Part shown: positions 1 through 64,000 of the stretch, one piece after another
Position numbering within the stretch: position 1 is the first letter of the stretch
How the letters are laid out: each line of letters opens with the position of its first letter
NCBI RefSeq assembly: GCF_021462825.1
Contig: NZ_JAKEEB010000011.1
Span: 124,001 to 188,000 of the forward strand
Direction of reading: 5' to 3'
Origin: Streptomyces glomeratus
GTDB lineage: Bacteria; Actinomycetota; Actinomycetes; Streptomycetales; Streptomycetaceae
Length of the DNA stretch: 64,000 nucleotides
Program-made: the position numbers and the translations under genes
The notes under the pieces: model-generated
Databases searched by the model: none
Told to the model about the DNA's origin: nothing
Seen by the model: the letters and a program-made list of their open reading frames with translations, nothing else

Positions 1-141
1 GCCAGGAAGTGGGGACGAAGGCAAAGAGGGAGAAACAACCGCGTAAAGGGGGAACGTGGACAGGCGCGGGGAGGGAGCAGTTCGCTCCATCCCCGCGTGG
101 TCTCACCGGAGTGACCGGATCCGGTGTCGCAGTTGCTCGGC

Positions 142-420
142 CTACGCCTCGAACAGGGTGGGCCGCCACTCCAGGATGTTGCTGTCGAAGTCGCCATTAC
201 GTACGTCCTGCAGAGCTGCCGCATAACCGACCTCGATAGCCTCGGTGATCAGCTGCCGCAGTTCTGGCGGCGCGTACAGGAGTCGGTGTCCGGCGCCCGA
301 GTAAAGGTTGGCCGTGGCGTGGCCGGCGGCACGGGCATGCTCGCCGGGAACCGTTGCGACATGCATGTCCGAGATGGCTTGTGCAGCGTTCTTGATCTCT
401 TCCTGCGGAGACGAAGTCAT
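142..420 (-). CDS. small hypothetical protein, 92 aa
   Basis: A 92-residue reading frame starting MTSSPQEEIKNAAQAISDMH and ending WRPTLFEA. It has strong G/C third positions and no obvious signal peptide or membrane segment; most of it looks helical (a region around residues 50-75 is rich in Ala/Glu/Leu). I do not recognise a family. The ATG at 420 is preferred over an in-frame start 18 bases upstream because the peptide composition begins to look coding there. It sits alone at the window edge, on the strand opposite to the synthetase gene, so context says nothing about function. It could be a conserved Streptomyces hypothetical. Confidence 0.55.
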   Translation of the reverse strand: MTSSPQEEIKNAAQAISDMHVATVPGEHARAAGHATANLYSGAGHRLLYAPPELRQLITEAIEVGYAAALQDVRNGDFDSNILEWRPTLFEA

Positions 421-455
421 GGCGGCCAGTATCCGCAAGACGGCGGCGGGACGGA

Positions 456-704
456 ATGCCGTCCCAGCCGGCCCTGCGGCCGACCATTCGCCAGTTCGCC
501 GGGGGCAGACAGCTCAGTGTCCAGGGCTGGCTCTACGGCGTGGACCGGCCGCGCACGACCGCCACCGTCCCTGGTTTCTCCAGCACCGTGTCCTTGGAGT
601 TGCTGCTGCCGCTCGTCCGGGACGCCGACCCGTGCCCTGACGGGCTGGCAGCCGTGAGCGGAACCTGTTCTCGGCGCCCAGTACCTGTGGTGCGCGAGCT
701 TTAG
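456..704 (+). CDS. possible small hypothetical protein or gene fragment, 82 aa
   Basis: Frame with good G/C third-position bias through about residue 70 (contains [19 protein letters not shown] and [17 protein letters not shown]). The last residues look less coding, which may mean a 3' frameshift or truncation. No family recognised. The part coding QFAGGRQ contains a 22 bp sequence repeated exactly near 16.07 kb, where it also reads QFAGGRQ. It could be a remnant of a gene of which another fragment lies there. A real but partial gene is more likely than an intact one. Confidence 0.3.
492..513 (+). repeat. 22 bp direct repeat, copy 1
   Basis: Exact 22 bp match, beginning cagttcgccg and ending gcagacagc, to 16064-16085 in the same orientation. 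Flanking bases differ on both sides. The two copies bracket about 15.6 kb that contains the synthetase, the radical SAM/carbamoyltransferase operon and the first FAD oxidoreductase. Confidence 0.75.
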
Positions 705-876
705 CGCCAGTGTCCCCCACGGCCTGGTTGCCGCGTTCGCGTCCTCGCTCGCCTCGCCGGTCCCAGTGCTCCGCCGCAGGTGCCGGTGTTCATGGGGCAA
801 GGACGGCCGAAAACGTTGGCGCGGGGGCGCGGCGAGTGGTCTGGAGCGTAGGTCCGGCGTCGGTACCCTGGAGCGC

Positions 877-2298
877 ATGTCTACTGCTCCGGTTCGCGTT
901 CGTTTCGCCCCGTCCCCGACCGGCATGTTCCATGTCGGTGGTGCACGGTCCGCTCTCTACAACTGGGCGGTGGCGCGACAGTCCGGCGGCACGTTCGTCC
1001 TGCGGATCGAGGACACCGACGCGGCCCGGAACAAGCCGGAGTGGACCGAGGGCATCATCAGCGCGCTCGCGGCGATTGGCATCCATGGCGAGGACCCAGC
1101 CTTCGAGGGGCCGTACTTCCAGTCGCACAACGCCGACCGGCACCGGGAAGCGGCTCAGCAGCTCTTCGCGGCCGGCCGGGCGTACTACTGCGACTGCACC
1201 CGGGAGCAGCTGAAGGAGCGCACAGGGTCGGAGCACCTCGGGTACGACGGGTTCTGCCGGGACCGGGGGCTGGCCTTCGAGGAGGGGCGGGCGCTGCGGT
1301 TCCGGACGCCGGACGAGGGTGAGACCGTCGTGGTCGACCTGGTCCGCGGGGAGCCGGCGTTCCCGAACAGCGCGATCGAGGACTTTGTGATCGCCCGCGG
1401 CGATGGATCCCCGGTTTTTCTCATCGCTAACGTCGTGGATGACCTGGACGAGGGAATCACGCAGGTCATCCGTGGTGAGGAGCACCTGTCGAACACGCCG
1501 AAGCAGCAGCTGCTGTGGGAGGCGCTCGGTGCCAAGCCGCCCGTGTGGGCGCATCTGCCGGTGATCGTGAACGAGAAGCGGCAGAAGCTGTCGAAGCGCC
1601 GGGACAAGGTGGCGCTGGAGGACTACCTCGCCGAGGGCTTCCTGCCCGAGGCGATGGTGAACTACCTCATGCTCCTCGGCTGGGGCCCGGGCGACGACCG
1701 GGAGATCAGGCCGTACGAGGAGCTGGAGCAGCTCTTCCGGATCGAGGACGTCAACACCGCACCGGCCTTCTTCGACGTGAAGAAACTGACGGCGTTCAAC
1801 GGCGAGTACATCCGCGCCCTGTCGCCGGAGCAGTTCGCCGCCGCCTGCGCGCCGTGGCTCGTCGCCCCGTATGCGCCGTGGCGGCCGGAGGCGTTCGACA
1901 AGGACGTCTTCGAGGCTGCGGCTTCCCTGGCCCAGACCCGGCTGGCGCTGCTTTCCGAGATCACCAGCTATGTGGACTTCCTCTTCCTCGACGAGCCGGT
2001 CGAGGACGAGGCGTCGTGGAACAAGGCGATGAAGGCAGGCGCCGGCGACATCCTGTCGGACGCCCGCGCCGAGCTGGCCGACGTCGCGGACTGGAAGGCG
2101 GACGACCTGAAGGCCGTCCTGCTCGCCGTCGGGGAGAAGCACGGGCTGAAGCTGGGCAAGGCCCAGGCGCCCATCCGGGTCGCGGTCACCGGCCGGACGA
2201 TCGGACTCCCGCTGTTCGAGTCCATGGAGCTGCTCGGCCGGGACCGCGTGCTGGCTCGTCTGGAAGCTGCCAGCAAGAAGCTGGTCGCGCAGGCTTAG
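877..2298 (+). CDS. gltX: glutamyl-tRNA synthetase, 473 aa
   Basis: Class I aminoacyl-tRNA synthetase that charges tRNA-Glu with glutamate using ATP, in the cytoplasm. Visible signatures are the HIGH-equivalent [12 protein letters not shown] at about residues 11-22, a zinc-type cysteine set (CDC near 105-107 and a Cys near 127 in FCRDRG), and the KMSKS-equivalent KLSKR at about 237-241, followed by the helical anticodon-binding region. The ATG at 877 is chosen because [16 protein letters not shown] is the normal N-terminus; the frame is open further upstream but that stretch is not protein-like. It is complete and slightly short for the family. No tRNA gene lies beside it; it is convergent with a biosynthetic-looking operon only 7 bp away. 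It may be the housekeeping enzyme or a second, pathway-linked or resistance copy; the window cannot decide. Confidence 0.95.
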
Positions 2299-2305
2299 CC
2301 GCTGG

Positions 2306-3292
2306 TCAGGCGACCTGCGTCAGGAGGTTGCCCCAGGCGTCGCCGAAGTAGTTCAGGTCGAACCGGGCCAGGGCCTCGTACCCCGCCTTGGCCTCGGTGT
2401 GGCGTGCCGCCGCACGCTCCCGGACCTGTGCCGGGAGACGGCGGAGGTCCGGGGCTGGCTGGCCAGCCAGTGCGGCGAGGTCGCCCAGGCCGGCCACCGG
2501 ACGGATGAGGCAGGGCAGGCCGAGGAGTAAAGCCTCGGCGGCGCAACGGCTCCAGCCCTCCCGCATCCGTGGGAGGAAGACACCGACGTCACAGGCGCGC
2601 AGCAGACGCAGGTACCGCTCGCGTTCGACGTCGTAGTGCGCGCTGTCGAGGCCGATGGTGTTGCTGCCGCTGGTGATCACCCGCAGTCCGGGAACGCCAG
2701 CCAGTGCTGCGGAGACCTCCTCGGTCCCCTTCCAGTGCACGGCCTTGCCCGCGTAGACGCCGATCACGTCGGGTTGTAGGCCGAACTCGGCGCGGCACTC
2801 GGCCCGGTCGTAACCGCGTGCCTGCTCGATCTCGGTCATGTCGAAGGCGTTGCAGATCACCCGTACGTTGCGAACGCCTCGGGCGCGAAGCTGGTCGACC
2901 CAGTACGGGGCGACGCACACAACGGCGGCGCACTGCGGCAGAACGCGGAACAGCCGCTCCCAGAGCATGGCCTCGATGGGGGCGGAGTCATGTTGGAGCG
3001 GCTCGTAGTGGTGCAGGAGGAACACCGTGCGGGCGCGCATCTCGGGCGTGAACAGCAGCAGGCTGAGGTCGTCCCACACGAAGGTGCCGGTGTTGCCGTG
3101 CAGGGCCCGTATGGAAGGGGCCAGGCGGGCGAGGTGGCGGAGCTTGCGCCAGCGGCGGACCCGGTAGGTCCGCTTGTGGTCCGGGACCGTGCGCCATTCC
3201 ACGTCGTCGGCCGTCACCTCGTGGAGCATCCGTAGGTAGATCCGGCCGCCGGTCCGGCCGACCGGCTCCATCGAGTAGACGACCCGTTTCAC
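2306..3292 (-). CDS. glycosyltransferase, GT-B / group 1 type, 328 aa
   Basis: Likely transfers a sugar from a nucleotide donor. The C-terminal half carries the donor-domain pattern of retaining GT4-like enzymes: a YAGKAVHWKG segment (about residue 180) and REGWSRCAAEALLLGLPCL (about 245-265), where the Glu of AAEAL would contact the donor. The N-terminal half is shorter than in typical GT4 members, so the acceptor domain may be reduced. The GTG start at 3292 overlaps the stop of the HD-hydrolase gene by four bases (GTGA), implying translational coupling. It is the last gene of the minus-strand operon and is convergent with gltX. Substrate unknown; the co-located carbamoyltransferase and second glycosyltransferase suggest a decorated small molecule. 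Confidence 0.75.
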   Translation of the reverse strand: MKRVVYSMEPVGRTGGRIYLRMLHEVTADDVEWRTVPDHKRTYRVRRWRKLRHLARLAPSIRALHGNTGTFVWDDLSLLLFTPEMRARTVFLLHHYEPLQHDSAPIEAMLWERLFRVLPQCAAVVCVAPYWVDQLRARGVRNVRVICNAFDMTEIEQARGYDRAECRAEFGLQPDVIGVYAGKAVHWKGTEEVSAALAGVPGLRVITSGSNTIGLDSAHYDVERERYLRLLRACDVGVFLPRMREGWSRCAAEALLLGLPCLIRPVAGLGDLAALAGQPAPDLRRLPAQVRERAAARHTEAKAGYEALARFDLNYFGDAWGNLLTQVA

Positions 3293-3912
3293 GGACGTAC
3301 CTCCCGTATGTGGTGGACGTACTCGGCGTGCAGGCGCGCGTGCATGGTCTCCAGATGGGGGCCGAGGTCGCGGGCGGCGTCGGCGAGGGGGAGGTGGAAA
3401 TCGCCCAATGTCTGGAGGAACCGTCGGCGTCGGTCGAGGTTCGGCGACGCGGCGAGGTCGCGCAGGTTGTGCAGGCGGTCGGCGAGCCGGACGAGGAGCT
3501 CCTCGGGCGGGAGCGCGGCCTGCTTCGCGCGCCAGCGGGTCTCGTCGCCGACGGACTTCGTGCGCTGTTCGAGGCGGTGGTCGGCCGTCATGGCACGCAG
3601 GCGAGCGGTGAACGGGCCGCCGAGGTGACGGACGAGCAGTGCCTCCGACTCAGGGGACACCTCCAAGGCGTCATGGAGGAGAGCAAGGAGGAGGGTCTCG
3701 GGGCGCCGGACGCCGATCTCCGTTCGCAAGAGCCTGACGACGGCCAGCGGGTGCTCCAGGTAAGGCGTGCCCTGGTCGCGGGTGTGGCCGTCGTAGACCG
3801 TGAGAGCGAGGCTGGCGGCCACGCGGGCGCGGGACTGCTCGTTCAGGCTCCACGCCGCGGCACCGAGCACGGTCAGGACGTGGTCGAGATCGATGGGATC
3901 CATCCGCCTCAC
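3289..3912 (-). CDS. RelA/SpoT-type HD-domain phosphohydrolase, 207 aa
   Basis: A stand-alone metal-dependent HD domain like the hydrolase half of SpoT or the small alarmone hydrolases. The metal-site elements appear in order: PYLEHPLAV (His, about residue 52), LLHDALE (the HD pair, about 80) and VRLADRLHNLRDL (Asp, about 142). There is no synthetase, TGS or ACT domain. Known relatives remove the 3'-pyrophosphate of (p)ppGpp or hydrolyse other nucleotides. The GTG start overlaps the stop of the carbamoyltransferase gene and its own stop overlaps the glycosyltransferase start, so it is embedded in the operon. That position suggests a pathway step on a phosphorylated intermediate rather than general stringent control; this is inference. 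Confidence 0.75.
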   Translation of the reverse strand: MRRMDPIDLDHVLTVLGAAAWSLNEQSRARVAASLALTVYDGHTRDQGTPYLEHPLAVVRLLRTEIGVRRPETLLLALLHDALEVSPESEALLVRHLGGPFTARLRAMTADHRLEQRTKSVGDETRWRAKQAALPPEELLVRLADRLHNLRDLAASPNLDRRRRFLQTLGDFHLPLADAARDLGPHLETMHARLHAEYVHHIREVRP

Positions 3913-5624
3913 CTCGTACGAAGGGACGCGGCACGGGGATCGGGGACGTGGTCGGCGAGCAGCAGGGTGTCCCCGACGGCGAGGGCGTCAAGGCGCAACT
4001 CCACCGTCGCCGCCACGGCTTGCTCAGCGGTCCGCAGGATCGGGGCGCCTTTGCGGTTGAAGGATGTGTTCAGCAGCAGCGGCAGTCCGGTGAGGTCGCG
4101 GAACTGCTCAAGGAGATCGCGCAGGCCCTGGTGGTCGGCGGCGACGGACTGGACGCGGGCGGTGCCGTCGTGGTGGGTGACCGCTGCGACTCGGTCGGCT
4201 CGGCACCGTCGGACGGTGGCGACACGGTTCATGAACGGGTCGCCCGCCGACATAAACCATTCCGTGGCATGCTCGGCGAGGACGGCCGGCGCGAACGGGC
4301 GGTACGCGGCTCGCTTCTTGATCGCGTTGAGCCGGTCCCGCGTGGCGGCGTGACCGGGGTGGGCAAGGATCGAGCGATGGCCGAGGGCACGCGGCCCGAA
4401 TTCAAGCTGCCCCTGCACCCAGCCAACGATGCGGTGCTCGGCGAGCAGTGCCGCCACTGCGGGCGCCAGCCCGAGCCCGAGGTGGGGCAAGGCGTGATAG
4501 CCGGACGGCCCCGTTGTCGTCGGCAGCGCGCCCGGATCGGGGCCCCAGGCCGCGTCGGTCGGCACCGGCAGGCGCTCCTGCCCGAGCTGGTAGTGCCAGC
4601 CGTAGAGCGCGGCGCCCACGGCTGTGCCGGCGTCGTGCGGGGCGGGTGCCACGAAGAGGGTGTCGAAGCCGCTGTCGGCGGCCAGCTGGCCGTTGAGGTG
4701 GGAGTTCAGGGCGCATCCGCCGGAGAACACCAACGCTGAGGCCCGAGTGAGCCGTTGAAGGTGGCGCGCGATGTGGACGACCGATTCGGCGAAGATCTCC
4801 TGGACGGCGGCGGCCAGGTCGGCACGCTTGTGTTCCGGCTGTTCCGCGACGTTGTCAGCGGTCCAGGCCCGGCCATCGAGCAGCAGCGGTGTGCTGCTGT
4901 CCGCCGAACCCCACGGATGATCGATGCGGACCTCGCCTTCGTCTCCGAGCCGGACCAGTTCGCGGACGTGTGCGCCGTAGCGCTGGGGATCGCCGAAGGC
5001 CGCGAGCGCCATCATGCTGCCCTCGGGCTCGTCGCCGGGCGGGATCACCCTCCGGGCGAGGTTCCGATAGAAGTGCCCGAGGGAGGAGTGGACGCGCCGA
5101 GGCCCGACCGGGCCCGGCACGACGGCCGGCATGCCCTGGTGGAGGCGGTCGATGCGATCAGGCCACAGGTCGTACCCCGTGATGCGCTCCCGGCCAGGGC
5201 CGAAGTCGGATCCCAGCGAGGAGCCGCCGGCGTCGATGACGAGGCCCGCGGCGTGCTCGTGCCCGGAAAGCAGGTAGCCGGAGAGCACGTGGGCCGTGTG
5301 GTGGGAGAGGAGGCGGAGGTTTTCGCCGAGCGGGGCGGGCAGGAGGGCGGCGAGTTCCTCCCGCTCCTCGGCCAGCCACCAGCCGGCCGCGGGGTTGGGA
5401 CGCATGGAGGCCGCCCAGACGGCGTCCACGTCCTTCGGTTCGATGCCGGCGGCCTCCAGGCACCACTGGAGTGCGCGGGTAGGGGTGGTGAGTGTGCCCT
5501 TGCGGGTGGCGTGGTTGTGCTTGACGCCGCTCCAGCGCTCCTCTTCGGCCGCGTAGATGCGGCCGTCGACGACTAACGCGGCGGCCGTGTCGTGGTGGAA
5601 GTTCAGTCCGAGGACTGCGGGCAT
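3909..5624 (-). CDS. carbamoyltransferase, NodU/CmcH family, 571 aa
   Basis: O-carbamoyltransferase that moves a carbamoyl group from carbamoyl phosphate (through carbamoyl-AMP) to a hydroxyl of a sugar or antibiotic scaffold. The N-terminus (MPAVLGLNFHHDTAAALV) matches the Kae1-like domain with its early HHD metal site. Later, FSGGCALNSHLNG and APAPHDAGTAVGAALYGW (about residues 320-360) and the YrdC-like C-terminal part with EFGPRALGHRSILAHP, YRPFAPAV and LNTSFNRKGAPI are typical. Length is normal for the family. The ATG at 5624 is preceded by a GGGAGG-type site, 17 bp after the radical SAM stop. Relatives occur in antibiotic (CmcH, NovN, TobZ) and nodulation-factor pathways, which is the best clue to the operon's purpose. 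Confidence 0.92.
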   Translation of the reverse strand: MPAVLGLNFHHDTAAALVVDGRIYAAEEERWSGVKHNHATRKGTLTTPTRALQWCLEAAGIEPKDVDAVWAASMRPNPAAGWWLAEEREELAALLPAPLGENLRLLSHHTAHVLSGYLLSGHEHAAGLVIDAGGSSLGSDFGPGRERITGYDLWPDRIDRLHQGMPAVVPGPVGPRRVHSSLGHFYRNLARRVIPPGDEPEGSMMALAAFGDPQRYGAHVRELVRLGDEGEVRIDHPWGSADSSTPLLLDGRAWTADNVAEQPEHKRADLAAAVQEIFAESVVHIARHLQRLTRASALVFSGGCALNSHLNGQLAADSGFDTLFVAPAPHDAGTAVGAALYGWHYQLGQERLPVPTDAAWGPDPGALPTTTGPSGYHALPHLGLGLAPAVAALLAEHRIVGWVQGQLEFGPRALGHRSILAHPGHAATRDRLNAIKKRAAYRPFAPAVLAEHATEWFMSAGDPFMNRVATVRRCRADRVAAVTHHDGTARVQSVAADHQGLRDLLEQFRDLTGLPLLLNTSFNRKGAPILRTAEQAVAATVELRLDALAVGDTLLLADHVPDPRAASLRTR

Positions 5625-5641
5625 GGTGGTGTACCTCCCGA

Positions 5642-6433
5642 TCAGACGGTGAGGGCGGGGACGAGTGCGGCGCCGGAGTCGGTGTACTCGTGGCAGCGCA
5701 GGCAGAACCGGAAGTGGTGCCTCCGGGGCGCGAACACCTTGGCCGCGAAGTCCTCGTCCCAGATGCTGAACTCGCTGTCGTCCTTCGCCATGGCGTTGAA
5801 GCAGCGGTAGCAGGACCCGTCCATCTCGATCATCAGGTGCTGGTCGAGGTAGCGGTCGCAGAGGCCGCGCAGCGCGTTCGCGGGCTGGCCGACGTCGACG
5901 TGGTGCACGTGGTTGGTGACATGGATGGCGCCGTACTTCTCGCACAGCGTCCCGAGCTGCGTGAGCCGCGTGGAACTGATGCCTTCCAGGACGCTGTTGA
6001 CGACCACGGTCTTGCCGGCTTCGCGGAGGCGGGGCACGACGGCATGCACCTCGTCGTAGTTCCCGTGTTCGTCGTCGCAACCGATGAGGATCTGGTCGTA
6101 GGAGCGGAGGGCCGCGTCCATGATCGGCTGGTTGCGGGCCAGGGTGATGGCGTTCGTGCCCAGGACCATGACCTTGAACGGCAGCCGCGTGCGGGCGGCG
6201 TCGCTGAGCGCCGGGAAGTTCCTGTGCACGGTGGGTTCGCCGCCGTTGATGTGCAATTGCTGGAAGGGGATGGTCTCCAGCCGGGTCAGGACGGTGGAGA
6301 ACAGCTCCAGGGACATGTTCTCGCCCTGGGCGCCGTCGGCGAAGATACAGAAGTCGCAGTGCCGGTTGCACTTCGTGGTGATCTTGACCTTCGCCGTTTT
6401 GAGGGTGCGGGGCACCGGCGCACGCGCGGTCAT
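5642..6433 (-). CDS. radical SAM enzyme with C-terminal cysteine pairs, 263 aa
   Basis: Generates a 5'-deoxyadenosyl radical from S-adenosylmethionine. The cluster-binding CNRHCDFC motif lies at residues 22-29 (Cys 22, 26, 29) and the SAM-contacting HINGGEPTVHRN follows at about 70. Near the C-terminus are two CxxC pairs (SCYRCF and FCLRCHEYT), consistent with an auxiliary iron-sulfur cluster as in SPASM/twitch enzymes. The protein is compact, so the barrel is probably partial. It sits between the nucleotidyltransferase-like gene and the carbamoyltransferase with 17 bp gaps, one transcription unit. The reaction cannot be named; a sugar or amino-sugar dehydrogenation, epimerisation or rearrangement is plausible. 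Confidence 0.85.
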   Translation of the reverse strand: MTARAPVPRTLKTAKVKITTKCNRHCDFCIFADGAQGENMSLELFSTVLTRLETIPFQQLHINGGEPTVHRNFPALSDAARTRLPFKVMVLGTNAITLARNQPIMDAALRSYDQILIGCDDEHGNYDEVHAVVPRLREAGKTVVVNSVLEGISSTRLTQLGTLCEKYGAIHVTNHVHHVDVGQPANALRGLCDRYLDQHLMIEMDGSCYRCFNAMAKDDSEFSIWDEDFAAKVFAPRRHHFRFCLRCHEYTDSGAALVPALTV

Positions 6434-6450
6434 TGGCGAGACTCCTTGGG

Positions 6451-7569
6451 TCAGAGGTGGACGTCGTCGGGCGTGAAGCTGAGGAAGTCCTGGACGGTGG
6501 TCTTCTGCTGGTGCCAGCGCGCGAGGGTCACGCGCAGCGTGTCGGCGGTGGTCGATCCGGCCGGGATCAACGCCGCCATCCGGGCGGCCAGCTGCTGGGC
6601 CGGCGTGGTCTTTTCTGCCGCCAGGGTGGTCAAGGTCTGGGCGGCGGAGCGGAGTTCCTTCGCCTCCCGCCGGATCAGGTACTCGGTCGCAACGCCGGGC
6701 GGCGGATCGAGGTAGTACAGCCAGCGGGCGACGCGTACACGGAGCATGCCGGCCGTCATCACCCAGTCGGTACGAGCGTGCTCATGCCCCTGGCCGTCGG
6801 GGCGGTCCCTGCCAGCAACGCGGCGCATGGCCGCCTCCAGGGCGACATGGGCCGCGCGGAGCAGGTGGCGCGGACTCCGCGGGCGGGCATCGGCATGGTG
6901 CTCCGACTGCCGGAGGAACAGCTCGGCGTATCCGTCCAGTCCCTCCGGCCGCCACTGGGTGAGGGCCGCCGTCTTTCCGGGGCAGCGGGTCCGGGTCGCC
7001 AGTGCCGCGGCGGCGAACCAGCACGGAGCGAGGTAGTGCCACGCCACGCAGTGGCGCCGGTAAGCGGCGACGTCCTTGGCCACGTTGTCCGTGCTGTCCG
7101 CAGCCAGCTGGTATCGGCCGCCCATCCGGGCCTGGAGGATCCCCCGGTAGAACCGCTCGTCCACCGCGCACCAGGGCGCCATCTGGGCCCGGGACTTCCA
7201 CCGCTGGAAGTCCCTCGCGCTGCCGCTGATCAGTGACCAGGTCGCGAGTTCGGGCGCGGACACGAGCCGCCCGTCCGCCTCGGTCACGGTGAACGCGAAG
7301 CCGGGCGGGTGCTCCAGGAGACGTCGATGGGAGACCTCCCGGTCGACTGCGGCGGCGTGTGCGGCGGCCAGGCGGTGATTCCACTCTTCCCAGTCCACGG
7401 GTGCCTGGCGCAGGAGAACGCGTACGTCGATGTCGGAGTGCGGAGCCAGCAGGTCGGCCGGCTGCCACTTGTGGGTGAGCATCACGGCCCCGACGCCGTG
7501 GGCGTCCAGCTCGCGTTCGTACAGAGCGCCGAGCTCCTGGTAGAGAGGCGGCGCGTCGACCACGACCAT
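6451..7569 (-). CDS. putative nucleotidyltransferase-superfamily protein, 372 aa
   Basis: The N-terminal part has a Pol-beta-superfamily look: MLTHKWQPADLLAPHSDIDVRVLL (about residues 30-53) gives the D-x-D pair (SDIDVR) that binds metal in such enzymes, but the usual preceding Gly-Ser is not clear. The remainder is alpha-helical, rich in Arg/Ala/Trp, without a recognised domain. The start ATG at 7569 shares one base with the TGA of the upstream radical SAM gene, so translation is coupled. A role in adenylylating or otherwise nucleotidylating a pathway intermediate is inferred. Alternatively it could be a structural relative without transferase activity. Family placement rests mainly on the DxD context. 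Confidence 0.55.
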   Translation of the reverse strand: MVVVDAPPLYQELGALYERELDAHGVGAVMLTHKWQPADLLAPHSDIDVRVLLRQAPVDWEEWNHRLAAAHAAAVDREVSHRRLLEHPPGFAFTVTEADGRLVSAPELATWSLISGSARDFQRWKSRAQMAPWCAVDERFYRGILQARMGGRYQLAADSTDNVAKDVAAYRRHCVAWHYLAPCWFAAAALATRTRCPGKTAALTQWRPEGLDGYAELFLRQSEHHADARPRSPRHLLRAAHVALEAAMRRVAGRDRPDGQGHEHARTDWVMTAGMLRVRVARWLYYLDPPPGVATEYLIRREAKELRSAAQTLTTLAAEKTTPAQQLAARMAALIPAGSTTADTLRVTLARWHQQKTTVQDFLSFTPDDVHL

Positions 7570-8678
7570 CACCGCTCCCCAGTGGAGGCGCGGGCGCAGG
7601 AGGAGCCGGCCGCTTCCGTGGGGAGGACGGGGAGCAGGGGCAGGACCGGAGTGCCTTCGGGGCGCTCCATCCGGTCCCACCGCAGGTCGTAGTCGACGTA
7701 GTGGAAGCCCTGCCAGGCGTCGTTGGTGTTGCGGTCGAGCATGGCCTGGAAGAGGTGGGCGAAGGCGTCGCCGAGTGTGCCGTCGGCGAGGTGAGGCTTC
7801 AGGGAGATGTCGCGGTTGTGCAGGATGCAGGGTCGCGCCACTCCGGTGGGCGTGATCTTGATTCGGTTGGCGTCGGAGCATGTGGCGCAGCTGGAGTTGG
7901 AAATGAAGCCGATCGACCCTGCCCAGCCGTCGGGACGGAGGTACTGCCCGGGGCTGCGGACGCCCAGCTGGTCCCGGGGGACTTCGCCGGCGTTGGCGAA
8001 CCACTCGTGGAGGCGGTCGCGGACATCTGCCTCGGTGATGAATTCGGTGTCGAACAGCGCCTGGGCGGGACCGATGTTCTGGAGTTCGATCAGGCGGACG
8101 GCGACGGGCAGGTCGCGGGCGAGTTCGGCCACGGCGAAGGCGTCGTCCAGGTAGGTGCGCTGAAGAACGCAGTTGATCTTCACTCGCAGGCCGAGGGAGA
8201 GGGCGGTGTCGAGGGTGCTCCGGGTGGTGCGCGGGTCGCCGCCGCCCATGATCGCGGCGGACCGCGCCGGGTCGAGGCTGTGGAGGCTGAGGTTGAGGTA
8301 GGTCAGGCCGGCTTGGTGGAGCTGTTCGGCGCTCAGCCCACGGCGCAGGTTGCCGTGGCTGGTCATGCCGATCGCGGCATCGGGCCCGAGGCCGTCGGCG
8401 AGGCCCGCGATGACGTCGAGGATGTCGGCTCGGAGGGTCGGTTCACCGCCGGAGCAGTGTGCCTTCCTGATCTTCCAGGCCCTGGCCTCGGTAGCGATGG
8501 CCGCGTAGTCGGAGACGGTCAGGGGCCGGTCCTTGTGCCCGTAGTCCGGCATGCACCGGGGCTTGCAGAACACGCAGTCCAGGTTGCACAGCGAGTTCAG
8601 GGTGAAGGCCAGGTAGGGGTGGTTGCGGCCTGCGGCGGCGAAGGCGGCGGCCAGGGCGTCGTGGTCTGCGGTGGGCAT
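7569..8678 (-). CDS. MoaA-like radical SAM enzyme with second Fe-S cluster motif, 369 aa
   Basis: The N-terminal LCNLDCVFC motif (Cys at residues 31, 35, 38) binds the radical SAM cluster and SGGEPTLR (about 77) binds SAM. The C-terminal part has CATCSDANRIKITPTGVARP followed by another Cys, the pattern of the second cluster in MoaA, the GTP 3',8-cyclase of molybdopterin synthesis. Length also fits MoaA, but the terminal GG tail of MoaA is absent (it ends in an extended hydrophilic tail), and no other moa genes are nearby. A MoaA paralogue acting on a nucleotide or other substrate of this pathway is therefore likelier than the cofactor enzyme. It begins 3 bp downstream of the dehydrogenase-like gene stop. 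Confidence 0.85.
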   Translation of the reverse strand: MPTADHDALAAAFAAAGRNHPYLAFTLNSLCNLDCVFCKPRCMPDYGHKDRPLTVSDYAAIATEARAWKIRKAHCSGGEPTLRADILDVIAGLADGLGPDAAIGMTSHGNLRRGLSAEQLHQAGLTYLNLSLHSLDPARSAAIMGGGDPRTTRSTLDTALSLGLRVKINCVLQRTYLDDAFAVAELARDLPVAVRLIELQNIGPAQALFDTEFITEADVRDRLHEWFANAGEVPRDQLGVRSPGQYLRPDGWAGSIGFISNSSCATCSDANRIKITPTGVARPCILHNRDISLKPHLADGTLGDAFAHLFQAMLDRNTNDAWQGFHYVDYDLRWDRMERPEGTPVLPLLPVLPTEAAGSSCARASTGER

Positions 8679-8681
8679 TGG

Positions 8682-9680
8682 TCAGCCTCCTACGAGCGGA
8701 GAGCGGGTGGCGGGCGCCTCGGCCAGGCCGTTGAGGGGCTGGCCCGAGAGGTAGCGGTGCAGGTTGTCGGCGAAGAACGCCACCGCCTCGTCCATGTACG
8801 CGCGGCAGAACACCGAGCTTTTCGGGGTGAGTACGACCCGGGGGTGGAGCCGTAGCGGATGGCGTGCAGGCAGCGGTTTCGGATCGAACACGTCCAGGGC
8901 CGCGCCGCGCAGGTGGCCGGTGTCGAGGGAGGCCAGGAGGGCCGACTGGTCGACGGTTGCCGCGCGGCCGAGGTTGAGGAAGAGAGAGCGGTGCTTGCAC
9001 GCCGAGAAGAGGTCGGGGTCGAAGTAGCGGTGCGTGCCAGGGGTCGCGGGCAGCAGATTGACCACGACGTCGGCGATGGACACCGCCTGGTGCACCGCCG
9101 TCGTGTGCACCCACGTGATCCCGCCCTCGGAAGCCGCAGGTGGTGTCCGGCGTACTCCGATGACGTTCATGCCGAAGGCCCGGGCGGCCTGGGCGAGGTG
9201 GCGCCCGACGCTGCCGCAGCCGACGATGGTCATCGTCGCCCCCGCCAGGTCGAAGAACTCCTCGGCCAGGTCGTCCTTCCACCAGGCACGGTTCCGCTGG
9301 ACTCGCTGGCTGATGAACAGCCCGCGGGAGAAACCCAGGATCAGGCCCATGGCGTGCTCGGCCATGGGCCTGCCGTGGAAACCGTACGAGCGGGTCAGGG
9401 CTACCCCGACGGAGTGCGCCTCGGCGACGGGCAGATGGTCCGTGCCAGCGGCCGGGGAAGCGATCCACTTCAGATGTGGCGCGGCGAACAGCCACGAGGG
9501 CGCGAATCGCCATCCGAAGTAGACCTGTGCGTCTGCCAGCTGGTGCGGCACGGCCTCCTCGGTCGCCCTGCGGAACGCGATGTCGGGGAAGGAGGCGGAC
9601 AGCGCACGCTCGTGATCGGAGGACAGCCGCCAGAAGGAGTGCGGGGACTCCAGGCTGATCAGCACCACCGGCTGGTTCAT
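8682..9680 (-). CDS. D-isomer 2-hydroxyacid dehydrogenase homologue with altered active site, 332 aa
   Basis: The NAD-binding Rossmann motif is clear (VGCGSVGRHLAQAARAFG, about residues 150-167) and the domain order is that of D-2-hydroxyacid dehydrogenases. The catalytic Arg is present in LNLGRAATVDQSAL. However the Glu of the usual DVFxxEP motif is Lys here (DVFDPKPLP), and the catalytic His of the TPH motif is also Lys (VVLTPKSS). Such a protein may have lost the usual oxidoreductase chemistry or use another acid-base residue. The ATG at 9680 overlaps the stop of the glycosyltransferase gene by four bases. It could supply or reduce a keto-acid unit, or be a binding/regulatory relative. Confidence 0.8.
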   Translation of the reverse strand: MNQPVVLISLESPHSFWRLSSDHERALSASFPDIAFRRATEEAVPHQLADAQVYFGWRFAPSWLFAAPHLKWIASPAAGTDHLPVAEAHSVGVALTRSYGFHGRPMAEHAMGLILGFSRGLFISQRVQRNRAWWKDDLAEEFFDLAGATMTIVGCGSVGRHLAQAARAFGMNVIGVRRTPPAASEGGITWVHTTAVHQAVSIADVVVNLLPATPGTHRYFDPDLFSACKHRSLFLNLGRAATVDQSALLASLDTGHLRGAALDVFDPKPLPARHPLRLHPRVVLTPKSSVFCRAYMDEAVAFFADNLHRYLSGQPLNGLAEAPATRSPLVGG

Positions 9681-10987
9681 CGCGCTCGGCCCTCCGCGGT
9701 GGTTGACCGCGTCAGCGCCCAAGGGGCCATGCGGTCCATGACGAAGCCGACGCTGGCCTCGTAGTCGTGGCGGGAGCGCACCATGGCCGCCCCGGCGCTC
9801 CGGAGCCGATCGCGTTCTCGGGGCAGGACGGTCAGGGCCCGGTGCAGGGCTGAGGACAGCGACCTGGGGTCCTGCGGTGCGGCCGTGAAGCCGGTCTCGC
9901 CCTCGATGACGGTCTGAGCCAGGCCGCCGGCCGTGGTCGCGACCACCGGTCCCGCACCGGCTGCGAACGCCTCCAGAGGTATCCGGCCAAAGGGCTCCTC
10001 GCGAGAGGGAACGATGACCGCGCGCAGGGCGGGGCTGTGCAGCCAGGCACGGATCGCGGGGGTGAAGCGAGTGATCAGAGTCGCGTCCAGATCGTGCGCG
10101 CGGATGTCTGCCGCCAGGTCCTGCTGGTACGAGGAGAGGTGCTTGTGTTCCTCCGAGGTCACGGCAGCCAGCAGCAGGTGAGGAACGGGGACACCGCGTT
10201 CCTTCAGCAGACGCAACGCCTCCAGGAGGTCTTCGAAGCCTTTCGTCGGGACTGCGCGGCCCATGGCGAGAAGGAATCCGGCGCGGGCCTTGAAAGGCAG
10301 CGGCAGAGCCGTGGCCGGCCTGACCATCTCCTCACCGATCAGCCCGTTCGGGATGCTCACGATGCTTGACCGAGGGACGGCGTAGTTGACGACGAGGTGG
10401 CCCCGCATGTGGGAGGAGATGGCCCCGACGCGCGCACCTCGGAGTGTCGCCGCTCGCAGGGCGTCCCGCTCCCAGCGGACGCGGGAGACATCCTTGGGCC
10501 GCGTCAGCGCGGTCGTGGAGCGGGGCACGAGCAGCAGATCCGTGGTCGGCGACGTGTAGGGCGCGAGCCCGAGGAACGGGATGTCGAGGCCGACGAGGAG
10601 GCACCGGCTCGCTCGCGCGGCGATGCGTATGGCCGCCTCGCCCGCCAGGTCGCACAGCTGAACCGAGCCGCGGACCGAGTCCGGCGGCGCGTTGACCTTC
10701 GGGATCGTGATGACCTCGGCCGCGGCCTGCCGCAGCATCTGCCGCACCTCGTGGGCCCACCGCTGATTGTGCGCGCCTGCGGCCTCGGGCACGTGCGGGG
10801 TGATCACTGAGAGGCGGCCTGTCGGCAGGAGCCGGGCCAGTGCCGTGAGGAAGGCGCGGTTGCTGAAGCCGGTGCCCGACTCCGCGCCGTAGAAGCCCTC
10901 GTGGAGAGCGACGACGACCCTGGGTTGAGGAGCGGCCTCCGGCACAGCCGTGAGTGAGGGTGGGGAAGTCGCGCGGTCGATGCGCAC
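9677..10987 (-). CDS. GT4-type glycosyltransferase, 436 aa
   Basis: A retaining glycosyltransferase. The acceptor domain begins VVVALHEGFYGAESGTGFSN (about residue 25) and the donor domain holds ISIPNGLI, FLLAMGRAVPTKGFEDLLEA and the E-x7-E signature in PSREEPFGRIPLEAFAAG (about 335-355), followed by VVATTAGGLAQTV. It is complete for the family. The GTG at 10987 is chosen because a perfect AAGGAGG lies 9 bases upstream and the frame upstream of it is not protein-like. It is the first enzyme gene of the operon, 44 bp after the HATPase gene. Substrates are unknown; with the second glycosyltransferase it would build a di-glycosylated or glycan-like product. Confidence 0.85.
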   Translation of the reverse strand: MRIDRATSPPSLTAVPEAAPQPRVVVALHEGFYGAESGTGFSNRAFLTALARLLPTGRLSVITPHVPEAAGAHNQRWAHEVRQMLRQAAAEVITIPKVNAPPDSVRGSVQLCDLAGEAAIRIAARASRCLLVGLDIPFLGLAPYTSPTTDLLLVPRSTTALTRPKDVSRVRWERDALRAATLRGARVGAISSHMRGHLVVNYAVPRSSIVSIPNGLIGEEMVRPATALPLPFKARAGFLLAMGRAVPTKGFEDLLEALRLLKERGVPVPHLLLAAVTSEEHKHLSSYQQDLAADIRAHDLDATLITRFTPAIRAWLHSPALRAVIVPSREEPFGRIPLEAFAAGAGPVVATTAGGLAQTVIEGETGFTAAPQDPRSLSSALHRALTVLPRERDRLRSAGAAMVRSRHDYEASVGFVMDRMAPWALTRSTTAEGRAR

Positions 10988-10996
10988 TGTGTGGTG

Positions 10997-11003
10997 CCTC
11001 CTT
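10997..11003 (-). promoter_or_regulatory. strong ribosome binding site deciding the GTG start at 10987
   Basis: AAGGAGG on the minus strand, 9 bases before the GTG at 10987. It favours this start over upstream in-frame codons that would extend the protein into the next gene. Confidence 0.8.
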
Positions 11004-11031
11004 GGAGGACGGGTTTCTGCAGGCGTGGACG

Positions 11032-11616
11032 TCAGGCGCCGGCGGACGAGGAGCACGGCCTGTGTGTGAGTCGGCACCAGGCACGAGAGCCGCTGGTGCC
11101 AGTCGTCAGTGACCAGGCATCGGCCAAGGCATCGACGATGATCAGTCCCCGTCCTGATTCGGCCTGCTCGTCGGGCGCGGTAGGAGAAGCGGGTGCCGGG
11201 CGGGAACAGCCGCCGTCGGTGACGGTGATCTCGATCTCCAGGCCGCCGCTGGCCAGGCTCCTGCGGTCGACGCACAGGACCAACGGGGGACTGCCCGAGA
11301 CGAAGGCGTTCGTCGCGAGCTCCGACCCGATCAGGCGGGCGTCAGCAAGTACGTCCGTCTCAGTGCCACGCAGCGCCAGCGTCACGGCGCTCCGGGCGAC
11401 CTCGGCCGCTTCCGGTCCGTACGGCAGATCCGTGATCAGGGTGGTTGTGCCGTCGCTAGCGACGAGCCCGCGTCCGGGGGCGGAGGTTGGTCGTCCGGCG
11501 TCACGGTCCAGCACATCGCCCGGTCGGCCTGGGGAGGTGCTCGTGTGCTGTCTCAAGGCCCACCTCTTTCTCCGTCGGCTCGGAAGACGGGCGCCTCCGC
11601 CGGGATCCAAGAACAC
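11032..11616 (-). CDS. HATPase_c anti-sigma-factor-like ATP-binding protein, up to 194 aa
   Basis: Serine-kinase-like ATP-binding domain of the RsbW/SpoIIAB type abundant in Streptomyces. The N-box is ELATNAFVSG (usual ELVTNAV), the G1 box is VTDGGCSRP and the G2 box GRGLIIVDALADAW. Members bind sigma factors or anti-anti-sigma factors, though many Streptomyces paralogues are uncharacterised. The start is uncertain: the ORF opens at 11616 but the first 40 residues are Arg/Pro-rich and unlike the family, and a GTG at 11514 is equally possible. It precedes the biosynthetic operon on the same strand and is divergent from the NsdA-like regulator, so it may regulate either. Confidence 0.75.
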   Translation of the reverse strand: MFLDPGGGARLPSRRRKRWALRQHTSTSPGRPGDVLDRDAGRPTSAPGRGLVASDGTTTLITDLPYGPEAAEVARSAVTLALRGTETDVLADARLIGSELATNAFVSGSPPLVLCVDRRSLASGGLEIEITVTDGGCSRPAPASPTAPDEQAESGRGLIIVDALADAWSLTTGTSGSRAWCRLTHRPCSSSAGA

Positions 11617-11708
11617 AGGAGGGGGACGGTCAGGCAGGACCCGAGCAGTGGGTCAACTCGGTCAACTTCCATGCGGCGGTGGTGAATCGTCCGTCCAGGG
11701 GCGTCACC

Positions 11709-13205
11709 ATGGGGCTCGCGAAGTGGTGGACGAACCACTGGAGCGAAGGGTGGTCGCACGTGGCACCGCAGACAGGCGAGCCCAACGTCGTACTGGCGGG
11801 GTGCCTCGACGAACTCGGGTGGAGCCCGAAGGCGCTCGCTCGCAAGCTCAACCGGGTCTTCGGCGCGGGGACGGTGGCCGAGTCGGCGCCGTACCACTGG
11901 CGGGACGCCGGCTCGCTGCCGCGCTCGCCGTTGCCGATGATGGCCGCCTACGTGCTCTCCCAGGAGCTGGGTAGGAATGTCTCGGTGGCCGAACTGTGGC
12001 AGGGCCGTGTGGGCGACTCGTCAGCCCTGGTCCCCGCAGACACGGATCTCGCGCGGCCTTGGACCGCGCAGGGCATGGAGGCGATCGTGGAGGACTGGGT
12101 GATGGGAGGGCTTGTCGACCGTCGCCGGTTCCTCGCGATCTCGGGCGCGGGACTCCTCGCGATCGTCGCCCAGTACCTCGACGGCACCGCGGGACGCGGT
12201 CAGTACACGCCTCGAATGACGTCGTCGTCCGGCACCGATCCGCTCGTGGACCAAGTGGAGCAGCATCTCCCCATGCTCCAGTTGCTCGATGACGAGCACG
12301 GAGGGGCACGTCATCTGCCTTACGTGGGAGCCCAGTTCCGGGCTGTCGGGCTGCTGATTCGCGAAGGCGGCCATCCTCCGGCTGTCGCAAGCCGTCTGAT
12401 CCGCGCGCTCGCGGAGATCGGTCAGCTGGCCGGCTGGATGGCCTTCGACGCGGCCGACCACGGACTGGCGCAGCGCTACTTCGTCACGGCGCTTCGGGCC
12501 GCCCATCAGGTCAATGATCTTCCCCTGTGTGCCCACATCCTGGGCGACCTGTCCTTCCAAGCGGCGAGTCGAGGACACCCCGCAGACGCCATCGCCCTCG
12601 GTGAGGCCGCCCGCCGTGCGAGCGACGCCGCCCCGCTGGCCGTCCGGGCGTCCGTCCTGTCCCGGCTCGCCTACGCGTACGCCGTCGCCGGCCGTGACAA
12701 CGACTTCGCCCACACTCGTGGCGCTGCCCGCGAACTGATCGCAAACCGGGACGGCCGCCAAGAAGAGCCCCGCTGGATGTACTTCCTCACCGACAACCAC
12801 CTGGACTGCCAGGCTGGTTACGGCCTCATCCAGATGGGTCGTGCACAGCAGAAGGCGGAGAGCGGAAAGAAGAGCCGTCGCTTCCTCGCCCAGGGGACCG
12901 AGATGCTCAGGTCCGGGGCGTACGACGTCCCGCGCGGCGACCCAAGCCAGCGCCGAGCCATGTTCGAGGGAGCCTGGCTGGCCCTGGGACACAGCGCGCA
13001 CGGAGACCTGGAGGCAGCCTGCGAGATCGGCCAGATCGCCGCCGACCGCCTCGATGTCGTCCGCTCGCCTCGCAGCGCGGAGCTGCTCCACCAACTTGCC
13101 GCCGACCTCCGTCGCCGACAGCGCAACCCTCACGTGCGCGGCTTCCTGCCAGCCCTGGAGAACGTCCTCGCCCAACACGCCCCATCGACGCAACCCGGCC
13201 GTTAG
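11709..13205 (+). CDS. NsdA-like TPR transcriptional regulator, 498 aa
   Basis: Cytoplasmic regulator of the Streptomyces NsdA-like type. The N-terminal region (residues 28-100, VLAGCLDELGWSPKALARKL through VSVAELW) resembles a helix-turn-helix/XRE-like domain. An unusual RRRFLAISGAGLLAIVAQ stretch at about 138-155 looks like a twin-arginine motif but lies far from the N-terminus, as in other members. The rest is alpha-helical and TPR-like. NsdA of S. coelicolor is a negative regulator of antibiotic production and sporulation; assignment here is by architecture. The ATG at 11709 follows a GGGGCGTCACC leader. The gene starts 92 bp from the divergent HATPase gene and is 10 bp upstream of the FAD oxidoreductase gene, probably co-transcribed with it. 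Confidence 0.7.
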   Translation: MGLAKWWTNHWSEGWSHVAPQTGEPNVVLAGCLDELGWSPKALARKLNRVFGAGTVAESAPYHWRDAGSLPRSPLPMMAAYVLSQELGRNVSVAELWQGRVGDSSALVPADTDLARPWTAQGMEAIVEDWVMGGLVDRRRFLAISGAGLLAIVAQYLDGTAGRGQYTPRMTSSSGTDPLVDQVEQHLPMLQLLDDEHGGARHLPYVGAQFRAVGLLIREGGHPPAVASRLIRALAEIGQLAGWMAFDAADHGLAQRYFVTALRAAHQVNDLPLCAHILGDLSFQAASRGHPADAIALGEAARRASDAAPLAVRASVLSRLAYAYAVAGRDNDFAHTRGAARELIANRDGRQEEPRWMYFLTDNHLDCQAGYGLIQMGRAQQKAESGKKSRRFLAQGTEMLRSGAYDVPRGDPSQRRAMFEGAWLALGHSAHGDLEAACEIGQIAADRLDVVRSPRSAELLHQLAADLRRRQRNPHVRGFLPALENVLAQHAPSTQPGR

Positions 13206-13215
13206 GGTCAGGTTC

Positions 13216-14169
13216 ATGACCGCAGGGGAGCGCGTTGTCGTTGTCGGGGCTGGGGTGGCTGGACTCACCACGGCCGTCGTTCTCGCCGAGGCCGGGGCTT
13301 CGGTGCACGTGATCACCGAGCAGGTGCCGGGGGTCACTTCGCTGGCGGCCGGGGCGATGTGGGGGCCTTACCTGGTCGAGCCGAAGGACAAGGTCGACCA
13401 GTGGGGACAACGGTCCTTGGAAATCTTCCGGGAGCTGGCCCAGGACCCGGCGACGGGCGTCCGGCTCACCAGTGGCATCGAGGCATCCCGCACGGCCGAA
13501 GCCGCGCCAGACTGGGCCACCACTTTGCCGGGTTTCCGGCCGTGCGAGCGGGCCGAACTTCCGGCCGGGTTCACGGCGGGCTATCGGTTCACCGTGCCAC
13601 TGATCGACATGCCCACATACCTTGACTACCTCCTGCGCCGGCTCCGCGATGCCGGAGGTGTGTTCGAGCGGCGACGGCTGGCCTCGTTCACGGACGCCGG
13701 TCAGGCTTCCGTGATCGTCAACTGTTCGGGCCTCGGTGCGCGCGACCTTGTGCCGGATCCTGACCTCCGGCCCATCCGCGGCCAGCACGTCGTCGTCACC
13801 AACCCCGGGCTGACCGAGTTCTTCTCCGAGGACACCGGCCTCTCCCCGGACCTCCTGTGCTTCTATCCCCACGGCGACACCGTCGTCCTGGGGGGCACAG
13901 CGATCGACGGCGAAGGCGATCTGGCCTCCGACGACAAGGCTGCGGTCGGTATCCTCGCCCGCTGTGCCGAGGTCGAGCCCCGCCTCGCCCGGGCCCGTGT
14001 CCTGGAGCACCGGATCGGCGCTCGACCGACCCGCGCCACGGTCCGTGTGGAGGAAGAGGTGGGGGAGGACGGCACCGTGGTCGTGCACAACTACGGGCAC
14101 GGAGGTGCTGGCGTCACGCTGTCGTGGGGGTGCGCCGAGGAGGCTCGGGCGTTGCTCTCTGTTAAGTGA
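13216..14169 (+). CDS. D-amino-acid-oxidase-type FAD oxidoreductase, 317 aa
   Basis: FAD-dependent oxidase of the DAO family. The dinucleotide-binding VVVVGAGVAGLTTAVVLAEA sits at residues 8-27, and the C-terminal family signature HNYGHGGAGVTLSWGCA is at about 290-306. Known members oxidise D-amino acids or glycine to imino acids with production of hydrogen peroxide. Length is normal. The ATG at 13216 lies 10 bp after the regulator gene. A closely related copy occurs at 17462-18411 but is frameshifted, so this one is the intact member of a duplication. Substrate cannot be told from sequence. Confidence 0.9.
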   Translation: MTAGERVVVVGAGVAGLTTAVVLAEAGASVHVITEQVPGVTSLAAGAMWGPYLVEPKDKVDQWGQRSLEIFRELAQDPATGVRLTSGIEASRTAEAAPDWATTLPGFRPCERAELPAGFTAGYRFTVPLIDMPTYLDYLLRRLRDAGGVFERRRLASFTDAGQASVIVNCSGLGARDLVPDPDLRPIRGQHVVVTNPGLTEFFSEDTGLSPDLLCFYPHGDTVVLGGTAIDGEGDLASDDKAAVGILARCAEVEPRLARARVLEHRIGARPTRATVRVEEEVGEDGTVVVHNYGHGGAGVTLSWGCAEEARALLSVK

Positions 14170-14217
14170 TCTGCACGTGGAAGAACAGACGTTGCGACGT
14201 CCGCAGCGCGGGACCGC

Positions 14218-14920
14218 TCAGGGCGCCCCGACACGCTTGTAGCCGAACCACAACCGGCCACCGGTCTGCCCGAGCACCTCGTCCGCGACGGCCACGAGGG
14301 TCTCGACTCTCCCGTCCAGTACCTCCTGTACGCCGTGGTGGAGGCGTGCGCTGAGCCCTGGCGCGGTCGTCTCAAGAAGGCGTGCCAGCCACTTCCCACC
14401 GCCACCCCACGACCCGCCTACGGCCAGTGCCAGCTCACCGGTGCGTCGGACCAGCTCGGTCGCGATGAACAGACGCTCGCTCTGGTCGTCACTTCCCGCG
14501 AGGTCGTCCAGAAGGTCGATGATCGCGTAGCGGCGATCATCGATCTCTTCCGACGACAACGGTGGTGGTCCGGCGGCGGTCAGCTTCCGGGCCTGTGCGG
14601 CGAGGCGGGCTCCGAGTCCGTCGGTGTCGAAGAGCAGCAGCCCGTCGGCACACATCCACAGCAGCGGTGACCGGCGCTTGCGCAGCTACCGTTCGACATA
14701 TGCGTGCCACGTTGCCTCGGTGTGCACGAGCATCTCCACCGGCCAGCCGGCGTACTGGAGGCTCGCCCGGTACGGAGCTGGGGCCCCGTGGAGCAGCACC
14801 ACGATGTCGAGGTCCGACGTCGCCGTGCGGCGACCCGTCACGACGCTGCCGCCCAGGAACGCGGCGCGGGTCGGGGTGCTGTTCATCTACGACGGCGCGT
14901 GCGGCCTCGATCGCATCCAT
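14218..14920 (-). pseudogene. nucleotidyltransferase-domain gene inactivated by a frameshift and an amber stop
   Basis: Reading on the minus strand, an N-terminal start MDAIEAARAVVDEQHPD (ATG at 14920) is out of frame with the next segment RAAFLGGSVVTGRRTATSDLD; a one-base loss near 14875 explains it. The second segment carries the Pol-beta nucleotidyltransferase motif GGSVVTGRRTATSDLDIVV. It ends at YVER followed by TAG (14688-14686), after which the same frame continues LRKRRSPLLWMCADGLLLFD and runs to 14218. With both lesions repaired this would be one protein of about 233 residues. Two independent lesions argue for a real pseudogene rather than a sequencing error. Neighbours are also decayed. 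Confidence 0.8.
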
Positions 14921-15144
14921 GCGGCAACGATCAGCACTGGCCCCACCCCGCGCACGCCCTTTCTCGATTCGGCCGCGATGTCTCGCTGTAGGGTCTCGTG
15001 GCTCCATGGCCCGCAGCGGCATTGTGACCGGCGACTTCATCCAAGTCTCGCGCTGTGACCGCCCAGCCAGTCTCACGGACGTGTCCGAATCCGCGGACCG
15101 GCGCCCGGCCTGAGCGATGACGATCTCCTCGTGCCTGGGCAGGC

Positions 15145-15923
15145 TCAAGTGCTCTCGTCGAGATGAGAGCGGGCCGCTTGAACGAAGTCTGTGCGCACTT
15201 CATGGAACCGGAGCCACCGCCCGTGCGGGAGGCGATCCAGAGCCTCGCTCAGCGACAGCTGCTGACTGTAGGTGAAGAGGAGGGCTCCGGCATCAGAGGC
15301 AGACAGGAGGCCCAAGGTAATGATCTGGAGGCCGATCTGCTGGCCGTACTCCGTGCGGCCGGGATCGTTGGAGTCAATTGCCTGCAGCTCGCGTAGGGAA
15401 CTGAGAATCGCCGTGATCGGCCGATCCTGGTCAGAGGAAACTTCCCGCTGCTCACGCTCCCCGGCTTCTCGGAGCACTCTCATTGATCGCGCGGCAGTGA
15501 GTGCCTGTTCCAGCTCGAAGATCGTGTTGACTATGGAGTCCTGTAGGGCGTAGCCCTTTGAGGCGATTTGTTCCGGCCCTTCGAGTTCGATCTTGCGATA
15601 AGCGTCTGTCGCGCGGAGCGAGAACGAGTCTCTTCGAGGGCCAACTCGGCCTCCGGCAGATCCTCATCGGCGAGATGCTCTGCCACAACTCCGGCAGAAA
15701 GTCTGAACTCATCCACGGCGCCTAGATATTCGACCCAGACGTCGCGCCTTACGGTCCGACGCCACTGTGCGTTCTGGTCTCGGCCTTGTGCCCTGACTGC
15801 TTCGATGGCTGCGTTGGCCTGCTCTTGCATACTGCGTGCCTGCCAGCGGGCTCCAAACAGGCCAAGCGCCACACCTGCCACCGCGATCAGCGCCGCGAGT
15901 ACGGCAGCTACCCCCTGATCCAT
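15145..15923 (-). pseudogene. membrane-anchored hypothetical protein gene with a frameshift
   Basis: The first part (ATG at 15923) encodes one N-terminal transmembrane helix (VAAVLAALIAVAGVALGLFG) followed by a charged region, and stops after a nonsense tail. From about 15625 downstream a second frame takes over with ATDAYRKIELEGPEQIASKG and EQALTAARSMRVLREAGERE, which reads to the stop at 15145. The joined product would be about 259 residues, a single-pass protein with a cytoplasmic helical domain. The frameshift lies between about 15605 and 15640. No family recognised. An alternative is two short genes, but the downstream frame has protein-like sequence well before its first ATG. Confidence 0.65.
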
Positions 15924-16063
15924 CCCAGCATCGTTTCATTCCGAGGATCAGGCAGAAGGGTGGGCCGGTCAGTCTCAGATCCGTGGCCCACCGGCTGCTG
16001 AGTGGCCATGAGCTATGAGATTTGGCCACGCAATCTGAGATCCCACACTCGCCCCATGCGTCT

Positions 16064-16085
16064 CAGTTCGCCGGGGGCAGACAGC
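16064..16085 (+). repeat. 22 bp direct repeat, copy 2
   Basis: Exact copy of 492-513 in the same orientation, in a stretch with no intact gene between the frameshifted membrane-protein gene and the reductase-like fragment. Confidence 0.75.
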
Positions 16086-16142
16086 AAAGATCCACGAATA
16101 GCTGGTCAGCGCAGGAATCTGGGTTGTGGCGAGGTCTGGGGG

Positions 16143-16412
16143 ATGAGCCCCTTTGGGGGCAGCACCAGTGCCTCGGTGTGGGACAGGTTGGACCCACGCC
16201 GTTTCCTCCAGGACAGCGGTCGGCTCTCCCGCGTCCAGGCAGCGTTCCGAGCCGCCTACCGCCTCCGGCGGGTCGGCTCCATCGCCGTGGGCACCGACGA
16301 GCCGACCCGCCTGGGGGAACTCGTCGGAGCCCTGGCAGGCCAGGTGGAGGAGCGGACCGTCCAGGAGTACCGGAAGCTCCTCCGCGACCGCTCACGTAAT
16401 CAGTCCGCCTGA
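16143..16412 (+). pseudogene. possible C-terminal fragment of an aldo/keto-reductase-like protein
   Basis: About 90 residues with coding bias, containing SVWDRLDPRRFLQDSGRLSR, YRLRRVGSIAVGTDEPTRLG and VEERTVQEYRKLLRDR. The 'SIAVGTDEPTRLGELVGAL' part resembles the end of aldo/keto reductases, where the last barrel strand contacts the cofactor. No N-terminal catalytic domain is present upstream, so it is a remnant if the match is right. It overlaps the end of the convergent phosphotransferase gene by 13 bases. The family call is tentative. Confidence 0.35.
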
Positions 16413-17257
16413 AGCTCCTCGATGACCTGCTCGGCCATGCGCTGTGCAGGCTCCAACCGAGGATCCTGAGGGTGGGCGTACGGCCCGAGGATCTTCGAGC
16501 AGACGAACAGCGTCATCAGCTTGCCGTCCCGGCTCTCGAAGTCCCGCCGACGCTCCTGCCGTACACGATCGGCCAGAGACGGGACGGCAAGCGAGCTCCC
16601 CCACAGTGAGGCCGAGTCCAGTCCCCGCGGGGCGTTCCCCCAGTCCTCCCAGTCGAAGAGACTGAACACCGGGGCCGTGACGTTGGCCCAGTTCAGGTCG
16701 GCGTGGGCGGGCACCCAGCGCTGGACGGTTGTATCGAAATCGCCGGGAAAGAGGGCTCGGATGGCCTCGGTGACCGACGCCTGGGTGATGGTCTCGGTGT
16801 CGGGGGTGGCGACCCGCTTGGTCGTGTGAGCCGCCAGCGCGTCCAGCGAGGCGTTCAACCGTTTCCACCACTCGTCGGGAAGTTCTGGTGCTTCACTCAA
16901 GATGGAATTCCCGACCGGAGTTCCGGGCAGGAGGTCCGTCTCATCGGCCCGCCACATCACTGGCTCGTCTGTGTCCCGCCAGACCATGCATCCGTGCCAT
17001 GCGGGCTGGATGACGGCCTTCAGACGAGCGGCGGACTCGGTACCGTTCCATCCCTGGTCGGTGATCTTGCTGAGCCTGCGACGCTCGATGCGGACCCAGG
17101 TATCGCGGCTTGTTCGGGCTCCTACCGACCGGCGCTTGCGCACCACCGTTTCCTGGAGGAAACGCACCTGAAGAGACCGAGCAACGCGGTCGAGTGCCTC
17201 ATCGACCGGCTGCATTCGTAGATCAACAGCCCGAGCCGTGGAGACCGAGAGTGTCAT
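16400..17257 (-). CDS. aminoglycoside-phosphotransferase-like (APH family) protein, 285 aa
   Basis: Protein-kinase-fold phosphotransferase of the APH family. The catalytic loop reads PAHADLNWANV (about residues 183-193, with Asp as base and Asn as metal ligand) and the second metal motif is FSLFDWEDWG (about 200). The N-lobe is less conserved (RRSVGARTSRDTWVRIERRR). The ATG at 17257 is chosen over an upstream in-frame start because MTLSVSTARAVDLR begins the coding-like sequence. Family members phosphorylate aminoglycosides, homoserine, choline and other hydroxyl substrates; the substrate here is unknown. It lies between pseudogenes, so it may be a stand-alone gene in a decaying block. Confidence 0.8.
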   Translation of the reverse strand: MTLSVSTARAVDLRMQPVDEALDRVARSLQVRFLQETVVRKRRSVGARTSRDTWVRIERRRLSKITDQGWNGTESAARLKAVIQPAWHGCMVWRDTDEPVMWRADETDLLPGTPVGNSILSEAPELPDEWWKRLNASLDALAAHTTKRVATPDTETITQASVTEAIRALFPGDFDTTVQRWVPAHADLNWANVTAPVFSLFDWEDWGNAPRGLDSASLWGSSLAVPSLADRVRQERRRDFESRDGKLMTLFVCSKILGPYAHPQDPRLEPAQRMAEQVIEELQAD

Positions 17258-17461
17258 ACGCGAGACCGTAGCAGCGCGATCGCGTCGAGAGGACGAGTTC
17301 CTGGGCCGCTTCGGACAGTGGAGCGGGACATGCCAACCGAACCGACTGCATGGTGGGATTCGCGGAAACCGGCGGCTCGTTGTCAAGCTCGGACACAGTC
17401 GATCAGGGCTTGGCGTAACCCATCCCGCGCTCTCGACTCACCCGGGAATAGGGTGAGGTTC

Positions 17462-18411
17462 GTGGCCGCAGGGGAGCGCGTTGTCGTTGTCGGGGCTGGG
17501 GTGGCTGGGCTCACCACGGGCGTCGTTCTCGCCGAGGCTGGGGCTTCGGTGTGCGTGATGGCCGAGCAGGTGCCCGGTGCCACGTCGCTGGCGGCCGGGG
17601 CGATGTGGGGGCCGTACTTGGTCGAGCCGATGGAAAAGGTCGAGCAGTGGGGACAACGGTCGCTGGAGGTCTTTCGGGAGCCGGCGGAGGAGCCGGCGAC
17701 GGGCGTCCGGCTCACCAGCGGGATCGAAGCGTCCCGCACGGCCGAGGGCGCGCCGGGCTGGGCCACGACTTTGCCGGGTTTCCGGCTGTGCGAGCCCGCC
17801 GAACTCCCGGCCGGGTTCGCGGCGGGCTACCGATTTACTGTGCCGCTGATCGACATGCCCACCTATCTGGATTACCTCTGTGCCGGCTACGCGATGCCGG
17901 GGGAGCGATCGAGCGGCGTCGGCTGGCCTCGCTCGCGGATGCCGGTCCGGCTTCGTTGATCGTCAACTGTTCTGTCCTCGGTGCACGCGACCTGGTGCCG
18001 GATCCTGAACTTCGGCCCGTCCGCGGCCAGCACGTCGTCGTCACCAATCCGGGGCTGACCGAGTTCTTCTCCGAGGAGACCGGCCTTTCGCCGGACCTGC
18101 TGTGCTTCTATCCTCACGGCGACACCGTCGTGCTGGGCGGCACAGCGATCGACGGTGAGGGCAACCTGGCCCCCGACGACAAGGCGGCGGCCGATATCCT
18201 CGTCCGCTGGGCAGAGGTCGAACCCCGTCTGGCCCAGGCTCGCCTGCTGGAACACCGGATCGGCGCTCGACCGACCCGTGCCACGGTCCGTGTCGAGGAG
18301 GACCTGTGGGAGGACGGCACTCTGGTCGTGCACAACTACGGGCACGGTGGCGCCGGCGTCACGCTGTCGTGGGGATGCGCCGAGGAAACTCGGGACCTGC
18401 TTTCAGCCTAA
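17462..18411 (+). pseudogene. frameshifted duplicate of the DAO-type FAD oxidoreductase
   Basis: Near copy of the gene at 13216. Both begin after a related leader (tagggt-aggttc), here with GTG instead of ATG, and both encode VVVVGAGVAGLTT and HNYGHGGAGVTLSWGCA. Aligning the copies at 17875-17885 shows one C missing: the intact copy reads YLLRRLRDAGG where this one reads YLCAGYAMPG and stops at 17959. Restoring the base gives LLCRLRDAGGAIERRRLASL and an open frame to 18411 (316 residues). The remainder shows no other lesion, so inactivation looks recent. Confidence 0.88.
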
Positions 18412-18535
18412 TGACCTGAGACTCCTGAGCGGGTGGTTGCGGGCCGCGCGCAGGCCGCACCACCCAATGGAAGGTGGGGCACTACGTTCTGTCCCAGCAA
18501 CGTGGTGGTACACAGGCACCGTCGGTAGGTCCAAC

Positions 18536-18886
18536 TGCGCAAGCGGCCCCGGTCGGTTGCGAAGCCAGGTGCGCATCGCCCGCCCAAGGATGCGCAATCA
18601 CCACGTGCCCGTCGGGACGCCGGGTGCGCAGAGGCGTGGTGGGCCCTTTGGTCGGGGCAGACCTGGTCGGGCCGACCACGGCAGGTAGGAGCACGGCTGC
18701 GCAGGCTCCGATTCGCCCGGGTGCACAGACTGCGCAACTGCTGCGCGCTCAGTGCGCAGTTCCTTGCGCAAGGCTGCGGTCGGAGTTGTGGTTGGGTCCA
18801 CGGTCGGGGGTGTGGTCGGGCCTGTGGTCGGAAATCTCTGCGCAGCCGTCGCACGGAGACGGTGGGCGCTGCGCATCGGCTGCGCA
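18536..18886. repeat. array of eleven TGCGCA palindromes in near-helical phase
   Basis: TGCGCA occurs at 18536, 18570, 18591, 18625, 18698, 18731, 18753, 18765, 18839, 18870 and 18881. Intervals are 34, 21, 34, 73, 33, 22, 12, 74, 31 and 11 bp, all within 2.5 bp of multiples of 10.5. The sites form groups of 4, 4 and 3 separated by 73-74 bp gaps. Those gaps carry GGTCGG repeats, including three at 12 bp steps (18802, 18814, 18826). One site extends to a 12 bp perfect palindrome (18762-18773). Open frames through the array have low-complexity Pro/Thr/Arg products and I do not treat them as genes. The array ends 8 bp before the stop codon of the replication-relaxation gene. It could be an iteron-type origin, a partition site or a multi-operator. 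Confidence 0.8.
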
Positions 18887-18893
18887 GGCCGGT

Positions 18894-19793
18894 CTACACG
18901 TCCTGGGTCTGGCTCCAGACCACTGTGCGGTCGGGGTCCCGTATGGGGCGCCACACTGGCTCGGACGGGCCGTTGCTGCGCAGGTCGACAAGGGATGCGG
19001 CCACCACGGGGACAGCGTGCAGGAAGCCGGCCACTGCCGGGTCGACGGCGGCCGCGTGCAGGGCGCGGATGCGGATGGTGATGCCGGCGGGGCCGATGCC
19101 GTCAAGGACGAACAAGACGCGGGGGAAGAGCGGGTAGCGCCTTCGCCATTCCTCCTGCACCGGTTCCTGCCCGATGGTCGGCCGGTGGCGACCCGGGGCG
19201 GCGGGCACGTAGTGGTAGAGGCGGGCGTAGGCGGTGAGCTTTGCGGCCAGGCGTTCTGGGCCCATGGTGGCCCGGTCGACCTCGACGAACGCCCGCAGCA
19301 TCGACCCCTCGCCGTCCGCGGGTCCGCGCCGGTAGTACATCAGCGCGTCGGGGATGACGGCCTCACCACCCCCGACGGGGTGGTAGACCTCGGGCAGCCA
19401 GTCCAGCGGCCGGCACAACTCGCCGAGGCGGCGCGCGTCTTCGAGGAAGAGGAGCGCGGTCTCGGTCACCGTCAGAGTGTGTCCGACCCGCAGTCGCGCG
19501 GCAGTGGGATCGGACACCGTCTTCGGTGGCCGCCGCCCGCGCAACTCCGGCCACTCCGAGGCGATCTGCACGCCGTAGGAGGTGGGAAACCACACGCGCA
19601 GCCGTCCGGCCTGGGGCAGGGTGATGCGGTCGATGAGTCCCTCATCGCGCATTTTGGCCAGCCGCCGCCGGGTCTGCTCGATGCGCACCTCGGGGGCGAT
19701 CACCCGGTGCATCTGTTCGGTGGTGGCCATCCGGTACTGCGTCAGCACCGCCAGCGCCAGCCGGTCCCCACCCCCCGCGTCCACGTCGGTCAT
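18894..19793 (-). CDS. replication-relaxation family protein, 299 aa
   Basis: Member of the actinobacterial replication-relaxation family found on plasmids and integrative conjugative elements. The N-terminus (LALAVLTQYRMATTEQMHRV through RRRLAKMRDEGLIDRI, residues 11-60) is a winged-helix-like DNA-binding domain. The middle (VIPDALMYYRRG, AFVEVDRATMGPERLAAKL, about 148-185) resembles a nuclease-like fold with conserved D-x-E-x-D. Length is typical. Its exact biochemical role is not established. The ATG at 19793 is supported by MTDVDAGGGDRLALAVL. The TGCGCA array lies directly downstream and an integrase remnant 0.8 kb upstream, so this is probably the surviving gene of a decayed element. Confidence 0.82.
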   Translation of the reverse strand: MTDVDAGGGDRLALAVLTQYRMATTEQMHRVIAPEVRIEQTRRRLAKMRDEGLIDRITLPQAGRLRVWFPTSYGVQIASEWPELRGRRPPKTVSDPTAARLRVGHTLTVTETALLFLEDARRLGELCRPLDWLPEVYHPVGGGEAVIPDALMYYRRGPADGEGSMLRAFVEVDRATMGPERLAAKLTAYARLYHYVPAAPGRHRPTIGQEPVQEEWRRRYPLFPRVLFVLDGIGPAGITIRIRALHAAAVDPAVAGFLHAVPVVAASLVDLRSNGPSEPVWRPIRDPDRTVVWSQTQDV

Positions 19794-20574
19794 CGTCGGC
19801 CCGCCCCTCTCTTACGGGCGGCGCCGTCCCGCCCGGCGCCGCGTATACCGGCTACAGCAGCAGGCGACCCCGACCGGACCACCGACCACGAAGGCCCGAC
19901 CACGGTCACGGGGCGACAACACCGCCCCCGACCGTGCCGGCATCCCCGCCGACATCTCCTCCGACAACTGACCGTGCCCTGCCACACCCTGGACGGCGTA
20001 GCCGCAGGTCACCATGCCTTGTCGGCCCTGGCGCGGAGCACGACATCCCCCTATGCGCCTCTCACAGCCGACCCCAAAACAGAAAGAGAAGGGTTGGGAC
20101 GGGCTGGGGGCCGGCGATCGGCGCGGCGGGGGATCGGGGGCGGCCTGGAGCTCTTGTTGCGCGTCGGCCGGGGCCTCCGCGCTCAACGCCGAGCAGGCCG
20201 GCACAAGGGCGGACTGGCGGGCGGGGCGCAGCTGCACCGCGCCTGGTTACACGGCCCACAACACGGGCACGACGGATACCTTCGATGGGACGTCGACTCC
20301 GGTCGGCTGGGCTCTGAGAACGCGGGTCTAGGCACATGGGAGTTCGACGCCTCGCAGCTGGAGGCGCCCGGATAGAGCCAGGGCAACCACACCGGAGGTA
20401 GCGGCTGACTGGGTTTTCGGTGGCGAGTCTCTGCCATTCTCCGCTGTGCCCTGTGGGTACCCGTCCCATCGGGCATGTGCTTGTTTGCGGGCTTGTCGTG
20501 GTGGTCTTGGACGCCTTGCCTGTTGATGTCAACTTGTGGGACGACTGGGTCACCGCTCGAAAGGCTGCGGGCGT
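19794..20574. other. stretch without a convincing gene
   Basis: Several ORFs cross this 0.8 kb on both strands, but none has consistent coding bias or a recognisable motif. An A-rich patch (near 20075-20095) may be a promoter or a terminator tail. It is likely degraded sequence of the former integrative element. Confidence 0.5.
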
Positions 20575-20751
20575 TACGGCCTGCACTTTCACGACCTGCG
20601 GCACACGCGCAACACGCTCGCCTCCACGACCGGGGCCAGCACCCGAGAGCTGATGACGCGCATGGGCCACAGAGGCTCGCGCGCCGCACTGTCGGATGAG
20701 GTCAGCTGCGGTCGCGTCGAAGCGGTGAGGCGCTGGTCAGATGGTTGTTGA
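20575..20751 (+). pseudogene. tyrosine-recombinase (integrase) C-terminal fragment
   Basis: The segment reads GLHFHDLRHTRNTLASTTGA and TRELMTRMGHRGSRAALS, matching box II of phage-type integrases: the HxLRHT arginine motif and the LxxxMGH helix. The frame then drifts (DEVSCGRVEAVRRW) and stops before the catalytic tyrosine. No core-binding or N-terminal domain is visible upstream, so only about 40 residues of a roughly 400-residue enzyme remain. It supports an ancient integrative element here together with the replication-relaxation gene. Confidence 0.75.
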
Positions 20752-20905
20752 GTTGCCTGCGGACAGAGTTGCGGCCACCGTGATTACGAACGTTTGTGAC
20801 GACATTTCAAGGCAGATGGCCGTGTCACATGCGTGACCGGCAGCGATGCTCTGGATCGGTGCCTGGGTGGAGCGGCCGCACTATCGCTGGCAGAGTGTGG
20901 TCGGC

Positions 20906-21910
20906 TCAGGGGCGGCTTTCCGGCACGTTGTCGTGGACTCGCCTCGGGTCGGTGACGGCAACCGCTCCCAGAACCTCTTCAATGCGGGCCATGAGGTCGG
21001 ACTTCAGTACGACACCGGAAGCCTTGGCGTTTTCCACAACCTGCTCCGGACGCGAGGCACCGATGATGGCGGCCGAGACGTTGGAGTTCTGCAGCACCCA
21101 CGCTACGGCCAGTTGTGCAAGGGACAGCCCGGCCTCGGCGGCCAGCGGCTTGAGCCGCTGAACGGCCTCCAGCACCTCGTCGCGCATCCACCGCGCGATC
21201 ATGTCGGCCCCACCCTTGTCATCGGTGGCCCGCGAGCCCTGCGGAGGCCGGCGACCGGGCTCGTACTTGCCCGTCAGCACACCCTGTGCGATCGGCGAAT
21301 AGACCAGCTGGCCCATGCCCAGTTCCTCACAGGTGGGCACGACCTCTCCCTCGATAACCCGCCACAGGGCGTTGTACTGTGGCTGATTGGACACCAGAGG
21401 GATACGCAGTTCCCGCGCCAGCGGGTGAGCGCGCCGGATCTGCTCCGCGGGCCACTCGGAGACGCCGATGTAGTGGGCCTTGCCGGAGTGGACGATGTCG
21501 GCGAACGCCTCCATCGTCTCCTCCAGCGGCGTAGCCACGTCGTACCGGTGCGCCTGGTACAGGTCTACGTAGTCGGTCCGCAGGCGTCGCAGCGATCCTT
21601 CGATCGACAGCATGAGGTGCTTGCGTGATAGGCCCCGGTCGTTGCGCCCCGGTCCGGTCGGCCAGTAGACCTTGGTGAAGATCTCCAGTCCCTCGCGGCG
21701 CTCACCCTTCAGCGCGTCGCCCAGGACCGACTCGGCACGCGTTGCCGCATAGGCGTCGGCTGTGTCGAAGGTGGTGATGCCCATGTCCAGCGCCGCGTGC
21801 ACGCATGTGGTGGCCGCCTCCGCCTCCACCTGCGAGCCGTGGGTGAGCCAGTTCCCGTAGGCGATCTCGCTGATGACCAGGCCGCTGCGGCCGAGATGAC
21901 GGTACTCCAT
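20906..21910 (-). CDS. aldo/keto reductase, 334 aa
   Basis: NADPH-dependent TIM-barrel oxidoreductase of the Kv-beta/YghZ-like branch. Catalytic elements appear in order: FDTADAYAATRAESVLGDAL (Asp and Tyr, about residues 48-67), TKVYWP (Lys, about 79), YQAHRYD (His, about 118), and cofactor-binding SNQPQYNALWR and AAIIGASRPEQV near the end. It is full length. It likely reduces a sugar aldehyde or ketone. It reads on the same strand as the downstream sugar glycosidase genes but is separated by a hairpin terminator, so it is probably its own unit. Confidence 0.92.
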   Translation of the reverse strand: MEYRHLGRSGLVISEIAYGNWLTHGSQVEAEAATTCVHAALDMGITTFDTADAYAATRAESVLGDALKGERREGLEIFTKVYWPTGPGRNDRGLSRKHLMLSIEGSLRRLRTDYVDLYQAHRYDVATPLEETMEAFADIVHSGKAHYIGVSEWPAEQIRRAHPLARELRIPLVSNQPQYNALWRVIEGEVVPTCEELGMGQLVYSPIAQGVLTGKYEPGRRPPQGSRATDDKGGADMIARWMRDEVLEAVQRLKPLAAEAGLSLAQLAVAWVLQNSNVSAAIIGASRPEQVVENAKASGVVLKSDLMARIEEVLGAVAVTDPRRVHDNVPESRP

Positions 21911-21999
21911 GAAAGCAATCCTTTGGTGGTACGTGCGGGGCCGTCGGTAGGGGCTTGATCAGGAGCACTTGGCAGGCGTTTATCCGATCACTTCAGGCC

Positions 22000-22033
22000 C
22001 TTCAGTAACAGCACGTGCCTGCTACTGCTGAAG
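22000..22033 (-). terminator. hairpin terminator between sugar operon and aldo/keto reductase
   Basis: Imperfect inverted repeat CTTCAGTAACAGCACG / CCTGCTACTGCTGAAG (one unpaired base) located 50 bp after the stop codon of the glucosidase gene on the minus strand and upstream of the reductase gene start at 21910. Confidence 0.6.
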
Positions 22034-22084
22034 GTCTGCCTGGCTCTGCGAGCGCGGTGGCTCCCACAGCTTGGAGGTCGGTGC

Positions 22085-24013
22085 TCAGGTGTGTGGTTCG
22101 TTGCGTACCTGATGTCGCGCCGTGCGCAGGGCCAGTGGTGCTGCGGCTGCCCACGCTTGGGGTGAACAGGAATGCGGGTAGGGAGTGGGTCCTGTGGTGG
22201 CGGAGCGGTCGTAGCCGGCGATTACCTCGGGCAGGCGGAAGCCGTGGTGGGCCGCTGCCGCGATGAGGCCATTAGTGACGGTGTCGACCTCGTGGGCGAG
22301 CTTGTAGCGGGCGAAGCCCAGGGCGATGATGGCGTTGTCATGGGGCCAGGCACTGCCGCGGTGGTAGGAGAGAGGGTGGTACGGCTTCTGTCCGGCGGAC
22401 AGGGTGCGGATCGCCCAGCCGGAGAAGAAGTCCGGGTCCAGCAGGCGTTGGCCGACCCGGCGGGCGTGCTCCGCGTCGAGGATTCCGGACCACAGCAGGT
22501 GGCCGGCGTCCGAGGCCAGGGCGTCGACCTGGTGTCCGTCGCCGTCCAGAGCGAGGGCCGGAAAATCGGCCTGCGGCATCCAGAAGTCCGTTGTGAAGCG
22601 GCTGCGCAGTCGTGCAGCGGCGTTACGCAGTCGGTGCGCGTATGGCTCGTCCTGCCAGATCTTGTGGGCGAGTTCTGCTGTGCGCTGGAGTGCGTCGTAG
22701 GCGTAGCCCTGGGCTTCCGAGACTGCAATGGGGCCTTTTGCCTGTGTGCCGTCGGTGAAGCAGATGGCCCCTGCGGAGTCCTTCCAGTTTTGGTTGGCCA
22801 GCCCGCCCGGGTCCGGGGTGTAGACGAGGTAGCCGTGTTTTTCCAGGCCGCCGTCGGTCAGCATCCAGTCCACGGCCTTGCGGGCGTGCCGCTCCAGGCG
22901 CTGGGCGAGGGAGCGATCGTTGGTCGTCTCGTAGTGGGCGTGGAGCAGGACCAGGAAGAGCGGTGTGGCGTCGACGGCACCGTAGTACCGGCCGTAAGGG
23001 ACCTGTCGGAAGTGGGCGAGTTCGCCGTGGCGGGTCTCGTGGACGATGCGTCCGGGCTGTTCGCCGCTGAAGGAGTCGTAGCGCTGTCCCTGGGTGGCGG
23101 CGAGGGCGCTCAGTGTGGCGGCGGCCGTGTCTGGTCGGTAGGGCAGGAGGAAGTAGGAGGTGAGCAGGGAGTCTCGACCGAACAGGGTGAGGAACCACGG
23201 GATGCCGGCGGCGGGGACGTGCACTTCGTCACCGTCGACTCCGGTGACCGGGATGGTCAGCAGGTCGATGTCGGCGAGGCCCCGTTCGCAGGCGCGGTTC
23301 AGGTCGTCCGTCCCCGTCGACGTCTGCCGATGGGTGTGCGGCACGGGAGGCGGGTCGAGCGTCAGGCCGTGCGGGTGAGCACGGAGGGTCAGGTGCAGTT
23401 CAGCCTCGCCGTGGCTGTCGAGCCGAAGATGCCAACTGAGGGTCCGCGCGGTGGACTCCTCTGCACCCTGCGCCGTGGCAACGGTGTCCGGGGCCGGATG
23501 GCAGGTGAGGGTGGTCCGGGCGTGCCAATCTGCTCGGTCGTAGTCGAAGTGCAGGCCGTCAGGCGTGGTGTGGGCTGTGTACCGGCTGCCGGGTTTGGGG
23601 TAGTGGCGGTCGTCGGCACGCAGTTCGAACAGGTCGGCGAAGTCCACGTCGACGGTGAGGTCGACGCGCGCGGTAACCGGTTCGGGAAGGTTGCTCACCA
23701 AGCGCAGATGGTCGGTGAGCGTCCCTGCGCTGACGGTCTGCCGACGGAAGACAGTGTAGGCGGGAGGGTTGTCCCGCGTGCCCTGGGGCGTGAGGACACA
23801 CGTCGCCGCGTCGTCCGTCGCCGCTTCGGCGGGCACCAGGGCGATGGGGCTGGTGCCGTCGACGGTGAGCTGCCAGCGGCTGAGGTGACGTGCATCTCTC
23901 AGGAACAGTCCGTCGGGGTTGGTGCCGCGGTTGCCGCTGATGCCTCCGGCGGTGTCGAGGCGGACGAAGGTGGCGTCGCGCACGAGTTGGACGCGGTTGT
24001 CGGACGCGGTCAT
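22085..24013 (-). CDS. glycogen-debranching-type (amylo-alpha-1,6-glucosidase family) protein, 642 aa
   Basis: The N-terminal beta-rich domain (residues 1-240; VRDATFVRLDTAGGISGNRG, FLRDARHLSRWQLTVDG) is the glycogen-debranching N-terminal domain. The C-terminal half is an (alpha/alpha)6 barrel with LTLFGRDSLLTSYFLLPYRP (about 255-275) and WKDSAGAICF. Family members hydrolyse alpha-glucosidic or related linkages. The ATG at 24013 overlaps by four bases the stop of the upstream GH63-like gene, indicating an operon. Complete length. The substrate is probably an oligosaccharide or glycoside imported by the adjacent, now truncated, ABC system. Confidence 0.85.
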   Translation of the reverse strand: MTASDNRVQLVRDATFVRLDTAGGISGNRGTNPDGLFLRDARHLSRWQLTVDGTSPIALVPAEAATDDAATCVLTPQGTRDNPPAYTVFRRQTVSAGTLTDHLRLVSNLPEPVTARVDLTVDVDFADLFELRADDRHYPKPGSRYTAHTTPDGLHFDYDRADWHARTTLTCHPAPDTVATAQGAEESTARTLSWHLRLDSHGEAELHLTLRAHPHGLTLDPPPVPHTHRQTSTGTDDLNRACERGLADIDLLTIPVTGVDGDEVHVPAAGIPWFLTLFGRDSLLTSYFLLPYRPDTAAATLSALAATQGQRYDSFSGEQPGRIVHETRHGELAHFRQVPYGRYYGAVDATPLFLVLLHAHYETTNDRSLAQRLERHARKAVDWMLTDGGLEKHGYLVYTPDPGGLANQNWKDSAGAICFTDGTQAKGPIAVSEAQGYAYDALQRTAELAHKIWQDEPYAHRLRNAAARLRSRFTTDFWMPQADFPALALDGDGHQVDALASDAGHLLWSGILDAEHARRVGQRLLDPDFFSGWAIRTLSAGQKPYHPLSYHRGSAWPHDNAIIALGFARYKLAHEVDTVTNGLIAAAAHHGFRLPEVIAGYDRSATTGPTPYPHSCSPQAWAAAAPLALRTARHQVRNEPHT

Positions 24014-25365
24014 GGCATGGGTTCCTTCAGGTCGGCGCACAGCAGGTCGAGCGCGAGGGCAGCGGTCCAGGAGAAGTGCCGGGCACCTCGGCCGGCGCCG
24101 GTCGCGGGGTCGACGTATTCGGCGAACTGGGACCGCTCCGCCTCCGCGAGAAACCCCTGCCTCAGGCGTTCGGCGTCCGTCTTGAGACGGTGGGTGCGCA
24201 GTCCCCGATAGATCAGCCAGGCCGTGTTGAACCAAGCGGGGCCGCGCCAGTAGCGCTGGGAGTCGAAGGCATGACCGGTCAGGTCGTAGCTGGGAACCAG
24301 CCCGGTGGACGCTGCCTTGAAGTGCGGACCGCCGAGGGATTCCTGCAGGCGCTGCACGATGCCGTGTGGCAGGCCCGGCACGACGAGGGGGATGAGTCCG
24401 GTGACGCTGCGCTCGGCGACCAGGGAGTGGGTGTTCAGGTCGAGGACGCGGAAGAGGCCGGCGTCGTCGTCCCACAGCCGGGCCACCAGCTGCTGGGTCA
24501 GTTCGTCGGCGCGCCTGATGTGAGGGGTGTCGTCCAGACCCAGGTTGTGCGCCATGGCGGCCAGGGCCCGCTCGCTGACGATGAGCAGGGCGTTGAAGCA
24601 TGGGTCTTCCATGGCGAAGCCGTGCCGCAGTGCACGGTCGTCGTAGTCGGCCTCGCGGTAGTCCGTCGCGAGCCGGACATATCGGCCGTAGTCCAGGTCG
24701 GTGGGTCGGTCGGAGGGGTGGCCGTGGTTCAGGTCGGCGCGCTGGAAGGCCGCGGGCGCGGCGGGCTCGATGCGTTGCAGGGCCTGGTCCCAGCAGGGGC
24801 TGTTGTCCATGCCCGGTTCCCAGGGGTGGACGACGGCTGCCAGTCCCCCGCCGCCGAGGTCGCGGCGGGTGAGGAGGTAGTCGTGCCAGGCGGCGAGCCG
24901 GGGGTAGGCACGGGCGAGGAAGCCGCGGCGCCGGGATTCCCGGGGGTCCGCCTGATGCACGAGCCAGGCGGCCAGGGCGTGCACGGGTGGTTGGACGATG
25001 CCCGAGGTCTCGGGGGCCGTGGGCGCGCCCGCGGCCCGGCCGGCGCGGGAAGACTGCCAGAAGTCGGGGCTGGGGAAGTAGGCGTCGTGCGGAACGGCGG
25101 GGTTGAACACGATGTGCGGTATGCGTCCGTCGGCCCACTGTCCCGCCAGCAGGGACTCGAGTTCCTGCTGAGCCCGGCGCACGGAGAGGTGGCGCAGCCC
25201 GATGGCGATGAAGGCGGAGTCCCAGCTCCATTGATGGGGGTAGAGGGTACGGGAGGGAACGGTGGAGATGCCGGCCCGGTTGTCGATGAGGACCCGCGCC
25301 GCACCGCGCCGCAGTGTCAGGGCTGCGGTCGCGGTGGGCGCGGGCCAGTCCAGGAGGGAGCTCAC
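24010..25365 (-). CDS. GH63-like glycosidase (glucosylglycerate/mannosylglycerate hydrolase type), 451 aa
   Basis: Alpha-helical barrel glycosidase. Signatures are YPHQWSWDSAFIAIGLRHLS (about residues 42-61), GRIPHIVF, HPWEPGMDNSPCWDQAL (about 185-200, containing the acidic motif of this group), and YWRGPAWFNTAWLIYRGL (about 373). These match bacterial GH63 enzymes that act on glucosylglycerate or mannosylglycerate; substrate assignment here is inference. The GTG at 25365 is chosen because it overlaps the stop of the isomerase gene (GTGA) and the upstream residues of the longer frame belong to the shadow of that gene. It forms an operon with the debranching-type gene. Confidence 0.82.
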   Translation of the reverse strand: MSSLLDWPAPTATAALTLRRGAARVLIDNRAGISTVPSRTLYPHQWSWDSAFIAIGLRHLSVRRAQQELESLLAGQWADGRIPHIVFNPAVPHDAYFPSPDFWQSSRAGRAAGAPTAPETSGIVQPPVHALAAWLVHQADPRESRRRGFLARAYPRLAAWHDYLLTRRDLGGGGLAAVVHPWEPGMDNSPCWDQALQRIEPAAPAAFQRADLNHGHPSDRPTDLDYGRYVRLATDYREADYDDRALRHGFAMEDPCFNALLIVSERALAAMAHNLGLDDTPHIRRADELTQQLVARLWDDDAGLFRVLDLNTHSLVAERSVTGLIPLVVPGLPHGIVQRLQESLGGPHFKAASTGLVPSYDLTGHAFDSQRYWRGPAWFNTAWLIYRGLRTHRLKTDAERLRQGFLAEAERSQFAEYVDPATGAGRGARHFSWTAALALDLLCADLKEPMP

Positions 25366-26103
25366 GCGCCGGACCTCTGCAGGAAGGCGGGGATCGAGCG
25401 GACGGCCTCGATGGGATCGCCGGTAAGCCGGCACTCCGCGGCAAGGTATCCGTCGTAACCGATCGTGTGCAGGGCGCCGAGCCAGGCAGGCCAGTCGAGG
25501 TGTCCGGCCCCGGGCTGGAAGCGGTTTGAGTCGGAGACCTGGGCGTGGCCGATGACGTCGGCGTGAGCGAGGATCGCGGCGGCTGGGTCGCTCTCCTCGA
25601 TGTTCATGTGGTAGCTGTCGATGCCGATCCTGATCGAGTCGAGTCCGATTTGGCGGATGAGCTCGGCGGCTTGCTCGAGCCGGTTGACCATGTGGTCCTC
25701 ATACCGGTTGAGCGGCTCCAGGAAGAGAGTGACGCCCTCTTTGCGTGCGTGCTCGCCCAGTTCCGACAGGCCGGCAAGCAGAACCTCGCGGTCCTCCTCC
25801 TCGGTGCGTGGCGGTTCGAAGGGCGGAAGACGGCGCGAGAACATGCCGTAGGAGGCCGGGGTCTGGGCGCCCAGGCCGCCGATCTCGGCGATGACGGTGA
25901 GCTGTGACTTCATCTGGTCGATGGCGTCGCGGCGCAGGTCCGCGTCGAAGGCGCCGAAGAAGTGCAGCATGTCGACGCAGACTGTGGGCATGACCACACC
26001 GTCCTTGCCGGCCTGCTTCAACTCGTCGAGGCGGGCAGCGAAGTGCAGGTCGCCCTTGCCGCGCAACTCGATGGCGTCGTAGCCGGCCCGCTGGGCGATC
26101 GAC
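25362..26103 (-). pseudogene. sugar-phosphate isomerase/epimerase (xylose-isomerase-like TIM barrel), 5'-truncated
   Basis: About 245 residues of an AP-endonuclease-2/TIM-barrel isomerase: AGYDAIELRGKGDL, TVCVDMLHFFG, GVTLFLEPLNRYEDHMV, IRIGIDSYHMNIEESDP, IGHAQVSDSNRFQPGAGHLD and GYDGYLAAECRLTG include the metal-binding Glu, Asp, His and Glu of the family. The usual first strand and helix (about 20-30 residues) are missing. At 26103 the sequence switches to the coding strand of an ABC permease running the other way, so no native start remains; the long frame into the permease antisense (to 26174) is chimeric. It could still be expressed, but without the first barrel strand function is doubtful. 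Confidence 0.8.
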
Positions 26104-26757
26104 GACGGCGGCCAGGGCTTCCTGAGGTTCCTGCTCAACTCCGCCCTCGTGTCGCTGGGCACGGTCGTCCTCACCCTGCTGGCCGCCGTGCCCGGTGCCT
26201 ACGCCGTCAGCCGGCTGAAGTTCTTCGGCCACCGCCAGGTCAGCGCGCTCTTCCTGGCCGTCTACCTGTTCCCGGCGAGCTTGTTGGCCGTTCCGCTGTT
26301 CGTCATCTTCGCCAAGATGGGGCTGTCCTCCAGCCTGGTCGGGCTCGCCATCGTCTACGTTGCCCAGACCGTGCCGGTGGCGATCTACATGCTGAAGAAC
26401 TACCTCATCACCATCCCCCAATCCATCGAGGAAGCGGCAGCGATCGACGGAGCCACCCGGCTGCAGACCGTCCGCAAGGTGATCCTGCCCCTCGCCCTGC
26501 CCTCCCTCATGGCGACCGGCCTGTACGTCTTCATGATCGCCTGGAATGAGTTCCTCTTCGCCCTGCTCTTCCTGGCCGCCGACCCCGCAAAGTGGACCGT
26601 GTCCCTGGGCCTGGCCCAGCTCTCCAACGGCGTCGAGGTGCCCAAGACCATCCTCATGGCCGGTTCGGTGGTGCTCACGATTCCCGTGATACTTCTGTTC
26701 TTCGCCGCCGAGCGCATGCTGACAGAGGGCCTGACCAGCGGCGCCGACAAGAGCTGA
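26104..26757 (+). pseudogene. carbohydrate ABC transporter permease (MalG-like), 5'-truncated
   Basis: About 215 residues of a binding-protein-dependent permease. From FLRFLLNSALVSLGTVVLTL through the EAA loop (QSIEEAAAIDGATRLQTVRK, about 100 residues from the end) and WNEFLFALLFLAAD to the end GLTSGADKS it matches the C-terminal three quarters of MalG/AraQ-type proteins with about four to five transmembrane helices. The N-terminal first helix and cytoplasmic start are lost at the junction with the isomerase gene. The partner permease and binding protein are absent. An internal GTG/ATG at 26143-26149 could start a shortened product, but transport is unlikely. Confidence 0.8.
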
Positions 26758-26760
26758 ACG

Positions 26761-27975
26761 ATGGGGGATGTCACGATGGCGCCGAGTCAGGTCAGCGCGG
26801 GTGGGCTGTTGGAGCTGATCCGCAGCGGCCGCGCCAACACTCGCGCCGACCTGCAACGCGTCACCGGGTTGTCTCGCTCCACCATCGGACAGCGGCTGGA
26901 CCTCCTCAACCGCGCTGGCTGGCTTCGACACACCGCCGGCGCCTCCACCGGCGGCCGCCCGTCCCACAGGATCGTCTTCGACCCGACGCACGCCTCGGTG
27001 ATCGCTGTCGACCTCGAGACCAGGCACGCCCGCGCAGCCGTACTGGATCTGGCTGGCACCATTCTCGCCGAGCACACCGCCCCCCTGAACATCAGCGACG
27101 GCCCGGACGACGTGCTCAACCAGTTGGCCTGCTGGTTTCCCGAGCTGATCGCCGCCGCCGGTGTGGAAGCCACCCATGTCTGCGGCATCGGACTGTCGGT
27201 GCCCGGTCCCGTCGACTGGGAGACGGGACAGGTTATCCAGCCCCCCATCATGCCCGGCTGGGACCGCTACCCCGTTCGGGAACGCCTGCAGAAGGCCTAC
27301 GCCCATCACGTGGGCCCGAGCATGGGGGAGGGCCCCGTCCCCGTGTTCGTCGACAACGACGCCAACCTCATGGCACTGGCCGAGCAGCAGGCCAACCACC
27401 GCGACTGCTCAGCCTTCGTCCTCGTCAAGGTCTCCACCGGCATCGGCGCAGGCGTCGTCGTCGACGGCAACGTCTACCGCGGCATCGACGGCGGTGCCGG
27501 CGACATCGGCCACATCCGCCTGCACGACCAGCCCGACGTCCTCTGCATGTGCGGGTTCCACGGCTGCCTGGCCGCCGTCGCCAGCGGCCGAGCCCTCGCA
27601 CGGGAACTGACCGCTCTCGGTCTGGACAGCGCATCCGGGTCCGACGTCAAACGCCTGCTCGCCGAGGGCCACCCAGACGCCATCCGTCTGGCCCGGGAGG
27701 CCGGGCGCCGCGCCGGCGAAGTCCTGGTGACCATCGTCACCCTGCTCAACCCGGGCGTCCTGATGCTGGCCGGAGACCTCTCCGGCGTGCCGTTCATGAC
27801 CGGAGTGCGTGAACTGCTCTACCAGCGCGCCATTCCCCGTACGACCGCGAATCTCCAGGTCGTCACCTCACGGCTCGGCGACCATGCCGGTGTCATCGGA
27901 GCCGCTTCCATGGTGGTGGAGTCCCTCTATGCCCCCGACCGCGCCGACGCCCGTCTCGACCGCCTCGCACTCTGA
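26761..27975 (+). CDS. ROK-family transcriptional regulator, 404 aa
   Basis: NagC/Mlc/XylR-type regulator. A winged helix at residues 13-60 (LLELIRSGRANTRADLQRVT, STIGQRLDLLNRAGWL) precedes a sugar-kinase-like ROK domain with VIAVDLETRHARAAVLDLAG, GIGLSVPGPVDWETG, FVDNDANLMALAE, and KVSTGIGAGVVVDGNVYRG. The zinc motif of the ROK signature is seen as CMCGFHGCL with the preceding GHIRLH. ROK repressors bind sugars or sugar phosphates. It starts 3 bp after the permease fragment, so it was part of that transport operon and probably regulated it and the divergent glycosidase operon. Confidence 0.9.
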   Translation: MGDVTMAPSQVSAGGLLELIRSGRANTRADLQRVTGLSRSTIGQRLDLLNRAGWLRHTAGASTGGRPSHRIVFDPTHASVIAVDLETRHARAAVLDLAGTILAEHTAPLNISDGPDDVLNQLACWFPELIAAAGVEATHVCGIGLSVPGPVDWETGQVIQPPIMPGWDRYPVRERLQKAYAHHVGPSMGEGPVPVFVDNDANLMALAEQQANHRDCSAFVLVKVSTGIGAGVVVDGNVYRGIDGGAGDIGHIRLHDQPDVLCMCGFHGCLAAVASGRALARELTALGLDSASGSDVKRLLAEGHPDAIRLAREAGRRAGEVLVTIVTLLNPGVLMLAGDLSGVPFMTGVRELLYQRAIPRTTANLQVVTSRLGDHAGVIGAASMVVESLYAPDRADARLDRLAL

Positions 27976-28005
27976 CGCCGAGGCGCCGCACACCACAGGA
28001 ACACC

Positions 28006-28899
28006 GTGACCACAGAATCTGCCCCCTGGACACACCGACCGGTCGAGGTCGGCCTCGTCGGCGCCGGCCCCTGGGCCCGCGCCATGCACGCCCGCATACT
28101 TGCCGCCGGACCCGAGACACGGCTCGCTGCAGTCTGGGCCCGCCGGACAGAAGCCGCCCAGCAAACGGCCGCCCCCTACGCGGCCCACGTCGCCGCCGAC
28201 TTCGATGAACTCCTCGATCACTGCGAAGCCGTGGCTTTCGCCGTCCCGCCTGCCGTCCAGGGCGAGCTAGCACCCTTGGCGGCCAAGCGAGGGAAAGCAC
28301 TGCTGCTGGAGAAGCCTCTCGGCCCGGACCTGCCCACGGCTCAGCGCGTGGCCGATGCCATCGCCGAAGCCGGCGTGATCTCGCAGCTCGTCCTCACCAA
28401 GCGCTACCATCCCACCACCCGTGCCTTCCTCGACACCGCTCGCACTCTCGACATCGCCGGTGCACGCTCCTGCTATCTCCACGGCGCCTTTCTCGGCGGC
28501 GACTTCGCCACCGGCTGGCGTCTGGAGCACGGCGCGCTCCTCGACCTGGGACCCCACCTCCTCGACCTCCTGGATACCGCGATCGGCCCCATCGCCACCA
28601 TTCGCAGCACGGGCGATCCCCGACGCTGGATCGAGCTCACGTGCGAACATGCCAACGGCGCCGTCAGCCAGGCGTCCCTGTCCGGTTCCGTCAACCTGCC
28701 GCGTGCCGTCACCCGCGTCGAGCTCTTCGGTCCGGACCCCTCCCTGGTCTACGACACCGCCGCAATCGACCACGAGGAGGGCTGGCCCATCTTGCGCCGC
28801 GAATTCGCCACGGCCGTACGCACGCACACGCCGACCGAACTCGGCGCTCAGCGCGGCCTTTATTTGCAATCCCTCATCGAAGGGGCTACGCAGCTGTGA
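28006..28899 (+). CDS. Gfo/Idh/MocA-family oxidoreductase, 297 aa
   Basis: NAD(P)-dependent sugar or inositol dehydrogenase family. The Rossmann motif is VGLVGAGPWARAMHA (residues 14-28), the consensus EKP appears in ALLLEKPLG (about 98-106) and the catalytic-region His/Asp lie in LEHGALLDLGPHLLDLLDTA (about 170-190). The GTG start at 28006 is preceded by AGGAAC. The gene follows the ROK regulator and belongs to the same catabolic set. It ends just 2 bp before an IS5-like element; a slightly shortened C-terminus is possible but cannot be shown. Confidence 0.85.
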   Translation: MTTESAPWTHRPVEVGLVGAGPWARAMHARILAAGPETRLAAVWARRTEAAQQTAAPYAAHVAADFDELLDHCEAVAFAVPPAVQGELAPLAAKRGKALLLEKPLGPDLPTAQRVADAIAEAGVISQLVLTKRYHPTTRAFLDTARTLDIAGARSCYLHGAFLGGDFATGWRLEHGALLDLGPHLLDLLDTAIGPIATIRSTGDPRRWIELTCEHANGAVSQASLSGSVNLPRAVTRVELFGPDPSLVYDTAAIDHEEGWPILRREFATAVRTHTPTELGAQRGLYLQSLIEGATQL

Positions 28900-28901
28900 G
28901 G

Positions 28902-30015
28902 TTACGGTCTGGGGGGAAATTGAGCTTCGGGCGTGCCGGCCTGGTGGTTCGGCTGGTGGGTGATCAGCGGACGGTGTCGCGGACGAGGACGAGTTCGGTG
29001 CCCGTCCGGCGGCCGGTGGCCCGCTGCGCGGATCGGTCGGAGACGAGTGAGGCGATCGCGAGATGGGTCTCGGCGTAGGTATCGCGGCGTCCGGTGAAAC
29101 GGCGCAGGGGTGCCCATTGGCGGAGTTCGGCGTTGGTGTGCTCCACACAGATCCTTGCCGAGGACTGCCGTCGCCGTGTCTCGCGCCAGGCATGCTTGTC
29201 ACCGTCGCACGCCTCGTCCTTGGGCTTCTTCGGTGGGGCGCTGACCTGGCCGGGGAACTCTTTGGCCAGCCCGAGGTAGCCGGAATCGACCTTCGCCTTC
29301 ACGCCGGGACGGGTGCGGAACTGCTCGGCAATGCCCTCGGTCCGCACGGCGGTCTGGTCGTGCATCCGGCCCGGGCGGACCAAGCCGGACCGCGGCAGGC
29401 GGCCCTGGCCGTCGCTGAACGTGGTGGTCTTGATGGTGTTCTGCTTGCGTTTGCCGGAGACGAACGCCCGGCGCCCAGGACGGTCGGCCTGCGGTCGGCG
29501 GACCTGGGTCTCGGCCCCGTCGAGCCGCAGCTCAACCCCCTCCGCCTCGGCATAGGCGAAGACGTCCTCCAGCGTCTTCAGCCGCAGGCCGGGCCGGTCG
29601 GGCACAGCGAAACCACGGGCTGCCAGCAGCGGGCGGACCTGGCGGATGGCCGCGGAGACGGTGGAGCGATCCACCTCGAAGAGCTCGGCGAGCACCACAT
29701 GCGGCAACTGATGGCGCAGATGGACCAGGGTGACCAGCAGCCGATCGAGGAAGACCAGCTTGGGCTTTCTGCCGGCACCCTCCGCCCTCCGACGCTCCCC
29801 GCCCCGGGCCTCGCGGAGCGCGGACTGCCGCGCAGCCTCCATGCCGTGGCCAGTTCGGCGAACAACTCGCCGGAATGTGCGCGTGAGACGCCGGACAGGG
29901 CAGGATGGGAACAGGCCGTACGGGCCCAGGTCAGCTTCACAACTCACCCAACCCGTGCGGCCCTTCTCATGTCACGGCCCGACCGGGACGATCACCATGT
30001 CCGCCGAGACCGTAA
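28902..30015 (-). mobile_element. IS5-family-like insertion sequence, about 1.11 kb
   Basis: Terminal inverted repeats match at 16 of 19 positions: left TTACGGTCTGGGGGGAAAT (28902-28920) and, read inward from the right end, TTACGGTCTCGGCGGACAT (30015-29997). One transposase gene fills the interior on the minus strand. I see no convincing target-site duplication. The element sits exactly between the stop codon of the Gfo/Idh oxidoreductase gene and the stop codon of a truncated acetyltransferase gene. Confidence 0.8.
28964..29947 (-). CDS. IS5-like DDE transposase, 327 aa
   Basis: Transposase with an N-terminal helix-turn-helix (LPHVVLAELFEVDRSTVSAA, about residues 80-99) and a DDE_4/IS5-type nuclease domain: LRLDGAETQVRRP gives the first Asp, KAKVDSGYLGLAKEF (about 215) the second, and RICVEHTNAELRQWAPLRRF (about 265-285) the Glu region. 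The frame is intact from the GTG at 29947, so the element may be active. Residue spacing and the RKQNTIKTTTFSD segment between the first and second Asp fit Streptomyces IS5-group elements. Confidence 0.85.
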   Translation of the reverse strand: MSCEADLGPYGLFPSCPVRRLTRTFRRVVRRTGHGMEAARQSALREARGGERRRAEGAGRKPKLVFLDRLLVTLVHLRHQLPHVVLAELFEVDRSTVSAAIRQVRPLLAARGFAVPDRPGLRLKTLEDVFAYAEAEGVELRLDGAETQVRRPQADRPGRRAFVSGKRKQNTIKTTTFSDGQGRLPRSGLVRPGRMHDQTAVRTEGIAEQFRTRPGVKAKVDSGYLGLAKEFPGQVSAPPKKPKDEACDGDKHAWRETRRRQSSARICVEHTNAELRQWAPLRRFTGRRDTYAETHLAIASLVSDRSAQRATGRRTGTELVLVRDTVR

Positions 30016-30017
30016 AG

Positions 30018-30449
30018 CTACCCGGCCTGAATGGCGTCTGCCGGGACCTCGAAGGTGATCGTGAGTCCGACGCGCTCGTCCCCCTGCTCGCCGATGCGCG
30101 TGAAGCCGAAGCCCTCGATGCACGCCAGGGAGGCGGTGTTGTCGGATCCGATCCTGGCGCGCACGGTCCTGACGTCGGGGTCGGCCGCGGCCCTGACGAG
30201 CAACGCCCTCAGCATGGCGCGGGCATAGCCCTGGCGGCGGTACCCGGGCACGACGGTATAGCCAACCTCGACCATGCCGGCCTCATCCGGCGGCCCGTGG
30301 AAACCGGCGTCGCCAACGACGACCCCGTCCGGCTCGGACACCGCGGCACGCGTGATCCAGGGCGCGGCAGAGGGGTCCTTCGCGAGCTGGTCGGCGCGGT
30401 AGCCAAAGATCCAGCGGGCTCGCTCACCGACGATTCCGTTTTCGATGGA
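30018..30449 (-). pseudogene. GNAT acetyltransferase, 5'-truncated
   Basis: About 143 residues of an RimJ/RimL-type acetyltransferase: WIFGYRADQLAKDPSAAPWI, VVVGDAGFHGPPDEAGMVEV, YTVVPGYRRQGYARAMLRAL (acetyl-CoA-binding loop, R/Q-x-x-G-x-A) and GSDNTASLACIEGFGFTRIG. The frame is open to the left boundary of the IS630-like element at 30450 and has no start codon between that boundary and an internal GTG at 30341. The N-terminal roughly 30-40 residues are missing and are not found on the far side of the insertion element. The stop codon lies 3 bp from the IS5-like element. Confidence 0.75.
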
Positions 30450-30451
30450 TA

Positions 30452-31403
30452 TAGCTGCTGGTAGCCGGGTGGTTGCGGGTGCTCGGGGGCGGGTGCTGGG
30501 TCATGGTGCTGAGGGCACGGCCGGGACGTGACGAGGGCGAGCAAGCGGTGGTTCACCGCCTGGCGGCTGCCAGGAAAGCGCCGAAGGCTCTGGTGGAGCG
30601 GTGCCGGATGGTCGAGCTGAGCTGGGACGACTGGCTGGTCCCGCAGATCGCTGACGAGGTGAGGTGCAGTCCGAAGACGGTGCGTCGCTGGCTGCACCGC
30701 TTCAACCGCTCGGGGCTTGAGGGCTTGGAGGATCTGGGCGGGCAGGGACGCAAGCGAAGGATCACCGAGGCCGAACGCTCCCGGATCATTGCGATGGTCA
30801 AGCAGACCCCGTCGGGGCGGCTGGAGGTGCAGCCGTCGAACGAGATGTGGGCCGCTGGCGAGTCAGGGCCCTCGGAGTGGACCTTGGACGCGCTGGCTGC
30901 CGCCGCCCGGGACCGGGGCATCGAGATCAGCCGCTCCCAGGTGCGCCGGATCCTGCTGGCCGAGGGCGTGCGCTGGCGGCGCACGCGCTCGTGGACACGC
31001 TCGAGAGATGCGGACTTCGAGGGAAAAGGACGCGGATCGTCGAGCTCTGCACCAGCCCGCCCGGCGGCGCGACGGTCGTCTGCGCCGACGAGCTCGGCCC
31101 GGTGATCCCCCGCACCTTCCCGCCGGCACCGGGCTGGTCACCGGACGGACACCGCATCAGGCACGTCTTCATCCCGGTCGGCGCCTGCTGGCTCAACCTT
31201 CAAGAGGGCTGGTGGCGCATCTTCCGCAAAACCGCCCTGGCCGGACGCTCCTTCGGCGACTGCGACCACATCACCCACGCCACCGAAGTGGCCACAGCCC
31301 AGCTCAACGCCCGCGCCCGACCTTGGATCTGGGGCAGACCCGCACCCCCCACCAGGCGTTTACGCCGCCGCTATGTGTACTTCCTTTGAGAAACGCAGCA
31401 CTA
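30452..31403 (+). mobile_element. degenerate IS630-family insertion sequence
   Basis: Ends are marked by TA dinucleotides (30450-30451 and 31404-31405) and short inverted repeats: left TAGCTGCTGG, right read inward TAGTGCTGCG. TA target duplication is characteristic of IS630/Tc1-mariner elements. The element interrupts a GNAT gene on its left and an IS110-like transposase gene on its right; those flanks do not belong to one gene, so sequence was lost on at least one side after insertion. Confidence 0.7.
30503..31389 (+). pseudogene. IS630-like transposase with frameshift and internal deletion
   Basis: The first frame has the two N-terminal helix-turn-helix units (WLVPQIADEVRCSPKTVRRW, ARDRGIEISRSQVRRILLAE) and runs to RSRDADFEGK. 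At about 31020 the frame shifts: the continuation KRTRIVELCTSPPGGATVVC and ADELGPVIPRTFPPAPGWSP is one frame over and contains the first catalytic Asp (CADE). After GHRI the sequence jumps directly to RHVFIPVGACWLNLQEGWWR, which is the region around the final Glu, so the middle with the second Asp (roughly 60-70 residues) is deleted. Not functional. Confidence 0.8.
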
Positions 31404-31405
31404 TA

Positions 31406-32107
31406 GGACTCCGTTAGGTCTGTCTTGATCTTGGCGTGGTCCTGCGGGGCAGAGGTCATCCGCGGTGCCTTCGGCCGCAGCAGGGCGACCAGCCGACGCC
31501 TTCCTCCTTTGCGGATCTGGGCCGGGGATCCGAACCGTTCCAGCAGCGTGAGGACGGCCGGGTGCTGCAACCGGGGCCCCAGGATTCGTTTCGGGGACGG
31601 GCGGATCTGCGTGAGCAGTCCGTGGAGGCGCTTGGCGACCCGGGTGGCCTCGCCGGCCAGGTCGTCGTCGAACCCGACGATCATCTCCAGCTCGGCGATC
31701 GTCTCGTCCTCGCCGTCGATCGACCGCAGTGTGTGCGGCATCGCGCGGGCGGCGTCGGCGATGATGAACACGTCTTTCGCGTCCGTCTTCGCCTCACCAG
31801 GGTAGAGGTCGGCGATCCGCCTCATCGTGAGACCGGGCAGGTAGACGACCGGGCAGCCCATGTCCCTCGCGACCGCCACCGGTAAGGCGCCGATCGAGGC
31901 TGGCTGGTCGACCACGACCAGCACCGTTCCGTGCTTGGCCTGGAGTTTCCCGAAGAGCTCGCGGAGCTTGGGCTCGGTGTTGGGCAGCCGCTTGTCGAAC
32001 GCCTTCTTCCCGGCCGGTGTGACGGCGGTGGCGTGGTGTTCGCCCTTGCCGACGTCCAGGCCCAGGTAGACGTCGATGTCGCCGGTGTCGCGTGCAGGCC
32101 CCTCCAT
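31406..32107 (-). pseudogene. IS110-like transposase, 3'-truncated
   Basis: About 234 residues of a DEDD transposase: DVYLGLDVGKGEHHATAVTP (first Asp, about residue 12-30), LVVVDQPASIGALPVAVARD (second acidic residue), LPGLTMRRIADLYPGEAKTD and KDVFIIADAARAMPHTL match the RuvC-like N-terminal domain of IS110 enzymes. The C-terminal Transposase_20 domain with the catalytic serine is missing: the frame runs into the right end of the IS630-like element at 31405. The ATG at 32107 fits MEGPARDTGDIDVYLG. IS110 elements lack inverted repeats, so the outer boundary is not defined. Confidence 0.8.
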
Positions 32108-32943
32108 CACGCTTTCGTCCGGCCTTGCCAGGGCACCGAACTGCCACATCCACGTTACGGAGAGCTCTTCCGGCCCGGACAAGGCCTCGGGATCTTGAAG
32201 GTCCTCGGTGGAGCACCGACCGGCGAAGGCGAAACGGATCACGTGCGGTCAGGCCCCCAGTGTGTATGGCTTGGAGCGTTGCGGGTGTTATGTGGCGGTC
32301 TGTCGTACCTTGAATGGAGGAGAAGAGCCAGCGGGGTCCGTCCCCGCTACGTTTCCGGCTTCGGGGCACGCCTGGGCGGGATGGGCGACCAAGGCGTGAA
32401 GGAGGTGCAGAAGGGCGGCAGCGACGGGCTCGGTCACCTCGGGTGGCTCGTCGGGGAGCGGCACGTGACGCAGTCGTAAGTATCGTCCGGCGAGTCCCAC
32501 TGCGATGGTCCGCGGCTACCTTGTCGCGATGCCCACAGGGCCGCCGCATCTGACCTGCCGTCGGCGAGCCCATCGCCGACGCCTCGCAGGCCGACCTCTC
32601 GTATGAAGAACGGGACATGGTGCGAGCGGCTGGGCGAACCGGCCTCGCGGCGCCAAGAGTGCCGAAGCATGCGACGTGCCGACGTGACCCGGGAGGAACC
32701 CGGCGCTCGGGCGGCGCAGCCGCCCCTCCCTCGACCGGCACTCGCGAGTGTCCTCAGGCACACGTGGGGTGTGGCGCGGCGTGCGCGTGCATCCTGGATC
32801 AGCGCCGACCCGGGGGAGTGCACGGCGTTTTCCGCCGCGTGGACGCGTCCCGAAGAGGCGGAGAGTTTCCCCGTGTCCGCGATGCAAGACCTGTCCGGGA
32901 AAGCATTGACCGACGCGGCGGGTGTCTGCTGAACTCCCGTTCC
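32108..32943. other. about 0.8 kb without a convincing gene, upstream of the sulfur island
   Basis: A 70-codon minus frame at 32288-32500 (RYLRLRHVPLPDEPPEVTEP) looks weakly coding and contains a TTA codon, but I cannot confirm it. The rest, up to the leader peptide at 32944, should hold the promoter of the TauD/Ssu-like operon; a TTGACC hexamer near 32907 is a candidate -35 element. No other structure recognised. Confidence 0.45.
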
Positions 32944-33021
32944 ATGAACCCGCGCGTGGATCTGACTCGGCGGCGCCACATCGATCTGGCGCACGTCTCC
33001 AGCGCGTTTTGTTGTCGCTGA
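32944..33021 (+). CDS. short leader peptide, 25 aa, ending in Cys-Cys-Arg
   Basis: Tiny ORF MNPRVDLTRRRHIDLAHVSS followed by AFCCR. It shares RRHIDLxxV-SS/SA-x-C with four other short ORFs in this window, each ahead of sulfur-related genes. Tandem cysteine codons just before the stop suggest ribosome-mediated attenuation in response to Cys-tRNA supply; this mechanism is inferred from the pattern and from known cysteine attenuators in actinobacteria. It lies 343 bp before the dioxygenase gene. Confidence 0.75.
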   Translation: MNPRVDLTRRRHIDLAHVSSAFCCR

Positions 33022-33364
33022 CCGGGCGATCGGTTCCCGGCAGCAGTCGGTGTCGCAGTCGCCGCGCGCCGAACTGAGGCGGTGTGAAACCGCCCGCGCT
33101 GCGATGCCTCCCCCCGGAACCGTCGTATCCACTTCCTGAGGGCTCTCCGCCGCCTGCCCTTCTCGTATGAGGCAGCGGCCTGTTCGCGCACGCCGACGCG
33201 GTCGCTGAGAACGCGGCTGCAGCGGCTGCCCTGCGACCACTCTTCTCCGGTCGACCTGGACTTCGGTGTGCGACCGATCAGTCCTGCGCAGTACCAGCCC
33301 TTTCACCCAGCTCTCCGATCCACAGCACCCCTAGGTGTGCCCGTCTGTCCGGGAGGGACCCCTC
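33022..33364 (+). promoter_or_regulatory. leader region between leader peptide and TauD-type gene
   Basis: 343 bp with no protein gene. A compact hairpin GGCGGT-gtgaa-ACCGCC lies at 33078-33094, 57 bp after the leader-peptide stop, and could be an attenuator or part of an alternative structure. The region ends with GGGAGGG shortly before the ATG at 33365, the ribosome binding site of the operon. Confidence 0.45.
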
Positions 33365-34261
33365 ATGCCTGTGTCCATCCGTAAGCTCACCGGCCGCATC
33401 GGCGCGGTCGTCGAGGGCGTCGACCTCACGGCGCCGCCCGACCTCTCGACGGTCACCACGCTCCGAGAGGCTCTCAACGAGCACAAAGCGATCGTGTTCG
33501 ACGACGTGCAGCTCGACAACGCCGGCCAGGAACGGGTGGCCGGGTGGTTCGGCGAGCTGACGACCGCCCACCCGAACGTGCCGGCCGCCGACGGCACGAC
33601 GAACGTGCTCGCCGTCGACAGTGAGACGTCCAAGGCCAACGAGTGGCACACGGACGTCACCTTCGTGGTCAACCCGCCGCAGCTCACCACGCTCCGGTCC
33701 GTCGTGATCCCGCCGTACGGCGGCGAGACGCTCATTGCCAACGCGGCTGCGGCGTACCGCGACCTGCCCGAATCGCTGCGCGCTCTCGCCGACACGTTGC
33801 GCGTCGTGCACACCAACCAGTACGACTACGCCCGCCCCGCGGCCACGACCGCACAGCGGCAGGAGTACGACCGGGCCTTCGTGTCGACGCCCTACGAGGC
33901 GGAGCACCCGGTCGTGCGGGTGCACCCGCTGACCGGCGAACGCGGCCTGTTCATCGGGGGATTCGCCAAGCGGATCGTCGGCCTGTCGAGCACCGACTCG
34001 GCCGACCTGCTCCGCATCCTCCAGTCGTACGTGACGCGTCCGGAGAACATCCTGCGCTGGACGTGGTCCCCGAACCAGCTGCTGATCTTCGACAACCGGA
34101 TCACCCAGCACTACGGGGTGGACAACTACGACGATCACCCGCGCCGCCTCAACCGGGTGACGGTCGCGGGAGAGGTGCCGACCGGCGTCGACGGGCGCCG
34201 CAGCGAGCAACTCGTCGGCGAGGCCTCGCACTACAGCAGCGTGCTGGCGGTGGCGGCATGA
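33365..34261 (+). CDS. TauD/TfdA-family 2-oxoglutarate dioxygenase, 298 aa
   Basis: Fe(II)/2-oxoglutarate-dependent oxygenase that hydroxylates the carbon next to a sulfonate or sulfate ester so that sulfite or sulfate is released (TauD, AtsK relatives). The H-x-D iron ligands are in EWHTDVTF (about residues 97-104), the distal His in DNRITQHYGVDNYDD (about 254), and the two Arg residues that bind 2-oxoglutarate follow 11 and 15 positions later (RRLNR). Length is normal. The ATG at 33365 has GGGAGGG upstream. Its stop overlaps the permease start (ATGA), so it heads the operon dioxygenase-permease-ATPase-binding protein-monooxygenase. Confidence 0.92.
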   Translation: MPVSIRKLTGRIGAVVEGVDLTAPPDLSTVTTLREALNEHKAIVFDDVQLDNAGQERVAGWFGELTTAHPNVPAADGTTNVLAVDSETSKANEWHTDVTFVVNPPQLTTLRSVVIPPYGGETLIANAAAAYRDLPESLRALADTLRVVHTNQYDYARPAATTAQRQEYDRAFVSTPYEAEHPVVRVHPLTGERGLFIGGFAKRIVGLSSTDSADLLRILQSYVTRPENILRWTWSPNQLLIFDNRITQHYGVDNYDDHPRRLNRVTVAGEVPTGVDGRRSEQLVGEASHYSSVLAVAA

Positions 34262-35151
34262 CCGAGCTCAGCCTCAAGGCGGCGGCGGTCACCGAGCGCC
34301 CGGCCGCCGAGACGGCGAGCGCGCGGGAACGCGAGGTGTTCCTGCCGCGCGACGCCCGCCGCCGGACGCCGCTCAGCACACTCCGCGAGCGCCTGCGATG
34401 GCCACTGGGCGTCTACACGACCCCGGTCGTGATCCTCGTCGCCTGGGAGGTATTCGCCCGGACCGGAGTGGTCTCGAAGACGTACGCTCCGGCGCCGACG
34501 TCGATCGTGAAGTCCGCCGCCGATCTGTGGCAGCAGGGCGTCCTCGGGCCGGATCTGGCCGTCTCGCTGCAGCGGGCCGGCATCGGTCTCGCGATCGGTC
34601 TGACGGTGGGCATCGTCACCGGCGTGCTCGGCGGGCTGCTGCGCAGCGGTGAGTACCTGTTCAACGGCGTGGTGCAGGTGCTCAACACGATCCCGCTGCT
34701 TGCCGTGCTGCCGCTGATGATCGTGTGGTTCGGCATCGACGAGCTCACGAAGGTGCTGCTGATCTCCTTCGGGGCCGGTGTGCCGATGTATCTCAATTTG
34801 TTCGCCGCGATCCGGGGTGTCGACCAGCGTCTGATCGAGATGGCGCGGACGACGGGCGCGGGTACCTGGCGCTTGGTGACGCGGGTGCTGGTGCCGGGAG
34901 CCCTGCCGGGGTTCCTGGTCGGCCTGCGGTTCTCCCTCGCGTACAGCGTCCTGGGCCTTGTCGCCGCGGAAACGATCAACGCCGACAAGGGACTCGGCTT
35001 CCTCATCACGCAAGGGCAGACGTACCTCCAGACCAACCAGGTCTTCGTGGGGCTGGTGATCTACTCGCTCCTCGGTCTGCTCGCCGACCAGTTCGTCCGG
35101 GCTCTGGAGCGGGTGCTGCTGCGGTGGCGACCCAGTTATGAGGCATCATGA
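34258..35151 (+). CDS. SsuC/TauC-like ABC transporter permease, 297 aa
   Basis: Inner-membrane subunit of a sulfonate/nitrate/taurine-type importer. A hydrophilic N-terminal tail of about 50 residues is followed by about six transmembrane helices (WPLGVYTTPVVILVAWEVFA, GLAIGLTVGIVTGVLGGLL, NTIPLLAVLPLMIVWFGI, FSLAYSVLGLVAAETI, VFVGLVIYSLLGLLADQFV). The EAA-type cytoplasmic loop is MARTTGAGTWRLVTRVLVPG (about 198-217). It starts inside the dioxygenase stop and ends inside the ATPase start, so all three are translationally coupled. Substrate is inferred from neighbours to be a sulfonate or sulfate ester. Confidence 0.9.
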   Translation: MTELSLKAAAVTERPAAETASAREREVFLPRDARRRTPLSTLRERLRWPLGVYTTPVVILVAWEVFARTGVVSKTYAPAPTSIVKSAADLWQQGVLGPDLAVSLQRAGIGLAIGLTVGIVTGVLGGLLRSGEYLFNGVVQVLNTIPLLAVLPLMIVWFGIDELTKVLLISFGAGVPMYLNLFAAIRGVDQRLIEMARTTGAGTWRLVTRVLVPGALPGFLVGLRFSLAYSVLGLVAAETINADKGLGFLITQGQTYLQTNQVFVGLVIYSLLGLLADQFVRALERVLLRWRPSYEAS

Positions 35152-35879
35152 GCAGCACAGTTGCGACCGAGCCGCGTCGGCAGACCGGGGTTGTCGTCGA
35201 GCAGGTGGTCCGTCGGTTCGGTGACCGGGTGGTGCTCGACCAGCTCGACCTCACCATCGGCGACGAGGAGTTGGTGGTCCTGCTCGGCCCCTCGGGCTGC
35301 GGCAAGAGCACCCTGCTGCGTCTGCTCGCCGGCCTTGACCGGCCTGACGGAGGGCGCGTGGAGGTCCCGGCGCGGCGTGCGATCGTCTTCCAGGCCGACC
35401 GGCTGCTGCCCTGGCAGCGTGTCCTGCGCAACGTCACGCTCGGCCTGCACGGACCCGACGCGGAACAGCGAGCCCGTGACGTGCTCGCCGAGGTCGGACT
35501 CGCGGGCCGCGAGAAGGCATGGCCCAAGGAGCTCTCCGGCGGTGAGGCCCAGCGGGTGTCGCTCGCCCGCGCCCTGGTCTCCGAACCCGAACTCGTGCTC
35601 CTCGACGAGCCGTTCGCGGCGCTCGACGCCATCACACGGCTGCGCATGCACGACCTCGTGCGCGCCCTGCGGACCAGGCACCACGCCGCCATGCTGCTCG
35701 TCACCCACGACGTCGACGAGGCGATCGCCCTCGCGGACCGCATCGTCGTCATGAGCAACGGCCGCATCGGCACCTCGCACGAGGTCCACCTATCCGCCGG
35801 TGACCGCGAAGCGAGCGTCGCACGCGAGGAACTCCGCGCCCGGCTCCTGGAAGACCTCGGCCTCGCCGGCCAGCACTGA
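35148..35879 (+). CDS. SsuB/TauB-like ABC transporter ATP-binding protein, 243 aa
   Basis: Nucleotide-binding subunit. Walker A is GPSGCGKST (about residues 47-55), the Q-loop is FQADRLLPWQRV, the signature is LSGGEAQRVSLARAL (about 125-140), Walker B VLLDEPFAALD and the switch His in VTHDVDEA. The short Q-loop pattern LLPWQ is typical of nitrate/sulfonate/taurine transporters. It couples ATP hydrolysis to uptake through the preceding permease. The C-terminal end is slightly extended. It is followed after 45 bp by the binding-protein gene. Confidence 0.93.
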   Translation: MSSTVATEPRRQTGVVVEQVVRRFGDRVVLDQLDLTIGDEELVVLLGPSGCGKSTLLRLLAGLDRPDGGRVEVPARRAIVFQADRLLPWQRVLRNVTLGLHGPDAEQRARDVLAEVGLAGREKAWPKELSGGEAQRVSLARALVSEPELVLLDEPFAALDAITRLRMHDLVRALRTRHHAAMLLVTHDVDEAIALADRIVVMSNGRIGTSHEVHLSAGDREASVAREELRARLLEDLGLAGQH

Positions 35880-35924
35880 CCTCCCCGGAAAAGCCCTCAT
35901 CCAGCACAGAAAGCACGACAACCC

Positions 35925-36983
35925 ATGCGACAGAGAACCAGCAGACTCATCGGCGCCGTCGGCTCGCTCGCCCTGGCGAGCACCCTCGTCGCCTGCGGAT
36001 CGTCCTCGTCGGACACGGCTGCGCCGCTGAGCAATGCCGTCGACGCGAGCGACGCCAAGCACCCCGAGTGGAGCAAGTACACCTTCACCATCGGCGACAA
36101 CGGCGGTGACGGCAGCCAGGAACTGGCGAAGATCACCGGCGTGTTCGACAACGCGCCCTACAAGGTGAAGTTCGCCCGCTTCACCTATGGCCCCCCGCTC
36201 GTGCAGGCCGCAGCCTCGGGCGACATCGACCTCGGCAGCGTGGGTGACGTACCGCCGATCACCGGTGCCGCGAAGGAGTACGGCTTCAAGGTCGTCGCCG
36301 TCAACCGGTCGCTCACGCCGGACCAGGCGGTGGAGAACATCATCGTGCCCAAGGGTTCGACGCTGAAGACGGCCGCCGACCTGAAGGGCAAGAAAATCGC
36401 CGTTCCGCAGGGCAGTTCGGCCCACGGACTGGTCCTGAACGCGCTGAAGAGCGTCGGCCTGACCCCCAAGGACGTGAAGCTGGTCTTCCTCGACCCGGCG
36501 GCCGCCGCGACGGCGTTCAACACCGGCAAGGTGGACGCCTGGTCGATCTGGAACCCGCAGTCCGCGATCGCGGTCAAGAACGGCGCGCGGATCCTGGTGA
36601 AGGGTCTCCCGCCGATCGACCAGACGAGCAGCTACTACGTCGCCAGTGACACCTCGCTGAAGGACAGGACCAAGCGTGCCGCTCTCACGGACGTCCTGAA
36701 GAGGCTGTCGCGGGAATTCGCCTGGGCCGTCAAGAACCCCGACAAGTACGCGCAGGCGCTCTCGAAGGAGCAGGGCATCCCGCTGGCCGACGCCAAGGCG
36801 TCTCTGGCCGCCTACTCCAACCGGGTGACCCCCGTGGAGCAGTCGGACATCGAGCTGGAACAGAAGCTCGCCGACGCCTTCCTGGAGGCGAGTCAGATCA
36901 CCAAGAAGGTGGACGTCAAGTCGATCACCGACAACCTGCTGCCGGCCGGTTACGACAGCTCCAAGCTGAAGGTCACCTCATGA
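35925..36983 (+). CDS. SsuA-like sulfonate-binding lipoprotein, 352 aa
   Basis: Extracytoplasmic solute-binding protein anchored as a lipoprotein. The signal peptide MRQRTSRLIGAVGSLALAST ends in the lipobox LVACG with Cys at residue 25. The mature part has FTIGDNGGDGSQELAKITGV, ASGDIDLGSVGDVPPITGAA, ADLKGKKIAVPQGSSAHGLV and VDAWSIWNPQSAIA, the usual order of NMT1/SsuA proteins. It binds the alkanesulfonate or aryl-sulfonate carried by the preceding permease/ATPase pair. The stop overlaps the start of the monooxygenase gene (ATGA), tying uptake to desulfonation. Confidence 0.92.
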   Translation: MRQRTSRLIGAVGSLALASTLVACGSSSSDTAAPLSNAVDASDAKHPEWSKYTFTIGDNGGDGSQELAKITGVFDNAPYKVKFARFTYGPPLVQAAASGDIDLGSVGDVPPITGAAKEYGFKVVAVNRSLTPDQAVENIIVPKGSTLKTAADLKGKKIAVPQGSSAHGLVLNALKSVGLTPKDVKLVFLDPAAAATAFNTGKVDAWSIWNPQSAIAVKNGARILVKGLPPIDQTSSYYVASDTSLKDRTKRAALTDVLKRLSREFAWAVKNPDKYAQALSKEQGIPLADAKASLAAYSNRVTPVEQSDIELEQKLADAFLEASQITKKVDVKSITDNLLPAGYDSSKLKVTS

Positions 36984-38305
36984 GCGCCGGACGGCAGCTC
37001 CACCTCAACGCCTTCCTCATGGAAGCGGGCCACCACGAGGCGGCCTGGCGGCTCCCGCACAGCAACCCCCGGGCCGACTTCGACCTGCGGCACTGGATCG
37101 AGCTGGCGCAGCTCGCCGAGAGCGCCAAGTTCGACTCGCTGTTCCTCGCGGACGGCCCCGCCCTCATCGGCACCGGCGAGTTCCGGCCGCCGGGCCAGCT
37201 GGAGCCACTGACGCTGCTGACCGCGCTGTCCCAGGTCACCAGCAGGATCGGCCTCATCGCCACCGTCTCGTCGACGTACAACGAGCCGTACAACCTCGCC
37301 CGCAGGCTCGCGTCCGTCGACCACGTCAGCGGCGGCCGCGCCGGCTGGAACATCGTCACCTCGGCAGGGGCCGACGAGGCCGCCAACTTCGGCCTCGACG
37401 ACCGCCCCGGCCATGCCGAACGCTACGCCCGCGCAGACGAGTTCCTGACGGTCGCCAAGGCGCTGTGGGACAGCTGGGAGTCCGAGGCCGTCATTGCGGA
37501 CAGGACCACCGGACGCTACGCCGACCCCGCCCGCCTGCACCGACTCGGCCACCAGGGCAGGTACTTCAAGGTGGCCGGCCCGCTCAACGTCCAGCGTCCA
37601 CCGCAGGGCTATCCGCTGCTCGTCCAGGCCGGCTCCTCCGCAGACGGCAAGGACTTCGCGGCCCGCCACGCCGAAGCGATCTTCACGGCGCACACGACGT
37701 ACGAACGCGCCGCCGCCTTCTACGCCGACATCAAGGCACGGACCAGAGCCGCGGGCCGCGACCCGGACGGCGTGATCGTCCTGCCGGGCATCGTCCCGTA
37801 CATCGGGTCGACCGAAGAGGAAGCCCGGGCGCTCGCGCGGCAGTTCGACGAGCTGCGCGTCCCGGAGTACGGCCTGCGCCAGCTGGCCGCCGTGTTCGAG
37901 ACCGAGCCATCGGTCTTCGAACTCGACGAGCCACTGCCGGACTTCATCCTCGCCAGGCCGAAGCTGGAAGGCTCGCAGAGCCGCTCCGACCTGATCATCG
38001 ACCTCGCGGTGCGCGAGAAGCTGACGGTCCGGCAGATCATTTCCCGGCTCGGGGGCGGACGCGGCCACTTCGAGTTCGTCGGCACGCCCGAGCAGGTCGC
38101 GGACACGATCATCAGCTGGTTCGAGGGCGGCGCGGCAGACGGGTTCAACATCATGGCCCCCGCCCTGCCGTCCGGCCTGGCGGCCTTCGTCGAGCACGTG
38201 CTGCCGATCCTGCGCGGCAAGGGGCTGTTCCGCGAGGACTACGAGGGCACGACCCTGCGCGAGCACTACGGGCTTGCGGTCCCCGCGAACCAGTTCCATG
38301 GCTGA
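36980..38305 (+). CDS. LLM-class flavin monooxygenase, NtaA/SnaA/DszA family, 441 aa
   Basis: FMNH2-dependent monooxygenase using flavin from a separate reductase. Family markers are HLNAFLMEAGHHEAAWRLP (N-terminus), SLFLADGPALIG, STYNEPYNLARRLASVDHVS and SGGRAGWNIVTSAG (about residues 90-135), YFKVAGPLNVQRPPQGYPLL (about 190) and the C-terminal GTTLREHYGLAVP. Known relatives act on dibenzothiophene sulfone (DszA), nitrilotriacetate and dimethyl sulfide. Here, directly behind a sulfonate importer, it probably cleaves a C-S bond of an imported organosulfur compound. Full length. Confidence 0.9.
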   Translation: MSAGRQLHLNAFLMEAGHHEAAWRLPHSNPRADFDLRHWIELAQLAESAKFDSLFLADGPALIGTGEFRPPGQLEPLTLLTALSQVTSRIGLIATVSSTYNEPYNLARRLASVDHVSGGRAGWNIVTSAGADEAANFGLDDRPGHAERYARADEFLTVAKALWDSWESEAVIADRTTGRYADPARLHRLGHQGRYFKVAGPLNVQRPPQGYPLLVQAGSSADGKDFAARHAEAIFTAHTTYERAAAFYADIKARTRAAGRDPDGVIVLPGIVPYIGSTEEEARALARQFDELRVPEYGLRQLAAVFETEPSVFELDEPLPDFILARPKLEGSQSRSDLIIDLAVREKLTVRQIISRLGGGRGHFEFVGTPEQVADTIISWFEGGAADGFNIMAPALPSGLAAFVEHVLPILRGKGLFREDYEGTTLREHYGLAVPANQFHG

Positions 38306-38556
38306 CCGGTTTTCCGGGTCGACCAGCTTCCCCTGGCTGACCTGATCGCGACTCCCGCCGCATCCACTTCCCGGAGCGGCGGGAGTCCGCCCGCACTACG
38401 GGGCGAGGGCCTGCGCAAGACGTAGATCGGTGTGAACGCGGCGTCGAGCGGCGCTGCCGTCCACCCGGGCATCCGCGACGCGGGACGGACCTCTTGACGC
38501 CGGCATCGGTCGGATCGAAACTCAATGGGGGAATCCTAGTGAACAGGTAGGGAAGC

Positions 38557-38670
38557 ATGAGGCGCTTTGATCCGGTCACCGTCCGAGTGAGCCGCCCGCC
38601 TCTCCTCCTCACCTCCCGCCGCCACATCGACCTGGAGCGCGTCTGCAGTGCGATCAGGGCCCAGGGCTGA
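38557..38670 (+). CDS. short leader peptide, 37 aa
   Basis: Small ORF from the ATG at 38557 (preceded by AGGGAAGC) containing LLLTSRRHIDLERVCSAIRA. It shares the RRHIDLxRVxSA core with the other leader peptides of the window; the cysteine here lies within that core (VCSA). It precedes the glutathione-transferase-like gene by 152 bp and is placed to act as an attenuator for it. Expression is not shown. Confidence 0.65.
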   Translation: MRRFDPVTVRVSRPPLLLTSRRHIDLERVCSAIRAQG

Positions 38671-38822
38671 GCCGGGCCCGTCCCGCGCCGACGGCGTCCC
38701 CCTTTCCCCCTGAGGGGTCGCCCTGAGGTGTCGTCCCCTCAGGCGCGCACAGGAGAGCCCTGCTCCCTCGTCCGACGTCGTTTCCGCCGCGCGTACGTCC
38801 ACGCCCGCTCCCGGGGAGAGTC

Positions 38823-39686
38823 ATGACCGTCACACCGCAGGCCGCCCGCGCCACCGCCCAGCTCGTGCCCGCATTCCGCGGCCGTATCGGCAGGGACGCG
38901 CGCAGTGGCCACTACGCCGTTCCGGGCCGCTACCGCCTCTATCTGTCGACGGCCTCTCCCGACAGCCTCCGCATCGCCGTCGCACACAGTTTGCTCGGTC
39001 TGGACACCGTCTGTTCGGTGACTTTCCTGCCGGCCGTGCCCGACTGTCCCGAGGGGGGTCACTCCGCTCTGCGTCCGCTGTACGAGGCGAGTGCACACCG
39101 GTACATCGGTCCGGCCGTCGCTCCGGTCCTCAGCGACGACTGGTCCGGACGGATCGTGAGCACTCACGCCCCGGACATCATGCGCGATCTGGCCCGCCGC
39201 TTCGACACCGGCGGCCTCTCGCTCTACCCCTGCGGCGCAGAGTCGGAGATCGAGGCCGTGGAGCGGATGTGCGCGCAGGGCATGGACGAGGCCGCTCAGC
39301 GTGCCGGCTCGTCCGACGGCGGGCAGGCGGAGCGCGACGCGGCACTCGGGACGCTGCTGGAGACGCTGGACGCGCTGGATCGCTGGCTCGTCGGACGCAC
39401 ATACGTGATCCGTGACGAAGTCACCGCCGCCGACGTCGAGTTGTGGGTGGCCCTGGTCCAGCTCGACACCGTGCACCGCAACCACCTCGACGCCGCCGCG
39501 GTCCAGCGCATCGCCGACCACCCGGTGCTGTGGACCTACGCGCGCCGCCTGGCCGCCCACCCGGCCTTCGGTACCCACCTCGACCTCGACGGCATCGAAC
39601 GCCGTCACCACGCCCGATGCCGGGGCCTGGAGGCAGCCGGAGCGGCCGTCCAGATCCTGGACTGGGCGGCACACGCAGCCCATTAG
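38823..39686 (+). CDS. glutathionyl-hydroquinone-reductase-like (GST) protein lacking the catalytic Cys, 287 aa
   Basis: GST-fold protein of the Xi/ECM4-YqjG type. The C-terminal helical domain is clear (GTLLETLDALDRWLVGRTYV, AADVELWVALVQLDTVHRNH, RIADHPVLWTYARRLAAHPA). At the N-terminal active site, where the family has a C-P-W motif, this protein reads YLSTASPDSLRIAVAHSLLG, so the redox cysteine is absent. Two later Cys (SVTFLPAVPDC, LSLYPCGAE) do not occupy that position. Streptomyces use mycothiol rather than glutathione, so a different thiol or a non-catalytic role is likely. The leader peptide upstream suggests sulfur-dependent control. Confidence 0.75.
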   Translation: MTVTPQAARATAQLVPAFRGRIGRDARSGHYAVPGRYRLYLSTASPDSLRIAVAHSLLGLDTVCSVTFLPAVPDCPEGGHSALRPLYEASAHRYIGPAVAPVLSDDWSGRIVSTHAPDIMRDLARRFDTGGLSLYPCGAESEIEAVERMCAQGMDEAAQRAGSSDGGQAERDAALGTLLETLDALDRWLVGRTYVIRDEVTAADVELWVALVQLDTVHRNHLDAAAVQRIADHPVLWTYARRLAAHPAFGTHLDLDGIERRHHARCRGLEAAGAAVQILDWAAHAAH

Positions 39687-39816
39687 GTCCTGACGTCGAT
39701 CTGACCGAGGCGCTGGCAGACGGTCTTTCCCCGGAGGGAGGCCGGTACGCCGACTACCGGGAAGGACTGAGGCCGGCACTCCCGGCCCGCGGCCCGTTCC
39801 ACCTGGTGGACCGGCG

Positions 39817-39846
39817 TTGACATTCGTTCGGGCCATTGTCTTAACT
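39817..39846 (+). promoter_or_regulatory. candidate promoter of the riboswitch-controlled transporter operon
   Basis: A consensus -35 hexamer TTGACA (39817-39822) is followed after 18 bp by TTAACT (39841-39846) as a weak -10. It lies 14 bp before the predicted riboswitch, in an otherwise gene-free gap after the GST-like gene, and would start transcription just ahead of the aptamer. Confidence 0.5.
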
Positions 39847-39859
39847 ACGTGCCCAGAAC

Positions 39860-39940
39860 GGTCATGAGTGTCAGCGACAAGCCCTGGCTGGCTGACCGGC
39901 AACCCTCGCACCGCGGTGGGGTGCCCCAGGTGACGACCGG
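39860..39940 (+). promoter_or_regulatory. SAM-IV-like S-adenosylmethionine riboswitch
   Basis: The sequence has the layout of the actinobacterial SAM-IV aptamer: outer stem GGTC (39860-39863) pairing with GACC (39935-39938), a P2 stem GTCAGC/GCTGAC (39870-39875 with 39891-39896) around a CAAGCCC loop, then the conserved cores CCGGCAACCCTC and GGTGGGGTGCC. These conserved blocks in this order are characteristic of SAM-responsive riboswitches upstream of methionine and sulfur genes. It stands ahead of a leader peptide and an amino-acid-type ABC transporter, so high SAM would lower transporter expression. The exact 3' extent (extra pseudoknot helices) is not resolved by eye. Confidence 0.8.
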
Positions 39941-39998
39941 ACCGATGACGTATCGGTAAGCGCGAGGCCCACAGGGCCGGAACAGTGACGGTGACGCC

Positions 39999-40148
39999 AT
40001 GTACGCAGCTCCCAGGACGGCGACACGCCGCCCGCAGGGCTGCGTACCGTCGTACGCGAACCTGCTCGTCGCCGATCGTGCCGTCGATCTGCTCCGCGTG
40101 AACAGCGCACTGTGTACCGCACCGGGCCGCGCCCGCTGTCGGGGCTGA
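39999..40148 (+). CDS. leader peptide, 49 aa, between SAM riboswitch and transporter
   Basis: ORF from the ATG at 39999 to TGA at 40148. Its middle reads LVADRAVDLLRVNSALCTAP, a degenerate form of the RxVDLxRVxSAxC motif of the other leader peptides, with two further Cys codons (one early, one near the end, RARCRG). It begins about 60 bp after the aptamer and ends 141 bp before the permease gene. It may be the expression-platform ORF or a second, cysteine-sensing layer. Confidence 0.6.
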   Translation: MYAAPRTATRRPQGCVPSYANLLVADRAVDLLRVNSALCTAPGRARCRG

Positions 40149-40289
40149 CACCTCCCCGCAGCCCCCGCACCTCCTGACCGACACCGCCCGCGCGGTGTGC
40201 CGTCGTCCTCCACACCCCGGTACCTCGCCGTCGTCTGCTCCCGCACGCCGCCGCGCTTCCGGGGTGTCCCCACCCAGCCGGAGCCCACC

Positions 40290-41270
40290 ATGAGTGAACC
40301 CCCTGGCGCCACCGTCACCCTCCCCGAAGCGCCGACCGCCGACGAACGTCAGCAAGCCCTCACTGCCCAGCGAGTCCTGCCGCTACGGCGGCCAGGACGC
40401 TGGATCGCCACCGCGGCGGTCCTGGTCCTGGCCGCCCAGTTCGTCCACGGACTGGTCTCCAACCCCTTCTACCAATGGGACCGCTTCGGCTACTGGTTCC
40501 TGCGGCCGAACATCCTCGACGGACTCCTCATCACCCTCGAAGTCACCGCCTACAGCGCGGTGCTGGGCCTCCTCGGCGGCATCCTGCTAGCCCTGGCCCG
40601 GCTGTCGAAGAGCCCAGTGCTGCGCGCGGTCAGCTGGACCTACGTCTGGGCGCTGCGCTCCATACCGCTCATCGTGGTGCTGATCTTCCTCTACAACTTC
40701 AGCGCCCTGTACAAGACGCTGAGCATCGGTGTCCCCTTCGGCCCTGCCTTCTTCACCTTCGACGAGTCCCGGCTCGCCACCGACATGGCCGTCGCCGTCG
40801 TCGGCCTCAGCCTCAACGAGGCCGCCTACGCCGCCGAGGTCGTACGCGGCGGCATCCTCTCCGTCGACCAGGGCCAGCACGAGGCGGCCGCGGCGCTCGG
40901 CCTGCCCAAGGGCTACCAGTTCCGCAGGATCGTCTTTCCGCAGGCGCTGCGTTCGATCGTCCCGAACTACGTCAACCAGCTCATCGGCCTGATCAAGGGC
41001 ACCTCGCTGGTCTTCTACGTCTCCCTGCTCGACCTGTTCGGCTCCGCACAGACCATGGGCTCCACCTACCCCGGCGACATCGTGCCGCTGCTGCTGGTCG
41101 TCACCGTCTGGTACCTGGTCCTGACCAGCGTCGTCTCCGTCATCCAGTTCTACGTCGAGCGGTACTACGCCCGCGGTGCCACCCGCAGCCTGCCGCCGAC
41201 ACCGCTGCAGAAGCTCCGCACCGGTCTGACCGACCTGCGGGCCCGCATCCGCCGGGAGGCCGCCGTATGA
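40290..41270 (+). CDS. polar amino-acid-type ABC transporter permease, 326 aa
   Basis: HisM/TcyB-type permease. After a 40-residue hydrophilic N-terminus come about five to six helices (WIATAAVLVLAAQFVHGLV, GLLITLEVTAYSAVLGLLGG, SIPLIVVLIFLYNFSALY, ALRSIPLIV), and the EAA loop is GGILSVDQGQHEAAAALGLP (about residues 190-209). The family carries polar amino acids, cystine or methionine-like compounds. Because a SAM-type riboswitch and Cys-containing leader peptide precede it, cystine, methionine or another sulfur amino acid is the likely cargo. It overlaps the ATPase gene start by four bases. Confidence 0.88.
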   Translation: MSEPPGATVTLPEAPTADERQQALTAQRVLPLRRPGRWIATAAVLVLAAQFVHGLVSNPFYQWDRFGYWFLRPNILDGLLITLEVTAYSAVLGLLGGILLALARLSKSPVLRAVSWTYVWALRSIPLIVVLIFLYNFSALYKTLSIGVPFGPAFFTFDESRLATDMAVAVVGLSLNEAAYAAEVVRGGILSVDQGQHEAAAALGLPKGYQFRRIVFPQALRSIVPNYVNQLIGLIKGTSLVFYVSLLDLFGSAQTMGSTYPGDIVPLLLVVTVWYLVLTSVVSVIQFYVERYYARGATRSLPPTPLQKLRTGLTDLRARIRREAAV

Positions 41271-42103
41271 CCGCCGACACGCTCGAAGCCCTGGCGGACG
41301 TCGAGGCCGCCACCGTCGAGATCCACGACGTGCACAAGTGGTACGGCACCCACCGGGTGTTGAACGGCATCGACCTGACCGTCCGCCCCGGCGAGGTCAC
41401 CGTCATCCTCGGTCCGTCCGGATCCGGGAAGTCCACCCTGCTGCGGGTCATCAACCATCTGGAGAAACCCGAGATCGGCTACGTCAGCATCAACGGCGAG
41501 CTGATCGGCGTGAAGCGGCAGGGCGACCGAAGGGAGACGGGGGTCCCCCCGGCCGAAGGCTGGGGGAGGCTGAAGGAGCTGAGCGAGAGGGCCATCCTCA
41601 CCCAGCGCGCCCGGATCGGCTTCGTCTTCCAGAACTTCAACCTCTTCCCGCACCTGACCGTCCTCGACAACGTGGCCGCCGCGCCCGTCGCCACCGGGAA
41701 GCTCGGCAAGCCCGAGGCCCTGGAACTCGCCCGCGAACTCCTCGACCGGGTCGGCCTCGCCGACAAGACCGGCGCCTATCCACGCCAGCTCTCCGGTGGC
41801 CAGCAGCAGCGTGTCGCCATCGCCCGCGCCCTCGCACTGCGCCCCGGAGTCATTCTCTTCGACGAGCCGACCTCCGCCCTGGACCCCGAACTCGTCGGTG
41901 AGGTCCTCGCCGTCATCAAGGACCTGGCGACCAGCGGCACCACCCTCGTCATCGTCACCCACGAGATCGGCTTCGCCCGCGAGATCGCCGACCGGGTCGT
42001 CTTCATCGACGGCGGAAAGATCGTCGAGCAGGGGCCGCCCTCCGAGGTCCTCGACAAGCCCCGGCACGAGCGGACCCGGGACTTCCTCAGCAAGGTCCTC
42101 TGA
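41267..42103 (+). CDS. amino-acid-type ABC transporter ATP-binding protein with an in-frame repeat insertion, 278 aa
   Basis: GlnQ/HisP-type ATPase: Walker A GPSGSGKST (about residues 46-54), Q-loop FVFQNFNLFPHLTVLDNV, signature LSGGQQQRVAIARALA, Walker B VILFDEPTSALDPELVGEVL and switch His VTHEIGFAREIAD. Between about residues 88 and 105 (GDRRETGVPPAEGWGRLKEL) there is an insertion relative to the family, encoded by a GC-rich palindromic repeat at 41537-41569 that keeps the frame. It pairs with the preceding permease and following binding protein. Function is probably retained because the insertion lies between Walker A and the Q-loop in a variable loop. Confidence 0.9.
   Translation: MTADTLEALADVEAATVEIHDVHKWYGTHRVLNGIDLTVRPGEVTVILGPSGSGKSTLLRVINHLEKPEIGYVSINGELIGVKRQGDRRETGVPPAEGWGRLKELSERAILTQRARIGFVFQNFNLFPHLTVLDNVAAAPVATGKLGKPEALELARELLDRVGLADKTGAYPRQLSGGQQQRVAIARALALRPGVILFDEPTSALDPELVGEVLAVIKDLATSGTTLVIVTHEIGFAREIADRVVFIDGGKIVEQGPPSEVLDKPRHERTRDFLSKVL
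41537..41569 (-). repeat. GC-rich palindromic repeat inside the ABC ATPase gene
   Basis: ACGGGGGTCCCCCCGG then CCGAAGGCTGGGGGAGG. It is the reverse complement type of the repeats at 45425 and 46833 (CTCCCCCA-core-GGGGGGACCCCC). It adds roughly 11-14 residues to the protein without breaking the frame. Confidence 0.75.
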
Positions 42104-42165
42104 CCCGCCGCATCCCTCGACTTCCCTCACCCCACCCTCATCACCTCCAGCGACAAGGAACAGCC

Positions 42166-43188
42166 ATGTCTGCCCACTTCACCCGACGCAGCCTGATACG
42201 CGGCATCACCGCGGCGACCGCCGTCGCCACCCTCGCCACCGGGCTCGCCGCCTGCGGTGGCGACAGCGACGCCGCCACCGCGACGAGCGACACCGCCGGC
42301 ACGGTCACCGTCGGCCGGCTGTCCAACGGTGCCGCCAAGGAGACCACCCTGAAGGTCTCAGAAGTAAAGTCCATCAGCGCCGAGCTGCCCGACGCGATCA
42401 AGAAGAGCGGCAAGCTGGTGATCGGCTCCGGCACCCTGCCCTCCGGCTCCCCGCCGCTGGGCTTCGTGGGCAGCGACCAGAAGACCCTCACCGGCTCCGA
42501 GGCCGACCTGGGCAGACTGGTCGCGGCCGTCCTCGGCCTCGAACCCGAGGTCAAGCGGTTCACCTGGGAGAACCTCTTCGTCGGCATCGACAGCGGCAAG
42601 GTGAACGTCGGCTTTTCGAACATCACCGACACCGAGGAGCGCAAGCGTAAGTACGAGTTCGCCTCCTACCGCAAGGACGACCTCGCCTTCGAAACGCTCA
42701 AGTCCTCGAAGTGGACCTTCGACGGTGACTACCAGGCCCTCGCGGGCAAGACCGTCTCGGTCGGCGCGGGCACCAACCAGGAGCGGATCCTGCTGGAGTG
42801 GCAGAAGAAGCTCCAGAGCGAGGGCAAGCAGCTCACCGTCAAGTACTTCCAGGACAACAACAGCCTCTACCTGGCCCTGAACAGCGGCAAGATCGACGCC
42901 TACCTGGGTCCCAGCCCCAACCTCTCCTACCACGTCACCCAGACCGCGAGCACCCCCAACGCGACCAGGATCGCGGGCCAGTACTCCGGTGCCGGCGCGA
43001 GCCTCCAGGGGCTGATCGCGGCCACCGCGAAGAAGGGCAGCGGCCTGGCCAAGCCCCTCACCGACGCGATCAACCACCTGATCGAGACCGGCCAGTACGC
43101 CAAGTGGCTCGCCGCCTGGAACCTCTCCCACGACGCCGTCGCCAAGTCCGAGGTCAACCCGCCCGGACTGCCGCTCGACAACTCCTGA
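42166..43188 (+). CDS. amino-acid-type ABC transporter substrate-binding lipoprotein, 340 aa
   Basis: Secreted solute-binding protein. The N-terminus MSAHFTRRSLIRGITAATAV has an RR motif suggesting Tat export and is followed by a lipobox ATGLAACGG with Cys at residue 28. The mature domain contains PPLGFVGSDQKTLTGSEADL, VNVGFSNITDTEERKRKYEF, LAGKTVSVGAGTNQERIL and ALNSGKIDAYLGPSPNLSYH, the normal order of family 3 (SBP_bac_3) proteins. It would deliver the sulfur amino acid or similar ligand to the preceding permease/ATPase. Complete. Confidence 0.9.
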   Translation: MSAHFTRRSLIRGITAATAVATLATGLAACGGDSDAATATSDTAGTVTVGRLSNGAAKETTLKVSEVKSISAELPDAIKKSGKLVIGSGTLPSGSPPLGFVGSDQKTLTGSEADLGRLVAAVLGLEPEVKRFTWENLFVGIDSGKVNVGFSNITDTEERKRKYEFASYRKDDLAFETLKSSKWTFDGDYQALAGKTVSVGAGTNQERILLEWQKKLQSEGKQLTVKYFQDNNSLYLALNSGKIDAYLGPSPNLSYHVTQTASTPNATRIAGQYSGAGASLQGLIAATAKKGSGLAKPLTDAINHLIETGQYAKWLAAWNLSHDAVAKSEVNPPGLPLDNS

Positions 43189-43274
43189 CCACCGCGTGCC
43201 GGGGACTCCACCTCCGCCCGCGGTGGAGTCCCCGCGCGCCGGACACCCGAGCCGCCCACGGAGACCGCCACGCC

Positions 43275-44000
43275 ATGTCCGTCACCACCCTCGACGCCGG
43301 CCCCTCGCACATCCTGGACAATCCCGCCTGGGCCGCGCTCACCGGCCCCCACGCCCACCTCGCTCAACGCATAGGCCACGCCGCCCGCTACCACGAGGAC
43401 GTGGCCCCCTTCCACGCTGTTTCCGACGAGGACGACCCGCGCGCCTGGGCCGACCTCGCCGCGCTCGTCGGCCCTGGCGGCACCGCCTCGGTGCGGGGCG
43501 TCACGGAGGCTCCGGAGGGCTGGGAGATCGTGCGCACCGGACACGGCGTCCAGCTCGTGGACACCGGCGTGCGCGCGGAGCCCGACCGCGAGGCCGTACG
43601 GCTCGGCCCCGACGACGTGCCCGAGATCCTCGATCTGGTCGCCCGCACGCAGCCGGGGCCCTATCTGCCCCGCACCGTCGAAATGGGCACCTACCTCGGT
43701 ATCCGCCACCGGGGCCGGCTGATCGCCCTGGCCGGCGAGCGGCTGCACCCGCCCGGCTGGACGGAGATCAGCGCCGTGTGCACCGATCCGGACCACCGCG
43801 GCCGGGGCCTGGCCGCCCGCCTCGTCCGCGCGGTCGCCGCCGGCATCAAGGAGCGCGGTGAACGCCCCTTTCTGCACGCCGTGGCCACCAACGCGAACGC
43901 GATCCGGCTGTACGAGTCGATCGGCTTCACCCTGCGCCGACGTACCGTCTTCTCGCTCGTCCGGCACACCGGCGCCGCCGCTCTGGAAGAAACGGCATAG
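43275..44000 (+). CDS. GNAT-family N-acetyltransferase, 241 aa
   Basis: Acetyl-CoA-dependent acetyltransferase of the FeeM/YjcF-like type. The C-terminal half carries the family motif: TEISAVCTDPDHRGRGLAAR (about residues 163-182, with the R-G-x-G-L-A loop) and FLHAVATNANAIRLYESIGF (about 197-216). The N-terminal half (residues 1-110) is a less conserved domain. The ATG at 43275 (GCCACGCCATG) follows the binding-protein gene by 86 bp, so it is probably in the same operon. It could acetylate an amino-acid analogue brought in by the transporter, as detoxification; inferred only. Confidence 0.85.
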   Translation: MSVTTLDAGPSHILDNPAWAALTGPHAHLAQRIGHAARYHEDVAPFHAVSDEDDPRAWADLAALVGPGGTASVRGVTEAPEGWEIVRTGHGVQLVDTGVRAEPDREAVRLGPDDVPEILDLVARTQPGPYLPRTVEMGTYLGIRHRGRLIALAGERLHPPGWTEISAVCTDPDHRGRGLAARLVRAVAAGIKERGERPFLHAVATNANAIRLYESIGFTLRRRTVFSLVRHTGAAALEETA

Positions 44001-44059
44001 CTGTGCCGTTGTGCTTGCCGAAGGCGACTGCCCGGACCGTTCGGACGGAGGTGCGACAC

Positions 44060-44146
44060 GTGACGCGTGTACGCCGCGCCGTCCGCCTCCACTCCCGGCC
44101 CCACATCGACCTGCAGCGCGTGGCCGGCTCCCTCTGTAGCTCCTGA
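44060..44146 (+). CDS. short leader peptide, 28 aa
   Basis: ORF with GTG start (VTRVRRAVRLHSRPHIDLQR followed by VAGSLCSS). It shares HIDLxRVxxSLC with the others and ends Cys-Ser-Ser. GGAGG stands 10 bases upstream of the GTG. It is 89 bp before the four-gene monooxygenase operon and is placed to attenuate it. Confidence 0.7.
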   Translation: MTRVRRAVRLHSRPHIDLQRVAGSLCSS

Positions 44147-44235
44147 CCCCCATCTCCCTGCGGTCGCCCAGCGCCGTGCGCCCCGATTCCCGTGGGTCGG
44201 CGATCTCGTACGGACCTCCAGGAAGGCATCCATCC

Positions 44236-45477
44236 GTGTCCCCTTCTCCTTCGCTGCACCTTGCCGTCGCCCTCGACGGCACCGGCTGGCACCCCGCCTC
44301 CTGGCGTGAGCAGGTCGCCCGTCCCCGGGACCTGTTCACCGCCGGATACTGGGCCGACCTGGTCGCCGAGGCCGAGCGCGGCCTGCTCGACTTCGTCACC
44401 TTCGAGGACGGCCTGGGCCTGCAGTCCACCCACTACGACGAGTTGGACGGCCGCACCGACCAGGTCCGCGGCCGCCTGGACGCCGTACTGATCGCGTCCC
44501 GCATCGCACCCCTCACCCGGCACATCGGTCTGGTGCCGACCGTGATCACCACTCACACGGAGCCGTTCCACATCTCCAAGGCGATCGCCACCCTCGACTA
44601 CGTCAGCAACGGCCGGGCCGGTCTGCGGGTGCAGATCACCGCTCGCCCGCACGAGGCCGACCACTTCGGCCGCCGCACCTTCCCGCCGCTGAGCTCGGAG
44701 GAGTTGCGCACCCCGGCCGGACAGCAGCGGCTGACCGACCTGTTCGACGAGGCCGCCGACTGCGTCGAGGTCGTGCGCCGGCTCTGGGACAGCTGGGAGG
44801 ACGACGCCGAGATCCGGGACGTGGCCACCGGCCGCTTCATCGACCGGGACAAACTGCACTACATCGACTTCGAGGGCAAGTACTTCAGCGTCAAGGGACC
44901 CTCCATCACTCCACGCCCGCCCCAGGGCCAGCCGCTGGTCACCGCTCTGGCCCACCAGACCGTCCCGTACCGGCTGGTGGCCCGCCAGGCCGACGTCGGC
45001 TACGTCACCCCGCACGACGCCGAGCAGGCCCGCGCGATCGTCGCGGAGATCCGCGCCGAGCAGGAGGCGGCCGGGCGGGCCGGTGAACTCCTGCACGTCT
45101 TCGGTGACCTGGTGGTCTTCCTGGACGCCGAGCAGGCCGCCGCGGAGGATCGGCGCGCACGCCTCGACGCCCTCGCGGGGGAGCCGTACACCAGCGACGC
45201 CCGCATCTTCGCCGGTACCCCCGCCCAACTCGCCGATCTGCTCCAGGAACTCCACAGCGCCGGGCTGACCGGCTTCCGCTTGCGCCCCGCCGTCGCCGGA
45301 CACGACCTGCCGGCCATCACCCGAGGGCTGGTCCCCGAGCTCCAGCGCCGCGACGCCTTCCGCACTGCCTACGAGGCCGACACCCTGCGCGGCCTGCTGG
45401 GCCTGACCCGTCCCGTCAACCGCTACTCCCCCAGGCTCTCGGCTTTCCTCGAGCCCGGGGGGACCCCCATCGCCTGA
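44236..45477 (+). CDS. LLM-class flavin monooxygenase, 413 aa
   Basis: Luciferase-like FMNH2-dependent oxygenase. Typical blocks are LHLAVALDGTGWHPASWREQ at the N-terminus, LDFVTFEDGLGLQ, TVITTHTEPFHISKAIATLD and YVSNGRAGLRVQITARPHEA (about residues 100-138), VVRRLWDSWEDDAEIRDVAT and YFSVKGPSITPRPPQGQPLV (about 215). It resembles the bacterial-luciferase/NtaA intermediate group. The GTG at 44236 follows AGGAAGG. The last residues (SPRLSAFLEPGGTPIA) come from a GC-rich repeat that forms the 3' end of the gene, so the native C-terminus may have been replaced. First gene of a four-monooxygenase operon. Confidence 0.88.
   Translation: MSPSPSLHLAVALDGTGWHPASWREQVARPRDLFTAGYWADLVAEAERGLLDFVTFEDGLGLQSTHYDELDGRTDQVRGRLDAVLIASRIAPLTRHIGLVPTVITTHTEPFHISKAIATLDYVSNGRAGLRVQITARPHEADHFGRRTFPPLSSEELRTPAGQQRLTDLFDEAADCVEVVRRLWDSWEDDAEIRDVATGRFIDRDKLHYIDFEGKYFSVKGPSITPRPPQGQPLVTALAHQTVPYRLVARQADVGYVTPHDAEQARAIVAEIRAEQEAAGRAGELLHVFGDLVVFLDAEQAAAEDRRARLDALAGEPYTSDARIFAGTPAQLADLLQELHSAGLTGFRLRPAVAGHDLPAITRGLVPELQRRDAFRTAYEADTLRGLLGLTRPVNRYSPRLSAFLEPGGTPIA
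45425..45470 (+). repeat. GC-rich palindromic repeat at the 3' end of a monooxygenase gene
   Basis: CTCCCCCAGGCTCTCGGC, then TTTCCTCGAGC and CCGGGGGGACCCCCAT. Same core as the copy at 46833 (CTCTCGGCTTCGCTCGAGC in that copy). It encodes the last residues of the protein and ends 7 bp before the stop codon end. Confidence 0.8.
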
Positions 45478-45498
45478 GCCGGAGGGACCGCACCCACC

Positions 45499-46911
45499 AT
45501 GAGCAAGCCGCTGAAGCAGATCCACCTGGCCGCGCACTTCCCGGGTGTCAACAACACCACCGTGTGGAGCGATCCGCGCGCCGGCAGCCATATCGAGTTC
45601 AGCTCCTTCGTCCACTTCGCGCGGACCGCCGAACGCGCCAAGTTCGACTTCCTCTTCCTCGCCGAGGGCCTGCGTCTGCGCGAACAGGGCGGGCAGATAT
45701 ACGACCTGGACGTCGTCGGCCGGCCCGACACCTTCACCGTGCTGGCCGCGCTCGCCGCCGTCACCGAGCATCTCGGCCTGACCGGCACCATCAACTCCAC
45801 GTTCAACGAGCCGTACGAGGTGGCCCGCCAGTTCGCCAGCCTCGACCACCTCTCCGGCGGTCGTTCCGCGTGGAACGTGGTCACCTCCTGGGACGCCTTC
45901 ACCGGCGAGAACTTCCGCCGCGGCGGCTTCCTGCCGCAGGAGGAGCGCTACTCCCGTGCCAAGGAGTTCCTGGCCACGGCGAACGAGCTCTTCGACTCCT
46001 GGCACGGTGACGAGATCGTCGCCGACCAGGAGACCGGGATCTTCCTGCGCGATGCCAAGGCGGGCTCGTTCGTCCACACGGGGAAACACTTCGACATCCG
46101 TGGTCAGTTCAACGTTCCGCGCTCCCCGCAGGGCCGCCCGGTGATCTTCCAGGCCGGTGACTCCGAGGAGGGCCGTGAGTTCGCCGCGTCGAGCGCCGAC
46201 GCCATCTTCAGCCGGTACGCGACTCTGAAGGAGGGCCAGGCGTTCTACACGGACGTCAAGTCGCGGCTCGCCAGGTACGGCCGCGGCTCCGACCAGCTGC
46301 TCGTCCTGCCCGCCGCGACCTTCGTGCTCGGCGACACCGACCAGGAGGCCGCCGAACTCGCCCGCGAGGTGCGCCGGCAGCAGGTCAGCGGCGCCACTGC
46401 CATCAAGCACCTGGAGTTCGTCTGGAACCGGGACCTGTCGGCGTACGACCCGGAGGGGCCGCTGCCCGACGTCGACCCCGTGGTGAGTGAGGAGCACATA
46501 TCGCGGGGCCGCGCCCAGGTGCGGATGTACCGGGACCCGATCGCCGTTGCCCGCGAGTGGCGGCAGCTCGCCGAGGCCAACAAGTGGTCCATCCGCGACC
46601 TGGTCATCAACACCGGTAACCGGCAGACGTTCGTCGGCTCCCCGGCCACCGTCGCGCACACCATCAACGACTTCGTGCAGGCCGACGTCTCCGACGGCTT
46701 CATCCTCGTCCCGCACATCACCCCCGGCGGCCTCGACCCCTTCGCCGACAAGGTCGTCCCGCTCCTGCAGGAACGGGGCGTCTTCCGCACCGACTACGAG
46801 GGCACGACCCTGCGCCACCACCTCGGCCTCGCCCTCCCCCACTCTCGGCTTCGCTCGAGCGGGGGGACCCCCATGGACGACCTGCGGGGCGAGGAGCGGG
46901 TGGCGTCGTGA
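45499..46911 (+). CDS. LLM-class flavin monooxygenase, NtaA/DmoA-like, 470 aa
   Basis: Two-component FMNH2-dependent monooxygenase. Signatures: QIHLAAHFPGVNNTTVWSDP, SFVHFARTAERAKFDFLFLA, INSTFNEPYEVARQFASLDH, LSGGRSAWNVVTSWDAFTGE (about residues 117-136), FDIRGQFNVPRSPQGRPVIF (about 196-215) and the C-terminal GTTLRHHLGLALP. This is the DmoA/SnaA/NtaA branch, whose members oxidise dimethyl sulfide, streptogramin precursors or chelators. The end of the protein (PHSRLRSSGGTPMDDLR) is coded by a GC-rich repeat insertion. The ATG at 45499 is 21 bp after the previous stop and the gene end overlaps the next start (GTGA). Confidence 0.9.
   Translation: MSKPLKQIHLAAHFPGVNNTTVWSDPRAGSHIEFSSFVHFARTAERAKFDFLFLAEGLRLREQGGQIYDLDVVGRPDTFTVLAALAAVTEHLGLTGTINSTFNEPYEVARQFASLDHLSGGRSAWNVVTSWDAFTGENFRRGGFLPQEERYSRAKEFLATANELFDSWHGDEIVADQETGIFLRDAKAGSFVHTGKHFDIRGQFNVPRSPQGRPVIFQAGDSEEGREFAASSADAIFSRYATLKEGQAFYTDVKSRLARYGRGSDQLLVLPAATFVLGDTDQEAAELAREVRRQQVSGATAIKHLEFVWNRDLSAYDPEGPLPDVDPVVSEEHISRGRAQVRMYRDPIAVAREWRQLAEANKWSIRDLVINTGNRQTFVGSPATVAHTINDFVQADVSDGFILVPHITPGGLDPFADKVVPLLQERGVFRTDYEGTTLRHHLGLALPHSRLRSSGGTPMDDLRGEERVAS
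46833..46874 (+). repeat. GC-rich palindromic repeat inside the 3' end of a monooxygenase gene
   Basis: CCTCCCCCACTCTCGGCTTC, then GCTCGAGC and GGGGGGACCCCCAT. Its outer arms (CCTCCCCC / GGGGGG and GGGG/CCCC) can fold on themselves. It inserts about 14 residues into the protein while keeping the frame, as at 41537 and 45425. Confidence 0.8.
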
Positions 46912-47999
46912 AATTCCTGGCCATCACACTCATCGTGCACCGCCCGGATCCCATCACCGGGATACAGAAGCCGACCCACGACCGCTTCCGCGAGGTCCTC
47001 GACAACGCGCTGCTGTCCGAGGAGCTGGGCTTCGACGGCTTCGGCGTGGGGGAGCGCCACGAGCGGCCGTTCATCTCCTCGTCCCCGACCGTCGTACTCA
47101 GCCATGTGGCCGCCCTGACGAAGCGGATCCGCCTGTTCACGGCCGTCACGACGCTCAGCCTGCTGGACCCGGTCCGGGCATACGAGGACTACGCCACGCT
47201 GGATCACCTGTCCGACGGGCGCCTCGACCTGATCATCGGCAAGGGCAACGGCGCCGCTCAGCGTGACCTGTTCCACGTCACGCCCGAGGACCAGTGGGAC
47301 CGCAACGCCGAGAGCTACGAGGTCTTTCGCAAGCTGTGGCGTCAGGACAAGGTCACCGCCGCTACCCGCTTCCGTCCCCCGCTGACGGACGCCGAGGTGT
47401 GGCCACGGCCGTACCAGCGGCCGATCCGGGTCTGGCACGGCAGTGCCACCAGCAAGGAGTCGGTCGACCTGGCCGCCCGCTACGGCGACCCGCTCTTCTC
47501 GGCGAACGTCACCAACCCCATCGAGCCGTACGCCGAGTTGATCCGCCACTACCGCGAACGCTGGAAGCACTACGGCCACGACCCGGCGAAGATCGCCATC
47601 GGCGCGGGCACGGCGGGCGTCCACGTCGCGCCCACCTCGCAGGAGGCGCTGGCCGCGTACCGGCCGGTCTTCGAGGCCAATCTGGCGTTCTTCAAGAAGG
47701 CCGGCCTGCCGGTCGTCTTCGAGACCCTGGAGGACTTCGCCGAACGCAGCTCCGCTCTGATCGGCAGCCCGCAACAGGTCATCGACAAGGTGCACCGCTA
47801 CCACGAACAGTTCGGGCACACCGTGCTCCACCTGAACGCCGACGCGAGCGGGCTGACGGAGTCCCGGCACCGTGCCTCCCTCGAGCTGTTCCAGTCCAAG
47901 GTCGCCCCCGTGCTGCGCCACGAGATCCCGGACCCGCCGTTCGCATGGGGACCCGTGCTTCCGGCGCCACCGCTCACCCAGGAGTCCGCCCATGTCTGA
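46908..47999 (+). CDS. LLM-class flavin monooxygenase, 363 aa
   Basis: Bacterial-luciferase-type oxygenase: FLAITLIVHRPDPITGIQKP, LGFDGFGVGERHERPFISSS (about residues 38-57), LFTAVTTLSLLDPVRAYEDY, LDHLSDGRLDLIIGKGNGAA (about 98-117) and RPIRVWHGSATSKESVDLAA (about 168). These mark the LuxA-like branch with the GERH motif. The GTG at 46908 overlaps the preceding stop by four bases, and the end overlaps the next gene by eight bases, so the four monooxygenases are translationally coupled. The substrate is unknown; sulfur-compound oxidation is inferred from the locus. Confidence 0.88.
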   Translation: MKFLAITLIVHRPDPITGIQKPTHDRFREVLDNALLSEELGFDGFGVGERHERPFISSSPTVVLSHVAALTKRIRLFTAVTTLSLLDPVRAYEDYATLDHLSDGRLDLIIGKGNGAAQRDLFHVTPEDQWDRNAESYEVFRKLWRQDKVTAATRFRPPLTDAEVWPRPYQRPIRVWHGSATSKESVDLAARYGDPLFSANVTNPIEPYAELIRHYRERWKHYGHDPAKIAIGAGTAGVHVAPTSQEALAAYRPVFEANLAFFKKAGLPVVFETLEDFAERSSALIGSPQQVIDKVHRYHEQFGHTVLHLNADASGLTESRHRASLELFQSKVAPVLRHEIPDPPFAWGPVLPAPPLTQESAHV

Positions 48000-49140
48000 C
48001 ATCCCCCTCGGCATCCTCGACCTGGTCCCGATCCCGTCGGGCTCGACGGCAGCCGACGCCCTGCGCAACTCGATCGACCTCGCACAGCGGGCCGAGCGCC
48101 TCGGATACGCCCGCTACTGGTTCGCCGAGCACCACCTCAACCCGGGCGTGGCCGGCACGTCACCCGCCGTCGTCCTGGCGCTGACCGCCTCCGCCACCTC
48201 CACCATCCGGCTCGGCTCCGGGGCCGTACAGCTCGGGCACCGCACCGCGCTGTCCACCGTGGAGGAGTTCGGACTGCTCGACGCACTGCACCCGGGCCGC
48301 TTCGATCTCGGACTGGGACGCTCGGGCGGCCGCCCACCGGGACAGCCGGCCGCACCGTTGCCGACGGCGACCCCGGTCGTCGACGGCCGCACCCCGAACG
48401 GCCTGCTGATCCCACCCCGCTTCTCCTTCGAGCACCTGCTCGGCTCACCCCGCATCGCGCTGCAGCGCAGACTGCTCCTGCTGCCGGGCGCCGAGTCACA
48501 GGACTACGCCGATCAGATCGACGACATCCTCGCCCTGCTCGCCGGCACCTACCGCTCCCCGGAGGGCGTCGAGGCGCACGTCGTGCCGGGGGAGGGCGCC
48601 GACGTGGAGGTGTGGATCCTGGGCAGCAGCGGTGGTCAGAGCGCCGCTGTTGCGGGCCGCAACGGTCTGCGGTTCGCGGCGAACTACCACGTCAGCCCGG
48701 CCACGGTCCTGGAGGCGGTGGAGGGTTACCGCGCCTTCTTCCAGCCTTCCGAGTTCCTCGACAAGCCGTACGTCAGCGTCTCGGCGGACGTCGTCGTCGC
48801 CGAGAACGACGCCACCGCCCGCGCACTCGCCACCGGCTACGGTCCGTGGGTCCGCAGCATCCGCACGGCCGAGGGCGCCATCGAGTACCCGACGCCGGAG
48901 GAAGCGCGCGCCCACCCATGGACCGACGAGGACCAGGCCCTCGTCCAGGACCGCCTCGACACCCAGTTCGTCGGCTCACCGGGCCGGGTGGCCGACCAGT
49001 TGGAACAGCTCCAGGAGGCCACGGGCGCGGACGAGTTGCTCGTCACGACGATCACCCACGAGCACGCCGACCGGGTCCGTTCGTACGAACTGCTCGCGGA
49101 GGAATGGCGCCGACGGGGGCACTCCTTGCAGCCGAGCTGA
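47992..49140 (+). CDS. LLM-class flavin oxidoreductase, MsnO8/luciferase-like type, 382 aa
   Basis: LLM protein starting IPLGILDLVPIPSGSTAADA and carrying YARYWFAEHHLNPGVAGTSP (about residues 40-59), IRLGSGAVQLGHRTALSTVE, HPGRFDLGLGRSGG and VWILGSSGGQSAAVAGRNGL (about 203). The WFAEHH and GSGGVML-like blocks are those of the single-component LLM group often called MsnO8-like. A variable insert (residues 112-150, Pro-rich) is larger than usual. Last gene of the operon that follows the leader peptide at 44060. It overlaps the previous gene by eight bases. Confidence 0.88.
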   Translation: MSDIPLGILDLVPIPSGSTAADALRNSIDLAQRAERLGYARYWFAEHHLNPGVAGTSPAVVLALTASATSTIRLGSGAVQLGHRTALSTVEEFGLLDALHPGRFDLGLGRSGGRPPGQPAAPLPTATPVVDGRTPNGLLIPPRFSFEHLLGSPRIALQRRLLLLPGAESQDYADQIDDILALLAGTYRSPEGVEAHVVPGEGADVEVWILGSSGGQSAAVAGRNGLRFAANYHVSPATVLEAVEGYRAFFQPSEFLDKPYVSVSADVVVAENDATARALATGYGPWVRSIRTAEGAIEYPTPEEARAHPWTDEDQALVQDRLDTQFVGSPGRVADQLEQLQEATGADELLVTTITHEHADRVRSYELLAEEWRRRGHSLQPS

Positions 49141-49227
49141 CGTTGGGGTGACCTCACCGGCCGGCTGCACGCGACCGCTTCGGCGCGGCCCTTCTCGTCT
49201 CCGCGCCGACAGCGGAAGACCTCTGTC

Positions 49228-49732
49228 TCAGCCCGATGCCAGGCCGCGAAGGAGCACAGCCAGTGACTGTTGCGGGCTCTGTCCCGCGGTGTCGACGACG
49301 ACGCGCTCGCGGTCCCACGGCTCGTACTCCCGGTCGACGACCTGCTGCCAGTCCGGCAGCGGGCAGATCCGGAGTGTCGGCCGACCGCGAGGTCACGCGG
49401 CGCCGGTGCTCCGCCGGATGCGAGCACACCACCTCAACCTCGACGACACGCACGCCCGTCCCGGCGGCCGTGTCCCGCCAGGCGTCATGCGTCACACTCA
49501 GCGGATTGGCCGATTCCGCGATCACGGTCAGTCCCTGCCGCAGATGTTCCCCGGCCAGGGCATATCCGACGACGTAGCCCACGGGACCCACGGGGTGCCG
49601 GGCCACTCCGGAACGGACGATCGCCTGCTCGATCGTGTCGGCCCGCAGATGCACCGCACCGATCCGGGCCGCCAGGAGACGCGCGAACGTGGTCTTGCCG
49701 GTGCCGGGCAGGCCGCCCATGACGATCAGCAC
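49228..49732 (-). pseudogene. P-loop kinase (AAA / adenylylsulfate-kinase-like fold), frameshifted
   Basis: The N-terminal part is intact: LIVMGGLPGTGKTTFARLLA (Walker A GLPGTGKTT), HLRADTIEQAI and VIAESANPLSVTHDAWRD. After SADTPDLP at about 49362 the ancestral sequence LPDWQQVVDREYEPWDRERV and VVDTAGQSPQQSLAVLLRGL continues in another frame and ends at a stop at 49228-49230. One extra base in the run gcgggc (49359-49364) explains the shift. As read without correction the protein would have an Arg-rich nonsense tail to 49154. Its family phosphorylates small metabolites or nucleotides; the original role is unknown. Confidence 0.72.
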
Positions 49733-49736
49733 CGGA

Positions 49737-50663
49737 TCATTCCTCCGTCAGCCGTCGCGACGAAGCGCCGTACGCCTGGGCGTTGCGCACGAAGAGCTCG
49801 TGCAGGTCGCGGACCGCCCGCGGCACGGCGCCGGAGTGGCGGCGCTGCAGTACCAGCAGCACGTCGGTCGCATCCCGCGCGAGCGGCCGCACAGTGATCG
49901 CGCCCCGTCGCTCCAGCGGGTCGCCGACGACGCTGAAGTCCGGCAGCACCGTGGCCCCCAGCCCCTCGGCCACCATCAGCTTGCCCATCTCCGCGCCGTC
50001 GGTGGAGTACGAGAAAGACGGCGTCCGGCCGCGCAGCAGCCGGTGCACGAAACGGTGCATCACATACCCGGACCGCATCACGATCAACGGCTCGGCCAGG
50101 AGGCTGTCCGCGTCCACCGCATCCAGGGCCGCCAGCGGACTGTCCGGACGCACGCACACCACCGGCCGCCCGCAGAGCAACTCCGTCGTCTCGAAGCCGG
50201 GCGGCAGGTCGTCGCCCCGCAGGTAGTTCACCAGTCCCAGGTCGAAGGCGCCCTCCAACAGCCCGCGGTGGATGTCGGCCTGCTGCGCGCCGACCAACTC
50301 CACCTGGGTGACCGGGTGCGAGGCCCGGAACTCGCGCACGGTCGGGATGACCAGCGGCACGGTAGCTGTGTTCACCGTGCCGAGCCGGACCATGCGGCTG
50401 ATGCGGTGCTGGTCGCTGGCCGCGCCGCGCAGCCGGTCGACCGCGTCCAGCACGCTCATGATGTGCGGCAGCAGCTCGCGTCCCTCGTCGCTGATCTTCG
50501 CCCCGGACCGCTTGCGCTCCAGCAGGTCCACGCCGAGCTCGCGCTCCAGATTGCGTACGGTTTCGCTGAGCGCGGGCTGGGACAGGTGCAGTGCCTCGGC
50601 GGCGCGCCGCAGCGAACCGAGCCGCGTGACGGAAGCGATGTATTCGAGCTGTTCGGTACGCAC
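49737..50663 (-). CDS. LysR-type transcriptional regulator, 308 aa
   Basis: Sulfur-locus regulator of the CysB/Cbl-like general family. The winged helix-turn-helix occupies the first 65 residues (EQLEYIASVTRLGSLRRAAE, ALHLSQPALSETVRNLEREL, LLERKRSGAKI) and the effector domain follows (VRLGTVNTATVPLVIPTVRE, VCVRPDSPLAALD, MGKLMVAEGLGATVLPD). The GTG at 50663 gives the family-typical short N-terminus; an upstream ATG at 50741 would add 26 residues of uncertain value. It is divergent from the leader peptide and sfnG-like gene, with 137 bp between, so it most likely controls that operon. Confidence 0.88.
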   Translation of the reverse strand: MRTEQLEYIASVTRLGSLRRAAEALHLSQPALSETVRNLERELGVDLLERKRSGAKISDEGRELLPHIMSVLDAVDRLRGAASDQHRISRMVRLGTVNTATVPLVIPTVREFRASHPVTQVELVGAQQADIHRGLLEGAFDLGLVNYLRGDDLPPGFETTELLCGRPVVCVRPDSPLAALDAVDADSLLAEPLIVMRSGYVMHRFVHRLLRGRTPSFSYSTDGAEMGKLMVAEGLGATVLPDFSVVGDPLERRGAITVRPLARDATDVLLVLQRRHSGAVPRAVRDLHELFVRNAQAYGASSRRLTEE

Positions 50664-50800
50664 GAAAAGGAGACTGCGCCGTCCCCGGACCGGGTTCAAG
50701 GGAATCCCTGTCACAACCTCGTGAATACCGACTCTCACCATGTGGAATCACCACCGGTCATTCTTGACCGGCCGGACTCCCTCCTGGTTCGATCGGTTGC

Positions 50801-50881
50801 ATGAAGCGACAGGACCTCACGCGGCGACGCCACGTCGACCTTGCGCGTGTCTCCAGCGCCTTCTGTCGCTGTCGAGCCTGA
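50801..50881 (+). CDS. short leader peptide, 26 aa, Cys-Arg-Cys near the end
   Basis: ORF MKRQDLTRRRHVDLARVSSA followed by FCRCRA. It is almost identical in its core to the peptide at 32944 (LTRRRHIDLAHVSSAFCCR). Two Cys codons lie just before the stop. It stands 176 bp before the dimethylsulfone-monooxygenase-like gene. Hairpins GAGGG-aaa-CCCTC (about 50889-50901) and CCGTCGT-g-ACGACGG (50955-50969) follow and could be the attenuator stems. Confidence 0.75.
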   Translation: MKRQDLTRRRHVDLARVSSAFCRCRA

Positions 50882-51056
50882 GCGCACCCGAGGGAAACCC
50901 TCCCACCCGCTCCCTCTGTGACTTCCTTCCGTGAATTCCGGTCCCGGCTTGTTTCCGTCGTGACGACGGCTTTCCCGGAGACGCCGCTCCAGCGTGCCTG
51001 AATTCCGCGGAGCTCATTCGTCCTGCCCGCGCAGCATTCTCCTGCCAGGAGTTCCC

Positions 51057-52193
51057 ATGCCCGCATCCTCCGCACACCCCGGATCCGACCCCGTCCGCTT
51101 CGCCTACTGGGTGCCGAACGTCAGCGGTGGCCTCGTCACCAGCACCATCGAGCAGCGCACCGACTGGGGCTACGACTACAACCGCGAACTCGCCGTCCTC
51201 GCCGAGAACAACGGCTTCGACTACGCGCTCAGCCAGGTCCGTTACATGGCCAGCTACGGCGCCGAGTACCAGCACGAGTCGACCAGTTTCAGCCTGGCCC
51301 TGCTGCTCGCCACGCAGCGGTTGAAGGTCATCGCCGCCGTCCACCCCGGCCTGTGGCACCCGGGCGTCCTGGCCAAGCTCGGCGCCACCGCCGACCACCT
51401 GTCGAACGGCCGCTTCGCCGTCAACGTCGTCAGCGGCTGGTTCAAGGGCGAGTTCACCGCGCTGGGCGAGCCTTGGCTGGAGCACGACGAACGTTACCGG
51501 CGCTCGGAGGAGTTCATCCGCGCCCTGCGGAAGATCTGGACCGAGGACCACGCCGAGCTCGCCGGTGACTTCTACCGGTTGCGCGACTTCTCCCTCAAGC
51601 CCAAGCCGCTGAACACCCCCGAGCGTCCGCACCCGGAGATCTTCCAGGGCGGCAACTCCACCGCCGCCCGTGCCATGGCCGGCCGCGTCTCCGACTGGTA
51701 CTTCTCCAACGGCAAGGACTTCGACGGCGTCACCGAGCAGATCGCCGACGTCCGTGCCTCCGCCGTCCAAGCGGGGCGTACGCCGCCGAAGTTCGGCCTC
51801 AACGGCTTCCTCATCGCCCGCGACACCGAGGCCGAAGCCCGCGACACGCTCCGCGAGATCGTCACCAAGGCCGACACGCAGGCCGTGCACGGCTTCCGCG
51901 ACGCCGTTCAGCAGGCCGGTCCGTCCACCGGCGACGGCAAGGGCATGTGGCAGGACTCGAGCTTCGAGGACCTCGTCCAGTACAACGACGGCTTCCGTAC
52001 GGGTCTGATCGGCACCCCTGAGCAGATCGCCGAGCGGATCGTCGCCTACAAGCGGCTCGGCGTCGACCTCTTCCTCCTCGGCTTCCTGCACTACCTGGAG
52101 GAGGTCGAGTACTTCGGCAAGCGGGTGCTGCCCCTGGTGCGCGAACTGGAGGCACGGGAAGCCGCGTACGAGCCCGCCGCCGCCCACGCCTGA
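51057..52193 (+). CDS. sfnG: dimethylsulfone monooxygenase (SfnG-like), 378 aa
   Basis: FMNH2-dependent LLM monooxygenase that converts dimethyl sulfone to methanesulfinate. The sequence from RFAYWVPNVSGGLVTSTIEQ through NNGFDYALSQVRYMASYGAE and HPGLWHPGVLAKLGATADHL to NGRFAVNVVSGWFKGEFTAL (about residues 108-135) and EIFQGGNSTAARAMAGRVSD (about 200) is that of SfnG proteins; length is also typical. The ATG at 51057 is preceded by AGGAGTTCCC. It is followed by a flavin reductase and an SfnB-like gene and then an alkanesulfonate-type monooxygenase, a complete route from dimethyl sulfone to sulfite. Confidence 0.88.
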   Translation: MPASSAHPGSDPVRFAYWVPNVSGGLVTSTIEQRTDWGYDYNRELAVLAENNGFDYALSQVRYMASYGAEYQHESTSFSLALLLATQRLKVIAAVHPGLWHPGVLAKLGATADHLSNGRFAVNVVSGWFKGEFTALGEPWLEHDERYRRSEEFIRALRKIWTEDHAELAGDFYRLRDFSLKPKPLNTPERPHPEIFQGGNSTAARAMAGRVSDWYFSNGKDFDGVTEQIADVRASAVQAGRTPPKFGLNGFLIARDTEAEARDTLREIVTKADTQAVHGFRDAVQQAGPSTGDGKGMWQDSSFEDLVQYNDGFRTGLIGTPEQIAERIVAYKRLGVDLFLLGFLHYLEEVEYFGKRVLPLVRELEAREAAYEPAAAHA

Positions 52194-52234
52194 CCGCGGC
52201 CCGCACACGAAACGACCCACCGAAAGGTCCCACC

Positions 52235-52792
52235 ATGGCCACGATCCTGTCCGTCTCCGGAAGTCCCTCCGCCTCCTCCCGCACCGCTCGGCTGCTGCGC
52301 CACCTGGACGAGCGGCTCATCGCACAGGGGCACGAGGTGGTCCCGCTGGACGTTCGAACCCTCCCCGCCGAGGCGCTGCTCGGGGCCGACTTCGCTCACC
52401 CGGCGATCGTCCGGGCCACCGCCCTGTTCGAGCAGGCGGACGGGGTGGTGATCGGTACCCCCGTCTACAAGGCCGCCTACTCCGGGCTGCTGAAGTCCCT
52501 GCTCGACCTGCTCCCGCAGTACGCCCTGGCGGGCAAGACGGTCCTCCCGCTGGCCACCGGCGGCTCCACCGCCCACGTCCTGGCCATCGACTACGCCCTG
52601 CGCCCGGTGCTGGCCTCCATGGGCCCCGCGCACATCACGCCGGGCTGGTTCACCCTCGACAAGGACATCACGGTGGGCGAGGACGGCACGCTGACCGTCG
52701 CGCCGGGATCGGCCGAGGCTCTGGCGCAGGTCACGGACCAGTTCTCGGCCGCGCTGGGCGGGCGTACGACGCTGCTGGCGGCCGCCGGATGA
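52235..52792 (+). CDS. NAD(P)H-dependent FMN reductase (SsuE/MsuE-like), 185 aa
   Basis: Flavodoxin-fold reductase that supplies FMNH2 to the monooxygenases. The flavin-phosphate loop is SVSGSPSASSRTARLLRHLD (residues 6-25), followed by ADFAHPAIVRATALFEQADG, VVIGTPVYKAAYSGLLKSLL (about 72-91, the SsuE signature) and VLPLATGGSTAHVLAIDYAL. Length matches SsuE. AAAGG stands before the ATG at 52235, which is 41 bp after the sfnG-like gene; the stop overlaps the sfnB-like start (ATGA). It is the only obvious flavin reductase for the seven monooxygenases of the island. Confidence 0.92.
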   Translation: MATILSVSGSPSASSRTARLLRHLDERLIAQGHEVVPLDVRTLPAEALLGADFAHPAIVRATALFEQADGVVIGTPVYKAAYSGLLKSLLDLLPQYALAGKTVLPLATGGSTAHVLAIDYALRPVLASMGPAHITPGWFTLDKDITVGEDGTLTVAPGSAEALAQVTDQFSAALGGRTTLLAAAG

Positions 52793-53985
52793 GCGCCGCG
52801 CACGTCATCGCGGATGACGCCGAGGCCCTTGCCGTGGCCGCGGAGCTGGCCGCGGACTTCCGCAAGGGCGCCGCCGAGCGGGACGCGCGGCGCAGGCTCC
52901 CGCACACGGAGCTGGAGCGGCTGTCCGCCTCCGGGCTGCTCGCCGTGACCGTGCCCGCCCGGTTCGGCGGCGCGGACATCCGTGCGGACGCGCTCGCCGA
53001 GATCTTCCGACTGCTGGCCGCCGCCGACGCCAGCCTGGCCCAGATCCCGCAGAGCCACTTCGTGTACGTCAACGTGCTGCGTCGGCAGGGGACCGACGAG
53101 CAGCAGGAGTTCTTCTTCGGCGAGGTGCTGGCGGGCAGGCGGTTCGGCAACGCCCAGTCCGAGGCGGGCACCCGGCACGTCCAGGACATCCGCACCCGTC
53201 TCGCCCGGCTCCCGGACGGGTCGTACGTCCTCGACGGCGTCAAGCACTACTCCACCGGCGCGCTGTTTGCCCACTGGATCCCCGTCCTCGCCCGTACCGA
53301 GGACGACACCCTGCAGGTGGCGTACGTTCCGCGTGACGCGCCCGGCCTCACGGTCGTGGACGACTGGGACGGCATGGGACAGCGCACCACCGCCAGCGGA
53401 ACCGTCCGCCTGGAGTCAGTGCCCGTGCCGGCCGACCGTGTCGTGCCGCACCACCTCACGTTCCAAGGTCCCCAACTCCACGGCGCGGTGGCCCAGTTGC
53501 TGCACGCGGCCATCGACGCCGGGATCGCCTCGGGGGCGCTGGCCGAGGCGGTGGAGTTCGTCCGCACGAAGAGCCGCCCCTGGTTCGAGAGCGCGGCCGA
53601 AGGGCACGAGAGTGCCGCGGAGGATCCGTTGCTGATCCAGCGGTTCGGCGAACTGGCGATCAGAGTACGGGCTGCCGAAGCGCTGCTGCGCGAGGCCTCC
53701 CGCGCGGTCGACGCCGCCCGCGCCGACCTGACCGACGACTCGGCCGCTGAGGCCTCGATCGCGGTGGCCACGGCCAAGGTGACCGCCGCCCAGGCCGCCG
53801 TCGAGGTCGCCGGCGCCCTCTTCGAGGTATCCGGCACCCGCTCCGCGCTCGACTCCCTGAACCTGCACCGCCACTGGCGCGACGCGCGCACCCACACCCT
53901 GCACGACCCGGCCCGCTGGAAGGTCCAGCACATCGGCCGCTATGTGCTCAACGGCACCAGGCCGCCCCGCCACGGCCTCCTCTGA
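52789..53985 (+). CDS. sfnB: SfnB-like acyl-CoA-dehydrogenase-family oxidoreductase, 398 aa
   Basis: Acyl-CoA-dehydrogenase-fold FAD/FMN enzyme of the sulfur-acquisition (SfnB/DszC-like) group. Visible blocks: LERLSASGLLAVTVPARFGG (about residues 43-62), DASLAQIPQSHFVYVNVLRR (about 82), GRRFGNAQSEAGTRHVQDIR, KHYSTGALFAHWIPVLART (about 150) and the C-terminal LHRHWRDARTHTLHDPARWK (about 360-380), where His-Asp act in DszC-type oxygenases. SfnB is associated with use of dimethyl sulfone or methanesulfonate. It overlaps the flavin reductase gene, consistent with using reduced flavin from it. Confidence 0.85.
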   Translation: MSAAHVIADDAEALAVAAELAADFRKGAAERDARRRLPHTELERLSASGLLAVTVPARFGGADIRADALAEIFRLLAAADASLAQIPQSHFVYVNVLRRQGTDEQQEFFFGEVLAGRRFGNAQSEAGTRHVQDIRTRLARLPDGSYVLDGVKHYSTGALFAHWIPVLARTEDDTLQVAYVPRDAPGLTVVDDWDGMGQRTTASGTVRLESVPVPADRVVPHHLTFQGPQLHGAVAQLLHAAIDAGIASGALAEAVEFVRTKSRPWFESAAEGHESAAEDPLLIQRFGELAIRVRAAEALLREASRAVDAARADLTDDSAAEASIAVATAKVTAAQAAVEVAGALFEVSGTRSALDSLNLHRHWRDARTHTLHDPARWKVQHIGRYVLNGTRPPRHGLL

Positions 53986-54022
53986 CAACCAACCTGATCG
54001 CACTCCTGATCGGAGACGCCGC

Positions 54023-55183
54023 GTGTCCCTCATCTTCCACTGGTTCCTGCCCACCAACGGAGACAGCCGCCACGTCGTCGGCGGCGGCCACGGCACCCCG
54101 GCCACCGCCTCCGGCCGGGATCGGCCGCCCACGGTCGCCTACCTGAGCCAGATCGCCCGCGCCGCCGAGGACCTCGGCTTCGTCGGAGCGCTCACCCCGA
54201 CCGGGGCGTGGTGCGAGGACGCGTGGCTGACCACCGCCATGGTCAGCCAGAACACCGAGCGCCTGAAGTTCCTCGTCGCCTTCCGCCCCGGCTTCGTCTC
54301 CCCGACCCTCGCCGCGCAGATGGCCTCCACCTTCCAGCGGCAGACCGGCGGACGGCTCCTGCTCAACGTCGTCACCGGCGGCGAAAGCCATGAGCAGCGG
54401 GCCTACGGCGACTTCCTCGACAAGGACGCGCGGTACCGCCGTACCGGCGAATTCCTGCAAATCGTCCGGGGATTGTGGGAGGGCAAGACCGTCGACCTCG
54501 CCGGCGAGCATCTGCTGATCGAGGACGCGAAGCTGGCGCGCCTGCCCGATCCGATCCCCGAGGTGTATTTCGGCGGATCCTCGCCGATCGCGGGCGAGGT
54601 CGCGGCACGGCACGTCGACGTCTACCTCACCTGGGGGGAGCCGCCCGCACAGGTCGCCGAGAAGATCGCCTGGATCAGGAAGCTCGCCGCGCAGGAGGGG
54701 CGCACGCTGCGCTTCGGCATCCGCCTGCACGTCATCACCCGCGACACCTCCGAGCAGGCCTGGGCGGAGGCCGACCACCTCTTGGCGGGCTTCGACCCGG
54801 AGACCGTTCGGGCCGTCCAGGCCGGCCTCGCCCGCAGCGAGTCGGAGGGACAGCGGCGGATGCTGGCCCTGCACGGAGGCGGGAGCCGGGACGGGCTGGA
54901 GATCCACCCCAACCTGTGGGCGGGCATCGGGTTGGTGCGGGGTGGGGCGGGGACCGCCCTGGTCGGCAGCCACGACGAAGTCGCCGAGCGGATCAAGGAG
55001 TATGCCGCGCTGGGGATCGAGGAGTTCATCCTCTCCGGCTATCCGCACCTGGAGGAGGCCTACTGGTTCGGCGAGGGCGTCCTGCCGAAGCTTCAGGCGC
55101 AGGGTCTGTGGCAGCACCCGTACGGGCAGCAGGCGGCCCTCTCGGCCCAGGTGCCCTTCGCCGGCACCGGGACCCCGGGTTGA
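54023..55183 (+). CDS. ssuD: alkanesulfonate monooxygenase (SsuD-like LLM), 386 aa
   Basis: FMNH2-dependent monooxygenase that splits alkanesulfonates into aldehyde and sulfite. The N-terminus SLIFHWFLPTNGDSRHVVGG and the blocks YLSQIARAAEDLGFVGALTP, CEDAWLTTAMVSQNTERLKF, LVAFRPGFVSPTLAAQMAST and TGGRLLLNVVTGGESHEQRA (about residues 112-131) match SsuD/MsuD closely, as does FGIRLHVITRDTSEQAWAEA (about 232). The GTG at 54023 is selected since SLIFHWFLPT is the family start. Length is normal. It ends the SfnG-reductase-SfnB-SsuD operon. Confidence 0.92.
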   Translation: MSLIFHWFLPTNGDSRHVVGGGHGTPATASGRDRPPTVAYLSQIARAAEDLGFVGALTPTGAWCEDAWLTTAMVSQNTERLKFLVAFRPGFVSPTLAAQMASTFQRQTGGRLLLNVVTGGESHEQRAYGDFLDKDARYRRTGEFLQIVRGLWEGKTVDLAGEHLLIEDAKLARLPDPIPEVYFGGSSPIAGEVAARHVDVYLTWGEPPAQVAEKIAWIRKLAAQEGRTLRFGIRLHVITRDTSEQAWAEADHLLAGFDPETVRAVQAGLARSESEGQRRMLALHGGGSRDGLEIHPNLWAGIGLVRGGAGTALVGSHDEVAERIKEYAALGIEEFILSGYPHLEEAYWFGEGVLPKLQAQGLWQHPYGQQAALSAQVPFAGTGTPG

Positions 55184-55329
55184 CCCACGTGATCGCGGCG
55201 GAGACCAAGGCCGGGAAGGCCGACATCGCGAACTCGCCATCTCACCCCGGAGAGCTGAAGCCCGGAAACCTTCCAGCGGCGGCAGGGGCGCCGCTCGATG
55301 ACGACCGGCGCGAAGGACTGGATGTCCCG

Positions 55330-55648
55330 CCGCCACGGATGCTGGACGCGAACGGATGCGGAAACGTTCGCGTGGTCACGAGGGACGGCGCCCTCGGCGC
55401 CCCTTCCGGGAGGCACGGACCGCAAACACCTTCAAGAAGACCGCCGCCGCCCCGCTCGTCGCCATCCTCGCCGCGGACAATGAGTCCACGAGGAACTGCC
55501 CAGCCAGTTCCCGCACTTCCCACGGGCCAGGGATCTCTTCGCCGAGCGTGCGGTGCTCGAGCGGTCCGCGAAGCTCAACGCGCTTCTCCAGGTCGGCTTC
55601 CCGCGCTCCCCGCGTCTGGCGTACGCGCAAGTGGTCACTACCGTCTGA
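55330..55648 (+). pseudogene. nitroreductase (malonic-semialdehyde-reductase/RutE-like) remnant
   Basis: In one frame, FREARTANTFKKTAAAPLVA then ILAADNES; in the next frame, from about 55485, HEELPSQFPHFPRARDLFAE and RAVLERSAKLNALLQVGF up to a stop at 55648. Relatives have LFxEARTANTF near residue 25 and APLVAVLAAD-xxFHEELPxxFPH near residue 100, so an internal deletion, a frameshift and a C-terminal loss are all present. The original was an NAD(P)H-flavin oxidoreductase. It lies between the sulfur island and the phosphonate genes. Confidence 0.65.
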
Positions 55649-55776
55649 TCACGGGGCAACGGCCGGCAGGCGGCGCACCCGCGTCAGAGCCGGTGGGGGA
55701 CCACGCCGGTGAGCGGGAACCGCCCCACCGCGGCGGGTAGGGTCTGACGCAGGCTGGGCACCCGGCCTGCACGATC

Positions 55777-56577
55777 ATGAGCGGCCCAGGAGACACGGTG
55801 CGGCAGGAGCACGGCAGCCCGGACAGCGAACTGCGCTACCGCAGGGTCGCGGCCGAACTCCGCGAGGCGATCATCGCAGGCGAGTACGCCACCGGCGCGA
55901 AGCTGCCTCCCGAGGGGACGCTCGCCGAGCGCTACGGCGTCTCCCGGGGCACGATCCGGCACGCGCTGGCCGTGCTGCGCTCGGACGGCCTGGTCACCTC
56001 CCGGCGCGGCACGCGGCGCACGGTGCTCGGCGGCCCCCGGGCGCAGAGCTTCTCGGAGCTGCTGAGCTTCACCAACTGGGCCCGGTCCATCGGCGAGACG
56101 CCGGGCGGCCGGCTGGACCGCGTGGTGCGCCGACCGGCCGAGCCGGACGAAGCCGCGCAACTGGGCCTGGAGGCAGGGGCCGAGGTGTATCTGGTACTGC
56201 GGCTGCGGACCCTGTCCGGGGAACCGGTCATGGTCGAACGATCGCTCTACCCGGCCCGCGTAGGAGCGCTGGTGGCCGAACTGCAGCCGGACGTCGTCTC
56301 GCACACCGAGGCACTCGTCACCCACGGCGTGCTCTTCACCGACGCCGACCACACGATCGACCTCGCGTGCGCCGACGCCGACGACGCCCGGCTGCTGGAC
56401 TGCCGGCCCGGGCAGGTCCTGCTGCGCGAGCGGCGCCGCACCACCGATCCGGAGGGGGTGCCGGTGGAGTGGTCCGAGGACCGGTACCTGCCCGGCACCA
56501 TCGCCTTCACCGTGCACAACTCCGTGGCCGCCTCCCCCCTGGGCCGCCGCCACAGGCCGGGCTCGGTCACCCCCTAG
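55777..56577 (+). CDS. GntR/UTRA-family transcriptional regulator (PhnF-like), 266 aa
   Basis: HutC/PhnF-subfamily repressor. The winged helix is at residues 20-88 (LRYRRVAAELREAIIAGEYA, KLPPEGTLAERYGVSRGTIR, LAVLRSDGLVTSRRGTRRTV), and the UTRA ligand domain follows (EVYLVLRLRTLSGEPVMVER, HTIDLACADADDARLLDCRP, GVPVEWSEDRYLPGTIAF). It is convergent with the dioxygenase-HD fusion gene; the two stop codons overlap within CTAG. A PhnF-like inverted repeat upstream of the fusion gene is the probable operator. Ligand is likely the phosphonate substrate or a product. Confidence 0.88.
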   Translation: MSGPGDTVRQEHGSPDSELRYRRVAAELREAIIAGEYATGAKLPPEGTLAERYGVSRGTIRHALAVLRSDGLVTSRRGTRRTVLGGPRAQSFSELLSFTNWARSIGETPGGRLDRVVRRPAEPDEAAQLGLEAGAEVYLVLRLRTLSGEPVMVERSLYPARVGALVAELQPDVVSHTEALVTHGVLFTDADHTIDLACADADDARLLDCRPGQVLLRERRRTTDPEGVPVEWSEDRYLPGTIAFTVHNSVAASPLGRRHRPGSVTP

Positions 56578-58211
56578 CCGCGCAGCAGTGCGGTGAGCAT
56601 CGGGAGGAAGTGCTCGAACGGCGGTGTGACGGCGTCCGGGTCCTTCGCCTCGTCGTCCCAGCGGCGGACGGCGACCGCGTCGGCGGCGCCCGGCAGCGCG
56701 GCGAACTCGGCCGCCTGCGCGGGGGTCATCACCCCGCCCTGGACCGCCAGCGTGTACTTGGACGCCTCGGACAGCCGGTCGTGGTAGCCCGGTTCCACCG
56801 CGCACAGGTAGCGCTTTGCGGCCACGTGCAGGCGCACGGGCTCGGTGACCTCGGGCCCGAACCAGCGGCTCAGCATCCCGGCGCCGGTGTGACTGTGCCG
56901 GTTGTCGGTGCCGGCCATCAGCTCCCGGCCGGTGACGACGTCATCCTCGACGTGCCCGACGTCGTGCAGCAGCGCGGCGGCCACCAGGTGCGGCGGGGCG
57001 CCGGCGGCCTCGGCCCTGGCCCCGGCCTGCAGCATGTGCTGGGCCATGGAGACCGGCTCGCCCAGGTACTCCGTCGTCCCCGCCCCGGCGAACAGCTCGG
57101 CCAACGGCTCCAGGGTGTCCGCGCGCCTGAGCACCGCCAGGGCGCTCGCCAGCCCGTCCAGGTCGGCGTAGCAGCCCTGCAGGTGACGCTCCCCGTCCTG
57201 GGCGAACGCGGTGCGGGCGTGCAGCAGCCGGGTGTTGTCGAACACCAGGCAGTCGCCCGGGGCGAGGCGCAGGTCCAGGCGCAGCTCCGGGCGGAGCAGC
57301 AGTTTCGCGAACGTGCGGTAGGCCGCGTAGAACGACTCCAGCGCGTCGGCGGGCAGCCGCAGCGTGCCGGACGAGCGGTTGTTGAAGCGCACCTCGCGCA
57401 CATGGCCCAGCGGGTCGGTGCCGATCAGCGGACGGTCGGCCCGCAGCTCGGTCCCCGCGTCACGGAAGACGAACGGCACGGGAGTACGGGTGAGCACCTC
57501 GAACGCCTCCGGGTCCTCACGCCGCAACAGCGCCGCCGCGCCGAAGCCGTCGACGAGGCCCGAGTCGCCACCATCCGCCTCATTGACCAGGCAGTGCAGC
57601 AGCTGGAGCGTCGGAACGGGGTCGCGGTAGGGGTTGTCGGTGTGGGGCGCGATGGCGGCCGAGGTGAAGGCGAGGTTGTTCGGGTCCGGCTCGACGCGCA
57701 CGTCGAAGAGCTTCCCGTAATTCGTCTCGCGGACGTAGCCGAAGGTCTCCGCCACGGCGAGCACCTGGCCCTCGCGCTCGGGCACCCCGCGGAGCACCAT
57801 GAAGCCCACCCGCAGCACGGACTCCAGCATCCGTGCCCGCACGGCCGGTTCGCCCAGGTACGCCTCCCAGTCCGCCTCCGGCAGCCGCCCGGCCAGATCG
57901 CGCGCCGTCCACAGCTCCTTCCCGGCCTCGGTGCGCCGGTCCCGGTGTCCCGGTCCGCCCGGCCGATTGGCTTCCAGCCAGGCCGACGGATATGCCGAGC
58001 AGTGCCCGTCGGGGGCCCAGACCACCTCGACGGCGGGCTCCCCGGCCCTCTCGGCGGCGGCCACCGTCGCGACCCGCAGCCCGTCGGGCAGGGCGTCGAT
58101 CTGAAACAGCTTCTGCCCGGTGCGCGGATCTCGGCACTGCGCGCACGGGCAGTTGTCTCGGAGCCACAGAACCGGCAGATCGCCGATCGCGTCGCTGGAC
58201 AGGGCGGGCAT
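56574..58211 (-). CDS. fused 2-oxoglutarate dioxygenase / HD-domain oxygenase (TmpA-TmpB or PhnY-PhnZ type), 545 aa
   Basis: A natural fusion of two steps of oxidative C-P bond cleavage. The N-terminal gamma-butyrobetaine-hydroxylase-like domain has the zinc-type LRDNCPCAQCRDPRTGQKLF (about residues 17-36), iron ligands HTDNPYRDP (about 189) and a distal His in NTRLLHARTAF (about 330). From about residue 380 a PhnZ-like HD domain follows: MAQHMLQAG, AAALLHDVGHVEDD (about 415), SHTGAGMLSRWFG, RLHVAAKRYLCAVEPGYHDR. TmpA hydroxylates 2-trimethylaminoethylphosphonate and TmpB cleaves it to glycine betaine and phosphate; PhnY/PhnZ do the same for aminoethylphosphonate. The GBBH-like N-domain favours the Tmp type. 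ATG at 58211 has GAGGAG upstream. Confidence 0.85.
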   Translation of the reverse strand: MPALSSDAIGDLPVLWLRDNCPCAQCRDPRTGQKLFQIDALPDGLRVATVAAAERAGEPAVEVVWAPDGHCSAYPSAWLEANRPGGPGHRDRRTEAGKELWTARDLAGRLPEADWEAYLGEPAVRARMLESVLRVGFMVLRGVPEREGQVLAVAETFGYVRETNYGKLFDVRVEPDPNNLAFTSAAIAPHTDNPYRDPVPTLQLLHCLVNEADGGDSGLVDGFGAAALLRREDPEAFEVLTRTPVPFVFRDAGTELRADRPLIGTDPLGHVREVRFNNRSSGTLRLPADALESFYAAYRTFAKLLLRPELRLDLRLAPGDCLVFDNTRLLHARTAFAQDGERHLQGCYADLDGLASALAVLRRADTLEPLAELFAGAGTTEYLGEPVSMAQHMLQAGARAEAAGAPPHLVAAALLHDVGHVEDDVVTGRELMAGTDNRHSHTGAGMLSRWFGPEVTEPVRLHVAAKRYLCAVEPGYHDRLSEASKYTLAVQGGVMTPAQAAEFAALPGAADAVAVRRWDDEAKDPDAVTPPFEHFLPMLTALLRG

Positions 58212-58228
58212 GGTCACTCCTCGGGGCA

Positions 58229-58246
58229 AAGTTGTATAGCCAACTT
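58229..58246 (-). promoter_or_regulatory. candidate GntR/PhnF-type operator
   Basis: Inverted repeat AAGTTG-tatagc-CAACTT, 18 bp upstream of the fusion-gene start. The core TTGTATAGCCAA resembles the mycobacterial PhnF site TGGTATAGACCA (9 of 12 positions). It is the likely binding site for the convergent GntR/UTRA regulator, blocking transcription or translation of the fusion gene. Confidence 0.65.
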
Positions 58247-58612
58247 CTCCGACCGTCACAGGCGGACACGTCAAGGAGGTGTCCCAGACATGGCGGCGGG
58301 GCAAATCCCATGACCGGCGGCGGACGGGACGTCACCTGTCCGGCGGAACTCGCGGCCGGCCGGGTCATCGCGCCTCCGGAAGGGGAGGCGGCGTCCCGGC
58401 GGAGTGCGGTCGTCCTCCCACGCCTCGTCACCCGCGCTACGGCGGTGGCGGCTTGAGGGAGCCGGTGGGGCCGGCCCCATGGTGCCGACGGGGGAGCGCC
58501 GCCGGGCGTGTGCTTACCTCAGGGTCGCGGCATGGGGGCGCTCGACACGCGGGTCTCTCGGTAAAGGATTAGCGTGGAACGCGGACGCGCGGTCAGAGCC
58601 ACAGCAGACCGG

Positions 58613-58643
58613 AACCCCGGCCCGATTCCGGCGGGCCGGGGTT
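58613..58643. terminator. strong hairpin terminator
   Basis: AACCCCGGCCCG - attccgg - CGGGCCGGGGTT, a perfect 12 bp stem. It lies 41 bp beyond the stop codon of the Asn-rich secreted-protein gene on the minus strand and can end transcription from either side. The rest of 58247-58684 shows no gene. Confidence 0.75.
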
Positions 58644-58684
58644 CTCGTTGTGTGGGTCACCACGAGTGACCATGTCAGTCGGGA

Positions 58685-59326
58685 TCAGTACCCCTTGTCG
58701 TCACGGCGCACGACACGGAAGCTGGCCACGACGCCGTTCCGGACCCTCACGCCGCCACGGACGCGGCGGGGAACGAGGCCGTTGCTGGAGCTGTGCGGGC
58801 CGACGGTGGCGATGGGAGCGCCGTTGTCGCAGGTCGCACCGTTGAAGACCTCGACGGTCCTCTTGCTGTCGTTGCGGACGTTGATGCTGTTCGCCCCGAG
58901 CCCGCTGATGATCACGATGCAGCCCTGGTCGTGGGCGTTGTACTCCCGCTCGTTGACGTAGATCTTCTTCTCGTAGTTCTTCTTGTGGTCGTTGTCGTTC
59001 TCGTCCTCGTCGTTGTCGTGGTCCCGGCCCTCGTTGCCCTTGGAGTTGTCGCCGTAGTTGTTGTTGTTGCCGTTGTTGTTGCCGCTGCCGTTGTTGCCGT
59101 TATTGCCGTTGCTGCCGTTGCTGCCGTCGGGGTAGGCGGCGGCAGCCGGCGCGCCCGCCGCCGGAGCGGCGACCGGGGCGGCGGCGGGGGCCGCGGCAGG
59201 GGCGGGGGCCGCGACCGCGGCCGCCTGGGCCGGCTCGGAAGCGGCGTTGGCGTAGGTGATGCCGGTCGCCACCAGAGCCGCGCCGGCCGCCAGCGCGGCG
59301 GTCACCACAGTGGAACGCGTTGCCAT
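58685..59326 (-). CDS. secreted Asn/Asp-rich low-complexity protein, 213 aa
   Basis: Exported protein. MATRSTVVTAALAAGAALVA and following residues to about 29 (TYANAASEP) form a Sec signal peptide. Next come an Ala/Pro-rich spacer (to about residue 67), then a Gly/Asn/Ser stretch (PDGSNGSNGNNGNNGSGNNN), then an Asp/Glu/Asn-rich acidic stretch (EGRDHDNDEDENDNDHKK), and a C-terminal beta-like domain of about 90 residues with two Cys (DQGCIVIISGLG, NGATCDNGAPIATVG) that could form a disulfide. The acidic stretch may bind calcium. The repeats make the opposite strand open, but that is only a shadow. No family known; probably a cell-surface protein. Confidence 0.8.
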   Translation of the reverse strand: MATRSTVVTAALAAGAALVATGITYANAASEPAQAAAVAAPAPAAAPAAAPVAAPAAGAPAAAAYPDGSNGSNGNNGNNGSGNNNGNNNNYGDNSKGNEGRDHDNDEDENDNDHKKNYEKKIYVNEREYNAHDQGCIVIISGLGANSINVRNDSKRTVEVFNGATCDNGAPIATVGPHSSSNGLVPRRVRGGVRVRNGVVASFRVVRRDDKGY

Positions 59327-59926
59327 GTTGTTTCTCCTGTCTGAGAGACGTCGGCTGTTAGCCGATGCGAGTCTGAACGTACAGATCATCTTCTTGTGTG
59401 TCATATCAGACATGCTGAAAATATTACGAACAATCCGTTTGGAGTAATGGCGGCGCTGACGCCCCGTCATTCCGGTGGTTCCGCCGAGATCCAGGGTGAG
59501 GCGCCCGCGGGCCGCGCGCTCGTCGGTCGCCGACCGGTCGCGGGCCGGATGAGTGAGATGACGCCTTATCGGTTCCTTATGAGTCGTTAACTCCCGGTCT
59601 GCCGCAGCTCGTTGTCGTCGTCATCGCGGTGGACGGACCGGCGGGGCCCACTCCGGCGGGCGGGTGGACCGACCGGATGACCGGCGGCCCCGGCGGCGGG
59701 CGGAGCCGCCGTCGGACGGGGCTGAGATGCGATCCGTCGCGACGCCGGACGGCGGGTGCGGCGAACGGGTGAGCTCTCGCGGCTCCGGCGTGTCGCGTCT
59801 CCGAACGGCCGGGACCGGGTGACACGCCGACAGGCGGGGTGTAGGGGGCGCTCCTATGCTGACCTGGAGGCCCGTGGCCCGCGTTCTGCGCAGAGCCACG
59901 GGTCCGCTCACGGTTGGAGGCGGCCC
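59327..59926. other. 600 bp intergenic region with an AT-rich promoter-like core
   Basis: 59385-59450 is strikingly AT-rich for this genome (contains gctgaaaatattacgaacaa) and includes the inverted repeat TGTC-atatca-GACA (about 59399-59412). It should contain the promoter of the Asn-rich protein gene on the minus strand. The right part up to the hydrolase gene start shows no gene; GGAGG precedes the ATG at 59927. Confidence 0.5.
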
Positions 59927-61192
59927 ATGGCGCGTGTGTGCGGACGGTTGCGTAGGGGTGTGGCGATCACCGCTGCCGTGGGGACGCTCGCACTGCCGGT
60001 CGCGGTCGGAGCCGTGTGGGGAGCCGTGCGAGGGGTGGTGGAAGTCGGTCCCGCCGCCGTCGATGTCGCGCTACCCGGTTCCGTGTCACCGTCCGCCGCC
60101 GAGGCATCCGCCCCGGGGGCGGAGAGGAAACGGCAGCTCGATGCGGCCGTTCGGCGGATCATGAGGGAGGCGCGCGTCCCCGGTGTGACGGTGGGGCTGT
60201 GGATGCCCGGGAAGGACAGTTACGTACGCTCGTTCGGAGTCGCCGACCAGCGCAACGGCCTGCCGATGGCACCGGATCTGTACATGCGGATCGGCAGTGA
60301 GACCAAGACCTTCACCGTGACGGCGCTGCTCCAGCTGGCCGACCGGGGCAGGGTGTCCCTGGACGACCCGATCGGGATATACATCGACGGTGTGCCGGGC
60401 GGAAGCCGGATCACACTGCGTCAGCTGGCCGGGATGCGCAGCGGGCTGTTCAACTATTCCGAGGACGAGGGGTTCGTCAAGGCGCTGACCTCCGATCCGA
60501 GGCGGTCCTTCACACCGCAGCAGCTGCTCGGCTACTCCTTCGGGCACCCCGTACTGTTCCGGCCCGGGCGGAAGTTCGACTACTCCAACACCAACCTGAT
60601 CCTGCTCGGTCTGGTGGTGGAGCAGGTCAGCGGTCAGCGGCTCGGGGACTTCATCCGGCAGAACATCCTCCAGCCGGCCGGCCTGGACCATACGCTCCTT
60701 CCGGCCGGCGCCGACTTCCCGGGCCCGCATGCTCAGGGGTACACGAACCAGACCGCGAGCGGGAAGGTCGAGGACGCGACCGACTGGAACCCCTCCTGGG
60801 CCTGGGCGGCCGGTGCGATGATCTCCGATATGAGGGATCTGCGGGTGTGGGCGCGCACGGTGGCCACCGGCACCCTGCCCGGCCGAACCCCCCTGATCGG
60901 CCCGGCCCTGCAGAGGCAGCGGCTCAGGGCGCTTCCGACCACCGTCCCCGGTGCCGGGTACGGACTCGGCATCTTCGACGTCAACGGCTGGATCGGGCAC
61001 AACGGTTCGCTGCCGGGCTACGAGTCCTTGACCGTGTACCTCCCGTCGGCGCAGGCGACGCTCGTGGTACTTCTGAACACCGATATCCGCCATGACGGGC
61101 AGGAGCCCGCCACTCTCTTCGGCGAGGCCATCACGAAGATCGCCACGCCGGGGCACGTCTTCCGTCTGCCCGAACGGCCGCCGGCCGGGTGA
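59927..61192 (+). CDS. serine hydrolase, D-Ala-D-Ala carboxypeptidase / class C beta-lactamase fold, 421 aa
   Basis: Exported penicillin-binding-type enzyme. After a signal peptide (ITAAVGTLALPVAVGAVWGA) the active-site motifs are S-x-x-K in IGSETKTFT (Ser124, Lys127), Y-x-N in YSNTN (Tyr219) and H-x-G in GHNGSLPGY (His358). Blocks such as QLAGMRSGLFNYSEDEGFVK and WAAGAMISDMRDLRVWARTV are typical of the R61-type family, known from Streptomyces. It probably hydrolyses peptides or cell-wall stem peptides. The ATG at 59927 is preceded by GGAGGCGGCCC. Complete length. Confidence 0.9.
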   Translation: MARVCGRLRRGVAITAAVGTLALPVAVGAVWGAVRGVVEVGPAAVDVALPGSVSPSAAEASAPGAERKRQLDAAVRRIMREARVPGVTVGLWMPGKDSYVRSFGVADQRNGLPMAPDLYMRIGSETKTFTVTALLQLADRGRVSLDDPIGIYIDGVPGGSRITLRQLAGMRSGLFNYSEDEGFVKALTSDPRRSFTPQQLLGYSFGHPVLFRPGRKFDYSNTNLILLGLVVEQVSGQRLGDFIRQNILQPAGLDHTLLPAGADFPGPHAQGYTNQTASGKVEDATDWNPSWAWAAGAMISDMRDLRVWARTVATGTLPGRTPLIGPALQRQRLRALPTTVPGAGYGLGIFDVNGWIGHNGSLPGYESLTVYLPSAQATLVVLLNTDIRHDGQEPATLFGEAITKIATPGHVFRLPERPPAG

Positions 61193-61422
61193 GGGTCCGC
61201 CGCGGCACGCCGCGGACAGCGCGCCCGGCGGGTCGCGGGGGATCGCAGCGGCGGCCCCGCGTCGCCTGGGGACCGCCCGTGCGTGGCTCACATCACAGCC
61301 GGCCGCGGGGGGAATGTGGAGCGGGGCTTCACATCTTCATGGCATGCTCACGACTTGTTACCCGTCGGTATTAACCGACCGCCGGGTTCTTTCGGCAACC
61401 CCCCACCACCACAGGACAGGTC

Positions 61423-62916
61423 TTGCGTATCCGCAAGTGGCACCTGCGTGCCCTCATGCCCGCACTCACCGCATCCGCCCTCCTGCTCGTCACCGGCTGC
61501 TCGTCGGGGCCCGGCCCTTCCTCCGGCTCCGGCGCGGCGCCCGCCGGGCGGGCCGAGGCGTCCGCCGCGGCGGCCCAGGACGCCGACCGGCCCCTCGCGG
61601 TCGCGGCGGCGCCCGCCGCCACGCCCACCGCGCTCGCGCGGCCGGACCAGACCGGCGGGCGGGCCCATCGCAGCACGCTCAAGGTGAGTTCGTACGACCG
61701 TCACACCCGACGGGCCGTCATCTCACGCGTCGTCAAGGCGACGCCCCCTCCGTCCGGGTCATCGACGGCACCGGGGGTCTCCACGGGGCCCGCGTCGCCC
61801 ACGGCAACCCCGTCCGGAACCCCGAGCCGTTCCGCCGAGCCCGGACGGATCGCCGTCGGCGACGTCATCGCCAGCGCACCCGCGCCCGGTGCCCCGGACG
61901 GTCTCCTCGCGAAGGTCACCGAGGTGATCGGGGAGACCGGCGACGGCACCGAGGTGCAGACCGCGCCGACCACCCTCGACACCCTGCTCGGCGGCGACAA
62001 GGCCAAGGGCACGGTTCCCGTCGACCCCTCGTCCTTCGACGTCGAGCGACTGCTGCCCGATGTGAAGGTCTCCTGGACCAAGACGGGGAACGTGCACGCG
62101 GGGCCCGAGGGCGCGAAGGTCCCGCTGGGCAGCCTGCGTGTCGACCTCCGGGCCGACGTGCCCACCCCCGCGGGCGCCCCGGTGTCGGCGGACGCCTCCG
62201 TCGCCGGGTATGTGCAGGTCGCCCCCGAGGTCGACTTCTCCTACGGCGGGGGCGGCTCCGGCAGTGCCAACGGACAGGCCGGGCCCGCCTCGGCGCATCT
62301 GGGCGTGTCGGGCAACTGGAGCTCGCAGTGGTCCCTGAAGGGCCGCGCCGGGGTCTTCGCCAAGCCGGTGCGGGTGCCGTTCGCGAAGCTGCACGCCGAC
62401 CCCGTCCTCCAGGTCGGCCCGATCCCGGTCGTCGTCAACCTCGACCTGACCTGCTACTTCCAGATCAGCGGCGACGGCAGTGTGACCGTCGCGGTGGAAC
62501 AGGACCTCAAGGGCGACTTCAAGGCCGGCGGCACCTTCGCCCCCGGCAAGGGCTGGACACCCGTCAACGAGTCCACGATGACGAGCACGCCGGTGCGGAC
62601 CTCCCTCACGGCCGCGGGGAACGTCAAGGCGGCGCTGGGTGCGCAGGCCACCGTCGGTCTGTACGGCGCGGTGGGCGTCACCGCCGACCTGGCGCCGTAC
62701 CTGCGCGGCGAGGCGTCGATCGCGGCGAGCGCGGCGGCGGGTCCGGGCGCCCGGCCCACGGCCACCGCGGCGGGGTCGTGGGCTCTGTACGGCGGCGTCG
62801 ATCTGACCGGCGCGCTGCAGCTTCAGCTGTCCGTGTTCGGTACGCCCGTCTTCCAGCACACGATCCCCCTCGGCGCGCTCCACCGGGAGTGGAGGCTCGC
62901 CGGCGGCAGCGTGTAG
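61423..62916 (+). CDS. secreted lipoprotein, hypothetical, 497 aa, TTG start
   Basis: Signal peptide IRKWHLRALMPALTASALLL ends in the lipobox VTGCSS (Cys at residue 26), followed by a long Ala/Pro/Ser/Thr-rich linker to about residue 140 (e.g. PTATPSGTPSRSAEPGRI). The C-terminal 330 residues are beta-rich, with Gly/Ala/Thr-heavy repeats (VKVSWTKTGNVHAGPEGAKV, VEQDLKGDFKAGGTFAPGKG, NVKAALGAQATVGLYGAVGV), suggesting a lipid-transfer or adhesion-like beta sandwich. Only one Cys remains in the mature part. The start codon is TTG at 61423 (frame opens there; acaggacagg upstream as ribosome site). No known family recognised. Confidence 0.8.
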   Translation: MRIRKWHLRALMPALTASALLLVTGCSSGPGPSSGSGAAPAGRAEASAAAAQDADRPLAVAAAPAATPTALARPDQTGGRAHRSTLKVSSYDRHTRRAVISRVVKATPPPSGSSTAPGVSTGPASPTATPSGTPSRSAEPGRIAVGDVIASAPAPGAPDGLLAKVTEVIGETGDGTEVQTAPTTLDTLLGGDKAKGTVPVDPSSFDVERLLPDVKVSWTKTGNVHAGPEGAKVPLGSLRVDLRADVPTPAGAPVSADASVAGYVQVAPEVDFSYGGGGSGSANGQAGPASAHLGVSGNWSSQWSLKGRAGVFAKPVRVPFAKLHADPVLQVGPIPVVVNLDLTCYFQISGDGSVTVAVEQDLKGDFKAGGTFAPGKGWTPVNESTMTSTPVRTSLTAAGNVKAALGAQATVGLYGAVGVTADLAPYLRGEASIAASAAAGPGARPTATAAGSWALYGGVDLTGALQLQLSVFGTPVFQHTIPLGALHREWRLAGGSV

Positions 62917-63048
62917 CTGCTCCTCCGTCCCACGGGACGTTCCGCCTCGCTCCGGGACGGGGAAACGGAATTCCCGGCCCTCGGTATGGAAACGCTGGGC
63001 GACGTGAGATCACGCCTCGTGATCGGCAACGTCAGCACGGAGGTTTCC

Positions 63049-63687
63049 ATGATTCGTCGGACACTGCAGGGCGGCCTGCTGGCCGCGGTCACGATGCTCG
63101 CGCTCGTGCCCGCGGCCGCGGTCGCCGCTCAGGGCGACCGGGCCGCCCCGGCAACGGTCGTCGCGTCGGTCGCGCAGAGCCCGCACACGCTCCCCGCCCC
63201 CGTCCGGCACGTGCCCGCCCGGCAACGCGCCCACCGCCTCGCTTCCTGCTACCGCTCCATCGGCCACGGAAGCCGCCTGCGCCACCTCGGCCGCGTCGGA
63301 CACCTCGGCTACGCCTGCCACCTGCGCCACATGCCGCGCACGTCGTACTCGCACCGCATCCACTCCGGCACGCGTACGGCGTACCACCACCGCATCGGTT
63401 ACGCCGCCTACCGGCACCACGCCTACCGGCACCAGGCGTGCCGGCACCACGCGTACCGTGTCGCCGGGCGTGTCGTCACACGCCATGTTCCGCTGAACAT
63501 CCGCTCCGGCCCGGGTACCGGCTACCGCGTGGTGGGACACCGCCACGCGCACGCCCGGCTGTTGCTGGTCTGCGAGAGGAGCGGCTCGTACGTCCACGGT
63601 AACCGGGGCTGGTACCGGCTCGCGGGCGGCAGGGGCTATGTCTCCGCGCACTACGTCCGCACCCGGAGCGCCGTGCCCTGGTGCTGA
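63049..63687 (+). CDS. secreted His-rich protein with C-terminal SH3b domain, 212 aa
   Basis: Signal peptide MIRRTLQGGLLAAVTMLALV to about residue 30 (AVAAQGD). A His/Arg/Tyr-rich middle (about residues 85-145) carries tandem units such as YRHHAYRHQACRHHAYR, giving more than 20 His, as in metal-binding domains. The C-terminal 65 residues (VPLNIRSGPGTGYRVVGHRH, LVCERSGSYVHGNRGWYRLA, YVSAHYVRTR) form a bacterial SH3 domain that binds cell wall. The ATG at 63049 is preceded by GGAGG. Possible roles are metal capture at the wall; unproved. The terminator at 63716 follows. Confidence 0.82.
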   Translation: MIRRTLQGGLLAAVTMLALVPAAAVAAQGDRAAPATVVASVAQSPHTLPAPVRHVPARQRAHRLASCYRSIGHGSRLRHLGRVGHLGYACHLRHMPRTSYSHRIHSGTRTAYHHRIGYAAYRHHAYRHQACRHHAYRVAGRVVTRHVPLNIRSGPGTGYRVVGHRHAHARLLLVCERSGSYVHGNRGWYRLAGGRGYVSAHYVRTRSAVPWC

Positions 63688-63715
63688 CCCACCCCTTCCC
63701 TCCCTCCGGGGAAAC

Positions 63716-63749
63716 GGCCTGCCCGTCACCTGTGCGTGCCGGGCAGGCC
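63716..63749 (+). terminator. strong terminator after the His-rich protein gene
   Basis: GGCCTGCCCG (63716-63725) pairs with CGGGCAGGCC (63740-63749) around a 14-base loop, 29 bp after the stop codon, followed by TTCGG. Confidence 0.8.
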
Positions 63750-63909
63750 TTCGGCGCGCCTCGATCCCGCAACTCACCTTGTTCATACCGGTTCCCATGT
63801 GTGGCGGCACCACAGTCCCGGGAACACATCACGACAAGCAAGGGCGAACCGCCCAAAGTGGCATCGGCGTTGAGGGACGGGTCATGCGACAGCCTCAAGG
63901 ATCCAGACC

Positions 63910-64000
63910 GTGAAGACCGGCGCAGCACGGGCGGCGGCGCTCCGCCGGCCGGCGGCGGGTCGGCCGGTGGAGCCGGACGGACCGTTCGTGACGGAGCTGC
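63910..64000 (+). CDS. start of an unknown gene, cut by the window end
   Basis: GTG at 63910 opens a frame of 30 codons to the edge (VKTGAARAAALRRPAAGRPV, then EPDGPFVTEL). Good coding bias and an upstream CAAGGA. The ending DGPFVTEL could be the beginning of a sigma-factor-like or other helical protein, but the piece is too short to assign. Confidence 0.4.
   Translation, partial: MKTGAARAAALRRPAAGRPVEPDGPFVTEL

Follow-up and report, generated by a model that had tools for sequence, protein, structure and literature searches.

A phased TGCGCA array beside a MOBC-type relaxase gene of Streptomyces as a candidate relaxosome-binding part of an origin of transfer

The stretch with eleven TGCGCA palindromes that lies 3′ of a Replic_Relax gene in Streptomyces glomeratus is, on balance, probably the relaxosome-binding part of an origin of transfer (oriT), carried in a stand-alone relaxase cassette without a T4SS. 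It was found in a window of 64,000 nucleotides, the whole stretch of DNA that was analysed, to which all coordinates of the cassette refer. In the model proposed here, the MOBC-type relaxase gene, the array and a conserved 5′ box region would together form a relaxase-plus-sites cassette of about 1.7 kb in the Streptomyces chromosome. The relaxase or a partner protein would occupy rows of sites along a single face of the helix and so wrap the DNA, a nick would be made in or near the cassette region, and one strand would be handed to a T4SS supplied in trans, the element on contig C21 being one possible source within the genome. Because the window cassette has no T4SS, it fits either a module that is mobilised in trans or a relic, and today it may still be mobilizable or be kept only as such a relic. 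The original prediction of a cooperative protein-binding array is well supported by the non-coding look of the stretch, by its recurrence beside related genes and by helical spacing in unrelated copies. Among the functions that had been offered for it, a transfer locus fits best, given the MOBC-type relaxase and the presence of the same motifs upstream of T4SS operons, and replication iterons fit less well. The features of the region are as follows.

17318 to 18411, forward strand: frameshifted FAD-dependent oxidoreductase gene, which bounds the array stretch on the left and converges with the relaxase gene.
18536 to 18886, no strand assigned: eleven TGCGCA palindromes with a helical spacing of about 10.8 bp, from motif scan, coherence and relatives.
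18551 to 18831, forward strand: seven GGTCGG repeats, three of them at 12-bp steps from 18802, also present in relatives and upstream of tcpC.
18894 to 19793, reverse strand: MOBC-type relaxase gene (PF13814, Replic_Relax; 299 aa), with a winged helix and a predicted PD-(D/E)XK-like nuclease domain.
19794 to 20232, reverse strand: non-coding 5′ region of the relaxase cassette, conserved in an alignment of 17 loci and delimited by blastn edges.
19863 to 19910, reverse strand: box CGTGACC..TGGTCGGG..TTC.TGGTCGG..., identical at 44 of 48 positions to DNA that lies upstream of tcpC in L130, a conjugative plasmid.

All eleven palindromes were found within the 351 bp in which they had been described, at positions 18536, 18570, 18591, 18625, 18698, 18731, 18753, 18765, 18839, 18870 and 18881, and the ten intervals between them (34, 21, 34, 73, 33, 22, 12, 74, 31 and 11 bp) are exactly those claimed. 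The expectation of about 0.1 site per 351 bp also agrees with the remainder of the window, which holds 21 sites (0.12 per 351 bp), and the density in the array is about 95 times that of this remainder. An order-1 Markov model of positions 18413–18893 gave a mean of 0.41 sites and a maximum of 4 in 5000 draws. The window as a whole shows no clear enrichment, with 32 sites against a mean of 25 in shuffled sequences, of which 10 in 100 had at least 32.

The spacing of the sites had been described as a phasing on 10.5 bp that would place every site on the same face of the helix. Single intervals do lie near whole turns of that length, but the excesses accumulate along the array, and the coherence of all sites at 10.5 bp is low (R = 0.20). 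It rises to R = 0.86 for all 11 sites at 10.76 bp, a value equalled at any period of 10–11 bp by 0.06% of random placements. An exact 10.5-bp phasing of the entire array was therefore dropped in favour of a period of about 10.8 bp, for which the notion of a common face holds. A periodicity near 11 bp of neighbouring intervals of up to 80 bp was also detected in other arrays, with a best period of 11.5 bp for the 75 intervals of 12 T4SS-type arrays and of 10.9 bp for the 47 intervals of 6 solo lineages, and none of 2000 random placements was as periodic for either set, in which the arrays share ancestry and so are not fully independent. The signal is weaker in the T4SS set than in the solo set (mean cosine 0.36 vs 0.57), and an earlier, smaller T4SS set had given a period of 10.9 bp (P 0.0036). 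This test left out five close relatives of the window (L005–L007, L044 and L045), L131, L135 and intervals above 80 bp, and it counted L138, which has the box and no recognised gene, among the T4SS arrays. The palindromes themselves tend to be conserved: between the window and L044, 62 of 66 bases in TGCGCA sites are conserved as compared with 275 of 343 in the rest (48 of 54 and 289 of 357 in the reverse direction), and of 12 directed comparisons among L004–L007, 10 show the site bases to be more conserved than the remaining bases and 2 show the opposite.

The array stretch looks non-coding. Five open reading frames across it matched no family above the cut-off, and between the window array and its copy in genome G117 the substitutions are even across codon positions (20/19/19) and accompanied by indels of 1, 3, 3, 3, 4, 9 and 21 bp, whereas the relaxase gene shows a coding pattern (19, 9, 9) in the same comparison. 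The refutation foreseen at the outset, that the codons of a coding sequence create the motif, was rejected on the absence of any family over the cut-off together with the even substitutions. A structured RNA was also rejected as a candidate, with no Rfam match up to E 1. In addition, blastn found no DNA similarity between the 482-bp stretch and known plasmids, and no ParA or ParB family was found among the 10 window ORFs scanned. The GGTCGG repeats at 18551, 18650, 18665, 18778, 18802, 18814 and 18826 are, when read on the other strand, the CCGACC(A) repeats seen in relatives. They occupy both long gaps between the palindromes, with three at 12-bp steps in the second gap, in agreement with the earlier description.

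The gene that adjoins the array was correctly taken for a replication-relaxation gene, because its product matches PF13814 with 87.1 bits as compared with the Pfam cut-off of 25.3. In the accessible part of the article by Coluzzi et al. (2017; PMC5357655), this family, named Replic_Relax in Pfam, is given as the MobC relaxase. A review in a FEMS journal from 2025 (PMC12857230) describes, in its accessible part, TraX of pAD1, the prototype of the MOBC relaxases, as having a winged HTH and a restriction-endonuclease-type active site, and as binding five direct repeats located 70–120 bp from nic. Candidate catalytic residues of the PD-(D/E)XK type are present in the window relaxase: D149, E171, D173 and K185 are at least 90% conserved among 41 sequences, and the first three align to the D and E-x-E of the pAM373 relaxase (probability 65%, E 6e-5). 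The structure model is only fair (pLDDT 62.9), and its order of helices and strands is compatible with a winged helix plus a restriction-endonuclease-like fold. Weak fold matches were obtained to PaqCI (Z 7.6, rmsd 4.3, 141 residues aligned) and to the nicking enzyme Nt.BspD6I (Z 7.0, rmsd 4.8, 149 aligned), both tied with winged-helix rows, and the best Foldseek match of the model in the PDB was a winged-helix protein (E 0.018). A search of PDB sequences with the window relaxase returned no match. The dN/dS values of 0.16–0.34 across six pairs of solo relatives suggest that selection maintains the relaxase protein.

Arrays bound by MOBC relaxases are already known in principle from pAD1, for which the accessible part of the same review reports TraX at short direct repeats (PMC12857230). 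The relaxase of pAM373, likewise from Enterococcus faecalis, also falls into PF13814 (27.1 bits) and has the aligned D and E-x-E-or-D residues. In this plasmid, which is typed MOBC, the stretch that separates the relaxase gene from the coupling-protein gene holds five 12-bp-step repeats, identified here by a sequence scan, and an inverted repeat of 25 bp. The 12-bp-stepped GGTCGG/CCGACCA repeats are the nearest match in the window to repeats of the TraX-binding type. These repeats and the box would most likely be bound by the relaxase, and the TGCGCA sites by the relaxase or by a relaxosome partner. The window differs from the pAD1/pAM373 oriT in the sequence of its repeats, in its second, palindromic TGCGCA array, in its high GC content, and in having no inverted repeat longer than 16 bp within 18300–19100 and no recognised coupling protein beside the gene. 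The perfect 25-bp inverted repeat of pAM373 (L170, 14422–14625) contains TGACCA, whose likeness to the GACCA in the Streptomyces repeats may be fortuitous. CloDF13 was discarded as a second MOBC yardstick because its annotation lists no Replic_Relax gene. The clt/TRS sites of TraB-type Streptomyces transfer and the KOPS of FtsK are oriented repeats that are read by an FtsK-like translocase. They are similar to the present array in being short repeated motifs in a Streptomyces transfer locus, but the partner gene in the window belongs to a relaxase family and the main motif is palindromic.

Relatives of the relaxase gene were found at 39 loci in sequence records, with matches in 38 of 150 Streptomyces genomes, that of the window included. 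Loci are called solo here when the DNA examined around the gene, mostly up to 5 kb a side and 1.5 kb at loci taken from the genome search, has no tcpC or VirB4 match. When equal flanks of 450 bp were compared at 29 solo loci, again with the window included, 8–12 TGCGCA were present 3′ of the gene at 11, 4 at a single locus and 0–2 at the other 17. The 5′ flank never contains more than one TGCGCA at any of the 29 loci, and CGACCA, on either strand, occurs there at least twice at 27 of them. The conservation of the array beside homologous genes, which the original prediction had named as a check, is therefore real in a subset only, and the 18 of 29 loci with at most 4 sites 3′ of the gene count against the oriT reading. 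In the relaxase tree, from which two frameshifted rows (L032 and L048) were left out, the window's own group of six rows has the array throughout, and a clade of eight rows (support 99/97), which includes SAP1 and other plasmid rows, has it in none. In this clade the winged helix is nearly unchanged (0.82 identity), which indicates that the array is not needed by every member and that the relaxase may not be the protein that binds TGCGCA. In genome G040 the relaxase gene has an internal stop, yet the array persists; this too counts against the oriT reading, as do the weakness of the fold matches to nucleases and the failure to locate a nic site.

The oriT reading draws support from the presence of the repeats beside both relaxase genes and tra operons, in solo and T4SS loci. 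The 48-bp box of the window gene matches at 44 positions a stretch upstream of tcpC in L135 as well as in L130, and L131 and L118 share longer but weaker stretches with the 5′ region of the gene. With one mismatch allowed, the 28-bp core of the box was found at 16 places in 12 of the 150 genomes. All 12 belong to the 38 that have a relative of the relaxase gene, a coincidence with a chance of 1.6e-8 if the two were independent, an assumption that fails because of linked inheritance; since box and gene are inherited together, their co-occurrence alone is no proof of binding. Eight of the 16 places lie by a Replic_Relax gene or fragment, seven by tcpC and one by neither. The tcpC-type boxes are preceded by 8, 5, 9, 7 and 9 TGCGCA, except that one with a broken tcpC has none and another is truncated by the end of its contig; 6 are found at the place without either gene.

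A second Replic_Relax gene of the same genome, on contig C21, belongs to such an element: seven TGCGCA lie between an HTH_36 gene and tcpC, and beyond tcpC come a TraC/VirB4-like gene and, at a greater distance, an ATPase gene overlapping with Replic_Relax. This ATPase has a Walker A motif and matches one PHROG of unknown function but nothing in Pfam, NCBIfam or the PDB sequences, so that the label of coupling protein rests on the position of its gene. The order tcpC, VirB4-like ATPase, peptidase, ATP-binding or hypothetical protein and replication-relaxation protein is found in the annotated plasmids L130, L131, L132 and L134, and in L135 the Replic_Relax gene is located about 9 kb away on the other side of tcpC. 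Upstream of tcpC these loci have 9 (L130), 8 (L131), 4 (L132), 8 (L134) and 8 (L135) TGCGCA. The Kitasatospora locus L133 (32347–33249) has CATCAAGG repeats in their place, a result that rests on the annotated tcpC, the sequence match to tcpC lying elsewhere. Streptomyces tra regions of this kind (TcpC, VirB4-like protein, C40 peptidase, ATP-binding protein and Replic_Relax) thus carry the array, the repeats and the box upstream of tcpC, and CGACCA repeats are common to the solo and T4SS groups. In the window, by contrast, the sites flank a lone relaxase gene, with the box 5′ and the array 3′ and without an operon, and no match to tcpC, VirB4, T4CP, C40 or HTH_36 was found in the 64 kb, which weighs against the oriT reading. 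MOB-suite typing in PLSDB classes four of the six Replic_Relax plasmids L130–L135 as non-mobilizable.

Because the array of T4SS elements occupies the divergent promoter region between HTH_36 and tcpC, and because the box stands just upstream of tcpC and also of the solo gene, the sites could be operators that regulate the tra operon or the relaxase gene and are bound by the relaxase as an autoregulator or by another regulator, the solo copy being a displaced remnant. This explanation is unlikely, since the window array is located between the 3′ ends of two convergent genes, the frameshifted FAD-oxidoreductase gene and the PF13814 relaxase gene, where no promoter is expected, and since a 3′ array is maintained at 11 of the 29 solo loci. 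The HTH_36 protein beside the T4SS array, which matches PHROG replication-initiation families, raises another possibility, namely that the sites are the iterons of a vegetative origin used by this Rep-like protein. Iteron origins of the RepE and RctB type, as far as the accessible sources describe them, likewise have repeated sites by the gene of a DNA-binding protein, but the window array has no recognised initiator gene among the scanned ORFs and a high GC content (71% across the 351 bp, with 0.67–0.71 in the surrounding 2-kb steps). No HTH_36 match occurs in the window, by solo arrays within the loci examined or by the mobF-type arrays L172 and L173. Four of the 11 genomes searched, G117, G040, G151 and G154, have a solo array and no VirB4, and their HTH_36 matches are only partial and weak (24–35% identity, E 3e-12 at best). 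A role as iterons is accordingly very improbable. Phage-replication-initiator-like HTH_36 proteins divergent from the T4SS operon are encoded, for example, at 14575–16191 in L118 and 3759–5198 in L130.

The repeats upstream of tcpC appear to change with the relaxase. The T4SS set comprised six annotated plasmids and sixteen genome stretches (22 loci), with a tcpC match in 16 and none recognisable in 6. At least 4 TGCGCA occur within 900 bp upstream of tcpC in all eight elements whose relaxase is at least 63% identical to that of L130, in one of five at 49–54% identity and in none of three at 42% or less. Seven of the eight close elements have at least 7 CGACCA and six have the box core. Elements with distant relaxases have other repeats at this position, ACTCACCA in L155, L163 and L168 and GAGCTCGA in L159 and L166, so that the repeat sequence varies between relaxase clades. 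For the winged helix and the nuclease part, the mean identities of solo relaxases are 0.41/0.46 to the TGCGCA-type and 0.38/0.43 to the CTCACC-type T4SS relaxases, and those of the two T4SS types to each other are 0.41/0.57; the identity of the winged helix does not clearly follow the repeat motif. These differences between clades are a natural experiment on the recognition of DNA by MOBC relaxases, and an array that does serve as oriT would provide a sequence handle by which Replic_Relax elements can be found, tested and classified. TGCGCA also occurs inside tcpC genes, with spacings of 26, 28, 15, 48, 32 and 46 bp (L139, L142–L144, L149, L150 and L152); these clusters, which a plain motif scan would count as an array, were set aside as intragenic.

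A third context was met beside mobF (TrwC-type) relaxase genes, where the two largest other non-tandem arrays among the listed loci are situated (L093/L172 and L099/L173), and in L093/L172 the array is followed by another PF13814 gene (41.5 bits). Within 0.6–2.1 kb 3′ of mobF at 11 loci, at least 9 TGCGCA are present in L172, L173, L176 and L179 and 0–4 in the other seven, and CGACCA is nearly absent. A Replic_Relax gene follows mobF at seven of the 11 loci, by annotation or Pfam, and the array accompanies it in only three of those seven, which also counts against the oriT reading. In L173 the array stands by a decayed mobF, and no Replic_Relax gene was recognised. Judged from these sequences, TGCGCA arrays accompany Replic_Relax genes of three distant groups. 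MOBF (TrwC) and Replic_Relax genes with the array between them span 5360–11198 in L172 and 4046–8970 in L176.

The recurrence with three distant groups would also be expected if TGCGCA were a site for a nucleoid or partner protein of the host, recruited by Streptomyces mobile elements in an architectural, centromere-like or decoy role and located near relaxase genes by chance. The clade that has nearly the same winged helix and no array agrees with such a site, as do smaller arrays away from relaxases (L110 and L124). It is nevertheless quite unlikely, because the two largest non-tandem arrays among the listed loci were found without seeking relaxases and yet adjoin relaxase genes. Moreover, a relative of the relaxase gene is present in seven of the nine genomes with at least 7 three-site clusters as compared with 38 of 150 overall, a count in which some clusters are those inside tcpC.

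The borders of the cassette bear on how it may have reached its place. The outer edge of the 5′ region is the end of similarity to G117, whose protein is 94% identical, and in G117 the cassette (18067–20232 in the window) lies in an otherwise unrelated 20-kb context, where it is also joined to the 3′ part of an oxidoreductase gene. The order in T4SS elements is array, box and an operon ending in the relaxase gene, and that in the cassette is box, relaxase gene and array. The latter is a circular permutation of the former, as if a circle composed only of oriT and the relaxase gene had been cut at nic, between the box and the array. The unrelated context and the joined oxidoreductase piece resemble one-ended rolling-circle transposition, in which solo MOBC relaxase cassettes would be mobile units and the relaxase would move its own gene, a proposal that we regard as highly doubtful. 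The window itself has two copies of the FAD-dependent oxidoreductase gene (13171–14149 and 17419–18394) that are 87% identical, and the copy on the side of the array is the frameshifted one.

In the accessible open-licence literature, we found no palindromic, helically phased second array common to T4SS operons and lone Streptomyces relaxase cassettes, and no described oriT of a Streptomyces element that carries Replic_Relax. A survey of ICEs in actinobacteria is, in its accessible part, restricted to MOBF relaxases.

Solo Replic_Relax genes also occur towards the ends of plasmids. Among the first 16 plasmid matches listed, 12 are located 4–17 kb from the end of the record, and both plasmids examined among these 12, SAP1 and CP115301, are linear; they retain the box motif on the 5′ side and lack a TGCGCA array. 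Solo genes of the array-less clade near the ends of linear plasmids point inwards (L129, 36568–37470; L075, 10433–11329). Finally, and again as a point against the oriT reading, smaller TGCGCA arrays are found by genes other than relaxases, of the YceI, abhydrolase and DUF1330 families, with seven sites at 264–409 in L021, five at 1501–1599 in L110 and five at 7919–8020 in L124, and that in L021 is located about 4.6 kb from a frameshifted Replic_Relax gene.
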